Assembly: GCF_012927085.1 (NCBI RefSeq)
Contig: NZ_JABBFX010000003.1
Span: 806,001-870,000, forward strand
Length of the DNA stretch: 64,000 bases
From: Ramlibacter agri
GTDB taxonomy: Bacteria; Pseudomonadota; Gammaproteobacteria; Burkholderiales; Burkholderiaceae_C
Direction: 5' to 3'
Numbering within the stretch: the first letter of the stretch is position 1; every line of letters begins with the position of its first letter. The notes under the pieces were generated by a model. It ran no database searches and was not told where the DNA came from. It saw nothing but the letters and a program-made list of their open reading frames with translations. The translations under genes and the position numbers were made by a program. Positions 1 to 64,000 of this stretch are shown piece after piece.

Positions 1-2
1 TC

Positions 3-3041
<3,039 letters not shown>

Positions 3042-3058
3042 GAGGAAGAGGAAGCAAC

Positions 3059-4525
<1,467 letters not shown>

Positions 4526-4533
4526 CGCCACAC

Positions 4534-4559
4534 TCCTCAGCCTGTCCTAAGGCTGAGGA
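4534..4559 (+). terminator. Hairpin after gltD
   Basis: Perfect 10-bp inverted repeat TCCTCAGCCT / AGGCTGAGGA around a 6-base loop, starting 9 bases after the gltD stop. No T-run follows, so it could be an intrinsic terminator of the GC-rich type or an mRNA-stabilising end. It separates gltBD from the mla operon. Confidence 0.6.
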
Positions 4560-4627
4560 CTGCCCCAGGCCCTATCATCCGGGGTTTCCAGATTCAGGCC
4601 GGCTCGCCCGGCCGCCACACCCCCCGG

Positions 4628-5443
4628 ATGACCCCTCCCGACACCAGCACGCTGGTCGACTGCCGCCACCTGAGCTTCGGCTACGGGGAGCGGCGCATCC
4701 TGGAAGACGTGAGTTTCACCGTACCGCGCGGCAAGGTGACGGCCCTCATGGGTGCGTCCGGCGGCGGCAAGACCACGGTGCTGCGCCTGATCGGCGGCCA
4801 GGTCCGCCCGCAACGCGGCGAACTGCTGTTCGACGGCCAGGACGTCGGCGCGATGGATCGCGACGGTTTGTTCAAGATCCGCCGGCGCATGGGCATGCTG
4901 TTCCAGTTCGGCGCGCTGTTCACCGACCTCTCCGTCTACGACAACGTCGCCTTCCCGCTGCGTGAGCACTCGGGCCTGCCGGAAAACCTGATCCGCGACA
5001 TCGTGCTGATGAAGCTCAATGCGGTGGGCCTGCGCGGCGCCCGCGACCTGATGCCCAGCGAGATCTCCGGCGGCATGGCGCGCCGCGTGGCGCTGGCGCG
5101 CGCGATCGCGCTGGATCCCGAGCTCGTGATGTACGACGAACCCTTCGCCGGCCTCGACCCGATTTCGCTGGGAACGGCGGCGCAGTTGATTCGCCGCCTG
5201 AACGACACGCTGGGCATCACCAGCATCATCGTTTCGCACGACCTGGAAGAGACCTTCCACATCGCCGACCAGGTGATCGTGCTGGCCAATGGCCGCATCG
5301 CCGCGCAGGGCACGCCGGCCGAAGTGCGCGCGAGCAACGACCCGCTGGTGCACCAGTTCGTCAATGCGCTGCCCGAAGGCCCGGTGCATTTCCATTACCC
5401 TGGCCCGGACGTGGCGACTGACTTCAGTGGGGGGCTCCAATGA
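4628..5443 (+). CDS. mlaF: Phospholipid ABC transporter ATP-binding protein MlaF
   Basis: ATPase (271 aa) of the Mla system that moves phospholipids between inner and outer membranes; cytoplasmic face of the MlaFEDB complex. Walker A GASGGGKTT lies near residue 42, the ABC signature ISGGMARRVALARA near 140 and Walker B LVMYDEPFAGLDP near 162, with the switch His in VSHDLEE. It is the first gene of mlaF-E-D-A-C-B. Its stop overlaps the mlaE start by 4 bases (ATGA), indicating translational coupling. A TATCAT hexamer at 4573 could be a -10 element, but no convincing -35 is seen. Assignment over a generic ABC ATPase rests on the gene neighbours. Confidence 0.93.
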   Translation: MTPPDTSTLVDCRHLSFGYGERRILEDVSFTVPRGKVTALMGASGGGKTTVLRLIGGQVRPQRGELLFDGQDVGAMDRDGLFKIRRRMGMLFQFGALFTDLSVYDNVAFPLREHSGLPENLIRDIVLMKLNAVGLRGARDLMPSEISGGMARRVALARAIALDPELVMYDEPFAGLDPISLGTAAQLIRRLNDTLGITSIIVSHDLEETFHIADQVIVLANGRIAAQGTPAEVRASNDPLVHQFVNALPEGPVHFHYPGPDVATDFSGGLQ

Positions 5444-6222
5444 GCTGGTACAAGCCCGCCGACGTCGGCTTCGCGGTGCGCGGCAAGCTGCACGACTACG
5501 GCTACAGCGCCCGCCTGCTCGGGCGCCTGCTGGCGCTGGGCGGCCGCACGCTGGCCCGTGGCCGGCTGGTGCGCGACCAGGTCCATTTCCTCGGCAACTA
5601 TTCGCTCGCCATCATCGGCGTGTCGGGCCTGTTCGTCGGCTTCGTGCTGGCGCTGCAGGGCTACTACACGCTGCAGCGCTATGGCTCGGCCGAAGCGCTG
5701 GGATTGCTGGTCGCCTTGAGCCTGGTGCGCGAACTGGGTCCGGTGGTGACGGCGCTGCTCTTTGCAGGACGCGCGGGCACTTCGCTGACGGCGGAGATCG
5801 GCCTCATGAAAGCGGGCGAACAGCTTTCCGCCATGGAGATGATGGCGGTCGACCCGGTGCAGCGCATCCTGGCGCCGCGCTTCTGGGGCGGCGTGATCAC
5901 TATGCCCTTGCTGGCCGCGGTCTTCAGCGCGGTCGGCATCATCGGCGGCTGGCTGGTCGGCGTGGTGCTGATCGGCGTGGACCCCGGCGCCTTCTGGAGC
6001 CAGATGCAAGGCGGGGTGGACGTGTTCAAGGACGTCGGCAACGGCGTCATCAAGAGCCTCGTGTTCGGCGTCGCGGTGACCTTCATCGCGGTGCTGCAAG
6101 GTTACGAAGCATTGGCCACACCCGAAGGCGTGGCGCGCGCGACGACGCGCACGGTCGTGATGTCCTCGCTCGCGGTGCTGGGCCTGGACTTCATGCTCAC
6201 GGCCCTGATGTTCAGCATTTAG
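5440..6222 (+). CDS. mlaE: Phospholipid ABC transporter permease MlaE
   Basis: Inner-membrane permease (260 aa) of the Mla phospholipid transporter. The hydrophobic pattern fits an N-terminal amphipathic segment followed by about five membrane helices. The conserved cytoplasmic block around residues 125–150 (MKAGEQLSAMEMMAVDPVQRI) is the MlaE/YrbE hallmark that contacts MlaF. It starts inside the mlaF stop (ATGA) and is followed after 13 bases by mlaD. Confidence 0.93.
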   Translation: MSWYKPADVGFAVRGKLHDYGYSARLLGRLLALGGRTLARGRLVRDQVHFLGNYSLAIIGVSGLFVGFVLALQGYYTLQRYGSAEALGLLVALSLVRELGPVVTALLFAGRAGTSLTAEIGLMKAGEQLSAMEMMAVDPVQRILAPRFWGGVITMPLLAAVFSAVGIIGGWLVGVVLIGVDPGAFWSQMQGGVDVFKDVGNGVIKSLVFGVAVTFIAVLQGYEALATPEGVARATTRTVVMSSLAVLGLDFMLTALMFSI

Positions 6223-6235
6223 GAGAGTAGACACC

Positions 6236-6706
6236 ATGGAACGCAACAAGAACGATGCCTGGGTGGGCCTCTTCGTCCTCATTGGCGCCGCGGCGCTCAT
6301 CTTCCTCGCGCTGCAAGCGGCGAACCTTCTGTCGCTGAACTTCTCGCCGACCTACAAGGTGAGCGCCCGTTTCGACAACATCGGCGGGCTCAAGCCCAAG
6401 GCCGCGGTCAAGAGCGCCGGCGTGGTCGTGGGCCGGGTGGAGCAGATCAGCTTCGACGACAAGAGCTTCCAGGCCCGGGTCGACATGGCCATGGACAAGC
6501 GCTACCAGTTCCCCAGGGACAGCTCGCTGAAGATCCTGACCAGCGGCCTCCTGGGTGAGCAATATGTGGGAATCGAGGCGGGCGCTGACGAAAAGGCCCT
6601 CGCCGCAGGCGATACCATTACGACAACCCAATCCGCCGTGGTCCTGGAAAACCTGATCGGCCAGTTCCTCTACAACAAGGCGGCGGAGGGGCCCGCCAAG
6701 AAATGA
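6236..6706 (+). CDS. mlaD: MCE-domain phospholipid-binding protein MlaD
   Basis: Membrane-anchored periplasmic MCE-domain protein (156 aa) that forms the hexameric ring on MlaE. One N-terminal membrane helix (about residues 10–28) is followed by a single MCE domain containing FDNIGGLKPKAAVKSAGVVV and, at its end, SGLLGEQYVGIEAG. The ATG is preceded by AGGAGAG. It overlaps the next gene (mlaA) by 4 bases, consistent with a tight operon. Confidence 0.94.
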   Translation: MERNKNDAWVGLFVLIGAAALIFLALQAANLLSLNFSPTYKVSARFDNIGGLKPKAAVKSAGVVVGRVEQISFDDKSFQARVDMAMDKRYQFPRDSSLKILTSGLLGEQYVGIEAGADEKALAAGDTITTTQSAVVLENLIGQFLYNKAAEGPAKK

Positions 6707-7488
6707 GAACCACAGTCCGCGCGCTCGCCCTCGCCGCTGCCCTGCTTGCCCTGGGCGGCTGCGCCACCGTCCGTACCCCCAGCCCCGAAGATCCGTGGGA
6801 GGGGATGAACCGCGCCACCACCCAGTTCAACGAGGGCGTGGACGCGGTCGTGCTGAAACCCGCAGCCACGGCGTACCAGAAATTCATTCCGGCGCCGGTG
6901 CGCACCGGCGTCTCCAACTTCTTCGGCAACATCGGCGACGCCTGGTCCTTCGTGAACAGCGCCCTGCAGTTCAAGATGCGCGACGCCGCTGACAACTTTG
7001 CACGGGTTCAGCTGAATACCGTGTGGGGCGTGTTCGGCATCTTCGACGTGGCGAGCGACGCCAACATCGAGCGCCATCGCGAGGACTTCGGCCAGACCCT
7101 GGGCAGATGGGGCGTGGGTTCCGGCCCGTACCTGGTGCTGCCTATCCTTGGCCCGTCCACCCTGCGCGACACGGTGGCGCTGCCGGTGGACTGGAAGGGG
7201 GACCTCACCTACATGATCCGTCCCATTTCCGCGCGTAACATCACGTATGGCGTGCGTGCGGTGAACACGCGCGCCACGCTGCTGCGGGCCAGCAGCGTGC
7301 TGGATGAAGCGGCGCTGGACAAGTACAGCTTCACCCGTGACGCCTTCCTGCAGCGCCGCCGCGCCCAGATCTACGAGCCGGACGATCCGCGCCGGGAAGT
7401 CCCGCCGCCGCTGCCGGACGAGAGCAAGTCGCCGGCGACGACCGTGCCCAACCCCGAAGGACAACCGCCAGCCCAGCCGGCGCGTTGA
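6703..7488 (+). CDS. mlaA: Outer-membrane lipoprotein MlaA (VacJ)
   Basis: Lipoprotein (261 aa) that extracts misplaced phospholipids from the outer leaflet of the outer membrane. A lipobox ALGGC places the lipidated Cys at residue 20. The VacJ signature DPWEGMNRATTQFNEGVD follows near residue 30, with the hydrophobic plate region after it (VRTGVSNFFGNIGDAW). The C-terminus is a Pro-rich tail (PATTVPNPEGQPPAQPAR). In E. coli mlaA is encoded elsewhere; inclusion inside the mla operon is usual in betaproteobacteria. Its start overlaps the mlaD stop. Confidence 0.94.
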   Translation: MRTTVRALALAAALLALGGCATVRTPSPEDPWEGMNRATTQFNEGVDAVVLKPAATAYQKFIPAPVRTGVSNFFGNIGDAWSFVNSALQFKMRDAADNFARVQLNTVWGVFGIFDVASDANIERHREDFGQTLGRWGVGSGPYLVLPILGPSTLRDTVALPVDWKGDLTYMIRPISARNITYGVRAVNTRATLLRASSVLDEAALDKYSFTRDAFLQRRRAQIYEPDDPRREVPPPLPDESKSPATTVPNPEGQPPAQPAR

Positions 7489-7573
7489 AAGCTTGCATGC
7501 TGTTGCAGTGCCGACACAAGCGCCGGGAAACCCGGCAGTGTCTGGACATTCCAACAGGTTCGAAAGGAAAGAA

Positions 7574-8212
7574 ATGAACCGACGTACCCTGGGCCGCCTC
7601 GCGGCCGCCTTCCTGGCCCTGTCGCTGGGCGTGCTGCCGCTGGCGCGCGCCGCCGACGAAGGCCCCGACGTGCTGATCAAGCGCCTGTCGGACGACGTGC
7701 TGGGCCAGTTGAAGAACGACAAGGCGGTGCAGTCCGGCAACATCCAGGCCGTGTCCGCCATCGTGGACGCGAAGATCATGCCGCACGTGAACTTCCAGCG
7801 CATGACGGCCTCCGCCGTCGGCCCGGCCTGGCGCCAGGCCACGCCGGACCAGCAGGCCCGCCTGCAGGCGGAGTTCAAGACGCTGCTGCTGCGCACCTAC
7901 GCCGGCGCGCTGACGCAGGTGGCGGACGAGACCATCAACGTCAAGCCGCTGCGCGCCCAGCCCACGGACACCGACGTCGTGGTGCGCACCGAAGTGCGTG
8001 GCCGCGGCGACCCGATCCAGCTCGATTACCGGCTGGAGAAGACCGACGGCGGCTGGAAGATCTACAACCTGAACGTGCTGGGCGTGTGGCTGGTGGAAAC
8101 CTACCGCAGCCAGTTCGCGCAGGAAGTCAATGCCCGCGGCATCGACGGCCTGATCGCTTCGCTGGAACAGCGCAACAAGGCCAACGCCGCCGGCGTCGCC
8201 AAGAAGGGCTGA
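7574..8212 (+). CDS. mlaC: Periplasmic phospholipid-binding protein MlaC
   Basis: Periplasmic shuttle (212 aa) carrying phospholipid between MlaA and MlaFEDB. The chosen ATG follows GAAAGGAAAGAA, a good ribosome site, and gives a clean signal peptide ending LPLARA near residue 26; the frame is open further upstream, but that extension lacks a signal. The mature protein matches the Tol-Tol/MlaC family (about 185 residues), with conserved stretches such as FKTLLLRTYAGAL and GGWKIYNLNVLGVWLVETYRSQF. It lies 85 bases after mlaA, a gap with no obvious gene. Confidence 0.93.
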   Translation: MNRRTLGRLAAAFLALSLGVLPLARAADEGPDVLIKRLSDDVLGQLKNDKAVQSGNIQAVSAIVDAKIMPHVNFQRMTASAVGPAWRQATPDQQARLQAEFKTLLLRTYAGALTQVADETINVKPLRAQPTDTDVVVRTEVRGRGDPIQLDYRLEKTDGGWKIYNLNVLGVWLVETYRSQFAQEVNARGIDGLIASLEQRNKANAAGVAKKG

Positions 8213-8218
8213 GCCAGC

Positions 8219-8491
8219 GTGCTGGTCCTCCCGGCTGAACTGACGCACGCGCAGGCGGCCGCCTGCGCCCGCATGCTGTCGCAGGCGCTGCGCTCGCAGC
8301 CGGGCCCCACCGCGGTGGCCGACGCCTCCGCGCTGCAGCACTTCGATTCTTCCGCGCTGGCCGTGCTGCTCGATTGCCGGCGCGACGCGCTGGCGCTGGG
8401 CAAGGGCTTCGCTGTCAGCGGCCTGGCGCCCAAGCTGCGCGAACTGGCCTCGTTGTACGGCGTCGGCGAACTGCTGCCAGCCGCGCCATAA
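8219..8491 (+). CDS. mlaB: STAS-domain protein MlaB
   Basis: Small cytoplasmic STAS protein (90 aa) that binds and activates MlaF. It starts at a GTG 6 bases after the mlaC stop; no ATG is available near the N-terminus. The segment DASALQHFDSSALAVLLDCRRDA (residues about 35–57, quoted here only in part: FDSSALAVLLD) is the STAS helix carrying the conserved Ser. It is the last mla gene. Confidence 0.85.
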   Translation: MLVLPAELTHAQAAACARMLSQALRSQPGPTAVADASALQHFDSSALAVLLDCRRDALALGKGFAVSGLAPKLRELASLYGVGELLPAAP

Positions 8492-8540
8492 CGTGCGCCC
8501 GGCGGGGAATCGAGGCGCCCGGTAAAATGCCGGGTTCCCC

Positions 8541-9461
8541 ATGCCCGCCATCTCCTTCCAGAGCGTCTCCAAGACCTACAGTACCTCCCGCGGCAGTTTC
8601 CAGGCCCTGGACGGCGTCTCCTTCGATATCGAGGAAGGCGAGTTCTTCGGCTTGCTGGGGCCCAACGGCGCAGGCAAGACCACCCTGATCAGCATCCTCG
8701 CCGGCCTGGTGCGCGCCAGTGCAGGCAAGGTGCTGGTGCGCGGCCACGACGTGCAGGCCGACTACGCGCAGGCGCGCCGCCAGCTCGGGGTCGTGCCGCA
8801 GGAACTGGTGTTCGACCCCTTCTTCACCGTGCGGGAAGCACTGCGCATCCAGTCCGGCTATTTCGGCGTGAAGAACAACGACGCCTGGATCGACGAACTG
8901 CTCACGAGCCTCGGCCTCGCCGACAAGGCCAACAGCAACATGCGCCAGCTGTCCGGCGGCATGAAGCGCCGCGTGCTGGTCGCGCAGGCGCTGGTGCATC
9001 GTCCGCCCGTGATCGTGCTGGACGAGCCTACCGCCGGCGTGGACGTGGAGCTGCGCCAGACCCTGTGGCAGTTCATCGCCCGCCTCAACAAGGAAGGCCA
9101 CGCGGTGCTGCTCACCACGCACTACCTCGAAGAGGCGGAAGCCCTGTGCAGCCGCATCGCCATGCTCAAGACCGGCCGCGTCGTGGCGCTGGAACGTACC
9201 AGCGACCTGCTGAAGGCGGCTTCCAGCAACGTGTTGCGCTTCAAGGTCGATGGCCCGCTGCCGCCTGCCTTCGAAGGCAAGGCGCGCGTCACCGGCCGCA
9301 TCGTGCAGCTGCCCGCGCATGACGCCCACGAGATCGAGAACTACCTGGCCGTGATCCGCCAGGCCGGACTGCGGGTGGAGGACGTCGAGATCCGCAAGGC
9401 GGACCTGGAAGACGTGTTCCTCGACGTCATGTCCGAGAAGGGCCAGGAGGCCGTGGCATGA
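8541..9461 (+). CDS. ABC exporter ATP-binding protein (YadG-like)
   Basis: ATPase (306 aa) of an ABC-2 type exporter. Walker A GPNGAGKTT near residue 41, signature LSGGMKRRVLVAQAL near 138, Walker B VIVLDEPTAGVD near 158, and the switch His in LTTHYLEEAE. A C-terminal accessory domain of about 90 residues follows, as in YadG/CcmA-like proteins. Its start is 49 bases after mlaB, behind a TAAAAT hexamer at 8523 that may be a -10 box. It overlaps its permease by 4 bases. The substrate is unknown; the pair is commonly found between mla and ibaG/murA in this family. Confidence 0.88.
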   Translation: MPAISFQSVSKTYSTSRGSFQALDGVSFDIEEGEFFGLLGPNGAGKTTLISILAGLVRASAGKVLVRGHDVQADYAQARRQLGVVPQELVFDPFFTVREALRIQSGYFGVKNNDAWIDELLTSLGLADKANSNMRQLSGGMKRRVLVAQALVHRPPVIVLDEPTAGVDVELRQTLWQFIARLNKEGHAVLLTTHYLEEAEALCSRIAMLKTGRVVALERTSDLLKAASSNVLRFKVDGPLPPAFEGKARVTGRIVQLPAHDAHEIENYLAVIRQAGLRVEDVEIRKADLEDVFLDVMSEKGQEAVA

Positions 9462-10213
9462 CCGGCTGGCAAACCCTCCTGTACAAGGAAAGCCTGCGCT
9501 TCTGGAAGGTCGGTTTCCAGACCGTCGCCGCGCCGGTGCTGACGGCATTGCTGTACCTGCTGATCTTCGGCCACGTGCTGTCCGACCGCGTGAAGGTCTA
9601 CGACAGCATCAACTACACCGCCTTCCTGGTGCCGGGCCTGGTGATGATGAGCGTGCTGCAGAACGCCTTCGCCAACAGCTCCTCCTCGCTGATCCAGAGC
9701 AAGATCATGGGCAACCTGGTCTTCGTGCTGCTGACGCCGCTGTCGCACTGGAGCTGGTTCATCGCCTACGTCGGCTCGTCGATCGCGCGCGGCCTGTGCG
9801 TGGGCTTCGGCGTGCTGCTGGTGACCGTGTGGTTCACGCACCTGAGTTTCGCCGCGCCGCTGTGGATCCTGGTGTTCGCGCTGCTGGGCGCCGGCCTCAT
9901 GGGCGCGCTGGGGCTCATCGCGGGCCTGTGGGCCGAGAAGTTCGACCAGATGGCGGCCTTCCAGAACTTCATCATCATGCCGATGACCTTCCTGTCCGGC
10001 GTGTTCTATTCCATCCACTCGCTGCCGCCGGTGTGGCAGCGCGTCAGCCACCTCAACCCGTTCTTCTACATGATCGACGGCTTCCGCTACGGCTTCTTCG
10101 GCGTCAGCGACGTCTCGCCGTGGATGAGCCTGGGCATCGTGGGCAGCGCCATGCTGGTGGTCGGCGCGATCGCCGTGCACCTGCTTCGCATCGGCTACAA
10201 AATCCGTTCATGA
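9458..10213 (+). CDS. ABC-2 type exporter permease (YadH-like)
   Basis: Integral membrane protein (251 aa) with about six helices, partner of the preceding ATPase. The ABC-2 permease signature region is visible near residues 165–200 (MPMTFLSGVFYSIHSLPPVW), followed by FFYMIDGFRYGFFG. Its start overlaps the ATPase stop (ATGA), and its own stop overlaps the start of ibaG. No substrate can be assigned from sequence. Confidence 0.88.
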   Translation: MTGWQTLLYKESLRFWKVGFQTVAAPVLTALLYLLIFGHVLSDRVKVYDSINYTAFLVPGLVMMSVLQNAFANSSSSLIQSKIMGNLVFVLLTPLSHWSWFIAYVGSSIARGLCVGFGVLLVTVWFTHLSFAAPLWILVFALLGAGLMGALGLIAGLWAEKFDQMAAFQNFIIMPMTFLSGVFYSIHSLPPVWQRVSHLNPFFYMIDGFRYGFFGVSDVSPWMSLGIVGSAMLVVGAIAVHLLRIGYKIRS

Positions 10214-10452
10214 CCGCCGAAGAACTGAAATCCATCATCGCCTCCAGCCTCGCCTGCGACCACCTCGAGGTGGAAGGCGACGGCCGCCACTGGCAGGCGC
10301 TGATCGTGTCAGCGGAGTTCGCCGGCTTGCGTCCGGTCCAGCGCCACCAGCGCGTGTACAAGACCCTGGGTGCGAGAATGCACACCGACGAGGTGCATGC
10401 CTTGTCGATGAAGACATTCACGCCCGCCGAATGGGCCACCCAATCTCACTGA
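10210..10452 (+). CDS. ibaG: BolA/IbaG family iron-sulfur protein
   Basis: Small BolA-fold protein (80 aa) expected to partner monothiol glutaredoxins and bind a 2Fe-2S cluster. The family core is visible: [20 protein letters not shown], then [28 protein letters not shown]. The position directly upstream of murA is the classic ibaG (yrbA) context. The ATG overlaps the permease stop (ATGA), so translation is probably coupled. The residual doubt is only between ibaG and another BolA paralogue name. Confidence 0.9.
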
Positions 10453-10456
10453 CGCG

Positions 10457-11718
<1,262 letters not shown>

Positions 11719-11722
<4 letters not shown>

Positions 11723-12396
11723 ACCAGATCACGCTGGCCCTGTCCAAGGGCCGCATCTTCGACGAGACCTTGCCGCTGCTCGCCGCCGCCGGCATCGAGG
11801 TGCTCGACGACCCGGAAAAATCGCGCAAGCTGATCCTGGCCACCAACGACCCGGGCCTGCGGGTGGTGCTGGTGCGCGCGACCGACGTGCCGACCTACGT
11901 GCAGTACGGCGGCGCCGACCTCGGCGTGACCGGCCTGGACACTCTGATCGAACACGGCAAGGAATCGGGAGGCGCCGCCAGCGGCGCTGGCCTGTACCAG
12001 CCGCTGGACCTGCAGATCGCCAAGTGCCGCGTCAGCGTCGCCGTGCGCGCCGACTTCGACTACGCCTCCGCCGTGCGCCAGGGCTCGCGCCTGAAGGTCG
12101 CCACCAAGTACGTCAGCATCGCGCGCGACTTCTTCGCCGCCAAGGGCGTGCACGTCGACCTGATCAAGCTGTATGGCTCCATGGAGCTCGCGCCCCTCAC
12201 GGGCCTGGCCGACGCCATCGTGGACCTGGTGTCCACCGGCGGCACGCTCAAGGCCAACAACCTCGTGGAAGTCGAGCGCATCATGGACATCAGCTCGCGG
12301 CTGGTAGTGAACCAGGCCGCGCTGAAGCTGAAACAGGACCCCATCCGCCGCCTCATCGACGTGTTCGCCAAGACCGTCGCCCAGAAAACGAAATGA
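11719..12396 (+). CDS. hisG: ATP phosphoribosyltransferase, short form
   Basis: First step of histidine synthesis (225 aa). This is the short HisG type, without the C-terminal ACT-like regulatory domain; it requires the HisRS-like partner HisZ for activity and feedback control. HisZ is not in this window. Visible family blocks are [16 protein letters not shown] at the N-terminus and the PRPP loop [14 protein letters not shown] near residue 172. Its start overlaps murA and its stop overlaps hisD, both by 4 bases. Confidence 0.96.
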
Positions 12397-13712
12397 CCTT
12401 CTCCGCCCGACCCCTGCGCCTCGCCACCACCGACAGCGGCTTCGACGCCGCGCTGGCGGCGCGCCTGCATTGGTCGGCGGACACCGACGCCGGCATCGAG
12501 CAGGCGGTGGCGGACATCCTGCGCGCCGTGCAGCAGCGTGGCGACGCCGCGGTGCTGGAATACACCAACCGCTTCGACGCCACGCAGGCCAAGTCGCTGG
12601 CGGAGCTGGAACTCCAGCCGGCCGAACTGAGGGCGGCCTTCGAGTCGCTGCCCGCGAAGCAGCGCGACGCGCTGCAGGCCGCCGCCGACCGCGTGCGCGT
12701 CTACCACGAGGCGCAGAAGAAGGCCTCCGGCGAGAGCTGGAGCTACCGCGACGCCGACGGCACCTTGCTGGGGCAGAAGGTCACGCCGCTGGACCGCGTG
12801 GGCATCTACGTGCCGGGCGGCAAGGCGGCCTATCCGTCTTCCGTGCTGATGAACGCCATCCCGGCCCAGGTGGCCGGCGTGGGCGAGATCATCATGGTGG
12901 TGCCGACGCCCCGTGGCGAAAAGAACCCGCTGGTGCTGGCCGCCGCCCACGTGGCCGGCGTGACCCGCGCGTTCACCATCGGCGGCGCGCAAGCCGTCGG
13001 CGCGCTGGCCTATGGCACCGAGACCGTGCCGCGCGTGGACAAGGTCACCGGCCCGGGCAACGCCTATGTCGCCAGCGCCAAGCGCCGCGTGTTCGGCCAG
13101 GTCGGCATCGACATGATCGCCGGCCCCAGCGAGATCCTGGTGTTGGCCGACGGCAGCACGCCGGCCGACTGGGTGGCGATGGACCTGTTCTCGCAGGCCG
13201 AGCACGACGAACTGGCGCAAAGCATCCTGCTGTGCCCCGACGCCGCCTACATCGAACAGGTGCAGGTGGCGATCGATCGCATGCTTAACGAGATGCCGCG
13301 CGCGGAGATCATCGCGAAGTCGCTGAACGGCCGCGGCGCGCTGATCCACACGCGCACGCTGGAAGAGGCCTGCGAGATCAGCAACCGCATCGCGCCGGAG
13401 CACCTGGAAATCGCCAGCCGCGACCCGCAGAAGTGGGAACCGCTGCTGCGCCATGCCGGCGCCATCTTCCTGGGCGCCTTCACCAGCGAATCGCTGGGCG
13501 ACTACTGCGCCGGCCCCAACCACGTGCTGCCCACCAGCACCACGGCGCGCTTCTCCAGCCCGCTGGGCGTGTACGACTTCCAGAAGCGCAGCAGCCTGAT
13601 CGAGGTGAGCGAAGCCGGCGCCCAGAAGCTGGGCGCGATCGCCGCCGAACTGGCCTACGGCGAAGGCCTGCAAGCCCACGCCCGCGCGGCGGAGTTGCGG
13701 CTGAAGCCCTGA
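12393..13712 (+). CDS. hisD: Histidinol dehydrogenase
   Basis: Zn-dependent NAD enzyme that oxidises histidinol to histidine (last two steps; 439 aa). The ATG chosen overlaps the hisG stop (ATGA) and gives the normal length; the frame is open upstream but inside hisG. Family motifs: [31 protein letters not shown], the Zn-site block [10 protein letters not shown], and [11 protein letters not shown] near the C-terminus. It ends before a 150-base gap occupied by a long inverted repeat. Confidence 0.97.
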
Positions 13713-13726
13713 AGCCCTGAAATCCA

Positions 13727-13856
13727 AGACGGACTACCGGACGCAAAAGTCGCAAAGGTCCGCAAAAGAACGCAAAAGGGAAAGGCCTGATAATCAAGGT
13801 CTCCCTTTTGCGACCTTTGCGTACTTTCGCGACTTTTGCGTCCGGAAGTCCGTTTT
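13727..13856. repeat. Long imperfect palindrome of CGCAAAAG-type units between hisD and hisC
   Basis: Two arms of about 50 bases (13731–13781 and 13802–13851, with a few more matching bases outside) are near-perfect reverse complements around a roughly 20-base centre. Each arm holds four copies of a CGCAAAAG-like unit (left arm at 13742, 13751, 13761, 13771) spaced 9–10 bases apart, so the A-tracts are phased with the helical repeat. In RNA the arms would form a very strong stem just after hisD; in DNA the phased A-tracts may bend. It fills almost the entire gap, leaving no clear ribosome site for hisC. It could be a dispersed repeat, an attenuating hairpin or a protein-binding array. Confidence 0.85.
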
Positions 13857-13862
13857 CCATCC

Positions 13863-14942
13863 ATGAGCGCCAGACTCGATCAAATCATCGCCACCCGCAT
13901 CCGCCAGGACGTGCAGAGCATGCACGCCTATGCCGTGCAGGACTCCAGGGGCATGATCAAGCTGGATGCCATGGAGAACCCGCACCGGCTGCCGGCGCAG
14001 TTGCGCAAGGAGCTGGGCGAGCGCCTCGCCGAGGTGGCGATCAACCGCTACCCGGGCGACCGCGTCGGCGACCTGAAGCAGGCGCTGGCGAAGCACGCGA
14101 AGCTTCCGGCCGGCTGCGACCTGATGCTGGGCAACGGCTCGGACGAACTGATCTCCCTGCTGGCCATGGCCTGCGACGTGCCCGGCGCGACCATCCTGGC
14201 GCCGGTGCCCGGCTTCGTCATGTACGCGATGAGCGCACAGCTTCAGGGCCTGAAGTTCGTGCCGGTGGACCTGACGCCCGATTTCGAGCTCGATGAGAAG
14301 GCGATGCTGGACGCGATCGCGCTGCACCAGCCCGCCATCGTCTACCTGGCCTACCCGAACAACCCCACGGCCAACCTCTGGAACGACGCCATCATCGAGA
14401 AGATCGTGCTGGCCGCGCCCGGCCTGGTGGTGATCGACGAGGCCTACCTGCCCTTTTCCAGCAAGTCCTACCTGGACCGCCTGGCCAGGCACGAACACGT
14501 GCTGCTGATGCGCACCCTGTCCAAGTTCGGCCTGGCCGGCGTCCGCATCGGCTACATGATGGGCCGCCGGGAGCTGATCGCGCAGGTCGACAAGGTGCGG
14601 CCGCCCTACAACATCAGCGTGCTGAATTCCGAGGCTGCGCTGTTCGCGCTGGAGCACGAGGACGTGTTCGCGCAGCAGGCCGCCGACCTGCGGGCCCAGC
14701 GCGCCCGCGTCCAGGACACGCTGGCGACCTTGCCCGGCGCGCAGAGCTGGCCCAGCGACGCCAACATGATCCTGGTGCGCGTGCCGGACCCGGCCCGCAC
14801 TTTCGAGGGCATGAAGGCCCGCGGCGTCCTGGTCAAGAACGTTTCTAAAATGCACCCATTGCTGGCCGGCTGCCTGCGCCTCACCGTCGGAACGGCGGAG
14901 GAGAACACGCAGATGCTGTCCGCGCTCCAGGCCTCCCTATGA
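13863..14942 (+). CDS. hisC: Histidinol-phosphate aminotransferase
   Basis: PLP enzyme converting imidazole-acetol phosphate to histidinol phosphate (359 aa). The fold-type I PLP features are visible: [10 protein letters not shown] near residue 162, the Asp/Tyr block [10 protein letters not shown] near 196, and the Schiff-base Lys in [16 protein letters not shown] near 219. The first ATG is used; no good ribosome site precedes it (a GGAAG is 14 bases away, inside the palindrome's right arm), which is unusual in this otherwise tightly coupled operon. The stop overlaps the hisB start. Confidence 0.95.
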
Positions 14943-15562
14943 ACGACGCACCGCCGAAAGACATTGGAAGTCACCTCCGACAAGCGGAGGTGACCCGCAA
15001 TACCGCGGAAACCCAGATCACCGTCCGTGTCGACCTCGATGGCACGGGCCAGGCGAAGCTTGCCACCGGCATCGGCTTCTTCGACCACATGCTGGACCAG
15101 ATCGCCCGCCACGGGCTGATCGACCTGGACATCCTCGCCAAGGGCGACCTGCACATCGACGGCCACCACACGGTGGAAGACGTGGGCATCACGCTGGGCC
15201 AGGCCGTCTACCAGGCGGTGGGCGACAAGAAGGGCATCCGCCGCTACGGCCACGCCTACGTGCCGCTGGACGAGGCGCTGTCGCGCGTCGTCATCGATTT
15301 CTCCGGCCGGCCGGGCCTGGTCATGAACGTGCCCTTCAAGAGCGGCATGATCGGCACCTTCGACACCCAGCTGGCGCACGAGTTCTTCCAGGGCTTCGTC
15401 AACCACGCCTTCGTCACCTTGCACATCGACAACCTGAAGGGTGAGAACGCCCACCACCAGTGCGAGACGGTCTTCAAGGCCTTCGCCCGGGCGCTGCGTT
15501 CGGCGCTGGAACTCGACCCGCGTTCCGCCGGCACGATCCCGTCGACGAAGGGCTCGCTTTGA
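14939..15562 (+). CDS. hisB: Imidazoleglycerol-phosphate dehydratase
   Basis: Dehydratase of the sixth step of histidine synthesis (207 aa, monofunctional type, no phosphatase domain). Two metal-binding His motifs are visible: [11 protein letters not shown] near residue 77 and [18 protein letters not shown] near 175. The first 15 residues are variable and encode an internal DNA hairpin. The start overlaps hisC (ATGA) and the stop overlaps the TTG start of hisH. Confidence 0.96.
14970..14994 (+). other. Perfect hairpin inside the 5' end of hisB
   Basis: Inverted repeat GTCACCTCCG / CGGAGGTGAC (10 bp, no mismatch) with a 5-base loop, beginning 31 bases after the hisB ATG. The right arm contains GGAGGTGA, a full Shine-Dalgarno-like sequence that the stem would hide. 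Whether it affects translation is inference. Confidence 0.5.
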
Positions 15563-16209
15563 GCAATCGTGTGGTCGCCGTCGTCGACTACGGCATGGGC
15601 AACCTGCGCTCGGTCTCCCAGGCCGTGATGCACGTCGCCCAGGGCAGCGGCCTCGAAGCCGTCGTCACGTCCGACCCGGACGTGGTGCGGCGCGCCGAGC
15701 GCGTCGTGCTGCCGGGGCAGGGCGCCATGCCGGACTGCATGCGCGAGCTGCGCGATTCCGGCCTGCAGGATTCCGTGCTGGAAGCCGCCGCCAGCAAGCC
15801 GCTGTTCGGCGTCTGCGTCGGCATGCAGATGGTGCTGGATCGCAGCGAGGAAGGCCCGACCGAGGGTTTGGGGCTGATCCGCGGCGAGGTCGTGCGCTTC
15901 CAGCTGGAAGGCCAGCTGCAGCCCGATGGCAGCCGCTACAAGGTGCCGCAAATGGGCTGGAACCGCGTCTGGCAGGCCCAGCCGCACGCCATGTGGGCGG
16001 GCGTCGCGGACGGCAGCTACTTCTACTTCGTCCACAGCTTTTACGCGCGGCCGTCGGACCCCCGCCACAGCGTCGGGGAATCCGAGTACGGCGCCCGCTT
16101 TACCGCGGCGGTCGCTCGCGATAATATTTTTGCGACCCAGTTCCACCCCGAAAAAAGTGCCGACCAGGGCCTCATGCTCTATCGCAACTTCCTGCACTGG
16201 ACGCCTTGA
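15559..16209 (+). CDS. hisH: Imidazole glycerol phosphate synthase, glutaminase subunit
   Basis: Class I glutamine amidotransferase (216 aa) that feeds ammonia to HisF. The start taken is a TTG overlapping the hisB stop, with GAAGGG 6 bases upstream; a GTG four codons later is the alternative. The nucleophilic Cys is in [12 protein letters not shown] near residue 85, and the His/Glu of the triad in [12 protein letters not shown] near 195. The oxyanion region [11 protein letters not shown] is at the N-terminus. Its partner hisF is separated from it by hisA and an efflux cassette. Confidence 0.95.
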
Positions 16210-16260
16210 TGTTCCCCCGAGGTTCCAAGCGTCCGGACCCTCCGCCCCTTACTCCCCGCC

Positions 16261-17001
16261 ATGCTGCTGATTCCCGCCATTGACCTGAAAGACGGCCACT
16301 GTGTACGCCTGAAACAAGGCGACATGGACCAGGCAACCACCTTCAGCGAGGACCCCGCCGCCATGGCGAAGTCCTGGCTGGACAAGGGCGCGCGCCGCCT
16401 GCACCTGGTGGACCTCAATGGCGCGTTCGCGGGCAAGCCGCAGAACTTCGCCGCCATCAAGTCCATCCTGAAGGCCGTGGGCAACGAGATCCCGGTGCAG
16501 CTGGGTGGTGGCATCCGCGACCTGGACACCATCGAGAAGTACATCGATGGCGGCCTGCGCTACGTGATCATCGGCACCGCCGCCGTCAAGAACCCCGGCT
16601 TCCTCAAGGACGCCTGCACGGCCTTCGGCGGCCACATCATCGTGGGCCTGGACGCCAAGGACGGCAAGGTCGCCACCGACGGCTGGAGCAAGCTCACCGG
16701 CCACGAGGTGGTGGACCTGGCGCGCAAGTTCGAGGACTGGGGCGTCGAATCCATCGTCTACACCGACATCGGCCGCGACGGCATGCTCACCGGCATCAAC
16801 ATCGACGCCACGGTGAAGCTGGCGCAGTCGCTGTCCATCCCCGTCATCGCCTCCGGCGGCCTGGGCTCGATGAAGGACATCGAGGCCCTGTGCGCGGTGG
16901 AGGACGAAGGCATCGAAGGCGTGATCTGCGGCCGCGCCATCTACTCCGGCGACCTCGACTTCGCCAAGGCGCAAGCGCGCGCCGACGAACTGGGCTCCTG
17001 A
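16261..17001 (+). CDS. hisA: ProFAR isomerase
   Basis: Phosphoribosylformimino-5-aminoimidazole carboxamide ribotide isomerase (246 aa), a (beta/alpha)8 barrel. Catalytic Asp8 is in [14 protein letters not shown], and the second catalytic Asp is in [14 protein letters not shown] near residue 169. The phosphate-binding loop [11 protein letters not shown] lies near 198. In close relatives hisF normally comes next; here a hairpin and five efflux genes intervene. Confidence 0.96.
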
Positions 17002-17002
17002 T

Positions 17003-17029
17003 TCGGGGCAGGGGGCGCCGGCCCCCGAA
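17003..17029 (+). terminator. GC-rich hairpin after hisA
   Basis: TTCGGGG (17003–17009) can pair with CCCCGAA (17023–17029), and inside it GGGGGC can alternatively pair with GCCCCC. It lies directly after the hisA stop and before the efflux cassette. No T-run follows, so termination would be partial at best. Confidence 0.35.
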
Positions 17030-17073
17030 GGTGGACAATCGCGCGCACCAGCCCTTCCTGGGAGCCGTCCGCG

Positions 17074-18084
17074 ATGAAGAAGAAGACCGTTGCCGCCATC
17101 GTCGTCGTCCTGGCCGTCGTCGCCCTTGGGGCGCTGGCCTGGTGGTGGCATGCGCGCCAGCGGCCGGCCGCTGACGAACTGGTCCTGTACGGCAACGTCG
17201 ACATCCGGCAGGTTTCCCTGGCCTTCGAAGGCAGCGGCCGCGTCGCCGCGCTGCGCGCCGAGGAAGGCGACGCGGTCAAGGCGGGCGCCGTGCTCGCCGT
17301 GCTCGACACGAGCACGCTCGCACTCCAGGCCGAACAGGCCCAGGCCCAGATCGAAGTACAGCGCCAGAACCTGCTGCGGCTGCGCAATGGCGCCCGGCCC
17401 CAGGAGCTGGCGCAGGCGCGCAGCCGCGTGACCGAGGCGCAGGCCGACGCCGCGCGGGCCGGGCGCGAACTGGCCCGCTTGCAGGACATCGCCAGCACCA
17501 CGCAGGGCCGCGGCGTCAGCCCGCAGGACCTGGACCGGGCCCGCACCAGCGTGCAGGTCGCCCAGGCCCGCCTGCAGGAGCAGAACGAAGCCCTGCGCCT
17601 GACCCAGCTGGGGCCGCGCAGCGAGGAAGTCTCGGGCGCGGCGGCGCAGCTGAAGGCCTCCCAGGCGCAACTGGCGCTGCTGCAGCACCAGATCGGGCAA
17701 GGCGAACTGCGCGCGCCGGTCGACGCCGTGGTGCGCTCGCGCCTGCTGGAGCCGGGCGACATGGCGACGCCGCAGCGGCCGGTCTTCGCGCTCGCGCTGA
17801 CGCAGCCCAAGTGGGTCCGGGTGTTCGTCAGCGAAACGGAGCTGGGCAAGGTCCGGCCGGGCCAGGCGGCGCGCGTGTTCACCGACAGCCAGCCCGCGCA
17901 GCCGCTGGCCGGCCGCGTCGGCTTCATCTCCTCGGTGGCGGAGTTCACGCCCAAGTCGGTGCAGACCGAGGAGCTGCGCACCAGCCTGGTCTACGAGGTG
18001 CGCGTGCTGGTGGAAGACGGCGCCAATGCCCTGCGCCTCGGCCAGCCGGCCACCGTGCGCATCGCCCTGCGTGCGGCGCAATGA
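17074..18084 (+). CDS. HlyD-type membrane fusion protein (YbhG-like)
   Basis: Periplasmic adaptor (336 aa) linking an inner-membrane ABC exporter to an outer-membrane channel. One N-terminal membrane helix (about residues 6–24) is followed by a half lipoyl domain (VAALRAEEGDAVKAGAVLAV), a long alpha-helical hairpin rich in Gln, Ala and Arg (about 85–215), the second lipoyl half (LRAPVDAVVRSRLLEPGDM) and a beta-barrel domain. It is the first gene of the five-gene efflux cassette and overlaps the ATPase gene by 4 bases. The substrate is unknown; YbhGFSR relatives export cationic drugs. Confidence 0.9.
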   Translation: MKKKTVAAIVVVLAVVALGALAWWWHARQRPAADELVLYGNVDIRQVSLAFEGSGRVAALRAEEGDAVKAGAVLAVLDTSTLALQAEQAQAQIEVQRQNLLRLRNGARPQELAQARSRVTEAQADAARAGRELARLQDIASTTQGRGVSPQDLDRARTSVQVAQARLQEQNEALRLTQLGPRSEEVSGAAAQLKASQAQLALLQHQIGQGELRAPVDAVVRSRLLEPGDMATPQRPVFALALTQPKWVRVFVSETELGKVRPGQAARVFTDSQPAQPLAGRVGFISSVAEFTPKSVQTEELRTSLVYEVRVLVEDGANALRLGQPATVRIALRAAQ

Positions 18085-19844
18085 AAGGCGCCGGCAGCAT
18101 CGTCGTCGCGCAGGACCTGCGCAAGACCTTTGCCCGGCCCGGCGGCCCCGCGCAAGTGGCCATAGCCGGCGTCTCCCTGCAGGTGCGAGCCGGCGAACTG
18201 ACCGCGCTGGTCGGCCCGGACGGCGCCGGCAAGACCTCGCTGCTGCGCATGATGGCCGGCCTGCTGCGCATCGAGGAAGGTTCGCTGCAGGTCCTGGGCC
18301 TCGACGTCGCCACCGAGGCGCAGGCCGTGCAGGACCGCATCAGCTACATGCCGCAGCGCTTCGGCCTGTACGAGGACCTGAGCGTGCAGGAGAACCTGGA
18401 CCTGTACGCCGACCTGCACGGCGTGCCGAAGCAGGAGCGGCGCGCGCGCTTCGCCCGCCTGCTCGAGATGATGGACATGGCGCGCTTCACCCAGCGACCC
18501 GCCGGCAAGCTCTCGGGCGGCATGAAGCAGAAGCTGGGGCTGGCCTGCACGCTGGTGCGCTCGCCCGACCTGCTGCTGCTGGACGAGCCCAGCGTCGGCG
18601 TCGATCCGCTGTCGCGGCGCGACCTCTGGCAGATCGTGCAGCAGCTGGTGGACGAGGAGCACCTCAGCGTGGTCGTGAGCACCGCCTACATGGACGAAGC
18701 GGAGCGCTGCGCGCAGGTGTTCGTGCTGCAGCAGGGCCGCATCCTCGCCCAGGGCGCGCCGCAGGCCTTGCGCGAGCGCGCGCAGGGCCTGACCTTCACG
18801 GTGGCGCCGCCGCCCGGCATGCCGCCGCGCGACCTGCAGGCGCGGCTGATGGATGCGCCCGGCGAGATCATCGACGCCGTGCCCAAGGGCGGCGAAGTGC
18901 GCTTCATCCGCCGTCCGCAGGCCGACGAGGCGCGCCTGGACACGCTGATGCCCCACGCTGTCCGGCGCGCGCGCCCCGAGGAACTGGAGGACGCGCTGAT
19001 GATGCTGCTGCGGGAAAGGCAGGAGCCGGCGGCCGCCACCCTGCCGCAGGCGGTCGCCGCCGCGCCGGCCCCGGGCTCCGCCCGCGAGGCGCCCGTGATC
19101 CTCGTGTGCGACCTGGTCCGCAAGTTCGGCGATTTCACGGCGGTGGCGAGCACCTCGTTCGACGTCGCCCGCGGCGAGATCTTCGGCCTGCTGGGGCCCA
19201 ATGGCGCCGGCAAGACGACCACCTTCCGCATGCTGTGCGGGCTGCTGCCGGCCACCAGCGGCCACCTGGAAGTGGCGGGCCTGAACCTGCGCACGGCGCG
19301 CGCCCAGGCGCGCGGGCGCATCGGCTACGTGGCGCAGAAGTTCGCGCTGTACGCCAGCCTCAGCGTGCGCGAGAACCTGGAATTCTTCGGCGGCGCCTAC
19401 GGACTGCGGGGCCAGGCCCTGCGGCGGCGCATCGAGGACACGCTGGCGCAGTTCGAGCTGGCGCCGGAAGCGACCAGCGGCGAGCTGCCGCTGGGCTACA
19501 AGCAGCGCCTGGCGATGGCGACCGGCCTGCTGCACCAGCCCGAGATCCTGTTCCTCGACGAGCCCACCAGCGGCATCGACCCGCTCGCCCGGCGCGCCTT
19601 CTGGCGCACGATCACCGCGCTGGCCCAGGCCGGCGTGACCGTGGTGGTCACCACCCACTTCATGGAGGAGGCGGAGTACTGCGACCGCATCGCGATCCAG
19701 GACGCGGGCCAGGTGCTGGCGCTGGGCACGCCGCGCCAGGTGCGCGAGCAGGCCGGCGCCGGCCATGGGGCCGACATGAACAGCGCCTTCATCGCGATCG
19801 TCGAACAGGGCCGCGCGCAGGCGGCCGGAAAGGCCGGTGCCTGA
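18081..19844 (+). CDS. Double ABC ATPase of an exporter (YbhF-like fusion)
   Basis: Two ATPase domains in one chain (587 aa). Domain 1: Walker A GPDGAGKTS near residue 48, signature LSGGMKQKLGLA, Walker B LLLLDEPSVGVDP; its switch position reads STAYMDEAE, so the usual His is replaced by Ala-Tyr. Domain 2 (from about residue 335): Walker A GPNGAGKTT, signature LPLGYKQRLAMA (not the canonical LSGGQ), Walker B ILFLDEPTSGIDP, switch TTHFMEEAE. Such asymmetry suggests one degenerate composite site. It overlaps both neighbours by 1–4 bases. Confidence 0.9.
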   Translation: MKGAGSIVVAQDLRKTFARPGGPAQVAIAGVSLQVRAGELTALVGPDGAGKTSLLRMMAGLLRIEEGSLQVLGLDVATEAQAVQDRISYMPQRFGLYEDLSVQENLDLYADLHGVPKQERRARFARLLEMMDMARFTQRPAGKLSGGMKQKLGLACTLVRSPDLLLLDEPSVGVDPLSRRDLWQIVQQLVDEEHLSVVVSTAYMDEAERCAQVFVLQQGRILAQGAPQALRERAQGLTFTVAPPPGMPPRDLQARLMDAPGEIIDAVPKGGEVRFIRRPQADEARLDTLMPHAVRRARPEELEDALMMLLRERQEPAAATLPQAVAAAPAPGSAREAPVILVCDLVRKFGDFTAVASTSFDVARGEIFGLLGPNGAGKTTTFRMLCGLLPATSGHLEVAGLNLRTARAQARGRIGYVAQKFALYASLSVRENLEFFGGAYGLRGQALRRRIEDTLAQFELAPEATSGELPLGYKQRLAMATGLLHQPEILFLDEPTSGIDPLARRAFWRTITALAQAGVTVVVTTHFMEEAEYCDRIAIQDAGQVLALGTPRQVREQAGAGHGADMNSAFIAIVEQGRAQAAGKAGA

Positions 19845-20968
19845 TGGCGGCGGGTTTCCTGAGCCGCTTCGCCGCGCTGCTGCGCAAGGAGGTGCGCCAG
19901 CTGCTGCGCGACCGCAGCAACCTGGCCGTGGGCCTGCTGCTGCCCGGCGTGCTGATCCTGCTGTTCGGCTATGGCCTGTCCTTCGACGTCAAGAACGCGC
20001 CGGTCGCGGTGGTGCTGGAGGACCGCTCGCCGACGGCGCGCGACGTCGTCTCGGGCCTGCAGGGTTCGGCCTACCTCGCGCCCAACTGGGTCGCCAGCAT
20101 GGCGCAGGCCGAGCGCCTGATGCTGCGCGGCGAAGTGGTCGCCATCGTGCGCGTGCCGGCGGACTTCTCGCGGCAGCTCGCCGGCGGCAAGGGCCGCATC
20201 CAGGTGATCCTGAATGGCGTCGACTCCAACACGGCCAGCGCCGTCAGCGGCTACATCAGCGGCGCGCTGGCCACCTGGGGCCAGCGCCAGGCCGACCGCG
20301 CCGGCGGCGCGCAGCCCGCCGGTGGCGTCCAGGTGGAACAGCGGATGTGGTTCAACGAGACCGGCGACAGCACCTGGTATTTCGTGCCGGGCCTGGTGGT
20401 CCTCATCATGACCTTGATGGGCGCCTTCCTCACCTCGATGCTGATCGCGCGCGAATGGGAGCGCGGCACGCTGGAAGCCCTGTTCGTCACCCCGGTGCGG
20501 CCGCTGGAGCTGGTGCTGGCCAAGCTGCTGCCTTATTTCGCCGTGGGCGCGATCGACCTCGCGCTGTGCCTGCTGGCGGCGAAATACCTGTTCCACGTGC
20601 CCATGCGCGGCTCGCTGTGGCTCGTCGTCGCCTCCTCGCTGCTGTACCTGCTGGTGTCGCTGGCCTTGGGGCTGTTCATCTCGGGCGCGACCCGCAACCA
20701 GTTCCAGGCGAGCCAGGTGGCCCTGCTGGTGAGCTTCATGCCGGCGATGATGCTGTCCGGCTTCGTGTTCGACCTGCGCAACGTGCCGCTGGTGATCCAG
20801 GGCGTCAGCCGCCTGCTGCCGGCCACGCACTTCATGGGCCTGATCAAGACCTTGTTCCTCGCGGGCGACAACTGGGGCATGGTGCTGCGCTCCTGCCTCG
20901 TGCTGGCCCTGTACGCGCTGCTGCTGGTGCTGGCCACGCGCCGCACGCTGCGCAAGAAGCTGGACTGA
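19844..20968 (+). CDS. ABC-2 type permease (YbhS-like)
   Basis: Inner-membrane permease (374 aa). One N-terminal helix (near residue 28, LAVGLLLPGVLILLFGYGL) precedes a large periplasmic domain (about 50–175), followed by about five C-terminal helices; the ABC-2 signature AREWERGTLEALFVTPVRPLELVLAK lies near 205 (partly quoted: EWERGTLEALFVTPV). Its ATG shares one base with the stop of the ATPase gene (TGATG). It pairs with the next permease, presumably as a heterodimer. Confidence 0.9.
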   Translation: MAAGFLSRFAALLRKEVRQLLRDRSNLAVGLLLPGVLILLFGYGLSFDVKNAPVAVVLEDRSPTARDVVSGLQGSAYLAPNWVASMAQAERLMLRGEVVAIVRVPADFSRQLAGGKGRIQVILNGVDSNTASAVSGYISGALATWGQRQADRAGGAQPAGGVQVEQRMWFNETGDSTWYFVPGLVVLIMTLMGAFLTSMLIAREWERGTLEALFVTPVRPLELVLAKLLPYFAVGAIDLALCLLAAKYLFHVPMRGSLWLVVASSLLYLLVSLALGLFISGATRNQFQASQVALLVSFMPAMMLSGFVFDLRNVPLVIQGVSRLLPATHFMGLIKTLFLAGDNWGMVLRSCLVLALYALLLVLATRRTLRKKLD

Positions 20969-20972
20969 GCCC

Positions 20973-22088
20973 ATGCAGGACTTCATCGCCGCCCTCGCGC
21001 AGATCGCCGCGCTGTGCCGCAAGGAACTACTGGCGCTGTTCAAGGAGCCGGCCAGCCGCGCGATCCTGATCGCGCCGGCGCTGGTGCAGTCGCTGCTGTT
21101 CGGCTACGGCGCGACCTTCGACCTCACGCACGTTCCCTATGCGGTCCTGGACCAGAGCCGCGGCGCGGCCGCGACCGAATTGCTGGCGCGCCTGGACGGC
21201 ACCGGCGTGTTCCAGCGCGAAGCCACGCTGGCGACGCCGCGCCAGATCGCCGAAGCCATCGACGACGGGACCGTGCTGCTGGCGCTGAGCATTCCGGCCG
21301 ATTTCGACGCCCGGCTGGCCTCCGGGCAGGCGGCGCCGCTGCAGGTGATCCTCGATGGCCGCAATTCGTCCACGGCGGGCCTGGCCGCCGCCTACGTCGG
21401 CTCCGTGGTCGGCTCCTTCAACCAGGCCCGCGGCGGCGCGGCGTCCGCCATCACGCTGGACACGCGCTCCTGGTTCAACCCCAACCTGGAGTCGCGCTGG
21501 AACCTGATGCCGGCCCTGATCGCGGCCCTGAGCATGCTGCAGACGCTGCTGGTCGCGGCGCTGTCGGTGGCGCGCGAACGCGAGCAGGGCACTTTCGACC
21601 AGCTGCTGGTGACGCCGCTCACGCCGATGCAGATCCTGGTGGGCAAGGCCTTGCCGGCGATCGCGGTGGGGCTGGTGCAGTCCACCATCATCTTCCTGAT
21701 CATCCGGTTCTGGTTCCAGATCCCGCTGGTCGGCTCGCCCTGGCTGTTGTACCTGGGGCTCTTCACCTTCACCGGCGCCGCCGTGGGCATCGGCTTGTCC
21801 ATCTCCGCGCTGTCGCTGAACATGCAGCAGGCGATGCTCTATGCCTTCCTGCTGATCATGCCGCTGATGCTGCTCTCGGGCCTGCTCACGCCGGTGCGCA
21901 ACATGCCGCCGATCCTGCAGGTCGTGACCTATGCCAACCCGCTGCGCTTCGGCATGGACATCGTGCGGCGCGTGTACCTGGAAGGGGCGGGGCTGGCGGA
22001 CATCGCCTTCGATTTCGTGCCCCTGCTGGGCGTGGCGGCGATCACGCTGCCGCTGGCCGCCTGGCTGTTCCGCAACCGTCTTGCCTGA
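20973..22088 (+). CDS. ABC-2 type permease (YbhR-like)
   Basis: Second permease (371 aa) with the same layout: one N-terminal helix, a periplasmic domain and about five C-terminal helices. The signature block is EREQGTFDQLLVTPLTP near residue 195 and the late helix block MPLMLLSGLLTPVRNMP near 292. It starts 4 bases after the previous permease and is followed after 15 bases by the outer-membrane factor. Confidence 0.9.
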   Translation: MQDFIAALAQIAALCRKELLALFKEPASRAILIAPALVQSLLFGYGATFDLTHVPYAVLDQSRGAAATELLARLDGTGVFQREATLATPRQIAEAIDDGTVLLALSIPADFDARLASGQAAPLQVILDGRNSSTAGLAAAYVGSVVGSFNQARGGAASAITLDTRSWFNPNLESRWNLMPALIAALSMLQTLLVAALSVAREREQGTFDQLLVTPLTPMQILVGKALPAIAVGLVQSTIIFLIIRFWFQIPLVGSPWLLYLGLFTFTGAAVGIGLSISALSLNMQQAMLYAFLLIMPLMLLSGLLTPVRNMPPILQVVTYANPLRFGMDIVRRVYLEGAGLADIAFDFVPLLGVAAITLPLAAWLFRNRLA

Positions 22089-22103
22089 GCCGGAGTCGCT
22101 GCC

Positions 22104-23576
22104 ATGACCAAGCTGCTTCGCCCCTGCCTGCTGGCCCTTGCCGTCGCGGGCTGCACCACCGTCGGTCCCGATTTCGTCCCGCCGCCGGCGGCGGCGCCGG
22201 ACGACTGGACGTCCTGGCGCAGCGCGGATCCGAGCCTGGCGGCGCCGGTGGGCCAGGCCCTGCCGGCGGACTGGTGGCGCGCCTTCGAGGACCCGGTGCT
22301 CGACCAGCTGGAGCAGCGCGCCTTCGCCGCCAACCCGGACCTGCGCACGGCCGCCCTGCATTTCGCCCAGGCCCGCGTGCAGCGCGGCGTGACCGAGGCC
22401 CAGTCCGGGCCGCAGGTGAACCTGAGCGCCGCGGTGTCGCGGCAGCGCCAGAGCGAGAACGCGGCCGGCTCGCGCCTGCTGCGGGCCATCGCCGGCGACA
22501 ACGCGCAGCCGCTGATCGAGTTCATCAGCGAGCCCTTCACCCTGTACCAGGCCGGCTTCGACGCGTCCTGGGAGCCGGACCTGTGGGGCCGGGTGCGCCG
22601 TTCGCTGGAAGCGGCAGATGCCGACATCGAGCGCCAGGCCGCCCTGCTGGACCTGGCCCGGCTCTCCGTGGCCAGCGAGGTGGCGCAGAACTACTTCGAG
22701 CTGCGCACCACGCAGCGGCAGATCCGGCTGGCGCGCGCAGACGTCGCCGCCCTGCAGGAGCGCGTCGGCCTGCTGCAGGCGCGCGTGCGGGCCGGCGTGG
22801 TGGACCAGCTGGACCTGGAACGCCAGCGCGCCGAGCTGGAAGGCCTGCAGGCGCAGGTGCCGCCCCTGCTGGCGCAGGAAGGCGCCAGCGCCAATCGCAT
22901 CGCCTTGCTGCTGGGAGAGCACCCGGGCGCCTTGCGCGCGGAGCTGCAGCCGCCGGCGCAGGACACGCGTGCCGCCTTGCCGGACCTGGGGGCAGGCCTG
23001 CCTGCGGAAGTCGCCCGCCGCCGGCCCGACATCCGGGCCGCCGAAGCGCGCCTGCACAACGCCACCGCGAGCATCGGCGTCGCCCAGGCCGACCTGTATC
23101 CCAGTATCCGCATCGGCGCCCATGCCGGCCTGGAGTCCTATCTGGGCGGCGCCTTCACGGACTGGGCCAGCCGCACCTGGTCGATCGCGCCCAGCCTGGA
23201 CCTGCCGCTGTTCGACCGCGGCCGGCGCCGCGGCGTGGTGCAGCTGCGGGAGCTGCAGCAGCAGGAGGCAGCCATTGCCTGGCAGCGCACGGTGCTGCAG
23301 GCCTGGCAGGAGATCGACGACGCCCTGAGCGGCTATGCCGCAGAGCGCCAACAGGAGCAGGGACTGGCGGCGCGTGCGCGCAGCGCCCGGCAGGCCTGGG
23401 AGCTGGTGCAGGCGCGCTATGACGCCGGCGCGGTCGATTTCACGGCCGTCCTCGACGCCCAGCGCGGCTGGCTGCAGGCGCGGCGCGACCTGGTCGCCAG
23501 CCAGGGCCGCCTCGGGACGCGCTTCGTCGCCGTGAACAAGGCGGTCGGCAACGTGCCGCCGGCGTCGCGCGAGTGA
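22104..23576 (+). CDS. Outer-membrane efflux lipoprotein, NodT family
   Basis: TolC-like channel (490 aa) completing the tripartite pump. The N-terminal signal ends in [12 protein letters not shown], a lipobox with Cys near residue 17 and the VGPDF motif typical of NodT/OprM-type factors. Two outer-membrane-factor repeats with long helices follow ([20 protein letters not shown] near 190; [20 protein letters not shown] near 305). It ends 53 bases before hisF. Confidence 0.93.
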
Positions 23577-23592
23577 GCGGGACGCCGGGTGC

Positions 23593-23622
23593 CGGACAGG
23601 GCGCCCCAGGCTTTCTTACAAT
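23593..23622 (+). promoter_or_regulatory. Possible promoter at hisF
   Basis: A TACAAT hexamer (23617–23622) lies 7 bases before the hisF ATG, with CGGACA (23593–23598) 18 bases upstream as a weak -35. Transcription would start at or next to the ATG, giving an almost leaderless hisF mRNA. It would restore expression of hisFIE downstream of the inserted efflux genes. Inference from sequence only. Confidence 0.35.
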
Positions 23623-23629
23623 CGAAGCC

Positions 23630-24409
<780 letters not shown>

Positions 24410-24442
24410 GGGCCCGCCCCGGCGTTCGGGGACAATACGGCC

Positions 24443-24832
24443 ATGGACTGGTTATCCGAAGTGAAATGGGACGAGCACGGCCTCGTCCCCGTCATCGCCC
24501 AGGAGGCGGCGACGGGCGACGTGCTGATGTTCGCGTGGATGAACCGCGAGGCGCTGCAGCGCACCGCGGAGACGGGCCGGGCCGTGTATTTCAGCCGCTC
24601 GCGCCGCAAGCTGTGGGCCAAGGGCGAGGAAAGCGGCCACGTGCAGCAGGTGCACGAAGTCCGCCTGGACTGTGACAACGACGTGGTGCTGCTGAAGGTG
24701 ACGCAGCTCGGGCACGACCCGTCCATTGCCTGCCACACCGGCCGCCACAGCTGCTTCTTCCAGCTGTACAAGGATGGCGCCTGGCAATCCGTCGAGCCGG
24801 TCTTGAAAGACCCGGCAAGCATCTACAAGTGA
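24443..24832 (+). CDS. hisI: Phosphoribosyl-AMP cyclohydrolase
   Basis: Zn enzyme (129 aa) for the third step of histidine synthesis; separate from hisE here. Metal and catalytic residues are visible in [14 protein letters not shown] (near residue 72) and [12 protein letters not shown] (near 95). The substrate block [18 protein letters not shown] is intact. The stop overlaps a possible GTG start of hisE. Confidence 0.96.
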
Positions 24833-24837
24833 GCGCC

Positions 24838-25206
24838 ATGTCTTCTGTCGATTCCCTGGCCCGCCTGGCCGACGTCATCGAGAGCCGCAAGCCGGCGAAC
24901 GGCGGCGACCCCGGGAAGAGCTACGTCGCACGCCTGCTGCACAAGGGCCCGGATGCCTTCCTCAAGAAGATCGGCGAGGAGGCGACCGAGGTCGTGATGG
25001 CGGCCAAGGACGCCGACCACGGCGGCGACGCCGGCAAGATCGTCAACGAAGTCGCCGACCTCTGGTTCCACAGCATGATCGCGCTGGCGCACTACGGCCT
25101 GAAGCCGGCCGACGTCATCGCCGAACTGGAGCGCCGCGAGGGCCTGAGCGGCCTCGAGGAAAAGGCGCTGCGCAAGGCCAGCGCGCGCGAGCGCGGCGCC
25201 GAGTAA
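24838..25206 (+). CDS. hisE: Phosphoribosyl-ATP pyrophosphatase
   Basis: Second step of histidine synthesis (122 aa from the ATG; a GTG at 24829 overlapping the hisI stop would add three residues). An all-alpha MazG-like fold is expected, with the metal-binding block [16 protein letters not shown] near residue 43 and [14 protein letters not shown] near 66. It is the last his gene; the membrane protein gene follows after 16 bases with an AAGGAG site. Confidence 0.95.
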
Positions 25207-25222
25207 ACCGAAGGAGCGGACC

Positions 25223-25570
25223 ATGGCGGACGGCTACACCGGCGTGAACACTTCCAGCGACCGCAGCGTCATGCACCTGCTGTACGGTTTGCACACGGTG
25301 GCGCCTTTCACCCTGTGGTCGCTGTCGGTTGTGGCGCTGATCGTCAACTACATCCGCCGCGCCGACGAGACGGATGCCTTCACCGTGGCCCACCACAGCT
25401 ACATGATCCGCACCTTCTGGTGGGCGATCCTGTGGCTGGTGCTGACGGTGCCGCTGTGGTTCCTGTTCGTCGTCCCGGGCTACATCGCCTGGGTCATCAT
25501 CGGCTGCTGGTACCTGTATCGCTGCATCCGGGGCTGGTTGCGCTTCAACGACAATCGTCTCCCACCATGA
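25223..25570 (+). CDS. Small membrane protein, DUF4870-like
   Basis: A 115-aa protein with about three membrane segments (near residues 20–40, 58–75 and 80–98). The pattern HLLYGLHTVAPFTLWSLSVV ... TFWWAILWLVL resembles the DUF4870/Tic20-like family. Function unknown. In related genomes this gene usually sits between hisE and the HIT-family gene. It overlaps the next gene by 4 bases. Confidence 0.8.
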   Translation: MADGYTGVNTSSDRSVMHLLYGLHTVAPFTLWSLSVVALIVNYIRRADETDAFTVAHHSYMIRTFWWAILWLVLTVPLWFLFVVPGYIAWVIIGCWYLYRCIRGWLRFNDNRLPP

Positions 25571-25926
25571 GCCACGATCCGAACTGCATCTTCTGCAAGA
25601 TCGCCGAGGGGCAGATCCCCTCGAAGAAGGTCTACGAGGACGAGGACATCCTCGCCTTCCACGACATCCACCCCTGGGCGCCCGTGCATTTCCTGCTGGT
25701 GCCCAAAAAGCACATCGTCTCCATGGCCCACGTGACCGAGGCCGATGCCCCGCTGCTGGGGAAGATGATGGCCCTGGTGCCGAAACTGGCGGCCCAGGAA
25801 GGCTGCCGGCCCTACCCGGAAGGCGGCTTCCGCGTCGTCGCCAACACCGGCGCCGACGGCGGCCAGGAAGTGGCGCACCTACATTTTCACGTGATAGGCG
25901 GTCCGCGTCCGTGGCTCAAGGGTTGA
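25567..25926 (+). CDS. hinT: HIT-family purine nucleoside phosphoramidase (HinT-like)
   Basis: Histidine-triad hydrolase (119 aa) acting on AMP-linked substrates. The triad is visible as HLHFHVIGG near the C-terminus, and the N-terminal CIFCKIAEGQIPSKKVYED is typical of HinT/PKCI-type proteins. It overlaps the preceding gene (ATGA) and is followed after 46 bases by tatA. Confidence 0.93.
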   Translation: MSHDPNCIFCKIAEGQIPSKKVYEDEDILAFHDIHPWAPVHFLLVPKKHIVSMAHVTEADAPLLGKMMALVPKLAAQEGCRPYPEGGFRVVANTGADGGQEVAHLHFHVIGGPRPWLKG

Positions 25927-25972
25927 ACCAACTCAGCCCGACTAGAATCTACAGGTTGTGAAGGAGTAATCC

Positions 25973-26221
25973 ATGGGTTCGTTTTCCATTTGGCACTGGA
26001 TGATCGTTCTGCTGATCGTGGTGCTGGTTTTCGGCACCAAGAAGCTGAAGAACATCGGCCAGGACCTCGGCGGCGCCGTCAAGGGCTTCAAGGACGGCAT
26101 GAAGGAAGGTGGCTCGGCCCCCGAGACGCCCGTGCCCCCGGCCAACCAGGTCACCGCTGCGCAGGGTCCGTCGGCCGCCGACAAGACCACGATCGACGTC
26201 GAAGCGCGCAACAAGTCCTGA
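25973..26221 (+). CDS. tatA: Sec-independent translocase TatA
   Basis: Pore-forming Tat component (82 aa). N-terminal membrane helix [18 protein letters not shown] followed by the amphipathic helix [19 protein letters not shown], with the FG hinge and a hydrophilic tail. A strong AAGGAG site stands 7 bases before the ATG, and a TAGAAT hexamer at 25943 could be a -10 box. It is the first of tatABC. Confidence 0.95.
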
Positions 26222-26235
26222 GACCCGATTAGCTC

Positions 26236-26694
26236 GTGATCGATCTCGGCCTGTCCAAGATGGCGCTGATCGGCGCCGTGGCCCTCATCGTCATCGGGCC
26301 GGAAAAGCTGCCGCGCGTCGCCCGCACGGTGGGCACGCTGCTGGGCAAGGCGCAGCGCTACGTCAACGAAGTCAAGGCGGAAGTGAACCGCTCGATGGAG
26401 CTGGACGAGCTGCGCAAGATGAAGGAGACGGTGGAAAGCGCCGCCCGCGACGTCGAGTCGTCGGTGCAGACCGCCGCCACCGACTTCGAAAAGCAGTGGC
26501 AGGACGCCACCTCCACGGCCTCTTCCAGCCTGTCCGATACGCCCGCGTACCCCGAGTACAAGCATCCCAAGAAGAAGTGGCGCCTGAAGCAGGGCGCCGT
26601 GCCGAACTGGTACAAGGCCCGCAACGGCGTGCGGACCCGGGCGCTGTCCGGTTCCGCCCGTGTGGCAAAGTACCGGCCGCACAAGTTCAACTGA
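26236..26694 (+). CDS. tatB: Sec-independent translocase TatB
   Basis: Tat receptor component (152 aa) with a GTG start. The N-terminus [20 protein letters not shown] and the [12 protein letters not shown] hinge with amphipathic helix are diagnostic. The long tail is helical, then Lys- and Arg-rich ([20 protein letters not shown]). It lies 14 bases after tatA and 43 before tatC. Confidence 0.95.
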
Positions 26695-26737
26695 TACAGG
26701 CCGCATTTCCGGCCGGCGGCGCCGGCGGCCCAGCCCT

Positions 26738-27532
26738 ATGTCCACCACACCCCACGATCCGGAAGACGAGCTGGCCGGCACCGAACAGCCCTTCGTCGCG
26801 CACCTCGTCGAGCTGCGCGACCGGCTGATCAAGGCCCTCATCGCCGTCGCCATCGTGGCCGCCGTGCTGGCCTTCTGGCCGGGGCCGTCGCGCCTGTACG
26901 ACTTCCTGGCCGCGCCATTGGTCGCCTACCTGCCCAAGGGCGCGACCCTGATCGCCACTTCGGTGATCTCGCCCTTCGTGGTGCCGCTGAAGATCCTGCT
27001 GATGGCGGCCTTCCTGATCGCCTTGCCGGTGGTGCTGTACCAGGTCTGGGCCTTCGTCGCGCCCGGCCTGTACTCGCACGAGAAGAAGATGGTGCTGCCG
27101 CTGGTGATCTCCAGCACGGTGCTGTTCTTCGCCGGGGTGGCGTTCTGCTACTTCTTCGTCTTCGGCCAGGTGTTCCGCTTCATCCAGAGCTTCGCGCCCA
27201 AGAGCATCACGGCGGCGCCGGACATCGAGGAGTACCTGAGCTTCGTGCTGGGCATGTTCCTCGCCTTCGGCCTCGCCTTCGAGGTGCCGGTGGCGGTGGT
27301 GCTGCTGGTGCGCATGGGCATCGTCACGGCGGCGCAGCTGCGCGCCTGGCGCGGCTACTTCTGGGTGCTGGCCGCCGTCGGCACGGCCATGGTCACGCCG
27401 CCGGACGCCGGCTCCATGATCATCCTGCTGTGCGTGGTCGGCGGCCTGTACGAGGTCGGCATCGTCGCGGCGCAGGCTTTCGTGAAGCACACGAAGGCGC
27501 CGGACGACGAGGCCGAAGCGGCCAAGTCCTGA
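26738..27532 (+). CDS. tatC: Sec-independent translocase TatC
   Basis: Six-helix Tat core protein (264 aa) that binds twin-arginine signal peptides with TatB. Conserved TatC features: FVAHLVELRDRLIKALIAV near residue 18, YQVWAFVAPGLYSHEKK near 100, and the late SFVLGMFLAFGLAFEVPV near 165. The ATG is chosen for normal length; the open frame upstream overlaps tatB. It is convergent with the protease gene, with only 3 bases between stops. Confidence 0.96.
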   Translation: MSTTPHDPEDELAGTEQPFVAHLVELRDRLIKALIAVAIVAAVLAFWPGPSRLYDFLAAPLVAYLPKGATLIATSVISPFVVPLKILLMAAFLIALPVVLYQVWAFVAPGLYSHEKKMVLPLVISSTVLFFAGVAFCYFFVFGQVFRFIQSFAPKSITAAPDIEEYLSFVLGMFLAFGLAFEVPVAVVLLVRMGIVTAAQLRAWRGYFWVLAAVGTAMVTPPDAGSMIILLCVVGGLYEVGIVAAQAFVKHTKAPDDEAEAAKS

Positions 27533-27535
27533 GGC

Positions 27536-28714
<1,179 letters not shown>

Positions 28715-28820
28715 CGGCAAGGAAGGGTTCGTGGCGGGGGAAAGCCCGAGTGTAGACCGCCCCCGCGGGCACAGGGGCGCAAGCTCAGCGCCAAGAAGGG
28801 CGAAGCAGGGCGAAGGCGCG

Positions 28821-30092
28821 CTAGGAGCCGAGCGAAGCCAGGGCCTGCGGACGCGAGCGCGCCCAGCCGCGGCGCGGCGCCAGGGTCGCGCACTCCACGG
28901 CCACGACGCTCTCGGTGGCCGGGTCCAGCATCGCCGCGCGCGAGCGCATGCCGCGCGCCGCCGTCGCCAGCGCCTGCGCGGCATGCAGCACGTCCTCGGC
29001 CTCCAGCGGCCCCGGCGGCAGGTGGACGACGCCGACCCCGATGTCGGCCCAGACGCGCATCGGCACGCCGCCCAGCCCGGTCACCTCGATCGGGTGCCGC
29101 AAGCTGGTGGCGACGCGCAGGCCCACGGTGCGCAGCCAGGGCATTGAGGGAATGGTCTCGACCAGCGCCACGAAGCAGCGGTCCCAGTAGCGGCCCACCG
29201 GGTTCACCACGCCCAGCTGGCGCTGGATGCGGGCGGCCAGCGTGACCCACATCTCGTTGACGCCGGCGGCACCCACGTGCGTGGCGATCCGCTCGACGTC
29301 GAACACCATCACCGCCAGCAGGGCGCCGTCGCGCCCGGTGCGCTGGCGCCGCTGCAGGGCCTGCACCAGGCGCAGCACCAGCGAGCGGCCGTTCTCCAGC
29401 CGCGTGACCGGGTCCAGCGCCGCGACCCGCGCGCTTTGCTGGCGCGCCTGCCAGGCGTGGCGGTCGCGCCGCCACAGCACCACGCCGGTGAGCGCGTTGC
29501 TCAGGGCCACGCAGGCGGCCAGCGCCGCCTGCAGGCCCAGGCGGGCCGGCAGCAGGTGCATGGCCAGTGCGTAGAGGCCGGCGATGGCGGGCAGCGTGAG
29601 CAGGCAGCCGAGCGCCATGGCCAGCGCCATGTGGTCGCCCATGCGCCAGCCACGCAGGGTCAGCCACAGGGTGAGCCCGCTCCCGAGCAGCGAGATGGCG
29701 GCCGCGGCCGGCAGCTGCTGCGCGCGCGGCACCAGCAGCAGGACGGCCACGCCGGCCAGCGGCAGCGCCAGGGCGGAGACGCGCAGGCCCAGCGCCATCA
29801 GCCGGTCGCGTTGCGCCGCGCGCAGCCAGCCGTGGATCCAGAAGTTGGACAGGCCCACGCACAGCGGCCCGGCCAGCACCTGCAGTGCGTGCAACCGCGC
29901 CGGGCTGACGGGATGCGCCTGTGGCAGTACGCCACTGAGCACCAGCACCAGCAGGAACACGCTGGAGTGGTAGCTGAGGGCCCGCAGCCGCGACAGGCTG
30001 GGCCGCGCCGCGACGTCTGCCAGCCGCGCGCCGGCGACCGCGGCGATGGTTCCCAAGGCCATGCTCCACACCACCAGTGCCAGCGCGTCCAT
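28821..30092 (-). CDS. Membrane protein with degenerate GGDEF domain
   Basis: A 423-aa protein with about seven N-terminal membrane segments (residues 1–230) and a C-terminal domain that begins like a GGDEF domain (DPVTRLENGRSLVLRLVQAL near 245). The active-site motif expected as GGDEF is replaced: VGRYWDRCFVALVE stands where RYGGDEF would be. It therefore cannot be a normal diguanylate cyclase; it may bind nucleotide or serve as a signalling scaffold. The ATG at MDALALVVW precedes the first helix. It is divergent from the Nif3-like gene, with 88 bases between starts. Confidence 0.75.
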   Translation of the reverse strand: MDALALVVWSMALGTIAAVAGARLADVAARPSLSRLRALSYHSSVFLLVLVLSGVLPQAHPVSPARLHALQVLAGPLCVGLSNFWIHGWLRAAQRDRLMALGLRVSALALPLAGVAVLLLVPRAQQLPAAAAISLLGSGLTLWLTLRGWRMGDHMALAMALGCLLTLPAIAGLYALAMHLLPARLGLQAALAACVALSNALTGVVLWRRDRHAWQARQQSARVAALDPVTRLENGRSLVLRLVQALQRRQRTGRDGALLAVMVFDVERIATHVGAAGVNEMWVTLAARIQRQLGVVNPVGRYWDRCFVALVETIPSMPWLRTVGLRVATSLRHPIEVTGLGGVPMRVWADIGVGVVHLPPGPLEAEDVLHAAQALATAARGMRSRAAMLDPATESVVAVECATLAPRRGWARSRPQALASLGS

Positions 30093-30180
30093 GTGCTCAC
30101 CCTCCGCGGTCCTGCAGTCTAGGCGGCGGGCGGGCGCGCCGCCCGTAGGAGAATGAGGCCTGATCCTGTGACGAGATGCC

Positions 30181-30939
30181 ATGACCCATCGGCAAGACCT
30201 GCTGCAAGCCTTCGATGAATTGCTGGAGCCGCACCGCTTCAAGGACTACGGCCCCAACGGCCTGCAGGTGGAGGGCCGCGACGAGGTGCGGCGCATCGTC
30301 TCGGGCGTCACCGCCAGCCGTGCCCTGATCGAGCGCGCTGTCGACGCCAGGGCCGATGCGATCTTCGTGCACCACGGCCTGTTCTGGCGCGGCCAGGACG
30401 GCCGCGTCACCGGCTGGATGAAGCAGCGCCTGGCGCTGCTGCTCGCGCACGACATCAGCCTGTTCGCCTACCACCTGCCTCTGGACGCGCATCCTGCGCT
30501 GGGCAACAACGCGCAGCTCGGGGACCGGCTGGGGCTGCTGGCGAGCTCCCGCTTCGGCGACCAGGACCTGGGCTTCCTCGGCGCCCGCAGTGATGGCGGC
30601 CGCTTCGACGATGCGAGCGCGCTGGCGGATCACGTGCAGCAGGCCCTGGGCCGCAGCGTCACCTGCGTCGAAGGCGCGGCCGGCACCATCACGCGCATCG
30701 CCTGGTGCACCGGCGGCGCCCAGTCGTATTTCGAGGCGGCGATCGCCGCCGGCGCGCAGGCCTTTGTCACCGGCGAGATCTCCGAGCCGCAGGCGCACTA
30801 CGCGCGCGAATGCGGCGTGGCCTTCATCGCCTGCGGCCACCACGCCAGCGAGCGTTATGGCGCGCCCGCGGTCGCGGGCCATGTCGCGCAGCAGCTCGGG
30901 ATCGAGCACGAATTCATCGAAGTTCCGAACCCCGCATGA
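30181..30939 (+). CDS. Nif3-like dinuclear metal-centre protein
   Basis: YbgI/NIF3 family protein (252 aa), a ring-forming metal-dependent hydrolase of uncertain substrate. Metal ligands are visible in FVHHGLFWRG near residue 63 and the late FIACGHHASERYG near 218, with LFAYHLPLDAHPALGNN near 97. It overlaps pdxA by 4 bases, so the two are probably co-translated. Confidence 0.9.
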   Translation: MTHRQDLLQAFDELLEPHRFKDYGPNGLQVEGRDEVRRIVSGVTASRALIERAVDARADAIFVHHGLFWRGQDGRVTGWMKQRLALLLAHDISLFAYHLPLDAHPALGNNAQLGDRLGLLASSRFGDQDLGFLGARSDGGRFDDASALADHVQQALGRSVTCVEGAAGTITRIAWCTGGAQSYFEAAIAAGAQAFVTGEISEPQAHYARECGVAFIACGHHASERYGAPAVAGHVAQQLGIEHEFIEVPNPA

Positions 30940-31955
30940 AACCGCAACCCCTTGCCATCACCATGGGCGACCCGGCCGGCATCGGCCCGGAAATCGTTGC
31001 CAAGGCTTTTTGCGAAGCGCCGGAGCTGGCGCGCGGCTGCTTCGTGGCCGGCGACCTGGCCTGCATGCGGCGCGGCGCGGGCTGGGCCGCGGGGCTGGGC
31101 ATCGCGTTGCCGGTCGCCGTGATCGCCGATGCGCAGGAGGCCTTGCAGGTGCCGCCCAATTGCATCCCGCTGCTGCAGGTGGGTGAGCCGGGCGAGCCGC
31201 CCGCCATCGGCCAGGTCAGCCCGCAGGCCGGTCGCCGGGCTGCGGACGCGGTGCTGTGGGCCACGCGCGCCGCGCTGCGTGGCGAGGTCGCCGCCGTCGT
31301 CACCGCGCCCTTGAACAAGGAGGCGCTCTCCGCCGCCGGCCTGCCTTATCCCGGCCACACCGAGCTGCTGCAGGCCGAGGCCGCCGCCCACGCGGGTGTG
31401 CCGCTGGCGCAGATGCCGGTGCGCATGATGCTGGCCAACGACGAACTGCGCACGGTGCTCGTGAGCATCCACGTGTCCCTGCGCGAAGCGCTCGATGCGG
31501 TGACCTTCGATCGGGTGCTGCAGACGCTGCGCATCACCGATGCTTCGCTGCGGGCCGTGCTGGCGCGCCGGCCGCGCATCGCGGTCGCCGGCCTGAATCC
31601 GCATGCGGGCGAGGGCGGCCTGTTCGGCCGCGAGGAGATCGAAGTGATCGCGCCCGCGATCGCGCAGGCGCGCGGCGAGGGGGCGGACGTGCAGGGCCCG
31701 TTCGCGCCGGACACCGTGTTCATGCGCGCGCGCCGTGGCGAATTCGACGCAGTGGTGGCCATGTACCACGACCAGGGCTTGATCCCGGTCAAATATCTGG
31801 GCGTCGAGAAGGGCGTGAACGTGACCCTGGGCCTGCCGCTGGTGCGCACGAGCCCGGACCACGGCACGGCCTTCGACATCGCGGGGACGGGCCAGGCGGA
31901 TGCCTCGAGCCTGCTCGAGGCGATCCGCATGGCGCGGTCGCTCGCCGGGGCCTGA
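30936..31955 (+). CDS. pdxA: 4-hydroxythreonine-4-phosphate dehydrogenase
   Basis: Zn-dependent NAD enzyme of pyridoxal phosphate synthesis (339 aa). Family motifs: ITMGDPAGIGPEIVAKAF at the N-terminus, the metal ligands in GHTELLQAEAA near residue 138, and MYHDQGLIPVKYLG near 275. The ATG overlaps the Nif3-like stop. The stop TGA directly abuts the mscL stop on the other strand, inside the palindrome GGCCTGATCAGGCC. Confidence 0.95.
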   Translation: MKPQPLAITMGDPAGIGPEIVAKAFCEAPELARGCFVAGDLACMRRGAGWAAGLGIALPVAVIADAQEALQVPPNCIPLLQVGEPGEPPAIGQVSPQAGRRAADAVLWATRAALRGEVAAVVTAPLNKEALSAAGLPYPGHTELLQAEAAAHAGVPLAQMPVRMMLANDELRTVLVSIHVSLREALDAVTFDRVLQTLRITDASLRAVLARRPRIAVAGLNPHAGEGGLFGREEIEVIAPAIAQARGEGADVQGPFAPDTVFMRARRGEFDAVVAMYHDQGLIPVKYLGVEKGVNVTLGLPLVRTSPDHGTAFDIAGTGQADASSLLEAIRMARSLAGA

Positions 31956-32405
31956 TCAGGCCTTCTTCAGTTCGTCGCGGATCTCGCGCAGCAGCAGGAT
32001 GTCTTCCGGCGGCGGCGCCGGTTCGGCCGCCGGCGCCGGCGTGGGCTCCTGCTGGTGCAGGCGCCGCAGCCGGTTGATCTGCTGCACCAGCAGGAAGATC
32101 ACGAAGGCGAGGATCAGGAAATTCACGGCCACCGTGACGAACTGGCCCCACGCCAGCACCGGCACGCCGGCCTTGCGCAGCGCGTCCAGCGTCATCGGCG
32201 TGCCGGGCGGCGCTTCGTGCAGCGCGATGAAGTGGCTGGAGAAGTCCAGCCGGCCGATGATCGCGCCGATCGTGGGCATGACGATGTCGTTCACCAGCGA
32301 GTCGACGATCTTGCCGAAGGCACCGCCGATGATGACGCCGACAGCGAGGTCGACGACGTTGCCCTTGATGGCGAACTCGCGGAATTCGTTGAGCATCTTC
32401 TTCAT
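31956..32405 (-). CDS. mscL: Large-conductance mechanosensitive channel
   Basis: Homopentameric emergency valve (149 aa) of the inner membrane that opens under hypo-osmotic stress. The N-terminal helix and TM1 are clear ([20 protein letters not shown], then [12 protein letters not shown]), and TM2 is near residues 100–120 ([15 protein letters not shown]). The C-terminal tail is Pro/Ala-rich, ending in a charged helix. The ATG chosen starts at MKKMLNEF. Confidence 0.95.
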
Positions 32406-32466
32406 GGGGCTGTCCGTCAGGTTGTTGTTGGGAGGAGAACGCAAGTATGCGGTACACCCGCACCCG

Positions 32467-32496
32467 TTGAAGTCGCTGGAAACGACCCGCTACAAT
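32467..32496 (+). promoter_or_regulatory. Candidate promoter of petABC
   Basis: TTGAAG (32467–32472) and TACAAT (32491–32496) separated by 18 bases match a sigma-70 promoter and lie about 40 bases before the petA ATG, in the gap between divergent mscL and petA. Confidence 0.55.
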
Positions 32497-32537
32497 CGCC
32501 GGTTGACCCTCAACAAACCAAGAGCATCGAGGTCTGA

Positions 32538-33134
32538 ATGAGCAATTCCACGGTGGACGCCAGCAAACGGACGTGGTTGATCGCGTCAAGTTGTGCTGGT
32601 GCAGTGGGCGCGGGTTTCGTCGCCGTCCCCTTCGTCAGCAGCTTCCAGCCTTCCGAGCGCGCCAAGGCCGCCGGCGCCCCGGTGGAAGCGGATATCTCGG
32701 CGCTCGAGCCGGGGCAGAAAATGACCGTGGAATGGCGCGGCAAGCCGGTGTGGATCCTGAAGCGGACCCCCGAGATGATCGCCTCGCTGAAGCACACCGA
32801 CGGCGAGGTCGCCGACCCGAACTCCAAGCGCACCGCCTACCCGATCCCGGAGTACGCGAAGAACGAGACGCGCTCCATCAAGCCCGAAGTGCTGGTGGTG
32901 GTGGGCATCTGCACGCACCTGGGTTGCTCCCCCGGCGACAAGTTCACCCCCGGCCCGCAGCCTTCGCTGCCGGACGACTGGCAAGGCGGCTTCCTGTGCC
33001 CCTGCCACGGTTCCACCTTCGACCTGGCCGGCCGCGTGTTCAAGAACAAGCCCGCGCCGGACAACCTGGAAGTGCCGCCGCACATGTACCTGTCGGACAC
33101 GCGCCTCCTGATCGGCGATGACAAGAAGGCCTGA
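32538..33134 (+). CDS. petA: Ubiquinol-cytochrome c reductase Rieske iron-sulfur subunit
   Basis: Rieske subunit of the bc1 complex (198 aa). A Tat-type anchor (KRTWLIASSCAGAVGAGFVA, with KR instead of RR) is followed by the 2Fe-2S domain with CTHLGC and CPCHGS motifs near residues 130 and 155. The Tat translocase needed to insert such proteins is encoded upstream in this window. It is the first gene of petABC. Confidence 0.96.
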   Translation: MSNSTVDASKRTWLIASSCAGAVGAGFVAVPFVSSFQPSERAKAAGAPVEADISALEPGQKMTVEWRGKPVWILKRTPEMIASLKHTDGEVADPNSKRTAYPIPEYAKNETRSIKPEVLVVVGICTHLGCSPGDKFTPGPQPSLPDDWQGGFLCPCHGSTFDLAGRVFKNKPAPDNLEVPPHMYLSDTRLLIGDDKKA

Positions 33135-33145
33135 GGAGGACGTGC

Positions 33146-34555
33146 GTGGCTGAATTCAAGGAAATCTCCCCGAATGCCAGCGCCGGCGCCAAGCTGGATA
33201 ACTGGCTGCACAACCGGTTCCCGTTCGCGTACCAGTTCTATTCGGACCACATGTCCGACTACTACGCGCCGAAGAACTTCAACTTCTGGTACTTCTTCGG
33301 CTCGCTGGCGCTGCTGGTGCTGGTGATCCAGATCGTCACCGGCATCTTCCTGGTGATGCACTACAAGCCGGACGCGCAGCTCGCCTTCGCCTCCGTCGAA
33401 TACATCATGCGGGACGTGCCCTGGGGCTGGCTGATCCGCTACATGCACTCCACCGGCGCCTCGGCCTTCTTCATCGTGGTCTACCTCCACATGTTCAAGG
33501 GCCTGATCTACGGTGGCTATCGCAAGCCGCGCGAGCTGGTGTGGATCTTCGGCTGCTGCATCTTCCTGATGCTGATGGCCGAGGCCTTCTTCGGCTACCT
33601 GCTGCCCTGGGGCCAGATGTCCTACTGGGGCGCCCAGGTGATCGTGAACCTGTTCTCCGCCATCCCCTTCATCGGCCCGGACCTGGCGCTGATGATCCGC
33701 GGCGACTACGTGGTGTCCGACGCCACCCTGAACCGCTTCTTCAGCTTCCACGTGATCGCGATCCCGCTGGTGTTGATCGGCCTCATCGCCGCGCACATCC
33801 TGGCGCTGCACGACGTCGGCTCCAACAACCCGGACGGCGTGGACATCAAGGGCCCGGACGCGCCCAAGGACGCCCGCGGCAAGCCCCTGGACGGCATCCC
33901 CTTCCATCCCTTCTACACGGTGCACGACATGGTCGGCGTCGCCGTGTTCCTGATGGTGTTCAGCGCGATCATCTTCTTCGCGCCTGAAATGGGCGGGTAC
34001 TTCCTGGAGTACAACAACTTCATCCCGGCCGACTCGCTGAAGACGCCGCTGCACATCGCGCCGGTCTGGTACTTCACGCCGTTCTACTCGATGCTGCGCG
34101 CCACCACCGACGTGATGGTCGACGTGTTCTGCATCATCGCGGCGCTGGCCGCGCTGGTGAACGCGTGGAAGGGCAAGTCCGCGGCGCTCAAGGTCGCGGG
34201 CGTCGTCGCCGCGGTCGTGGCCATCGCCCTGCTCAAGACCTTCGACGCCAAGTTCTGGGGCGTGGTGGTGATGGGCGGCTCCGTCCTGATCTTCTTCTTC
34301 CTGCCCTGGCTGGACAAGAGCCCCGTGCGCTCCATCCGCTACCGTCCGGGCTGGCACAAATACGTCTACGGCGTGTTCGTGGTGTTCTTCTTCGTGCTCG
34401 GCTACCTCGGCATCCAGCCGCCGTCGGCCGGCGGCACCATCGTCGCCCAGATCGGCACCGTCTACTACTTCGGCTTCTTCCTGCTGATGCCGTTCTGGAG
34501 CCGCCTCGGCGAATTCAAGCCCGTCCCGGACCGCATCCGGTTCGTGGCGCACTGA
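33146..34555 (+). CDS. petB: Cytochrome b of the bc1 complex
   Basis: Membrane cytochrome b (469 aa, GTG start after GAGGAGGAC). Haem-ligand His pairs are in MHSTGASAFFIVVYLHMF (helix B) and FFSFHVIAIPLVLIGLIAAH (helix D). The quinol-oxidation motif normally PEWY reads PVWYFTPFYSMLR here. The C-terminal part carries extra helices. petC follows after 20 bases. Confidence 0.96.
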   Translation: MAEFKEISPNASAGAKLDNWLHNRFPFAYQFYSDHMSDYYAPKNFNFWYFFGSLALLVLVIQIVTGIFLVMHYKPDAQLAFASVEYIMRDVPWGWLIRYMHSTGASAFFIVVYLHMFKGLIYGGYRKPRELVWIFGCCIFLMLMAEAFFGYLLPWGQMSYWGAQVIVNLFSAIPFIGPDLALMIRGDYVVSDATLNRFFSFHVIAIPLVLIGLIAAHILALHDVGSNNPDGVDIKGPDAPKDARGKPLDGIPFHPFYTVHDMVGVAVFLMVFSAIIFFAPEMGGYFLEYNNFIPADSLKTPLHIAPVWYFTPFYSMLRATTDVMVDVFCIIAALAALVNAWKGKSAALKVAGVVAAVVAIALLKTFDAKFWGVVVMGGSVLIFFFLPWLDKSPVRSIRYRPGWHKYVYGVFVVFFFVLGYLGIQPPSAGGTIVAQIGTVYYFGFFLLMPFWSRLGEFKPVPDRIRFVAH

Positions 34556-34575
34556 AGACGGAGCGACGACAAGCA

Positions 34576-35334
34576 ATGAAGAAACTGATCCTCCTCGCGC
34601 TGCTCGCCCTGGGCCTGGGCGGCCCGGCCCTGGCCGAAGAAGGCGGTGCCGTCCACTGGGACAAGGCTCCCAGCCGCACCAACGACCTGCCGGCCCTGCA
34701 GAACGGCGCCAAGCTGTTCGTCAACTACTGCCTCAGCTGCCACTCGGCCGCCTACATGCGCTTCAACCGCCTGCAGGACATCGGCATCAGCGAGCAGCAG
34801 ATCAAGGACAACCTGCTGTTCACCACCGACAAGGTGGGCGAGACCATGAAGGCGGCGATCGACCCCAAGGACGCCAAGGACTGGTTCGGCGCCAACCCGC
34901 CCGACCTGACCCTGATCGCCCGCTCGCGCGCCGGCCATGGCGGCAGCGGGGCCGACTACCTGTACACCTACATGCGCACGTTCTACCGGGACCCCGAGCG
35001 GCCCACCGGCTGGAACAACCTGGTGTTCCCCAACGTCGGCATGCCGCACGTGCTGTGGGAACTGCAGGGCGTGCGCGAACCGGTGTTCGAGACCGTCAAG
35101 GAGCACGGCTACGAGCTGAAGGTCCTCAAGGGCTGGAACCAGGTGAGCCCGGGCACCATGACGCCCCTGCAGTACGACCAGGCGATCGGCGACCTCGTCG
35201 GCTACCTGCAGTGGATGGGCGAGCCCGCCCAGAACCACCGCGTCCGCGTCGGCGCCTGGGTGCTGATCTTCCTGGCATTCCTGACGGTCATTGTGTGGCG
35301 CCTGAACGCGGCTTTCTGGAAAGACGTAAAGTAA
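34576..35334 (+). CDS. petC: Cytochrome c1 of the bc1 complex
   Basis: Cytochrome c1 (252 aa) passing electrons from the Rieske protein to soluble cytochrome c. A cleavable signal (LLALLALGLGGPALA) is followed by the haem-binding CLSCH near residue 53, the axial-Met region around NVGMPHVLW, and a C-terminal membrane anchor (VLIFLAFLTVIVWRLNAAFW). It is the last petABC gene; two hairpins follow. Confidence 0.96.
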   Translation: MKKLILLALLALGLGGPALAEEGGAVHWDKAPSRTNDLPALQNGAKLFVNYCLSCHSAAYMRFNRLQDIGISEQQIKDNLLFTTDKVGETMKAAIDPKDAKDWFGANPPDLTLIARSRAGHGGSGADYLYTYMRTFYRDPERPTGWNNLVFPNVGMPHVLWELQGVREPVFETVKEHGYELKVLKGWNQVSPGTMTPLQYDQAIGDLVGYLQWMGEPAQNHRVRVGAWVLIFLAFLTVIVWRLNAAFWKDVK

Positions 35335-35343
35335 CGGGTTAAT

Positions 35344-35368
35344 CGCGGCCTGGTGCGCCCAGGCCGCG
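35344..35368 (+). terminator. First hairpin after petC
   Basis: Perfect 10-bp stem CGCGGCCTGG / CCAGGCCGCG with a 5-base loop, 9 bases after the petC stop. No T-run follows; it probably protects the petABC mRNA end or assists the terminator 15 bases downstream. Confidence 0.5.
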
Positions 35369-35382
35369 CCGGCTACAGATCC

Positions 35383-35419
35383 AGAGTGGGTGCCACGCAC
35401 CCACTCTTTTTGGTTTTTA
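35383..35419 (+). terminator. Intrinsic terminator after petABC
   Basis: Perfect 10-bp stem AGAGTGGGTG / CACCCACTCT with a 5-base loop, followed directly by TTTTTGGTTTTT. This is the clearest rho-independent terminator in the window and separates petABC from sspA. Confidence 0.85.
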
Positions 35420-35432
35420 AAGGACTTCCACC

Positions 35433-36044
35433 ATGATGGTGCTCTACTCGGGAACCACCTGCCCGTTCTCCCACCGCTGCCGCTTCGTCCTGTTCGAGAA
35501 GGGCATGGACTTCGAGATCCGCGACGTCGACCTGTACAACAAGCCGGAAGACATCAACGTGATGAACCCGTACGGCCAGGTGCCCATCCTGGTCGAGCGC
35601 GACCTCATCCTGTACGAGTCGAACATCATCAACGAGTACATCGACGAGCGCTTCCCGCACCCGCAGCTGATGCCCGGCGACCCGGTCGACCGCGCCCGCG
35701 TGCGCCTGTTCCTGCTGAACTTCGAGAAGGAACTGTTCGTCCACGTGTCGACGCTCGAGTCGCGCGCCGCCAAGAGCAACGAAAAGGCGCTGGAAAAGGC
35801 CCGCGCCCACATCCGCGACCGCCTGACGCAGCTGGCCCCGGTGTTCCTGAAGAACAAGTACATGCTGGGCGAGAACTTCTCCATGCTGGACGTCGCCATC
35901 GCCCCGCTGCTGTGGCGCCTGGACTACTACGGCATCGAGCTGTCCAAGAACGCCGCTCCCCTGCTGAAGTACGCCGAACGCATCTTCTCGCGCCCCGCCT
36001 ACATCGAAGCACTGACGCCGTCCGAAAAGGTGATGCGGAAATAA
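35433..36044 (+). CDS. sspA: Stringent starvation protein A, GST-like
   Basis: RNA-polymerase-associated regulator with a glutathione-S-transferase fold (203 aa). The N-terminal thioredoxin-like part reads MVLYSGTTCPFSHRCRFVLF, and the GST motif EDINVMNPYGQVPILVERD follows near residue 33. The C-terminal helical domain contains FSMLDVAIAPLLWRLDYYGI. The ATG stands 8 bases after an AAGGA site. The sspA–sspB order is conserved. Confidence 0.95.
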   Translation: MMVLYSGTTCPFSHRCRFVLFEKGMDFEIRDVDLYNKPEDINVMNPYGQVPILVERDLILYESNIINEYIDERFPHPQLMPGDPVDRARVRLFLLNFEKELFVHVSTLESRAAKSNEKALEKARAHIRDRLTQLAPVFLKNKYMLGENFSMLDVAIAPLLWRLDYYGIELSKNAAPLLKYAERIFSRPAYIEALTPSEKVMRK

Positions 36045-36045
36045 T

Positions 36046-36105
36046 GGCCCCCACGCTTGCCGCCCTCGGCTCCGGCGCTGCCCCCGAGGGGGCCGTCGCC
36101 GACTT
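36046..36105. repeat. Comamonadaceae-type GC-rich intergenic repeat
   Basis: Short element between sspA and sspB with GGCCCCCACGCTTGCCG at its left and the hairpin GCCCCCGAGGGGGC (36080–36093) at its right; GGCCCCC at 36047 can also pair with GGGGGCC at 36088. Elements of this look are scattered between genes in Comamonadaceae. From memory, not from a search. Confidence 0.5.
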
Positions 36106-36147
36106 GGGGCGGCCCGGCGTCGGCGAAGCTGTATGCTTGCGCTGTAG

Positions 36148-36648
36148 ATGAACGCGCTCGAATCGACTTCCACCCGCCCGTACCTGATCCGGGCGCTTTA
36201 CGAATGGTGCACGGACAACGGCTTCACGCCGTATGTCGCAGTGCTGGTGGACGAATCCGTGCAGGTGCCGCGCGAGTACGTGAAGAACGGCGAGATCGTG
36301 CTGAACATCAGCTACGACGCGACCAGTTCGCTGAAGCTCGGCAACGACTTCATCGAGTTCAAGGCGCGCTTCGCCGGTAGCGCCCGCGAGATCATGGTTC
36401 CGGTGAACCGCGTGATCGCCATCTACGCCCGCGAGAACGGCCAGGGCATGGCCTTCCCGGTGCCGGTGCCCTCCACCGGCGAGCCGGAAAGCCGGCCTTC
36501 GCCGCTGTCCAGCGTGCCCGCCGCCCCGGCCGAAAGCCCGGAGAACCGCGTGGTGCAACTGGTCACGCCCGAAGCAGGCACTCCCCCGGATTCCGAACCG
36601 CCGAAGCCGCCGAGCGGCCCGCGGCCGGCGCTGAAGCGGGTCAAATAG
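36148..36648 (+). CDS. sspB: ClpXP adaptor SspB
   Basis: Adaptor (166 aa) that delivers ssrA-tagged proteins to ClpXP. The folded N-terminal domain begins TRPYLIRALYEWCTDNGFTP and contains VVNISYDATSSLKL-like sequence (here VLNISYDATSSLKLGNDF) and FAGSAREIMVPVNRVIAIYA. A Pro-rich linker leads to a short basic tail (ALKRVK), the ClpX-binding end. It follows sspA after a 103-base gap that carries a repeat element. Confidence 0.94.
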   Translation: MNALESTSTRPYLIRALYEWCTDNGFTPYVAVLVDESVQVPREYVKNGEIVLNISYDATSSLKLGNDFIEFKARFAGSAREIMVPVNRVIAIYARENGQGMAFPVPVPSTGEPESRPSPLSSVPAAPAESPENRVVQLVTPEAGTPPDSEPPKPPSGPRPALKRVK

Positions 36649-36650
36649 CC

Positions 36651-36728
36651 GTCATTGCGGCCCTGAGCCGCAATCCATCGTCGCGCGGCGCCACGCCGCC
36701 ACGGATGCCGGGCCAAGCCCGGCATGAC
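36651..36728. repeat. Palindromic intergenic repeat before tRNA-Thr
   Basis: Element bounded by GTCATTGCGG and CCGGCATGAC, containing two perfect hairpins: ATTGCGG/CCGCAAT (36654–36674) and ATGCCGGGC/GCCCGGCAT (36705–36725). This resembles the common dispersed GTCATTGCG...GCATGAC elements of proteobacterial intergenic regions. It separates sspB from the tRNA gene. Confidence 0.55.
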
Positions 36729-36742
36729 AAAATGTTTTCCTT

Positions 36743-36818
36743 GCCGGTTTAGCTCAGTTGGTAGAGCAACCGCCTTGTAAGCGGTAGGTCGTCCGTTCGA
36801 TTCGGACAACCGGCACCA
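36743..36818 (+). tRNA. tRNA-Thr (anticodon TGT)
   Basis: 76-base cloverleaf with encoded CCA. Acceptor stem GCCGGTT/AACCGGC is perfect; D arm GCTC...GAGC; anticodon stem ACCGC/GCGGT with loop CTTGTAA, anticodon TGT at 36776–36778, reading ACA and probably other ACN threonine codons; T arm GTCCG/CGGAC with loop TTCGATT. Its 3' CCA directly abuts the stop codon of the convergent usp gene. Confidence 0.97.
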
Positions 36819-37199
36819 TCACTTCACCAGCAGCACCGGCACCGTCGACGTGCTGACGATGGCCTGCGCGACGCTGCCCATGAAAACGCTCTTGAGCGCC
36901 CCGAGGCCACGCGTGCCCATGACGATGATCTCGGCCTTCTCCTTCTTCGCCAGCTTGACGATCTCGATGGCGGGATCGCCGGCCAGCGCCACGCCGCGGC
37001 GCGCGATCTTCTCCCGCTTCAGCTGGCGCTCCACCGGGTCCAGCACCGCGCGCGCCTCTTCCTCGTAGTCGGGTCCCTTGGGCTGCACGTTCGCGGCGAC
37101 GATCTCCACGCCGCGCCCGTGCACCCATTCCTGCTTCACGAGGAAGGCTACGGCCTTCTTGCAGTACTTGCTGCCGTCGGTGGCCAGGACGATCTTCAA
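36819..37199 (-). CDS. Universal stress protein, single domain
   Basis: UspA-family protein (126 aa). The nucleotide-binding pattern G-x2-G-x9-G-S is intact as GTRGLGALKSVFMGS near residue 95, and KIVLATDGSKY forms the N-terminal strand with the Asp. The start is a TTG with GGAG 7 bases upstream; it overlaps the stop of the Na/Pi cotransporter gene by 4 bases (TTGA), so the two are one operon. It ends directly against the tRNA-Thr gene. Confidence 0.88.
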   Translation of the reverse strand: MKIVLATDGSKYCKKAVAFLVKQEWVHGRGVEIVAANVQPKGPDYEEEARAVLDPVERQLKREKIARRGVALAGDPAIEIVKLAKKEKAEIIVMGTRGLGALKSVFMGSVAQAIVSTSTVPVLLVK

Positions 37200-38818
37200 G
37201 CGGCTTCTCCGGTGGCGGCTTGGGGATCGGCGAGCTGGGCCGCGCATTTCCGCGCGCGGCGCGCCAGCAGTTCGAGGCGCCGGATGCCTTCGACGCGCGC
37301 GATCGCCTCGTCCGGCTTCAGCTGGCCGTTGGCGGCGGATGCCAGCGTTGCCCGGCGGTGGCCCCGCTCCATGTCGCGCAGCGATCGCCAGCAATCATCG
37401 AGCCGCGCCAGCGCCGTCCTGGCGGCGTTGCCGTCCGTGGACTCGCCGGGCAGGACGCCGACTTCGTGGCCCACCGTGGCCGCGTGGCGCATCGCCTCCT
37501 GGCACAAGGCCGCAGCACGCGCTTCGTCGGAGCCGGCGGGCAGCGCCGTGGCTTCGCCCTTTTCGCCGGCCGCCTCGATCAGGCGGGAGGCTTCGTCCAG
37601 CGCCAGCAGCGTGCGCGTGAGCCGGTCCTGTTCCTCTTCCGATTCCGGCGGGCCGCTGGCTTCGGAGACGAACTCGCGCGCCTGCTGCAAGGCGTCCGCC
37701 GCGGCCGCGGACCCGGTGCTTTCCTTGCCCGCGGCAATCGAAGTGCAGACCGCCTCGAGCGCGCGCGCGACGGTCCGCCGCACGGCCTCCTCGGTCGCGA
37801 TCGGCGTGAGCAGCGCTGCCGGGTCCAGGCAACGCGTCAGGTGCGAGCGCTTCTCCGGCAGCAGGCGTTCGACCAGGCGCGTGAAGCGGTCGATCAGCGG
37901 CAGCAGCACCGCGACGCCGACCACGTTGTAGGCCGTGTGATAGGCGGCCAGCAGGGTCACGCCGTCGACGGTCTGCGAAGCGCGCGCCAGCAGCGGATAG
38001 GTGAAGGGAAACAGCAGCAGCGCGATGGCCGCCGCGATCAGCTTGAACAGGATGTAGGCCAGCGCCAGGCGCTTGGCGGTGCTGCTCGCGCCGATGGCCG
38101 CCAGCGCGGAGCTGGTGGCCGTGCCGATGTTCTGCCCGATGATCAGCGCACAGGCCTGGTCCAGGCCCACGGCGCCCGCGAAATGCGCAGAGAGGGTGAC
38201 GGCGATGGCCGCGGTCGAGGACTGCATCACCGCCGTCATCGCCAGGCCCAGCGCAACGAGCGACAGCACGCCCCACAGGCTGGCCCACCAGGCCGCGCCC
38301 GCGTCGTACACGGCCGGGAAGTCGGACGGCTGCAGGCTTTCGGCGAGGCTGCCCATGCCTTGCTGCAGCGTGGTCAGCCCGTACAGCACGAGCGCGAAGC
38401 CAGCGAGCGCTGCGCCGGCAGCGGACACGCGCCCGCGTCCCAGCAGCTTGACGAGCGCGCCGCCGAAGATCATCGGCAACGCAGCTGCGGTGAGCGAGAC
38501 GCGCACGCCGATCAAGGCGATCAGCCAGCCGGTCCCCGTCGTGCCGACGTTCGCACCGAACACCAGCGCCAGCCCCTGGCGAAACGTCAGCAGGCCGGCG
38601 CTGACGAGGCCGATGGTCGTCATGGTCGTCGCGCTCGACGACTGCACGATCAGGGTGACGAAGGCGCCCCAGAAGGCGCCCGACAAGGGCGTGGCGGCCG
38701 CCTTGCGCAGGGTCGTGCGCAGCCCCGAGCCGGCCAGGTCCTTCAGGCCCTCGGTCATGATGCTCATGCCGAGGAGGAACAGGCCGACGCCGCCGAGAAC
38801 GGTGATGGTCGTTTGCAT
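37196..38818 (-). CDS. Na/Pi cotransporter family protein with PhoU-like tail
   Basis: Membrane protein (540 aa) of the NptA/YjbB type: two inverted repeats of hydrophobic helices with QSSSATTMTTIG (near residue 62) and QSSTAAIAVTLS (near 205) as the paired QSS signatures that bind sodium and phosphate. A soluble, helical C-terminal part (about 340–540) resembles PhoU. It probably exports or takes up phosphate. It is co-translated with the small Usp and lies 28 bases after a larger Usp gene. Confidence 0.9.
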   Translation of the reverse strand: MQTTITVLGGVGLFLLGMSIMTEGLKDLAGSGLRTTLRKAAATPLSGAFWGAFVTLIVQSSSATTMTTIGLVSAGLLTFRQGLALVFGANVGTTGTGWLIALIGVRVSLTAAALPMIFGGALVKLLGRGRVSAAGAALAGFALVLYGLTTLQQGMGSLAESLQPSDFPAVYDAGAAWWASLWGVLSLVALGLAMTAVMQSSTAAIAVTLSAHFAGAVGLDQACALIIGQNIGTATSSALAAIGASSTAKRLALAYILFKLIAAAIALLLFPFTYPLLARASQTVDGVTLLAAYHTAYNVVGVAVLLPLIDRFTRLVERLLPEKRSHLTRCLDPAALLTPIATEEAVRRTVARALEAVCTSIAAGKESTGSAAAADALQQAREFVSEASGPPESEEEQDRLTRTLLALDEASRLIEAAGEKGEATALPAGSDEARAAALCQEAMRHAATVGHEVGVLPGESTDGNAARTALARLDDCWRSLRDMERGHRRATLASAANGQLKPDEAIARVEGIRRLELLARRARKCAAQLADPQAATGEAA

Positions 38819-38846
38819 GCGGTGCCGGCGTCGCTGCCCCGGGGCC

Positions 38847-39734
38847 TCAAGGCAGCACGAGGACGTCGGCTTCGGCGTCGGCGAGCAGCCGGCGCGTGAC
38901 GCTGCCCAGCAGCATGTCCTCCACGCGGTTCTGCCCTTGCCGGCCGGCCACGACCAGGTCGCAGTCCATCTCGTCTTCCTGCTCGAGGATGCGCTGCGCG
39001 GCGGAACCATGCACCAGCACGGTCGCGGTCGCGGCGGGTGGCAGTCCCGCGCTCACGGCCAGGCTGGCCATCCGGTCCTCCGCTTCTGCGCGCGCCCGCC
39101 GCCGGTATTCCCCGATGTATTGCGGTTCGACACCGGCCATCCACAGCTTGCCTTCGAAGGGCGCTTCGTAGGCATGCATCAGGACGAACAGCGCACCGGG
39201 CGCCACCATGCGCGCCAGGTGCAGCGAAGGCAGCGATGCGGCGGAGAAGTCCACCGGAACCAGCACGCGGCGGTAGTCGGTGACCGGCATGCGCTTGACC
39301 ACCAGCTGCGGGCGGTCGATGCGGCTGACCAGGCGCGCGGCCGTCGAACCCAGCACCATGCGCCGCAGCGTGCTGCTGCCGCGCGCGCCCAGCACCAGCA
39401 GGTCGGCATCGACCTGCGCGGCCGTCTCTTCGATGCCGGCCAGCAGCGCCTTGTCGACCACGTGCGTGGCGACGCCGACGCCATAGCGGCCGCGCACCAT
39501 GCCCGCAAGTGCGGTCAGGGGCAACTCGGTCTCCTGCCGCACGCGCTCGACCAGGTCCGCCGGCACGTCGCCCAGCAGGCGCTGCAGCTCGTCCAGGCGC
39601 GACAGTGCATCGGTCACGTGCACCACGTCGAGCCGCGCGCCGGCAGCGCGTGCCACCAGCGCCGCGCGCTCGACCGCATGCCGCGCGGGAGCGGAAAGGT
39701 CGGTCGCAGCCAGCAGCCGCTTCAGTGGAGTCAT
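38847..39734 (-). CDS. Universal stress protein, tandem-domain (copy A)
   Basis: Two fused Usp domains (295 aa). Both carry the nucleotide-binding signature: GARGSSTLRRMVLGS (near residue 122) and GRQGQNRVEDMLLGS (near 265). It is a clear gapless paralogue of the gene at 42327–43214, same length and most residues identical. It heads the usp–Na/Pi–usp run and is divergent from the patatin gene. Confidence 0.9.
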   Translation of the reverse strand: MTPLKRLLAATDLSAPARHAVERAALVARAAGARLDVVHVTDALSRLDELQRLLGDVPADLVERVRQETELPLTALAGMVRGRYGVGVATHVVDKALLAGIEETAAQVDADLLVLGARGSSTLRRMVLGSTAARLVSRIDRPQLVVKRMPVTDYRRVLVPVDFSAASLPSLHLARMVAPGALFVLMHAYEAPFEGKLWMAGVEPQYIGEYRRRARAEAEDRMASLAVSAGLPPAATATVLVHGSAAQRILEQEDEMDCDLVVAGRQGQNRVEDMLLGSVTRRLLADAEADVLVLP

Positions 39735-39852
39735 TGCAGCTCCTCCCTGGGTGAAGGCCTAGTCTCGGCCGTCCACCCGCGGGTGTCAAAGCCCCAAAAC
39801 CCCGGGGACTTGGGTTGCTATGAACCGGAGCGTGCCGTTAGATTGCAGCCGC

Positions 39853-40872
39853 ATGAAACGCGATCCGGTTTCGGTCGACCTCGGGCTGCAGGGTGGTGGC
39901 GCGCACGGCGCCTTCACCTGGGGCGTGCTGGACCGCCTGCTCGAGGAGTCCTGGCTCACCTTCGACGGCGTGTCCGGCACCTCGGCCGGTGCGATGAACG
40001 CGGTCGTCATGGCCGATGGACTCGCCGCTGGCGGGCCGCCGCAGGCGCGCGCGGCGCTGGAGCAGTTCTGGAAGCGCACCTCCGATGCGGCGCTGCTGAG
40101 CCCGCTGCGCCGCGGGCCGCTCGAACTGCTCACCGGCCGCTGGACGCTCGACTACTCGCCGATCTTCAACGCGCTCGACATGGCGGCGCGCGTGTTCTCG
40201 CCCTACGACGTGAACCCGCTGGGGGCCAACCCGCTGCGTGGCATCCTGGCCGACAGCGTCGATTTCGAGCGGCTGGTGCGCGCGCCGCTGAAGATCTTCG
40301 TCACCGCGACCAACGTGCGCACGGGCCGCGGCCGCGTGTTCCGCAACGCCGACATCACGCCCGACGTGCTGCTGGCCTCGGCCTGCCTGCCCACGCTGTT
40401 CCAGGCCGTGGAAATCGACGGCGATCCGTACTGGGACGGCGGCTATTCCGGCAACCCCACGATGACGCCGCTGATCCGCGAGTGTTCGTCCTCGGACACG
40501 ATCCTGGTGCAGATCAACCCGATCGAGCGGCCCGGCGCGCCGCGCAGCGCACGCGAGATCCACAACCGCCTCAACGAGGTCACTTTCAACGCCGTGCTGA
40601 TGAAGGAACTGCGCGCTGCGGCGCTGCTGCGCAAGGCGGCCGACCCGGGCTCGGGCGAGGGCCGGCTGTGGGCAAACATGCGCGTGCACCGCATCGCCAG
40701 CGATGCGATGAACGATCTCGGCTACTCGTCGAAGCTGCTCGCCGAGTGGCCGTTCTTCCAGAAGCTGCGCGACGAGGGCCGCAAGGCGGCGGAAGACTTC
40801 GTCGCTGCGCACGGCAAGGACCTCGGCCGGCGCTCGACGCTGGACCTCGACCAGTTCCTGGACGGCATCTGA
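39853..40872 (+). CDS. Patatin-like phospholipase
   Basis: Ser-Asp dyad lipid hydrolase (339 aa from the ATG used; an upstream in-frame ATG at 39820 would add 11 residues). Oxyanion loop LQGGGAHGAFTWGVL is at the N-terminus, nucleophile Ser in GVSGTSAGAMNAV near 45, and the catalytic Asp in YWDGGYSGNP near 200. No signal peptide is seen, so it is likely cytoplasmic. It is followed after 6 bases by the GntP-type permease, probably as one transcript. RssA/PHB-granule-associated relatives exist; the substrate cannot be told. Confidence 0.88.
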   Translation: MKRDPVSVDLGLQGGGAHGAFTWGVLDRLLEESWLTFDGVSGTSAGAMNAVVMADGLAAGGPPQARAALEQFWKRTSDAALLSPLRRGPLELLTGRWTLDYSPIFNALDMAARVFSPYDVNPLGANPLRGILADSVDFERLVRAPLKIFVTATNVRTGRGRVFRNADITPDVLLASACLPTLFQAVEIDGDPYWDGGYSGNPTMTPLIRECSSSDTILVQINPIERPGAPRSAREIHNRLNEVTFNAVLMKELRAAALLRKAADPGSGEGRLWANMRVHRIASDAMNDLGYSSKLLAEWPFFQKLRDEGRKAAEDFVAAHGKDLGRRSTLDLDQFLDGI

Positions 40873-40878
40873 AGCGGC

Positions 40879-42330
40879 ATGGGACTCGTCGGCATCCTGC
40901 TCGCACTGGCCGTCCTCGTCTGGCTTTCGTTCCGGGGCTGGAGCGTGCTCGTGCTGGCGCCGTTTGCCGCGCTGCTGGCCGCGCTTCTGTCCGGCGAGCC
41001 GCTGCTCGCCCACTGGACGCAGACCTTCATGGGCGCCGCCGCGGGCTTCCTCGCGCAGTTCTTCCCGCTGTTCCTGCTGGGCGCCCTGTTCGGCAAGCTG
41101 ATGGAGGACTCGGGTTCGGTGACGGCCATCGCGGACTTCATGACCGAGAAGCTCGGGCCGCGGCGCGCGGTGCTGGCGGTGGTGCTGGCCGGCGCGCTGG
41201 TCACGTACGGCGGCGTCAGCCTGTTCGTCGCCTTCTTCGTGATCGGGCCGATGGCGCAGGCGCTGTTCCGCGCGGCCGACGTCCCGGGCCGCCTGATGCC
41301 GGGCGCGATCATCCTCGGCACCTCCACCTTCACGATGTCCGCCTTGCCCGGCACGCCCTCGATCCAGAACGCGATCCCGATGCCCTTCTTCGGCACGACG
41401 CCGTTTGCGGCGCCGGGGCTGGGCATCGTCGCGGCGGCGATCATGCTCGGCTTCGGCCTGTGGTGGCTCGCGCGTGCCGAAGCCGCGGCACGCCGCAAGG
41501 GCGAGGGCTTCGGCGAGCCGACGGTCGCGGCCGATGCGGCGGCGGAAGACCCGCTGGTGCGTGAACGCGCGACGACCGCGGCCGCTTTCGACCCGCGCGA
41601 GATGCGCAGCGGCCGGCGCGGCACCGGCCGGCCCCGCATCGTGTCGGCAACGCTGCCGCTGGCCGCCGTGGTGCTGGTGAACCTGACGATGTCGCTGGTG
41701 GTCCTGCCGCGGCTGGACACGGCTTTCCTGGCGACCGATGCATGGGGCGGCATCGCGTTGTCGCAGGTGAGCGGCGTGTGGTCGGTCATCGTTGCGCTCA
41801 CCGCGGCCATTCTGCTCCTCGTGGCGCTCCATTGGCGCCGCCTGCCGAACCTGCGTGAGTCGGTCGACGCCGGCGCGAACGCCTCGGCGCTGCCGGTGCT
41901 GAGCGTCTCCAGCCTGGTCGGCTTCGGTGCCGTCGTCGCGGCGCTGCCGGCCTTCACGCTGGTGCGCGACTGGGTGCTGTCCATCGAGGGCGGCCCGCTG
42001 GTTTCGCTGGCGGTGGCGATCAACGTGCTGGCAGCGCTGACCGGCTCGGCCTCGGGCGGCATGACGATCGCGCTCGGTGCGCTGGGCGACACCTACATGC
42101 AGCTGGCCGCGCAACTCGGCATCGACCCCGGGCTGATGCACCGCGTCGCGGTGATCGGCGCCGGCACGCTCGACACCTTGCCGCACAACGGCGCCGTGGT
42201 CACGCTGCTGGCGGTGTGCGGGGCCACGCACCGCAAGAGCTACTTCGACATCTTCATGGCCGGCGTCGTGGGGCCGGTGCTGGCACTGGTCGCGGTGATC
42301 GCGCTCGGTTCGGCCTTCGGTTCCTTCTAG
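40879..42330 (+). CDS. GntP-family organic-acid permease
   Basis: Inner-membrane transporter (483 aa) with about twelve helices. GntP-type features include an early FLLGALFGKLMEDSGSVTAI near residue 63, VTYGGVSLFVAFFVIGPMA near 110, and LPGTPSIQNAIPMPFFGT near 157. It probably imports gluconate, a hydroxy acid or a related anion; the substrate is not resolved. Its stop shares the tetranucleotide CTAG with the stop of the convergent Usp gene, so both proteins end on the same four bases. Confidence 0.85.
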   Translation: MGLVGILLALAVLVWLSFRGWSVLVLAPFAALLAALLSGEPLLAHWTQTFMGAAAGFLAQFFPLFLLGALFGKLMEDSGSVTAIADFMTEKLGPRRAVLAVVLAGALVTYGGVSLFVAFFVIGPMAQALFRAADVPGRLMPGAIILGTSTFTMSALPGTPSIQNAIPMPFFGTTPFAAPGLGIVAAAIMLGFGLWWLARAEAAARRKGEGFGEPTVAADAAAEDPLVRERATTAAAFDPREMRSGRRGTGRPRIVSATLPLAAVVLVNLTMSLVVLPRLDTAFLATDAWGGIALSQVSGVWSVIVALTAAILLLVALHWRRLPNLRESVDAGANASALPVLSVSSLVGFGAVVAALPAFTLVRDWVLSIEGGPLVSLAVAINVLAALTGSASGGMTIALGALGDTYMQLAAQLGIDPGLMHRVAVIGAGTLDTLPHNGAVVTLLAVCGATHRKSYFDIFMAGVVGPVLALVAVIALGSAFGSF

Positions 42331-43214
42331 GGCAGCACGAGGACGTCACCGTCGGACTCCGCCAGCACCCGGCGGCTGACGCTGCCCAGGAGCATGTCGC
42401 CCAGGCGGGTCTGGCCCTGCCGGCCCATCACGACGAGGTCGCAGTCGTCTTCGTCTTCCTGCTGCAGGATGCGATGCGGCGCGGCGCCGTGCGCGAACAC
42501 GGATGTGGCGGCGTCGGGCGGCAGGCCGGCGTCCGCGATCAAGGCACCCATCCGGGCCTGCGATTCCTCCCAGGCACGCTGGCGGTATTCCTCGATGTAC
42601 TGAGGGTCGACCCCGGCGTAATACAGCTGGCCCTCGAAGGGCGCTTCGTAGACGTGCAGCAGCACCAGCTTCGCCGCTGGCGCCACCGCGCGGGCCAGCT
42701 GCACGGAGGGCAGCGAGGCGGCGGAGAAATCCACCGGCACCAGCACGCGCTGGTAGTCGGCGGCGGGCATGCGCTTGACCACCAGCAGCGGCCGGGTGGA
42801 GCGGCTGATCAGCCGCGCCGCCGTCGAACCCAGCACGACGTGGCGCAACGTGCTGCTGCCCCGCGCGCCGAAGACCAGCAGGTCGGCGCCGGTCGCCGCC
42901 GCCGTGTCCTCGATGCCGGCCAGCAGCCCGCCCTCGACGACGTGCGTGGTCGCCGTGATGCCGTGCCGGTCCCGCAAGGAGCCCGCAAGCGCTTCGACCA
43001 GCATCTGCGTCTGTTCACGCACCCGCTGCTCGACGTCCGCCGGCAGGCTGGCCACCAGCCGGCGCAGTTCGTCGACGCCGGAGAAGGCCGCCGCCACGTG
43101 CACCAGGTCGAGCCGGGCGCCGACGGCACGCGCCACCAGCGCCGCGCGTTCCACTGCATGCCGGGCCGGGGCGGAAAGGTCCGTCGCGGCCAGCAGCCGC
43201 CGCAAAGCCGTCAT
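42327..43214 (-). CDS. Universal stress protein, tandem-domain (copy B)
   Basis: Paralogue of the Usp at 38847–39734, 295 aa and colinear without gaps. Signatures: GARGSSTLRHVVLGS and GRQGQTRLGDMLLGS. N-terminal LLAATDLSAPARHAVERAAL is identical in both copies. It lies just downstream of arcA on the same strand (15 bases between arcA stop and this start), so it may belong to the arc operon. Confidence 0.9.
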   Translation of the reverse strand: MTALRRLLAATDLSAPARHAVERAALVARAVGARLDLVHVAAAFSGVDELRRLVASLPADVEQRVREQTQMLVEALAGSLRDRHGITATTHVVEGGLLAGIEDTAAATGADLLVFGARGSSTLRHVVLGSTAARLISRSTRPLLVVKRMPAADYQRVLVPVDFSAASLPSVQLARAVAPAAKLVLLHVYEAPFEGQLYYAGVDPQYIEEYRQRAWEESQARMGALIADAGLPPDAATSVFAHGAAPHRILQQEDEDDCDLVVMGRQGQTRLGDMLLGSVSRRVLAESDGDVLVLP

Positions 43215-43229
43215 CGACTTCTCCTGCCT

Positions 43230-44465
43230 TCAGTAGTCGACGGCGTCGCGCGTGATCGGGCAGGTCATGCAATGGCCGCCGCCGCGCCCGCGCCCGAGCT
43301 CCGCGCCGACGATGGTGATCACCTCGATGCCTTCCTTGCGCAGCAAGGTGTTGGTGTAGGTGTTGCGGTCGTAGGCATAGACCACGCCGGGCGAGGCGCA
43401 CACCAGGTTGGCGCCGCTGTCCCATTGCGTGCGTTCGCGCTGGTAGTCGCTGCCGCCGGCTTCCACCACGCGCAGCTTCTTGAGCCCCAGAGCCTCCGCC
43501 ACCACGTCGACGAAGGCCTTCTTTTCGACCTGCAGCTCCACGCCGCTCGGGTGGTCGCTCGGGCGGTAGGAGAAGGTGCGCGTCTTTTCCAGGAAGTCGG
43601 GCGCGATCAGCACGCAGTCGCGGTCGGCGAAGGTGAACACGGTGTCCAGGTGCATCGCCGCACGGATCTTCGGCATGGCCGCCACGATCACGCGTTCAGC
43701 CGCGCCCTGCTTGAACAGGGTTGCCGCCAGCTGGCTGATGGCCTGGCGCGAGGTGCGTTCGCTCATGCCGATCAGCACGTTCTTGCGGCCGATCGGCATG
43801 ACGTCGCCGCCTTCCAGCGTGGCCAGCCCGTGGTCCTGCAACGGGTCGCCCCACCAGACGTTCACCTTGTTGGCGAAGTCCGGATGGAAACGATAGATCG
43901 CCGTGGTGAGGACCGTTTCCTCGTGTCGCGCCGGCCAGTACAGCGGGTTGAGCGTCACGCCGCCGTAGATCCAGCAGGTGGTGTCGCGCGTGTAGAGCGT
44001 ATTGGGCAGCGGCGGCAGCAGGTACTCGGTGGAGCCCGCCGCTTCGCGCACCGCTTTCAGCGCGGGGCCGCCATGCGCTTCCGGGAAGTCGTAGATCGAC
44101 ATGCCGCCGATCAGCGTCTCGGCCAGCTTGCGGTTGTCCAGGCCTTCGAGGTAGGCGCGCAGCTCCTCGATGAAGCCCAGGCCGACCTGGTTGGGCACCA
44201 TGTGCTGGTCGAGGATCCAGCGCTTGCCCTCCGGCACGGCCACCGTCTCCGCCAGCAGGTTGTGCATTTCCAGCACCTCGATGCCGCGGTCGCGCATCTT
44301 GGACACGAAGTCGAAGTGGTCCCGCCTGGCGTTCTCGACCCACAGCACGTCGTCGAACAGCAGCTGGTCGCAGTTGCTCGGCGTGAGGCGCGAATGGGCC
44401 AGGCCCGGCGCGCACACCATCACCTGCCGCAGCTGGCCCACTTCCGAATGAACACCAAACGTCAT
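43230..44465 (-). CDS. arcA: Arginine deiminase
   Basis: Hydrolyses arginine to citrulline and ammonia (411 aa). Catalytic Cys is in [17 protein letters not shown] near the C-terminus; the substrate-site Asp/Glu/His blocks are [20 protein letters not shown] near 215 and [13 protein letters not shown] near 280. It is transcribed after arcD with a 19-base gap. No ornithine carbamoyltransferase or carbamate kinase gene is in the window, so it may serve acid resistance or citrulline/ammonia release, or the other genes lie elsewhere. Confidence 0.95.
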
Positions 44466-44484
44466 GGCTTGCTCCTTGGGTCGG

Positions 44485-45972
44485 TCAAAGCTGAATCCAC
44501 CCCGTCACCAGGCCGTGCAGGCCGGCCAGGGCGCCGGCCACCAGGACCGCGAGGATGAGCCAGTCGGTCGGCCTGAAGACCGCTTCGCCGCGCTCGCGGC
44601 GGGCCCACAGGTACAGCAGGGTGCCGGGGGCGTAGAGCACGGCCGACAACACGATGTAGCGCACGCCGCCGGCCCACATCATGAAGAGCGTGTAGACCAG
44701 CGCGACCGCCGCGATGGCGATGTCCCGGCCGCGCTCCGCGGGCCGCAGCTCGTAGGTCTCGCCGCGCCGCGCGATCATGAAGCCGTAGGCGGCCACCAGT
44801 GCGTACGGAATCAGGTTCACCGAGCTGGTCAGGTTCAGCATCAGCGCGAAGGCATCGTTGGACCAGTAGGTGCTGATCACGAGCAGCTGCACGATGATGT
44901 TGGTGGCCCACAGCGCGGCGACCGGCACCTTGTTCCGGTTCTCGCGCGCGAACAGCGCCGGCATGTCCTTCGAGCGTGCCGCGGCGAAGCCGACTTCCGC
45001 GCAGATCAGTGACCAGGCGAGATAGGCGCCCAGCACCGAGATGATCAAGCCGGCGCTGACGAACACCGAGCCCCACGGGCCCACCACGGATTCCAGCACC
45101 TGCGCCATGGAGGGCTGGCGCATGCCGGCGATGTCGGCGCGCGGCAGCACGGCGTAAGGCAGCAGCGTGACTAACACCATCAGCGCCGTCACGCCGACGA
45201 AGCCGGTGATGGTGGCCACGCCGACGTCCGAACGCTCGCGCGCATAGCGCGAATAGACGCTGGCGCCTTCGATGCCGATGAACACGAACACCGTCACCAG
45301 CATGGTCGAGCGTACCTGCGCGAGGATGCCGCCGGTGAGGTCCGTGCCATACAGGTTGGCGCGGAACAGGTCCATGCGGAAGCCGACGACCAGCAGCACG
45401 ATGAACACCAGGATCGGAATGATCTTGGCCACCGTCACGACGGTGTTGATGAAGGCCGCCTGCTGCACGCCGCGCAGGATGAGGATGTGGAACAGCCAGA
45501 TGCTGACCGAGGCCAGCAGGATCGCCACCACCGTGTTGCCGTCGCCAAACACCGGGAAGAAGATGCCGAGCGTCGACTTGATCAGCACCCAGTAGGACAC
45601 GTTGCCGATGCAGCTTCCCATCCAGTAGCCGAAGGCCGACAGGAAACCCGGGTAGTCGCCGAAGCCGGCCTTGGCATAGGCGAAGACGCCGGCGTCGAGG
45701 TGCGGCTTGCGCTCCGCGAGCACCTGGAACACGCGCGCCAGCATGTACATGCCGGTGCCCGCGATGGCCCACGCGATGACCGCGCCGATCGGCCCGGTCG
45801 CGCTGGCGAAGGTGCGTGGCAGGGAGAAGATGCCGGCGCCGACCATGCTGCCGACGACCATGGCCATCAGCTGCGGCCGCGACATGCGGACCGTCTGCTC
45901 GCCGGAGCTGGCCTGCTCTGGCGACTGCGACAGGACCGTGCCTTCTGCCGCGCTGCTGGTGTTTGCGCTCAT
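44485..45972 (-). CDS. arcD: Arginine/ornithine antiporter, APC superfamily
   Basis: Membrane exchanger (495 aa) with about 12–13 helices. The APC motif [18 protein letters not shown] lies near residue 42. Next come [20 protein letters not shown] and [19 protein letters not shown], both typical of basic amino-acid antiporters. The ATG is preceded by AGGAGGAC. It forms an operon with arcA. No FNR-like box was seen in the 120 bases upstream. Confidence 0.92.
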
Positions 45973-46092
45973 GCGTCCTCCTGGGCCGGTGCCGGCCCCG
46001 CCGAGTGAGCGGGCAGGATAGGCCGGCACGCGAGCCCATGTCCAGAACGCGGAGATTGCGGTGGGCACGGTTCAGGTGGAAGATGCGCCGCC

Positions 46093-46500
46093 ATGGCTTC
46101 CAGCAAGCAGCTCGTGCGCTACTTCAGTGCGACAGCGTCATGGATCGAGCGATTCCTGGCCGTCGTGACCCTCGTCGCGGTGCTGGTGTTCGCGTGGCGC
46201 AGCGCGCAGGTACTCGTCGTCATGGACTGGCAAGCCGCCGACACCTTCTACGAGCTGGTCTTCCGCGTGCTGCAGGTGGTGATCGGCGTGGAGCTCGCGC
46301 GCACGCTGGTCACGCACGACCTGCGCGCCATCCTCGAGCTGCTGGCTTTCGTCATCGCGCGCAAGATGCTCAAGCCCGACCTGGACGTGCTGGACATCCT
46401 CTGGAGCGTGCTGGCCTTCGTGGCGCTGCTGGCCGCGGGCCACTATTGGCCCTCCGGGACCTCGCCGGCCGACGGCGAGGAGACGGGGCGCTCGAGTTGA
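46093..46500 (+). CDS. PsiE-like membrane protein
   Basis: A 135-aa protein with four hydrophobic segments (near residues 20–40, 57–75, 85–97 and 105–122). The pattern RVLQVVIGVELARTLVTHD followed by ILELLAFVIARKMLK matches the phosphate-starvation-inducible PsiE family. Function unknown. Its stop overlaps a possible TTG start of the next gene. It is divergent from arcD. Confidence 0.75.
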   Translation: MASSKQLVRYFSATASWIERFLAVVTLVAVLVFAWRSAQVLVVMDWQAADTFYELVFRVLQVVIGVELARTLVTHDLRAILELLAFVIARKMLKPDLDVLDILWSVLAFVALLAAGHYWPSGTSPADGEETGRSS

Positions 46501-46520
46501 CCCAGCCGCCCCCGGGTTTT

Positions 46521-47366
46521 ATGCAACTCCTGCGCTCCACATGGCAGGAGTACGAGCGCGACTACGCGCGCTACTACGCAGCGGCGATGGTGTTCTATGC
46601 GCTCATCGCCCTGGTGCCATTGCTCTTGCTGCTGCTCGCGGGCCTCGGTTTCCTGCTGCGGCATTCCGACCTCGTGGCCGAGAGCGCGCGGCAGTTCCTG
46701 CAGGCGGTGGAGACCGGCTTCGGACCGCACCTGCGCGACACCGTCGAGCGCCTGTCGGAGCAGCTGCAGCAAGGCTCGGTCGTCGCCACCGCCATCAGCC
46801 TGGTCGGCCTGCTGGTGACCGGCTCCAAGCTGTTCCACCACCTGCGGATGATGTTCCGCGCGATCTGGAAGCACGAGTCGCCGCTCGCATCGGGCCCGAT
46901 CATCACCATGGTGTGGCAGACCTTCCTGGAAAAGTCCAAGGCTTTCCTGGTGCTGCTGGCGAGCGGCCTGCTGCTGCTGCTGGCCTTCGTGCTCGATGGC
47001 GTGATGCATTGGGTGGCCGCGCGTACCAGCAGCGTGCCCTGGTTCGGCGAACCGGTGGCGACGGTGCTGGCCGTCGTGGTGCTGCTGGTGCTGGCGCCCC
47101 TGACCTTCGCGCTGCTGTTCCGCTACCTGCCGCCGGTGCGGCTGGCGTGGCGGCACGTGCGGCTGGCCGCGGCGATCTGCGGCGGCGCCTGGCTGATCGG
47201 CTTCGAGCTCTTCGCGCAATACGGCGCGCGCTTCGGCACGCAGTTCGGCGCCTACGGCGCGCTCGGCGGCGTGCTGGTGGCGATGCTGTGGATGAACGTC
47301 ATCGCCCAGGTGATGTTCTTCGGCGCGGTGCTCTGCAAGGTCATCTCGCAACGCGACGGCGGCTAA
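46521..47366 (+). CDS. YihY/BrkB-family membrane protein
   Basis: Integral membrane protein (281 aa from ATG; a TTG at 46497, overlapping the psiE-like stop, would add eight residues). About six helices; family features are AAAMVFYALIALVPLLLLLL near residue 20, the central RYLPPVRLAWRHVRLAAAI near 205, and GALGGVLVAMLWMNVIAQVM near 250. Once misnamed ribonuclease BN. It is convergent with the DUF4105 gene, overlapping its stop by 4 bases. Confidence 0.87.
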   Translation: MQLLRSTWQEYERDYARYYAAAMVFYALIALVPLLLLLLAGLGFLLRHSDLVAESARQFLQAVETGFGPHLRDTVERLSEQLQQGSVVATAISLVGLLVTGSKLFHHLRMMFRAIWKHESPLASGPIITMVWQTFLEKSKAFLVLLASGLLLLLAFVLDGVMHWVAARTSSVPWFGEPVATVLAVVVLLVLAPLTFALLFRYLPPVRLAWRHVRLAAAICGGAWLIGFELFAQYGARFGTQFGAYGALGGVLVAMLWMNVIAQVMFFGAVLCKVISQRDGG

Positions 47367-48394
47367 GGGTTCGGGGCCAGGTCGCGCCGGATGCGCCGCG
47401 AGTAATCGGCCGCATCTTCGCCAGGCTGCACTTCTTCGCGCACCCGTGCGTGGGCGCGCAATTCGCGGAAGGGCAGGGCGGAGCCCAGGATGCCGGTGGC
47501 AAAGAGGTAGCGGTCCACCCAGCCGTTCAGGTAGTGCCGGATGTCGAAGCCCGAGGCCCAGCCGATCGAACGCGCATAGCGCAGCACGTTGAGCGTGCAG
47601 TTGCTTTTCAGCAGCGAATACCACTCCGGGTGGTCGGCGAGTTCGTTGATCCGCTGCGTGTAGACGAGGAACAGCCGCCGCACCCCTTCGGCGTCGGCCC
47701 GGATCGGGTACAGGAACACCGCCTCGCCGCGCTGCTTCACCCGCGAGCCGACCAGGTCGCGTTCCTCGCCGACGACGTAGATCAGCTCGAACTGCTTGAA
47801 CATCGAAGCGATCGGGTTGTAACCTTCGTCGTATTCGGGCCGGGCCTCGATGGAGATCGACAGCGGTTCGGCGTTGTCGAAATTGAAGCTGAGGAAGGTG
47901 TGGGCCACCGGGCCGTCGTCCGTCCCCCAGTAGGAGATCAGCAAGTCCACCGACGCGAGGTGCGAAAGCTGGACCTCGCGCTCCAGGTAGCGCACGGTGA
48001 AGTCGTCCCGCGTCGCGCCGAAGCTGAAGTCGCGCACGCCAGCGATGCGCACGCGGTCACCGGAGACGAAGGCGCGCGGTGTCACCGCGACGTCCGGCCG
48101 CCAGGTGCGCGTGTTCGACGGCGGAATCGAGATCTCCCAGATGACGACGGCCAGGAACAGCACGGCGAAGGCCAGGCGCGGCCCGCGGCGGCGGGCGAGC
48201 CGCAGCGACCAGAAGCTGAAACCGGCAAATGCCACCGCCAGCGCAATCCGGGCCCAGGGCCAGGGCAGGTTGGAGTAGTAGATGGCGAGCGTCGCCCACA
48301 GCGCGCAGGCGAAAGCGACGAGGAACAGCAGGACGCGCCAGAGGCCGCGGAAGATGGAAGCGACGCGGCTGCGCGGTCGGGGCTGCGGCGTCAT
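47363..48394 (-). CDS. DUF4105 (Lnb-like) membrane protein
   Basis: A 343-aa protein with two or three N-terminal membrane helices (about residues 15–90) and a DUF4105 domain. The domain shows VAHTFLSFNFDNAEPLSISI (near 175) and the conserved Cys in LLKSNCTLNVLRYAR near 280, which in related proteins is a proposed catalytic thiol of a papain/NlpC-like fold. The ATG has GGAGGAG 8 bases upstream. The reaction is unknown; lipoprotein transacylation (Lnb) is the nearest characterised activity. Confidence 0.8.
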   Translation of the reverse strand: MTPQPRPRSRVASIFRGLWRVLLFLVAFACALWATLAIYYSNLPWPWARIALAVAFAGFSFWSLRLARRRGPRLAFAVLFLAVVIWEISIPPSNTRTWRPDVAVTPRAFVSGDRVRIAGVRDFSFGATRDDFTVRYLEREVQLSHLASVDLLISYWGTDDGPVAHTFLSFNFDNAEPLSISIEARPEYDEGYNPIASMFKQFELIYVVGEERDLVGSRVKQRGEAVFLYPIRADAEGVRRLFLVYTQRINELADHPEWYSLLKSNCTLNVLRYARSIGWASGFDIRHYLNGWVDRYLFATGILGSALPFRELRAHARVREEVQPGEDAADYSRRIRRDLAPNP

Positions 48395-48561
48395 CGGCAG
48401 GTCTCCTCCATGCGGATGGCCCATTCTAGGAGTGAGGCTGGCTTGCCGCGCCACGCATCCCTCGTTCCGCGTCCGGGTATCCCTGGCTGCGGCCGGTTGC
48501 GCTGCGGCGGCCTTTCGCGCCAAATGGCGGCCGAAGTTCCAACCTGGACGGAGGAGTTTCC

Positions 48562-48740
48562 ATGCCAATCGGATTGCCCGTGTTCACGCTGGTCCACGTC
48601 GCGTCGCCTTCTACGTGAAGCGGCTTGCGGGCCGCTGGCGCGAGGTCTTCGTGATCGGCTCGGTGCTTGCGCTGTACCTGAACGTGTTCGTGCTGCTCGC
48701 GCAGCGAGATACCGATCGGCGCGGCCCCTTCTTCAGCCTA
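48562..48740 (+). pseudogene. Decayed small membrane-protein gene (internal deletion, frameshift, lost 3' end)
   Basis: A strong GAGGAG site and ATG start MPIGLPVFTLVHV, which I recognise as the N-terminus of a widespread ~160-aa hypothetical membrane protein. The frame then stops after 18 codons. In the next frame the sequence resumes as AFYVKRLAGRWREVF followed by VLALYLNVFVLLAQ, the normal third-helix region of the same family, and then loses similarity before the neighbour's stop codon. About 80 internal residues and the last helix are missing. Family recognition is from memory. The rest of the 48395–48737 gap holds nothing else I can identify. Confidence 0.6.
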
Positions 48741-50411
48741 GCGCGCGGCGCGTCCCGCCAGGTAGCCGTGGATCTGCGCCACCACGGCGGCGCCTTCGCC
48801 GATGCCGGCGCCGACGCGCTTGACCGAGCCGGCGCGCACGTCGCCGATCGCGAACACGCCCGGCACGCTGGTCTGCAGCGGCAGGGCGCGGTCCTGCCCC
48901 GTGCGCACGAAACCCTTGTCGTCGAGCGCGACCTTGCAATCCTGCAGCCAGTCGGTGCTGGGATCGGCGCCGAGGAAGAGGAACACGTGGCGCACGCGCC
49001 GCGTGTCCGCGCTGCGCGGCTCGTGGCAACGCCAGGTCACTTCGGTCACGCCCGATTCGCGGCTGCCCGCGAGACCCGAGATCTCGGAGCGCGTCCGCAG
49101 CTCGATGTTCGGAGTGGCGGTGATCCGCTCGATGAGGTAGCTCGACATGCTGGCCGCGAGCGCCGGCCCGCGCACCAGCATCCACACCTTGCTGGCGTGG
49201 CCCGCCAGGAAGACGGCGGCTTGACCGGCGGAATTGCCGCCACCCACGACCACCACTTCCTCGCCGGCGCACATCTTCGCCTCGACCGGCGAAGCCCAGT
49301 ACCAGACGCCGCGGCCTTCCATCTGCTGCAGGTTGCCGCATTCCGGGCGCCGGTAGCGCGCGCCGGACGCGATGACGACGGTGCGGGCCCGCGCCGTGCG
49401 GCCGTCGCCCAGTTGCAGCAGCATCGGTTCGCCGCGCTCCGACGGCTCGCAATCGAAACCCGTCACGCGCTCCGGGATCAGCATGCGCGCGCCGAACTTC
49501 AGCGCCTGCGTGTAGGCCCGGCCGGCGAGGGCCTGGCCCGAGATGCCGGTCGGGAAGCCCAGGTAGTTCTCGATGCGCGCGCTGGCGCCGGCCTGGCCTC
49601 CGAAGGCGCGCGAGTCGACGACCACCACCGACAGCCCTTCGGAGCTCGCGTACACCGCCGTCGCCAGGCCCGCGGGGCCGGCGCCCGCGATCGCGACGTC
49701 GTACACCGCGTCGATCGCGCCGGTGTCCAGCATGCCGATGCAGCGCGCCAGTTCGGTTTCGGACGGGTTGCGCAGCACGTTGCCGTCGGTGCAGACCACC
49801 AGCGGCAGTTGCTGCGGCTCGGGCGCGTAGCGGCTGATGAAGGCCTGCGCGTCGCTGTCCGAGGCCGGGTCGAGCAGGTGGTAGGGAACGCCGTTGCGCG
49901 CGAGGAAGTTCCGCAGCCGCGCGACGTCGTGCAGTTCGGCCGAGCCGATCAGCACCGGGCCGCCGGCCCCGGATTCGATCAAGGCCACGCGGCGCAGGAT
50001 CAGGGCGCGCATCAGCTTCTCGCCGAGTGCCGCTTCGGCGATCAGCACCGCATGCAGGCGCTCGCTGGAAAACTCCAGCGTCTGCGTTTCCCCGACCGCC
50101 CTGCCGTCGATGAGCGAAGGCCGCGCCGAGAGCTGGCCCAGTTCGGCGGAGAAGCTGCCGGACCGGTGCTCCACCACCGGGAAATCCTGGCCATGGCTGT
50201 CGCGTCCGACGATGCGGATCGCGCCCGAGAGCACCAGGTAGGCGCCCGCGCTCACCTTGCCGGTGCGGTAGACCTGCTCGCCATCCGCGAAACGCCGCGG
50301 CTTGCCGAAGCGGTGCAGGTGCGCGATTTCATCCGCGGCCAGGATGGGAAACATCTGCGCGTGCCGCGCTTCGAGGGTCGCGGGCTGCGGCCCGGGCTCC
50401 AACGTGGGCAT
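48738..50411 (-). CDS. Cyclic-nucleotide-binding domain fused to thioredoxin-reductase-like flavoprotein
   Basis: Fusion protein (557 aa). Residues about 15–140 form a cNMP-binding (Crp-like) fold (RFADGEQVYRTGKVSAGAYL). About 155–225 is a small thioredoxin/glutaredoxin-like segment. From 235 comes a FAD/NAD(P) module (AIAGAGPAGLATAVYASSEG; EVVVVGGGNSAGQAAVFLAG; AIGDVRAGSVKRVGAGIGEG). The CxxC of true thioredoxin reductase is absent: GVWYWASPVEA stands in its place. The 2-base gap to the upstream disulfide oxidoreductase indicates one operon. Function unknown; ligand-gated redox activity is an inference. Confidence 0.85.
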   Translation of the reverse strand: MPTLEPGPQPATLEARHAQMFPILAADEIAHLHRFGKPRRFADGEQVYRTGKVSAGAYLVLSGAIRIVGRDSHGQDFPVVEHRSGSFSAELGQLSARPSLIDGRAVGETQTLEFSSERLHAVLIAEAALGEKLMRALILRRVALIESGAGGPVLIGSAELHDVARLRNFLARNGVPYHLLDPASDSDAQAFISRYAPEPQQLPLVVCTDGNVLRNPSETELARCIGMLDTGAIDAVYDVAIAGAGPAGLATAVYASSEGLSVVVVDSRAFGGQAGASARIENYLGFPTGISGQALAGRAYTQALKFGARMLIPERVTGFDCEPSERGEPMLLQLGDGRTARARTVVIASGARYRRPECGNLQQMEGRGVWYWASPVEAKMCAGEEVVVVGGGNSAGQAAVFLAGHASKVWMLVRGPALAASMSSYLIERITATPNIELRTRSEISGLAGSRESGVTEVTWRCHEPRSADTRRVRHVFLFLGADPSTDWLQDCKVALDDKGFVRTGQDRALPLQTSVPGVFAIGDVRAGSVKRVGAGIGEGAAVVAQIHGYLAGRAAR

Positions 50412-50413
50412 GA

Positions 50414-51805
50414 TTACTCCAGGGGCTTGAGCTCGCCCAGGACGGTGGGCAGGAGCTCGCTGACGGTCGGATGGATCTGCACCGATCGCTGCAGCACGCT
50501 GATCGGCGCCTTGGCATACATCAGCGTGCTCAGGGCGGCGATCGCTTCGTCGGCCTCGACTCCGAGCAGCGTCGCGCCGACCAGCTGCTTCGATTCGGCG
50601 TCGACCAGCACGCGCAGGAAGCCGTACTCCTCGCCTTTCTCCACCGCGCGGCTGACGCGCCGCATCGGGCGCTCGCCGATCAATGTGGGCCGCTTGCTGT
50701 CCTTTGCCTGCTGCACGCTGAGGCCCACGCGCGCCAGTGGCGGATCGGTGAACAGCGCATAGGTGAGGATGCGGTCGCTGACGCGCCGCCGGTTCTGGTT
50801 GGCGAGGCCATCCAGCAGGTTGGCGGCGACGATCTCGTAGTCGTTCCAGGTGGTGTGGGTGAAGGCGCCGCGGCCGTTGCATTCGCCCAGCGCCCAGATC
50901 CCGGGCACCGAAGTTTCGAGGAAGTCGTTCACCTCGATGAAGCCGCGCGCGTCGGTCTTCACGCCCGCCGTGTCGAGGCCCAGGTCGTCGGTGTTGGGCC
51001 GGCGGCCGGTGGCGACCAGCACGTGCGAGCACAGCGCCTCGGGCTCGTCGTCGCCGCAGCGCGCCCGTGCGCGGATTTGCTGGCCCTCCATCCGGAAGGC
51101 CATGCATTCGCTGCCCACCCGCAGGTCGACGCCTTCGCCGGCCAGCAGGTCATGCACGGCCTGCGAGACGTCCGGGTCCTCGCGCGAGATCACGCGCGCG
51201 GCGCGCTCGAACACCGTCACCTGCGCGCCGAAGCGGCGGAACATCTGCGCGAACTCGAGCCCGACGTAGCTGCCGCCCACCACCAGCAGGTGCTCGGGCA
51301 ATTCCTTCAAGGCCAGCAGCGAGGAATTGGTGAGCAGGGGCACGTCGGCTATGCCCTGCATGGGCGCGATGGCCGCGCGGCCGCCTACGTCCAGGAAGAT
51401 GCGATCGCTTTCCAGTTCGCGCTGGCCCACGCGCACGCGCTGGGGCCCGTCCAGGCGCGCGTGGCCGTGGACGACGGTGGTGTCCTTGAGGCCGCGGACC
51501 CAGCACTCCACGTTGGCCGCGGAGCTGCCGGCGATGCGGTCCTTGCGCGCCATCACGGAGGGGAAGTCCACGCTGACCGGCCCGCCGATGGTGATGCCGA
51601 AATCGGCCGCCCGCCTGGCCTGGTGCGCGACGCGCGCGCTGGCGACCAGCGCCTTGGTCGGCGTGCAGCCGGTATTGACGCAGGTGCCCCCGAACAGGTG
51701 GCGCTCCACCAGGGCCACGTGCCAGCCGGCGCCCGACAGGCGCGCGGCCAGGGCCGGGCCGGCCTGGCCCGCACCGATGATGATGGCGTCGAAGTGCTCC
51801 GGCAT
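50414..51805 (-). CDS. FAD-dependent pyridine nucleotide-disulfide oxidoreductase (MerA/Lpd-like)
   Basis: Flavoprotein (463 aa). N-terminal FAD motif IIGAGQAGPALAARLSGAG, redox-active disulfide in GGTCVNTGCTPTKALVASAR (near residue 40), NAD(P) motif VVGGSYVGLEFAQMFRRFG near 177, and the C-terminal dimerisation domain ending IHPTVSELLPTVLGEL with the catalytic His. It lacks the MerA N-terminal metal-binding domain and C-terminal Cys pair, so a mercury role is unlikely. It is the first gene of the two-gene redox operon. Confidence 0.9.
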   Translation of the reverse strand: MPEHFDAIIIGAGQAGPALAARLSGAGWHVALVERHLFGGTCVNTGCTPTKALVASARVAHQARRAADFGITIGGPVSVDFPSVMARKDRIAGSSAANVECWVRGLKDTTVVHGHARLDGPQRVRVGQRELESDRIFLDVGGRAAIAPMQGIADVPLLTNSSLLALKELPEHLLVVGGSYVGLEFAQMFRRFGAQVTVFERAARVISREDPDVSQAVHDLLAGEGVDLRVGSECMAFRMEGQQIRARARCGDDEPEALCSHVLVATGRRPNTDDLGLDTAGVKTDARGFIEVNDFLETSVPGIWALGECNGRGAFTHTTWNDYEIVAANLLDGLANQNRRRVSDRILTYALFTDPPLARVGLSVQQAKDSKRPTLIGERPMRRVSRAVEKGEEYGFLRVLVDAESKQLVGATLLGVEADEAIAALSTLMYAKAPISVLQRSVQIHPTVSELLPTVLGELKPLE

Positions 51806-51869
51806 GGTGGACTCCTTGCGCGGGTGGAAACGATGGTACGGCGGCGGCCGTCCCCGTGGGGAAGGCCGA

Positions 51870-52904
51870 TCAGCGGCCGGCGAGAGCGCGCGTCAGCTGC
51901 GCGGCCGGGATCTCCTGGCAGCCGCTGCGGTTCTGGCCCGACCACAGCGGCGAGAAGTCGCCGGAGCCGCGCTTTTCCGCCGCGGCGCGCAAGGGCGCGA
52001 GCGCCGGCGTGGCGCGCGGGAAAGGTGGTGCCTTCGGGCTCAGCGGGCCGAGTTCGCGGATGACGCGGTTGACGATGCCGCGCGCTGGCCGGCCGGTGAA
52101 CACGTTGGTGACGGCCGTGGCCGGCGCGAGCGTGTTCTTCAGCGCGGCGCGATGCACGCTGCTGGTGGTGGCTTCCGGGCACAGCAGGTAGGCCGTGCCG
52201 ACCTGCGCGCCGGCGGCGCCAAGCGCGCGCGCCGCGGCGACGCCCGCCGCATCGGCGATGCCGCCGGCGGCGATCACCGGCACGCGCACCGCGCGCACCA
52301 CCTGCGGCACCAGTGCGAAGGTCCCGAGCTGGGCGCCGAGATCGTCGCCAAGGAAGATGCCGCGATGGCCGCCGGCCTCCCAGCCTTGCGCCACGATCGC
52401 ATCGACGCCGCGTTCTGCCAGCCATACGGCTTCCTGCACGGTGGTCGCGCAGGCGAGCACCTTCGCGCCCCAGGCGCGCACGCGCTGCAGCAGCTCCGGC
52501 GCAGGCAGGCCGAAATGGAAGCTGACCACCGGCGGCCGCAGCGCTTCCAGCACCTCCGCGGCGGCGGCGTTGAACGGCGTGCGCCCGGGGCCGGAGGCGG
52601 TGGGGCCCTCCGGGATCTCCAGCTCACGGTAATACGGTTGCAGCGCCTCGCGCCAGGCCGCATCCACCGCCGCGTCGGGCGCGGCTTCCGTGTGGGTGAA
52701 GAAGTTGACGTTGAAGGGGCGGTCCGTCGCGGCGCGGATCGCGGCGATCTCGCTGCGGATCGCGTCCGGGCCCAGCATGGCGCAGGGCAGGGAGCCCAGG
52801 CCGCCGGCGCCGGACACGGCTGCGGCCAGCGCGCTCCCTTGCACGCCCGCCATGGGCGCCTGGATGATGGGCAATTCGATGCCGAGCAGGTTCTCGAGGC
52901 TCAT
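51870..52904 (-). CDS. Nitronate monooxygenase family protein
   Basis: FMN TIM-barrel enzyme (344 aa) related to 2-nitropropane dioxygenase. N-terminal LGIELPIIQAPMAGVQGSAL and the flavin-site GVDAIVAQGWEAGGHRG (His near residue 185) are typical, with VIAAGGIADAAGVAAARALG and GAQVGTAYLLCPEA following. The ATG at MSLENLLG follows AAGGAG. It is a single gene on the minus strand, 64 bases upstream of the disulfide oxidoreductase gene. Confidence 0.9.
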   Translation of the reverse strand: MSLENLLGIELPIIQAPMAGVQGSALAAAVSGAGGLGSLPCAMLGPDAIRSEIAAIRAATDRPFNVNFFTHTEAAPDAAVDAAWREALQPYYRELEIPEGPTASGPGRTPFNAAAAEVLEALRPPVVSFHFGLPAPELLQRVRAWGAKVLACATTVQEAVWLAERGVDAIVAQGWEAGGHRGIFLGDDLGAQLGTFALVPQVVRAVRVPVIAAGGIADAAGVAAARALGAAGAQVGTAYLLCPEATTSSVHRAALKNTLAPATAVTNVFTGRPARGIVNRVIRELGPLSPKAPPFPRATPALAPLRAAAEKRGSGDFSPLWSGQNRSGCQEIPAAQLTRALAGR

Positions 52905-52997
52905 GAACTTCTCCTTCAGGGGCGGCCGACACTGTAGCAAGCGGGGGCATCCGCTGTCCGGCCCCGCGCATCCCTACACTGCCGCCAAGGAGGTGTC

Positions 52998-53528
52998 ATG
53001 CACTACTTCCTCGGGGCCGTCCTGTTCCTGTCGCTCGTTTCGGCGAACGCCCAGGTGTTCCGCTGCACTTCGCCCGGCGGCAAGGTCGAGTACTCGGACG
53101 CGCCCTGCGCGCCGGGCAGCAAGGACGCCCACCAGGTCGCGCCCAAGGCGACGGTCGACCCGGCCGCCCTCCAGCAGGAAAACCAGCGGCTACGGATGCA
53201 GGTGCTCGAAGAGGAGAACCGCCGGCTGAAATCGGAAGTGGCCGCGGCCCGCAACGCCGCTGCGGCCCCTGCGCCGGCCGGCCCTGTCGTCGGGCGGACC
53301 GCCGCCGACATCCAGGCCGACCGCGCCGACTCCTTTGCCTGCCGCCAGGCAAAGCGCGACTACGAATTCGCGCTCAGTTCGATCGGCGGGCGCAGCACGG
53401 TGCCGGCGGCCAAGGCCGCCATGTACAGCGCCTGCGGACTGCAGCCGCCCAGCGAAACCACCGTCGAAGTCCGCGACCGCCGCTCCAGCACCTGCGTGCG
53501 CGTGGGCGGCATCTTCCAGTGCCACTGA
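52998..53528 (+). CDS. DUF4124-containing secreted protein
   Basis: A 176-aa protein with a signal peptide (FLGAVLFLSLVSANA) and a DUF4124 motif right after it (QVFRCTSPGGKVEYSDAPC). A short coiled-coil (LQQENQRLRMQVLEEENRRL, near residues 57–76) follows. Two cysteines sit at the C-terminus (TCVRVGGIFQCH). Function unknown; probably periplasmic. AAGGAGG lies 5 bases before the ATG. Confidence 0.82.
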   Translation: MHYFLGAVLFLSLVSANAQVFRCTSPGGKVEYSDAPCAPGSKDAHQVAPKATVDPAALQQENQRLRMQVLEEENRRLKSEVAAARNAAAAPAPAGPVVGRTAADIQADRADSFACRQAKRDYEFALSSIGGRSTVPAAKAAMYSACGLQPPSETTVEVRDRRSSTCVRVGGIFQCH

Positions 53529-53600
53529 CGCGGCCAGAACGGAGAGTTACCTGTGTAGCCGGACGACCGGGCGGGCCGGCTGGACGGACGGCGCCCGCGC

Positions 53601-53909
53601 TTACTTTCCGCCACTTCCCACCTTGAGGCGGATTGCGCTAACCTGCCACCCTCGGCTGTTGAGCTTGGCCTGCAGGACAGGCAGCAATTGACGGAGCTTC
53701 GCAGCCGCGGCGTTGCCTTCGACCAGAAGACACCAGGTGGTCCCCTCGATGGGACCGGGACGGACCAGGGCACGCAGGGGGGCAGGAATCAGGGGCTGGA
53801 TGGCCTGGAGGCGTTCGCCGGACTCGCGCGCAAGCTGCGTGAGCCGGGCGAGGGTCGGCGATTCCTGGGCAGCCACGTGCGCGGATACCGGTGCGTGGCG
53901 GCGATTCAT
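53601..53909 (-). CDS. DciA-like (DUF721) protein
   Basis: A 102-aa protein with the DUF721 core: LRALVRPGPIEGTTWCLLVE, then NAAAAKLRQLLPVLQAKLNS and RGWQVSAIRLKVG. DUF721 includes DciA, the predicted ancestral loader of replicative helicase DnaB. Location next to an M23 peptidase and secA matches DUF721 genes in other betaproteobacteria. The ATG used begins MNRRHAPVS; an in-frame ATG 30 bases upstream overlaps the start codon of the divergent peptidase gene. No ribosome site is evident for either. Confidence 0.75.
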   Translation of the reverse strand: MNRRHAPVSAHVAAQESPTLARLTQLARESGERLQAIQPLIPAPLRALVRPGPIEGTTWCLLVEGNAAAAKLRQLLPVLQAKLNSRGWQVSAIRLKVGSGGK

Positions 53910-53933
53910 GCGTCGTTGAGGAGGAAAAGAAAA

Positions 53934-54902
53934 ATGCATTTCATTATCACGGATGCCTCCCTGGCCCGGAGCCGGGCGATCCACCTGAGCGGCACCAAGC
54001 TGGTGCTGGCGCTCGTGGGCCTGTCGCTGGTGATGATGCTGTTGGCCGCCGGCCTGTACCACTACGTGTTCCTCAAGGGCGCGCGCGAGCGCTGGCCGGT
54101 GGTGGGCGCGCTGGTGCGCCTGGTCGTGGCGGACGAATTCGAGCAGCGCGACCGCTTCATGCGCGAGAACCTGGACGCCATGGCGCGCCGCCTGGGCGAC
54201 ATGCAGGCGAAGATGCTGCAGCTGGAAGCCCTGCGCGACCGCGTCTCGGGCCTGGCCGGCATCAACCCGAACGACCTCAAGGTGGCCGGCTCCGGCCGCG
54301 GCGGCGCCCTGGTGGAAGGCCACGCGATGTCGATGCAGGAACTGCAGAAGACGCTGGACGACCTCGAGAAACTGACCGGCGAGCACCAGGACCTGTTGAC
54401 GGTGATGGAGTCGCGCCTGATCGACCAGCGCCTCAAGACCATGATGCTGCCCACCCAGCACCCGGTGAACGGGCCCCTGGGTTCGCCCTTCGGCTGGCGC
54501 ATCGACCCCTTCAACGGCCACTCCGCCCTGCACACCGGCCTGGATTTCCAGGCGGTCGTGGGCACCCCCATCCAGGCCGCCGCCGGCGGCGTGGTGGTGG
54601 CGGCCGAAGTGCACCACGAATACGGCAACATGATCGAGATCGACCACGGCAACAACCTGATCACCCGCTACGCCCATGCCTCGAAGCTGCTGGTGAAGAA
54701 GGGCGACCTGGTCCGGCGCGGCCAGAACATCGCCCTGGTCGGCACCACCGGCCGCTCCACCGGCCCGCACCTGCATTTCGAGGTGCTGGTCCAGGGCGTG
54801 CCGCAGGACCCGATGAAGTTCCTGAACGCCGGCCGCAACGCCGCGCCGGCGGCCGTTGCCGCCCTGGCGACCGACGTGGCCGCGCCCCGCGCCGTCCACT
54901 GA
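53934..54902 (+). CDS. M23 family metallopeptidase
   Basis: Membrane-anchored peptidoglycan hydrolase or its regulator (322 aa). One N-terminal membrane helix (about residues 22–45), a coiled-coil (60–140) and a C-terminal LytM/M23 domain. The Zn-ligand motifs are intact: HTGLDFQAVVGTPI near residue 202 and the second HxH in TGPHLHFEVLVQG near 283. GAGGAGGAAAAG stands before the ATG. It is divergent from dciA and lies 189 bases upstream of secA. Confidence 0.9.
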   Translation: MHFIITDASLARSRAIHLSGTKLVLALVGLSLVMMLLAAGLYHYVFLKGARERWPVVGALVRLVVADEFEQRDRFMRENLDAMARRLGDMQAKMLQLEALRDRVSGLAGINPNDLKVAGSGRGGALVEGHAMSMQELQKTLDDLEKLTGEHQDLLTVMESRLIDQRLKTMMLPTQHPVNGPLGSPFGWRIDPFNGHSALHTGLDFQAVVGTPIQAAAGGVVVAAEVHHEYGNMIEIDHGNNLITRYAHASKLLVKKGDLVRRGQNIALVGTTGRSTGPHLHFEVLVQGVPQDPMKFLNAGRNAAPAAVAALATDVAAPRAVH

Positions 54903-55091
54903 TTTGTCCGACTGGAACGTAGGCGGGCGCCGCTTCCGCGGACCCGTCCTGCCCACCTTTCCCCTGCACAGGTAAAATCCCTGGCTTCGCCACCCTTGCG
55001 TTCTGCCTGGGCGGCGCCAACTGGATCCTGCTGAACACAACAAGAGGATTGCCCTGACCCGGCCCTTCGCGGCTGCGGCGGAACCGCGTTC

Positions 55092-57845
<2,754 letters not shown>

Positions 57846-57854
57846 TGGCCGGTA

Positions 57855-57881
57855 GCACCCGGCCGATTGTCGGTCGGGTGC
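57855..57881 (+). terminator. Hairpin after secA
   Basis: 11-bp stem GCACCCGGCCG / CGGTCGGGTGC (one G-T pair) with a 5-base loop, starting 9 bases after the secA stop. No T-run follows. It probably ends or stabilises the secA mRNA and insulates the quorum-sensing gene downstream. Confidence 0.5.
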
Positions 57882-57917
57882 AGGCGCGCTGACACAATCG
57901 GTAAGTCTCTGTAACTA

Positions 57918-57937
57918 CCCTGTCAGCTCTGACAGGG
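57918..57937. promoter_or_regulatory. Lux-box-like palindrome upstream of the autoinducer synthase
   Basis: CCCTGTCAGCTCTGACAGGG: a 20-base dyad with 9-base perfect arms and the CTGT-N8-ACAG core of LuxR-family binding sites. It lies 61 bases before the synthase ATG. A sequence matching at 16 of 20 positions occurs at 61641–61660 by the LuxR-type gene. A 6-bp hairpin (GCAACG/CGTTGC, 57941–57957) follows it. Confidence 0.6.
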
Positions 57938-57998
57938 GTTGCAACGGCTGGCGTTGCTTTGGCAACTCCAATGGACCCTTCGAACAGAAGAGCAGTCC

Positions 57999-59237
57999 AT
58001 GGAAGTCCTCACGCGCCCCACCAGCGGTACCCCTCAAACGAAGGTCGAACCCGGCCTGTCCGCGCACCTGCGCCGGCGCATCGCCACCACTTTCCAGTCC
58101 CGCTGGGAAAACGAGTGGGGCAAGCGCTTCGTCACCCACGGCAGCGAGCCCGGCCCCAACGCCGTCCGCCTGGATGGCAACGACTACCTCTCGGTCACCG
58201 GCCACGCCGCGATCGTGCAGGCGCAGCTGGACGCCTTGCGGCGCAACCGCGATTTCATCGTGCAGTCGGGCGTGTTCCAGCTCGATGGCAGCCCCAGTTC
58301 GCGCTTCGAGGGCGCGCTGGCGGACTTCGTCGGCAAGGAAAGCGCGCTGCTGTGCCAGTCCGGCTACACCGCCAACCTGGGGCTGATCCAGGTGGTCGCG
58401 GACCCGGAGACGCCCTGTTACGTCGACAGCCTGGCCCACATGTCGCTGTGGGAAGGCGTGCGGTCGGCTGGCGCGCCGGCGGTGTCCTTCCGCCATAACG
58501 ACCCCGAGCACCTCGATCGCATGATCCGCCGCGACGGCCGGCCGGGCCTGGTGATCGTCGACTCCGTCTACAGCACCACCGGTGCGCTCTGCCCGCTGGA
58601 ACGGATCGTGGAAGTGGCGGAGCGCCACGGCTGCATGGTCCTGGTCGACGAATCGCATTCACTCGGCACGCATGGCCCCGAGGGCCGTGGCCTGTGTGCG
58701 GAGCTGGGGCTCACGCATCGCGTCCACTTCATCACGGCCAGCCTGGCCAAGGCCTTTGCCGGCCGCGCGGGCTTCTTCACGCTGCCGGACGAACTGCGGC
58801 CCTACCTCATGTGCCACAGCTATCCGAGCATCTTCAGCTCCTGCCTGCTGCCGCACGAACTGGCGGGCCTGGCGGCGACGCTGGAAGTGGTGCGCGCCAG
58901 CGACGCGGAGCGCGCGCGGCTGCGCGCCAACACGCTGCGCATGCGGCGGGCCTTGGAGGACGCGGGCTACCCCATCGCGCACGGCAGCGAGCAGATCATC
59001 GGCCTGGAAGCCGGGCCCGAGGCGGACACCTTGGCACTGCGCGATCGCATGGAGGAGCGCGGCGTGTTCGGTGCCGTGTTCTGCGCACCGGCGACCAGCC
59101 GCAACCGCTCGATGCTGCGGCTGACGCTCAATGCGTCATTGACCGACGCGGAGATGCAGCACGTGGAGTCCGTGGCGCGCGAACTGGCGCCGGTGGTGAA
59201 GCCGTGGGAGTGGGCGATCGCGCGGCGGTTGAAGTAG
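57999..59237 (+). CDS. cqsA: Alpha-hydroxyketone autoinducer synthase (CqsA/LqsA/JqsA-like)
   Basis: PLP-dependent alpha-oxoamine synthase family enzyme (412 aa). CqsA-type features: LDGNDYLSVTGH near residue 58, VQSGVFQLDGSPSSRFEGAL near 88, VDESHSLGTHGPEGRG near 213, and the Schiff-base Lys in ITASLAKAFAGRAGFF near 245. Close to the CqsA block, it differs from Kbl/BioF, which carry HK/GG motifs at the Lys. It would make a CAI-1/LAI-1-type signal from an acyl-CoA and an amino acid. The convergent two-component genes support this. The ATG is chosen after an AGAAGAG site; a TTG 60 bases upstream is possible. Confidence 0.85.
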   Translation: MEVLTRPTSGTPQTKVEPGLSAHLRRRIATTFQSRWENEWGKRFVTHGSEPGPNAVRLDGNDYLSVTGHAAIVQAQLDALRRNRDFIVQSGVFQLDGSPSSRFEGALADFVGKESALLCQSGYTANLGLIQVVADPETPCYVDSLAHMSLWEGVRSAGAPAVSFRHNDPEHLDRMIRRDGRPGLVIVDSVYSTTGALCPLERIVEVAERHGCMVLVDESHSLGTHGPEGRGLCAELGLTHRVHFITASLAKAFAGRAGFFTLPDELRPYLMCHSYPSIFSSCLLPHELAGLAATLEVVRASDAERARLRANTLRMRRALEDAGYPIAHGSEQIIGLEAGPEADTLALRDRMEERGVFGAVFCAPATSRNRSMLRLTLNASLTDAEMQHVESVARELAPVVKPWEWAIARRLK

Positions 59238-59259
59238 GGGGTGCAGCTTGCTGCGCACC

Positions 59260-60240
59260 CTACTCCTGAACGTGGCGTTTGGGCTGGCGTGACAGCCAGC
59301 GGCTGTAGCTGTTGTTCGGGTCCGGCCCGCTCGGGGCCTCCACCGGGAACAGCGCGCCGAGCAGGGCGCCGGCGCCTTCACCGACCGGGAAGCTGGGGAC
59401 CAGCGAGACCGGTTGCGACGAGGACAGCGCGGTCCGCAGCTCCATGTCGGCCAGCTTCTGGCCGCTGCGGATTTCTTCCACCGCGGCCGGCGGCACGCCC
59501 GCTGCTTCGGCCACTTCCGCCAGCGTGCGCAGGCCTTCGCGCGTTTCCAGCTGCAGCCAGCTGATCTTGCCGTTGGCGTCCATGCCCAGCACGCCGAAGG
59601 GCTCGCCGATGGCGACGTGCTCCACGAAATGCTTGGCGCAGAAGGCCGACAGCCAGTCGCCCACGCCGGGCGTGCGCAGCAGCGCGTTCTGCTCCGGCTT
59701 CAAGGTGACGCGCCAGGTCTGCGCATGGCGTGCGTGCGACGTGAACAGCAGGCGCTCGACGGCCTCGATGAGGCGGCGCGAGATGTCCGGCGTCTGCTTG
59801 GGGATGAACTGGTCGATGAGCCCGCGGTTGAAGGCCCGCACCGCCACCTGCTCGTCGGCCTGGCCGGTGAGGAGCACGCGCGCGCCGGGCCAGTCGCCGA
59901 GTTCGGCCAGTGCCTGCAGGCCGTCCATGCCAGGCATGGAGAAGTCGACCACGCACACGCGCGAGAGCATGTAGCGCTCGGTGTACTTGGACCAGTAGCC
60001 CAGGATCTGCGGGATCAGCGGCTTGCCCTCGCGCCAGTGCTCAATGAGCTGCTGCTGGTTCCAGGCGTCCGCCTCCCAGAACGGCGGCTCCTGCAGCAGG
60101 TAGGCGATGCAGTCCGCCGGCCGCAGGAACAGCTTGAGGTGCCAGTGCCGGGGCAGCACCAGGGCGAGCATCTCCAGGTAGTCCGGATCGTCGTCCAGGA
60201 ACACCACGGTGCCGGGGCGGTGGAAGAGAGGGAAGGTCAT
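59260..60240 (-). CDS. Response regulator, LqsR/JqsR-like
   Basis: A 326-aa protein with an N-terminal receiver domain: acidic pair in VVFLDDDPDYLEML (near residue 15), phosphoacceptor Asp in VCVVDFSMPGMDGLQAL (near 98), Thr in VLLTGQADE, and Lys in DQFIPKQTPD. About 35 extra residues lie between the acidic pair and the phosphoacceptor strand (around LIEHWREGKPLIPQILGYWS). The C-terminal half shows no DNA-binding HTH. It follows the kinase gene by 24 bases and is convergent with cqsA (22 bases between stops). Family link to LqsR is inferred from context and layout. Confidence 0.75.
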   Translation of the reverse strand: MTFPLFHRPGTVVFLDDDPDYLEMLALVLPRHWHLKLFLRPADCIAYLLQEPPFWEADAWNQQQLIEHWREGKPLIPQILGYWSKYTERYMLSRVCVVDFSMPGMDGLQALAELGDWPGARVLLTGQADEQVAVRAFNRGLIDQFIPKQTPDISRRLIEAVERLLFTSHARHAQTWRVTLKPEQNALLRTPGVGDWLSAFCAKHFVEHVAIGEPFGVLGMDANGKISWLQLETREGLRTLAEVAEAAGVPPAAVEEIRSGQKLADMELRTALSSSQPVSLVPSFPVGEGAGALLGALFPVEAPSGPDPNNSYSRWLSRQPKRHVQE

Positions 60241-60264
60241 GGGCGGGGCGCAGGGCTCATTGTG

Positions 60265-61590
60265 CTACGCCAGCGGTAGTTCGACCGTGAACATCGCGCC
60301 CTTGTGTGGGGCGGATTTCACGCGAATGGAGCCGCTGGCTGCCTGCACCACGCGTTGGCAGAAGGCCAGCCCCAGGCCGTGGCCGGTGCCGCGGTCCGTG
60401 GAAAAGAAGGGCTGGAAGATGTTTGCCTGCAGGTCTGCGTCCATGCCGACGCCATTGTCGGTGAAGACGATGCGCCCCCGGTTGGACTGGGCGCCGACCT
60501 CGATCAGCAGGTCGCCGGGGCGGATGGCAGTGGAGGCCGCCGCCAGCGAGCGCAGCGCATTCTTCACCAGGTTGGCGATCACCTGCTGGAACAGCGAGCG
60601 CGAGCCGCGGAAGCGGAAGTCGGAGTGCACGCGCACCACCACGCTCTCGCGCTCGCGGCTGCTGCGGAAGGGATAGTCCGCCAGCGCGTCGTGCACCAGG
60701 TCCGACGCGCCGACCAGCTCCGTGTGGATCGGCAGGCGCATCAGCCGCGCGTTGGTGATCTGCATGTCGATCTGGTGGTTCATGTTGCGCACCAGGCCGG
60801 TGAGGCGCTGCGACAGCATCTCGACCCGCGCCGCGTCCATCTCGTCGCGCGTCTCGTTGCGCAGCGCCTCGCCGATCAACTGCATGGTGGCCAGCGGCGT
60901 GCGCAGTTCGTGCGCCATGATGCCCATCGTCCCCAGCGTGTAAGTGAGCTGCTCGCGCCGCAGGTTGGACGAGGACAGGCCCAGCACGATGCCCATGAAC
61001 CAGCAGAAGGACAGCACGATCGCGTTGGTGAGGGCGAGCTCGAGCGGGATGGCGGGCGAGTCCGGGAACAGGACGTTGAACATCGCCCAGGCCACCGCCA
61101 GCGCGCTGAAGCTGCCCACGGTGGCCAGCCGCCAGTCCGTGAGGTGGTAGTAGATCAGCACCGCCGCCCCCAGGCTGGCCAGCCAGACCGCGTTGCCGCC
61201 GTTGCAGAAATACATCCACGAGAAAAACCAGGGCAGGGTGATCCAGAAGATGAGCGAGAAAGTCGCCGCGGCCAGCCGGCTGGGCGGCCGGGCAGTGATG
61301 CCCGGGATGACCAGCAGGCTCAGGCCGAAGGCCGACATCAGCAGGCGCAGCACCAGGTTCTCGTAAGGCTGGGGCAGCCATTCCGTCCAGATCAGCCAGA
61401 ACAGCGGGTGGCCCATGAGCGTCGAGATGCCCAGGGCGCGGATGCGCCAGGTCGAGGGATGCAGGATCGGCTCGACCAGCGACCGCTTGAACTCCGTGGA
61501 AACCCAGGACCGCACCCGCTGGAGGCCGGCCCGGTACAGCGCGCGGGGCGAAGCGGGAAGGGTGGGGGGCCGGCGCAAGTCCTCTCTCAT
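60265..61590 (-). CDS. Six-TM sensor histidine kinase, CqsS/LqsS-like
   Basis: Sensor kinase (441 aa from the ATG; an upstream GTG adds seven residues). Six membrane helices span about residues 45–210 and include GHPLFWLIWTEWLPQPYENL, a stretch I recognise from CqsS/LqsS-type sensors. The H-box MAHELRTPLATMQL follows (His near 225), then N-box VIANLVKNALRSL and G-boxes DNGVGMDADL and GTGHGLGLAFCQRVV. There is no attached receiver, unlike Vibrio CqsS; the separate regulator gene is next. It probably senses the ketone made by the neighbouring synthase. Confidence 0.82.
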   Translation of the reverse strand: MREDLRRPPTLPASPRALYRAGLQRVRSWVSTEFKRSLVEPILHPSTWRIRALGISTLMGHPLFWLIWTEWLPQPYENLVLRLLMSAFGLSLLVIPGITARPPSRLAAATFSLIFWITLPWFFSWMYFCNGGNAVWLASLGAAVLIYYHLTDWRLATVGSFSALAVAWAMFNVLFPDSPAIPLELALTNAIVLSFCWFMGIVLGLSSSNLRREQLTYTLGTMGIMAHELRTPLATMQLIGEALRNETRDEMDAARVEMLSQRLTGLVRNMNHQIDMQITNARLMRLPIHTELVGASDLVHDALADYPFRSSRERESVVVRVHSDFRFRGSRSLFQQVIANLVKNALRSLAAASTAIRPGDLLIEVGAQSNRGRIVFTDNGVGMDADLQANIFQPFFSTDRGTGHGLGLAFCQRVVQAASGSIRVKSAPHKGAMFTVELPLA

Positions 61591-61632
61591 CGGTATCGGT
61601 GATATTGTCACAGGCCGGCAACTGCGAGTGGT

Positions 61633-62301
61633 ATGGGGATCCCTGTTAACTTTGACAGCGTCAGCCTCGATGGCGTCCTCAGCGACTGGGTGGCTGCGCT
61701 GCGCGAATTTTCAGTCGAGGCCGTGGTCATCCTCGGCCCCGATCCCTTTGGCGGCAACGAGGACCGACAGGTGGTCGCCGTGCACCCCCCGGTGGTCGCG
61801 GAGGCCGCCAATGCGCTGGCCGAGAGCCGTGACTTCGGCGCCCGCTGGCGCGACTCCGACGCGCCCCTGGTGGCCTGGCAGACCATCGCGCGCTCCGACC
61901 CGATGCATTCCAGCCGCTGGCGGATGTTGTGGCTGGCCCACGGTTACCAGACCCTGGTGCGGGTGGAGTTCTCGCTGCCGGCCGGCCGCGCCTTCGAATG
62001 CTTCATGTTCAGCCCGCGCGAGCTGACCGACCGCGCGGACGCTGCGGCGATGGCCTGGTCGGCCCTGAACATCTGGCCGCTCGTGAAGCGCTCCATCGCC
62101 CAGGCCCGGTCCACCCTGAGCCGGCGCGAGCGCGAATGCCTGGAGCTGGCTTTCGAAGGCCTGACGGCACGCGAGAGTTCACAGCGCCTGCAGTGCAGCG
62201 AGCGCACGGTGAACTACCACATCGCCAATGCGATGAACAAGCTGAGGGTGGACAACAAGATGGCCGCGATCCAGCGCGCCTGCTTCCTCGGCGCGATTTA
62301 G
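61633..62301 (+). CDS. LuxR-family transcriptional regulator
   Basis: A 222-aa regulator. The C-terminal LuxR HTH is clear (LSRRERECLELAFEGLTARE, then CSERTVNYHIANAMNKLRVD). The N-terminal ~140 residues resemble a divergent autoinducer-binding domain: an Asp-Pro in ARSDPMHSSRWRM and HGYQTLVRVEFSLPAGRAF, but key aromatic residues cannot be confirmed. The kinase gene is divergent, 42 bases away from start to start. A lux-box-like dyad lies just inside the first codons; a GTG at 61690 is an alternative start that would leave this dyad upstream. No luxI gene is in the window. Confidence 0.8.
   Translation: MGIPVNFDSVSLDGVLSDWVAALREFSVEAVVILGPDPFGGNEDRQVVAVHPPVVAEAANALAESRDFGARWRDSDAPLVAWQTIARSDPMHSSRWRMLWLAHGYQTLVRVEFSLPAGRAFECFMFSPRELTDRADAAAMAWSALNIWPLVKRSIAQARSTLSRRERECLELAFEGLTARESSQRLQCSERTVNYHIANAMNKLRVDNKMAAIQRACFLGAI
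61641..61660. promoter_or_regulatory. Second lux-box-like dyad at the luxR-type gene
   Basis: CCCTGTTAACTTTGACAGCG, same CTGT-N8-ACAG core and 16 of 20 bases shared with the site upstream of cqsA. It begins 8 bases after the first possible luxR ATG and about 50 bases upstream of the kinase ATG on the other strand, so it could act on either gene. Less symmetric than the first site. Confidence 0.45.
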
Positions 62302-62339
62302 GCTTTGCCCTGCTCGACGGCGTCGTTACCATTGCGGCC

Positions 62340-63269
62340 ATGGAAGACGACGACCGCACCGCCTCCCTCATGACGCCGGCCAGGCTGGCGCAGTTGCAGG
62401 AAAGGCCCAAGCAGGCCGCCAGTCCGGCGGCCTGGCTCGACCAGCTGGCCACCGACGCCGGCAGTGGCCACGTGCGGCGCCTGCTGGACCTGCGCAAGAC
62501 GCTGGAAGCCCAGGTGCGCGAGCGCGGCTACGCCGGCGTCCGGCAGGCGCTGGAAGCGCTGGAGGTCCAGGTCAGCCAGCTCGATTTCTCGCTCCTGGAA
62601 CGCAAGGGCTGGCTGGCGCGCGCCACCGGCAAGGGCAAGCAGGAAGCGGCGGGCTTCGTGGCCCAGGCCGGGCGCATCCAGCGGGCCGGCGAGGACCTGC
62701 AGGACGAGGCCAAGGCGCTGGCCAAGCGGCTGCAGGCGCAGGCCGGCGCCGGCGACCGCGTGCTGCTGGAGTTCGACGTCGAGACCAAGGCGATCGAGAA
62801 GATCGTCGAGCAGGGCGCCCGCTGGCTGCAGGACATGCGCAACCAGCTCAAGGTTCGCGAGGCCGCCGGCGGCGACGCGGCGGCGCTGAAGGCCATGCAG
62901 GAAGACTCGGCCCGCTGCGAGCTGCTGGTGGGGCGCCTGAAGGTGCTGCGCGGCGCCACTTCGGCGGCTCACCAGGCCGCCGAACGCTGCCGCGCGGCCG
63001 GCGACGACCGGGCGGCCCTGCTGGAGCGCCTGCAGCAGCTGCTGCAGGACGAATGCACCGCCTGGCAACAGGCCGCGGGGCCCATCACCGAAGCGGCGCG
63101 TGCCGGCGGCGTCGCTGGCGCGGACGTGGAGGCCGCGCAGCGCGCCGGGGTGGATCTGCAGTCTGCCTTGCGGCAGGCGGTGGAGGATTGCGACCAGCTG
63201 GCGTCGTGCGAAGAGGCTCTGGCCGGCGAGATCGCAGCCGTGCAGGAGCCGCTGCAGGCCGCGGCCTGA
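62340..63269 (+). CDS. Orphan coiled-coil protein
   Basis: A 309-aa protein, almost entirely helical and rich in Ala, Gln, Glu and Arg, with predicted coiled coils over about residues 45–75, 105–160 and 185–245. No signal peptide or membrane segment, no recognised motif. Some likeness in composition to TelA-type toxic-anion-resistance proteins, but no diagnostic motif to support it. It lies 38 bases after the LuxR-type gene and 10 before coaX, so it may be co-transcribed with either. Function unknown. Confidence 0.75.
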
Positions 63270-63279
63270 GGCCGCCGCC

Positions 63280-64000
63280 ATGAGCTTCCTCGCCATCGAC
63301 ATCGGCAACACGCGCCTGAAGTGGGCGCTGTACCCGCAGGCCGAGCCCGGCGCGCAGGCGCTGGCCCACGGGGCGGAGTTCCTGGAGAACGTCGACAAGC
63401 TCGCCGACGGGCCCTGGGCCGACCTGCCCAAGCCGGACTTCATGCTGGGTTGCTGCGTGGCCGGCGACCAGGTGCGGCGCCGCGCCGAGGAGCAGATGGA
63501 GGAGTTGTGGGACGTGCCGGCCGCCTGGGTGGTGGCCAGCAGCCAGGAAGCCGGCGTCTCCAACGGCTACGACCACCCCACGCGCCTGGGCGCGGACCGC
63601 TGGGTGGCCATGATCGGCGCGCGCCACCGCATGCTGGCCGAGGGGCCGGCGCGGCCGCTGGTGGTGGTCCTGATCGGGACGGCGGTGACGGTGGAAGCGG
63701 TCGATGCGCAAGGCCGCTTCCTGGGCGGCTTCATCCTGCCGGGGCACGGCATCATGCTGCGCGCGCTGGAAAGCGGCACCGCCGGCCTGCACGTGCCGAC
63801 CGGCGAAGTGCGCGAATTCCCGACCAACACCAGCGACGCGCTCACCAGTGGCGGCACCTTCGCCATCGCCGGCGCGATCGAGCGCATGGTGCAGCACGTG
63901 CGCCGCCATTGCGGCGCCGAGCCGGCGCGCATCATGACCGGCGGCGCCGGCTGGAAGATGGCCCCGCACATGGGGCTGGACTTCGAACTGGTGGAAAGCC
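63280..64000 (+). CDS. coaX: Type III pantothenate kinase, 5' part (3' end outside window)
   Basis: First enzyme of coenzyme A synthesis; ASKHA-fold kinase insensitive to CoA feedback. The first 240 codons of an expected ~255–260 are present. N-terminal phosphate loop [15 protein letters not shown], the substrate block [20 protein letters not shown] near residue 95, [20 protein letters not shown] near 133, and [14 protein letters not shown] near 163. The gene runs off the window end. Confidence 0.95.

What the first reader, a model, noticed from the sequence alone, without database searches (positions are those of the whole stretch)
57918..62301. Candidate alpha-hydroxyketone quorum-sensing locus joined to a LuxR-type regulator
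Seen: a CqsA-like synthase, a convergent operon of a six-TM sensor kinase and a stand-alone response regulator, and a divergent LuxR-type gene, all within 4.4 kb. Known: Vibrio cqsAS, Legionella lqsA-R-S and Janthinobacterium jqsA-R-S use alpha-hydroxyketone signals through a membrane kinase. Inferred: this is a related system in a Comamonadaceae-like organism, with an added LuxR-family regulator that may read or amplify the same state. The coupling of the two regulator classes is what could be new.
Basis: partly seen in the sequence, partly recalled or inferred. Interest (0 to 1): 0.88.

Follow-up and report, generated by a model that had tools for sequence, protein, structure and literature searches.

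The report
Hydroxyketone quorum locus with LuxR regulator
A soil bacterium of the genus Ramlibacter carries a cell-to-cell signalling locus (signal synthase, membrane sensor, response regulator) that travels with a LuxR-type DNA-binding protein, and the DNA carries what looks like that protein's binding site in front of the synthase, in front of other genes and in front of a probable small RNA, so two signalling designs usually studied apart appear to be wired together.

Summary
57999-59237(+) is a CqsA/LqsA-type alpha-hydroxyketone (AHK) synthase, 59260-60240(-) an LqsR-family response regulator (RR), 60265-61611(-) a membrane kinase, 61633-62301(+) a LuxR-type protein. The host is Ramlibacter. 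The LuxR gene is a regular fourth member: 38 of 40 close loci carry it, also where the cassette lies elsewhere in the genome; in 250 family genomes 23 of 24 with the synthase have it, and all 28 with LuxR have the RR.

New here: a lux-box palindrome (CCTGTCAN4TGACAGG, 57919-57936) lies upstream of the synthase, centred 42.5 bp before a conserved TCAATGG in 31 of 41 clear loci, and is missing there in the 8 loci without this LuxR. A second box is embedded in luxR codons 4-9 and kept at synonymous positions. In most Ramlibacter genomes the same box precedes a probable, unnamed small RNA between an M16 peptidase gene and rsmD.

Best reading: AHK to kinase to RR (no DNA-binding domain) to LuxR, which activates the synthase (feedback), the small RNA and surface/secretion genes. 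LuxR binding is supported by cis/trans co-occurrence; the RR-LuxR link is inferred; nothing was tested at the bench.

The parts
57919..57936 (.). lux-box palindrome CCTGTCAGCTCTGACAGG upstream of the synthase gene (site 1)
   Evidence: exact CCTGTCAN4TGACAGG; one of only 2 exact sites in the 7.2-Mb genome; conserved upstream of cqsA in LuxR-bearing loci
57968..57974 (+). CCAATGG, conserved TCAATGG-type element; its first A (57970) lies 42.5 bp from the centre of site 1; putative transcription start
   Evidence: spacing 42.5 in 31 and 41.5 in 8 of 41 loci; start site inferred, not mapped
57999..59237 (+). CqsA/LqsA-type alpha-hydroxyketone synthase gene, 412 aa
   Evidence: NCBIfam PRK07179 548.9 bits, CAI-1 synthase structures, tree
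59260..60240 (-). LqsR-family response regulator, 326 aa, receiver plus LqsR-type output domain, no DNA-binding domain found
   Evidence: D16 D17 D99 T125 K148 invariant in 35 aligned sequences
60265..61611 (-). membrane sensor histidine kinase with about six TM segments, up to 448 aa (true start may be further in)
61604..61613 (.). ATTGTCACAG between kinase and luxR genes; ATTGTC is conserved in most loci; probably a promoter element, direction unresolved
61642..61659 (.). second lux-box-like site CCTGTTAACTTTGACAGC inside luxR codons 4-9 (site 2)
   Evidence: 2 mismatches; same place with 1-3 mismatches in 33 of 35 loci; kept at synonymous positions in 39 loci
61633..62301 (+). LuxR-type regulator, 222 aa: N-terminal domain of autoinducer/GAF-like predicted fold plus LuxR/GerE HTH

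Best explanation
The locus is an AHK quorum-sensing system of the Lqs type whose transcriptional arm is a dedicated LuxR-type protein. The synthase makes an AHK (inferred from family). The membrane kinase senses it and sets the phosphorylation of the LqsR-like RR (inferred from Legionella). The RR has no recognised DNA-binding domain; it passes the state to the LuxR protein, most likely by protein contact (inferred from their unbroken linkage). LuxR binds CCTGTCAN4TGACAGG (inferred from co-occurrence). At the synthase promoter it sits about 42.5 bp upstream of the likely start, the place of a class II activator, and gives positive feedback. From further boxes it drives, in Ramlibacter, a small RNA and, in various genera, secretion and surface genes. 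A box embedded in luxR itself controls luxR and/or the divergent kinase-RR operon. Shown: genes, order, conservation, sites, spacing, co-occurrence. Inferred: signal, phosphotransfer, RR-LuxR contact, sign of regulation, transcription of the small RNA.
For: Synthase, RR and kinase families. LuxR in 38 of 40 close loci, including loci without secA in the fetched flanks, i.e. at other places in the genome. In 250 family genomes: LuxR 28, synthase 24, both 23; RR in 28 of 28 LuxR genomes; at genus level 16 genera with both, 3 LuxR only, 1 synthase only, 106 neither. Site 1 in 50 loci with LuxR: 0 mismatches 33, 1 in 6, 2 in 7, 3 in 1, 4 in 3; 8 loci without this LuxR: 5-7 mismatches, like shuffled sequence (1200 single-base shuffles, none below 3). 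Spacing 42.5 or 41.5 in 39 of 41. Exact sites: 47 in the 28 LuxR genomes, 9 in 222 others. Site 2: Pro codon CCT in 37 of 39 against 6.7% elsewhere in these genes; Phe codon TTT 35 of 36 against 28%. Second genomic target: exact site upstream of rsmD in 40 of 51 LuxR-positive Ramlibacter genomes examined, none in LuxR-less G005, G007, G051, G052. No LuxI in the own genome. LuxR model aligns with QscR, RhlR, TraR over its whole length.
Against: No expression, binding or chemical data. Five of 28 LuxR family genomes and 15 Ramlibacter genomes examined lack the synthase but keep RR and LuxR, so LuxR is not tied to AHK production alone. In 7 of those 15 Ramlibacter loci an exact box remains between the ends of secA and RR with no recognised gene behind it. 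Eight of 222 genomes without this LuxR have an exact box. Seven of 35 RR genomes have no LuxR ortholog. Three LuxR-bearing loci have no recognisable site 1 (4 mismatches). Seven of 51 LuxR-positive Ramlibacter genomes have no rsmD-side box (one of them at a contig end), and G010 and G019, 75-76% complete and with no LuxR found, have an exact one. Weak boxes are near background: up to 2 mismatches 10 places against 4 for the reversed pattern in the own genome, and 5 against 2.7 expected with up to 3 mismatches in the window. The palindrome could fold as an RNA hairpin and its flanks often extend the dyad. Kinase-RR promoter geometry relative to site 2 varies (42.5-54.5).
Confidence: 0.66

Rival explanations
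1. LuxR binds the AHK (or another small molecule) directly in the cytoplasm and runs in parallel with the kinase-RR branch; the RR acts elsewhere.
Against: No Pfam autoinducer-binding match even at E 1; profile comparison with five AHL-type LuxR proteins aligns only residues 127-222. LuxR and RR are kept together in genomes without the synthase (15 of 15 Ramlibacter loci, 5 of 5 in other genera), and with a quite different synthase operon in three genomes.
Confidence: 0.2
2. LuxR is an independent regulator (other input) that only sets the level of the synthase and of other genes; kinase and RR do not act on it.
For: LuxR and its boxes persist without synthase and kinase; candidate targets are diverse.
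Against: RR lies in the same locus as luxR, adjacent or with the kinase between, in the 38 cassette loci, the 15 synthase-less Ramlibacter loci and the 5 LuxR-only loci of other genera; RR is present in 28 of 28 LuxR genomes; phosphorylation residues stay invariant.
Confidence: 0.17
3. The palindrome is a transcription terminator or other RNA hairpin, not an operator.
For: Near-perfect inverted repeat; often about 20 bp behind a stop codon; flanks often extend the pairing.
Against: The core keeps its sequence upstream of cqsA rather than covarying; no T-tract follows it there; it keeps a near-constant distance to TCAATGG/AAT; it occurs with LuxR (47 sites in 28 LuxR genomes against 9 in 222); the rsmD copy is followed by its own promoter-like element and, in 38 of 47, a separate T-tract; in LuxR-less G333 an exact site stands 104 bp before a gene that aligns with AHL-type luxR genes, and in G247 one lies behind such a gene.
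Confidence: 0.06
4. The minimal view: an ordinary Lqs/Jqs-type locus beside an unrelated luxR gene.
For: The passages read on Legionella and Janthinobacterium loci name no luxR partner.
Against: Conserved linkage at different genomic places and matching cis-sites.
Confidence: 0.02

Closest known systems
Legionella lqsA-lqsR-(hdeD)-lqsS
   Same: AHK synthase, six-TM kinase and a LqsR regulator with a matching output domain (passages of PMC3376566 and PMC5289986)
   Different: no LuxR partner or lux box in the passages read; gene order differs; here RR follows the kinase and faces the synthase
Janthinobacterium/Duganella jqsA-jqsS-jqsR
   Same: three-gene AHK cluster in Burkholderiales, palindromic motif upstream of jqsA and targets (passages of PMC5080296, PMC3566124)
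   Different: their motif is TTGAN6/7TCAA, not CCTGTCAN4TGACAGG, and its binding protein is not named in the passages; luxR solos are noted in some strains but not as linked to jqs. I did not fetch a named Janthinobacterium locus
Vibrio cqsA-cqsS
   Same: same synthase family, six-TM sensor
   Different: no LqsR in the cluster (passage of PMC3566124); Vibrio signals through LuxU, LuxO and HapR, not linked to cqs (passages of PMC3376566)
AHL LuxR proteins (QscR, RhlR, TraR) and lux boxes
   Same: overall predicted fold, GerE HTH, palindrome of the CT-N12-AG kind (consensus recalled)
   Different: no LuxI in the own genome, no autoinducer-binding sequence signature, linked to an AHK synthase
PhcX of Ralstonia (LqsR family)
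   Same: LqsR-family RR found without its synthase and tied to another signalling system; its mechanism is described as open (passages of PMC10653808)
   Different: linked to phcBSRQ; 'luxr' does not occur in that paper's text

Membership tests
CqsA/LqsA AHK synthase | match above the equivalog cut-off, better than to BioF/Kbl/SPT models | tested here: met
   548.9 bits against 428; best other 224; tree split 100/100
CqsA/LqsA AHK synthase | PLP lysine in the TASLAK context aligned with CqsA | tested here: met
   alignment; that this lysine binds PLP is recalled
CqsA/LqsA AHK synthase | makes an alpha-hydroxyketone | not testable with these tools
   needs mass spectrometry
LqsR response regulator | homology over receiver and output domain | tested here: met
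   profile match to 6sy9 over positions 2-298, E 2.9e-60; that 6sy9 is LqsR is recalled
LqsR response regulator | phospho-acceptor and acidic pocket kept | tested here: met
   D16, D17, D99, T125, K148 invariant in 35 sequences
CqsS/LqsS-type kinase | six TM segments, HisKA and HATPase, linked to the synthase | tested here: met
   hydropathy, my reading; HATPase over cut-off, HisKA 26.2 against 26.9; linkage
CqsS/LqsS-type kinase | binds AHK | not testable with these tools
   none
AHL-type LuxR receptor | GerE HTH | tested here: met
   62.5 bits
AHL-type LuxR receptor | autoinducer-binding domain PF03472 by sequence | tested here: not met
   no hit at E<=1
AHL-type LuxR receptor | autoinducer-binding fold | tested here: inconclusive
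AHL-type LuxR receptor | LuxI partner in the genome | tested here: not met
   PF00765: no match in G000; over cut-off in 10 of 60 Ramlibacter genomes
lux box | 18-20 bp palindrome co-occurring with its LuxR, at about -42.5 | tested here: met
   start site inferred, class II position recalled
intrinsic terminator (for the palindrome) | T-tract right behind the hairpin | tested here: not met
   downstream sequences upstream of cqsA
known small RNA family (for the rsmD-side RNA) | Rfam match over gathering score | tested here: not met
   own-genome copy only: best 21.6 bits against 73

The most novel reading that the evidence does not exclude
LqsR-family regulators, whose output has been an open question, act through a partner LuxR-type transcription factor. 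RR plus LuxR form a portable output module onto which different signal synthase/sensor operons are plugged (AHK synthase in most; a heme-oxygenase-like plus FeeM-type acyltransferase operon with a membrane hybrid kinase in three Ramlibacter genomes), and in Ramlibacter the module drives a new quorum-controlled small RNA with an invariant CUGUCAC loop.
Probability: 0.42. Interest if true: 0.86.

Novelty: new variant of a known kind. Interest (0 to 1): 0.74.

Why it matters
AHK signalling ends, in its best-studied Legionella form, in a response regulator with no recognised DNA-binding domain and no established output; the passages read call this unresolved (PMC3376566, PMC10653808). Here evolution hands over a candidate output protein, its operator, its spacing and its targets, so the question becomes directly testable in harmless environmental bacteria. 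It also joins the membrane-kinase and LuxR designs of quorum sensing in one conserved locus and adds a probable new regulatory RNA.

Tried and rejected
Terminator reading of the palindrome: considered seriously because it often follows a stop codon and its flanks extend the pairing; rejected as main reading for the reasons in the rivals. Site 2 as a strict -42.5 box for the kinase-RR operon: the distance to the conserved CAAT on the minus strand falls into two groups (42.5-44.5 in 19 and 50.5-54.5 in 14 of the 33 distances tallied; 6 of 39 loci had none), so I leave open whether it serves luxR, kinase-RR or both. Small-RNA target inside the cassette: the anti-seed GTGACA lies in the kinase leader of the window and of 6 of 8 other Ramlibacter loci looked at, but only 6 bases pair and other genera vary; the one longer match in the window (59287) lies in RR coding sequence and was not checked for conservation; no target claimed. 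Covariance model of the small RNA: weak (5 pairs), not used for searching. LuxR N-domain by sequence profile against AHL LuxR proteins: only residues 127-222 aligned. HisKA under its cut-off was not taken as a loss; the sequence MAHELRTPL reads as an H-box (recalled motif).

Counts that work against me: exact boxes without a LuxR ortholog in 8 of 222 genomes; RR without LuxR in 7 genomes, of which G162, G256, G319 and G329 have a 54-62% identical RR and no LuxR-like match (E 0.01) in the 12-kb stretches fetched.

Rows dropped or selected: the tree request held 51 sequences; 8 own-genome PF00155 loci gave no match of 250 residues and fell out, 43 remained; the outgroup was not sorted into BioF, Kbl and SPT. 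Shuffles were single-base shuffles; 58 of 60 genomes (G004 and G049 missing); G005's weak 35% LuxR match was treated as absence and G053's 50% match set apart. The 31 small-RNA sequences aligned were picked from 33, whose script required [G/T]CTGTCAC, so their agreement there is partly by selection; the 33 sequences were picked on the exact box and position only and all show CTGTCAC. The T-tract test asks only for four or more T. Fisher P values ignore shared ancestry. Names for genes behind boxes rest on one domain search per cluster, the other members on BLASTP clustering.
Full report
WHAT IS IN THE WINDOW. Four intact genes lie at the reported place. The synthase (57999-59237, +) is over the NCBIfam equivalog cut-off for AHK synthases, far ahead of BioF, Kbl and SPT models, matches CAI-1 synthase best among solved structures with the TASLAK lysine context kept, and falls with 22 other AHK-type synthases on one side of a 100/100 branch. 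The RR (59260-60240, -) matches PDB 6sy9 over receiver and output domain (that this entry is LqsR is recalled, the tool names it 'Response regulator'). Its phosphorylation residues are invariant in 35 aligned sequences, among them loci without the kinase ortholog. The kinase (60265-61611, -) shows about six hydrophobic segments and a kinase core. The LuxR-type protein (61633-62301, +) has a GerE HTH and no recognisable autoinducer-binding sequence. The window lies in a 7.2-Mb genome.

IT IS A FOUR-GENE CASSETTE. A search of named genomes kept 80 of 135 loci. Of the 43 closest (L039-L081), 40 are of the Comamonadaceae kind by identity (60-82%; five carry broader or odd titles); synthase, RR and kinase stand together in 39 and the LuxR gene follows divergently in 38, cut by the contig end in L040 and L043. 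The exceptions are L058 (synthase alone) and L049 (contig ends). LuxR is kept better than kinase or RR in the Polaromonas and Hydrogenophaga loci (for example 63% against 52% and 48% in L065). SecA adjoins the cassette only in loci L039-L051; in the others it is not in the fetched flanks, so the cassette sits elsewhere and luxR moves with it. Loci outside this group (Alcanivoracaceae, Chlorobiaceae, three other families of the order, and G214 within the family) have no ortholog of this LuxR in the stretches fetched.

CO-OCCURRENCE. In the same 250 family genomes, LuxR (E<=1e-30) is in 28, the synthase (E<=1e-80) in 24, both in 23; by genus 16 both, 3 LuxR only, 1 synthase only, 106 neither. 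The RR is in 35, including all 28 LuxR genomes. In Ramlibacter, 38 of 59 genomes have the synthase over cut-off, while 55 of 60 have a LuxR match, two of these weak (G005, G053). In 15 synthase-less LuxR loci the RR stays in all 15 and the kinase ortholog in 3; five LuxR-only genomes of three other genera also keep the RR next to luxR. So RR plus LuxR is the core, and synthase and kinase are the variable part.

THE OPERATOR. Upstream of the synthase lies CCTGTCAGCTCTGACAGG (57919-57936). The pattern CCTGTCAN4TGACAGG occurs exactly twice in the 7.2-Mb genome; with up to 2 mismatches there are 10 places against 4 for the reversed pattern, so only exact or nearly exact sites carry weight. In 60 synthase loci the best site in 300 bp upstream has 0 mismatches in 33, 1 in 6, 2 in 7, 3 in 1 and 4 in 3 of the 50 loci with LuxR detected; the two loci whose luxR is cut off have 0; the eight without this LuxR have 5-7, as shuffled sequence does (3 to 7, never fewer, in 1200). 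Where site and a TCAATGG-like element are clear (41 loci), the distance from the centre of the palindrome to the first A is 42.5 in 31, 41.5 in 8, 43.5 in 1 and 46.5 in 1. A centre at -42.5 is the place of a class II LuxR activator (recalled). Across 250 genomes exact sites are in 19 of 28 LuxR genomes and 8 of 222 others, 47 sites against 9; the reversed pattern gave one place in all 250. One of the LuxR-less sites stands 104 bp before a gene (L243) that aligns with AHL-type LuxR proteins, and a second lies 83 bp behind the end of such a gene (L238).

A SITE WRITTEN INTO THE GENE. luxR codons 4-9 spell CCTGTTAACTTTGACAGC (61642-61659). The site has 1-3 mismatches in 33 of 35 loci, 4 and 5 in the others. 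In 39 loci the proline codon is CCT in 37, though CCT is 6.7% of proline codons in the rest of these genes; the phenylalanine codon is TTT in 35 of 36 (28% elsewhere); serine AGT in 25 of 37 (8%). The DNA itself is therefore under selection. A conserved ATTGTC element lies upstream; its distance to the site varies, so I do not assign the direction.

A PROBABLE SMALL RNA UNDER THE SAME BOX. The second exact site of the own genome lies between an M16 peptidase gene and rsmD (L133). In 58 Ramlibacter genomes examined, 40 of 51 with LuxR have an exact site there and 4 more have 1-2 mismatches; 7 have none (G006, G027, G029, G035 at a contig end, G040, G044, G048). G005, G007, G051 and G052, which lack LuxR, have 5-6 mismatches; G010 and G019, 75-76% complete assemblies with no LuxR found, have an exact site, as does G053 with a divergent LuxR. 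Behind the box, all 33 sequences picked on the exact box and position show CTGTCAC; all 47 regions with 0-2 mismatches show CTGTC[A/T]C, 38 of them also a run of four or more T further on; in these 38 an AAT has its first A 42.5 bp from the centre in 28, at 41.5-44.5 in 8, and none in 2. The CTGTCAC stretch lies in the loop of a short hairpin: 24 of 31 sequences pair 3 or more bases around it, with 14 different stem sequences over the 31, against 16% in shuffled flanks. A hairpin with T-tract ends the element in the aligned set. In the four LuxR-less genomes the M16 and rsmD genes nearly abut and the element is missing; G006, G029, G048, G044 and G040 lack it too. Rfam has no match over gathering score for the own-genome copy. 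The exact pattern of box, AAT and CTGTCAC was found in 6 of 397 family genomes, five of them Ramlibacter and one of another genus, G218. Expression is not shown.

OTHER PUTATIVE TARGETS. I fetched 52 exact sites not at cqsA from LuxR genomes, a part of all such sites. Besides the rsmD group, several recur before related genes: a two-partner secretion transporter gene (fhaC/shlB) in four genomes of three genera (L188, L189, L226, L228), a phosphonate-binding-type protein in four (L191, L196, L216, L230), a GH5-type glycosidase in two of one genus (L194, L197); single cases include a peptidase-C39 ABC transporter (L205) and a TonB receptor (L185). Several other sites lie inside or behind predicted genes and have no clear target.

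HOW IT MOST LIKELY WORKS. AHK made by the synthase acts on the kinase, the kinase on the RR, the RR on LuxR, and LuxR on the boxes. The last step rests on cis/trans co-occurrence at two unlinked places. The RR-to-LuxR step rests on unbroken linkage and on the RR having no recognised way to DNA; direct AHK sensing by LuxR and an independent LuxR remain possible. In Legionella AHK inhibits the kinases and LqsR is then dephosphorylated (passages of PMC5289986); whether the sign is the same here is unknown.

AGAINST WHAT IS KNOWN. Five papers were opened, all as passages found by term: PMC3376566 (LqsR output without known homology; lqsA/lqsS clusters noted in Polaromonas, some with lqsR), PMC10653808 (PhcX; mechanism of the LqsR family open; lqs clusters widespread; lqsR next to phc genes in Hydrogenophaga, Cupriavidus and Ralstonia), PMC5080296 and PMC3566124 (Janthinobacterium jqs; motif TTGAN6/7TCAA; luxR solos noted in some strains), PMC5289986 (Legionella). 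None of the passages mentions a LuxR-type partner of an AHK locus. Searches listed no title or abstract start that points to one; I did not open the other listed papers, and the library holds only part of the literature.

Noticed in passing
L138:8400-13400, L144:8570-13630, L147:620-5720 (genomes G020, G036, G099): Synthase swap: behind the lux box after secA lie a Haem_oxygenas_2 protein, a FeeM-type acyltransferase, a membrane hybrid kinase (HK-REC-REC-Hpt; TM number not computed) and a REC-HK protein instead of cqsA and its kinase, while RR and LuxR are kept (domains run on L138 and L147 only, the REC-HK on L147 only; L144 read by likeness).
   Followed up: partly
L272:5673-8690 and L273:5106-8139 (G216, G132): An LqsR-like RR (35-37% identical) sits beside an AHL synthase gene (luxI) and an AHL-type luxR; in G216 the receiver domain is no longer recognised by Pfam.
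   Followed up: partly
L247:3654-8178 (G065, another family): cqsA is divergent from kinase-RR followed by a luxR with an autoinducer-binding domain: an independent pairing of an AHK locus with an AHL-type LuxR.
   Followed up: partly
L150 (G014): The luxR gene appears broken into fragments while synthase, kinase and RR look intact; sequencing error not excluded.
   Followed up: no
L135, L136, L137, L139, L142, L143, L146: In synthase-less Ramlibacter loci an exact lux box stays between the ends of secA and RR with no recognised gene behind it; unexplained.
   Followed up: no
L218:3001-6001 (G043): An exact box lies about 220 bp before an ORF that starts like a polyketide synthase (read from the sequence, no domain search run).
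   Followed up: no
L057: A MAG record titled Brevundimonas carries a Comamonadaceae-type four-gene cassette, probably a binning error.
   Followed up: no
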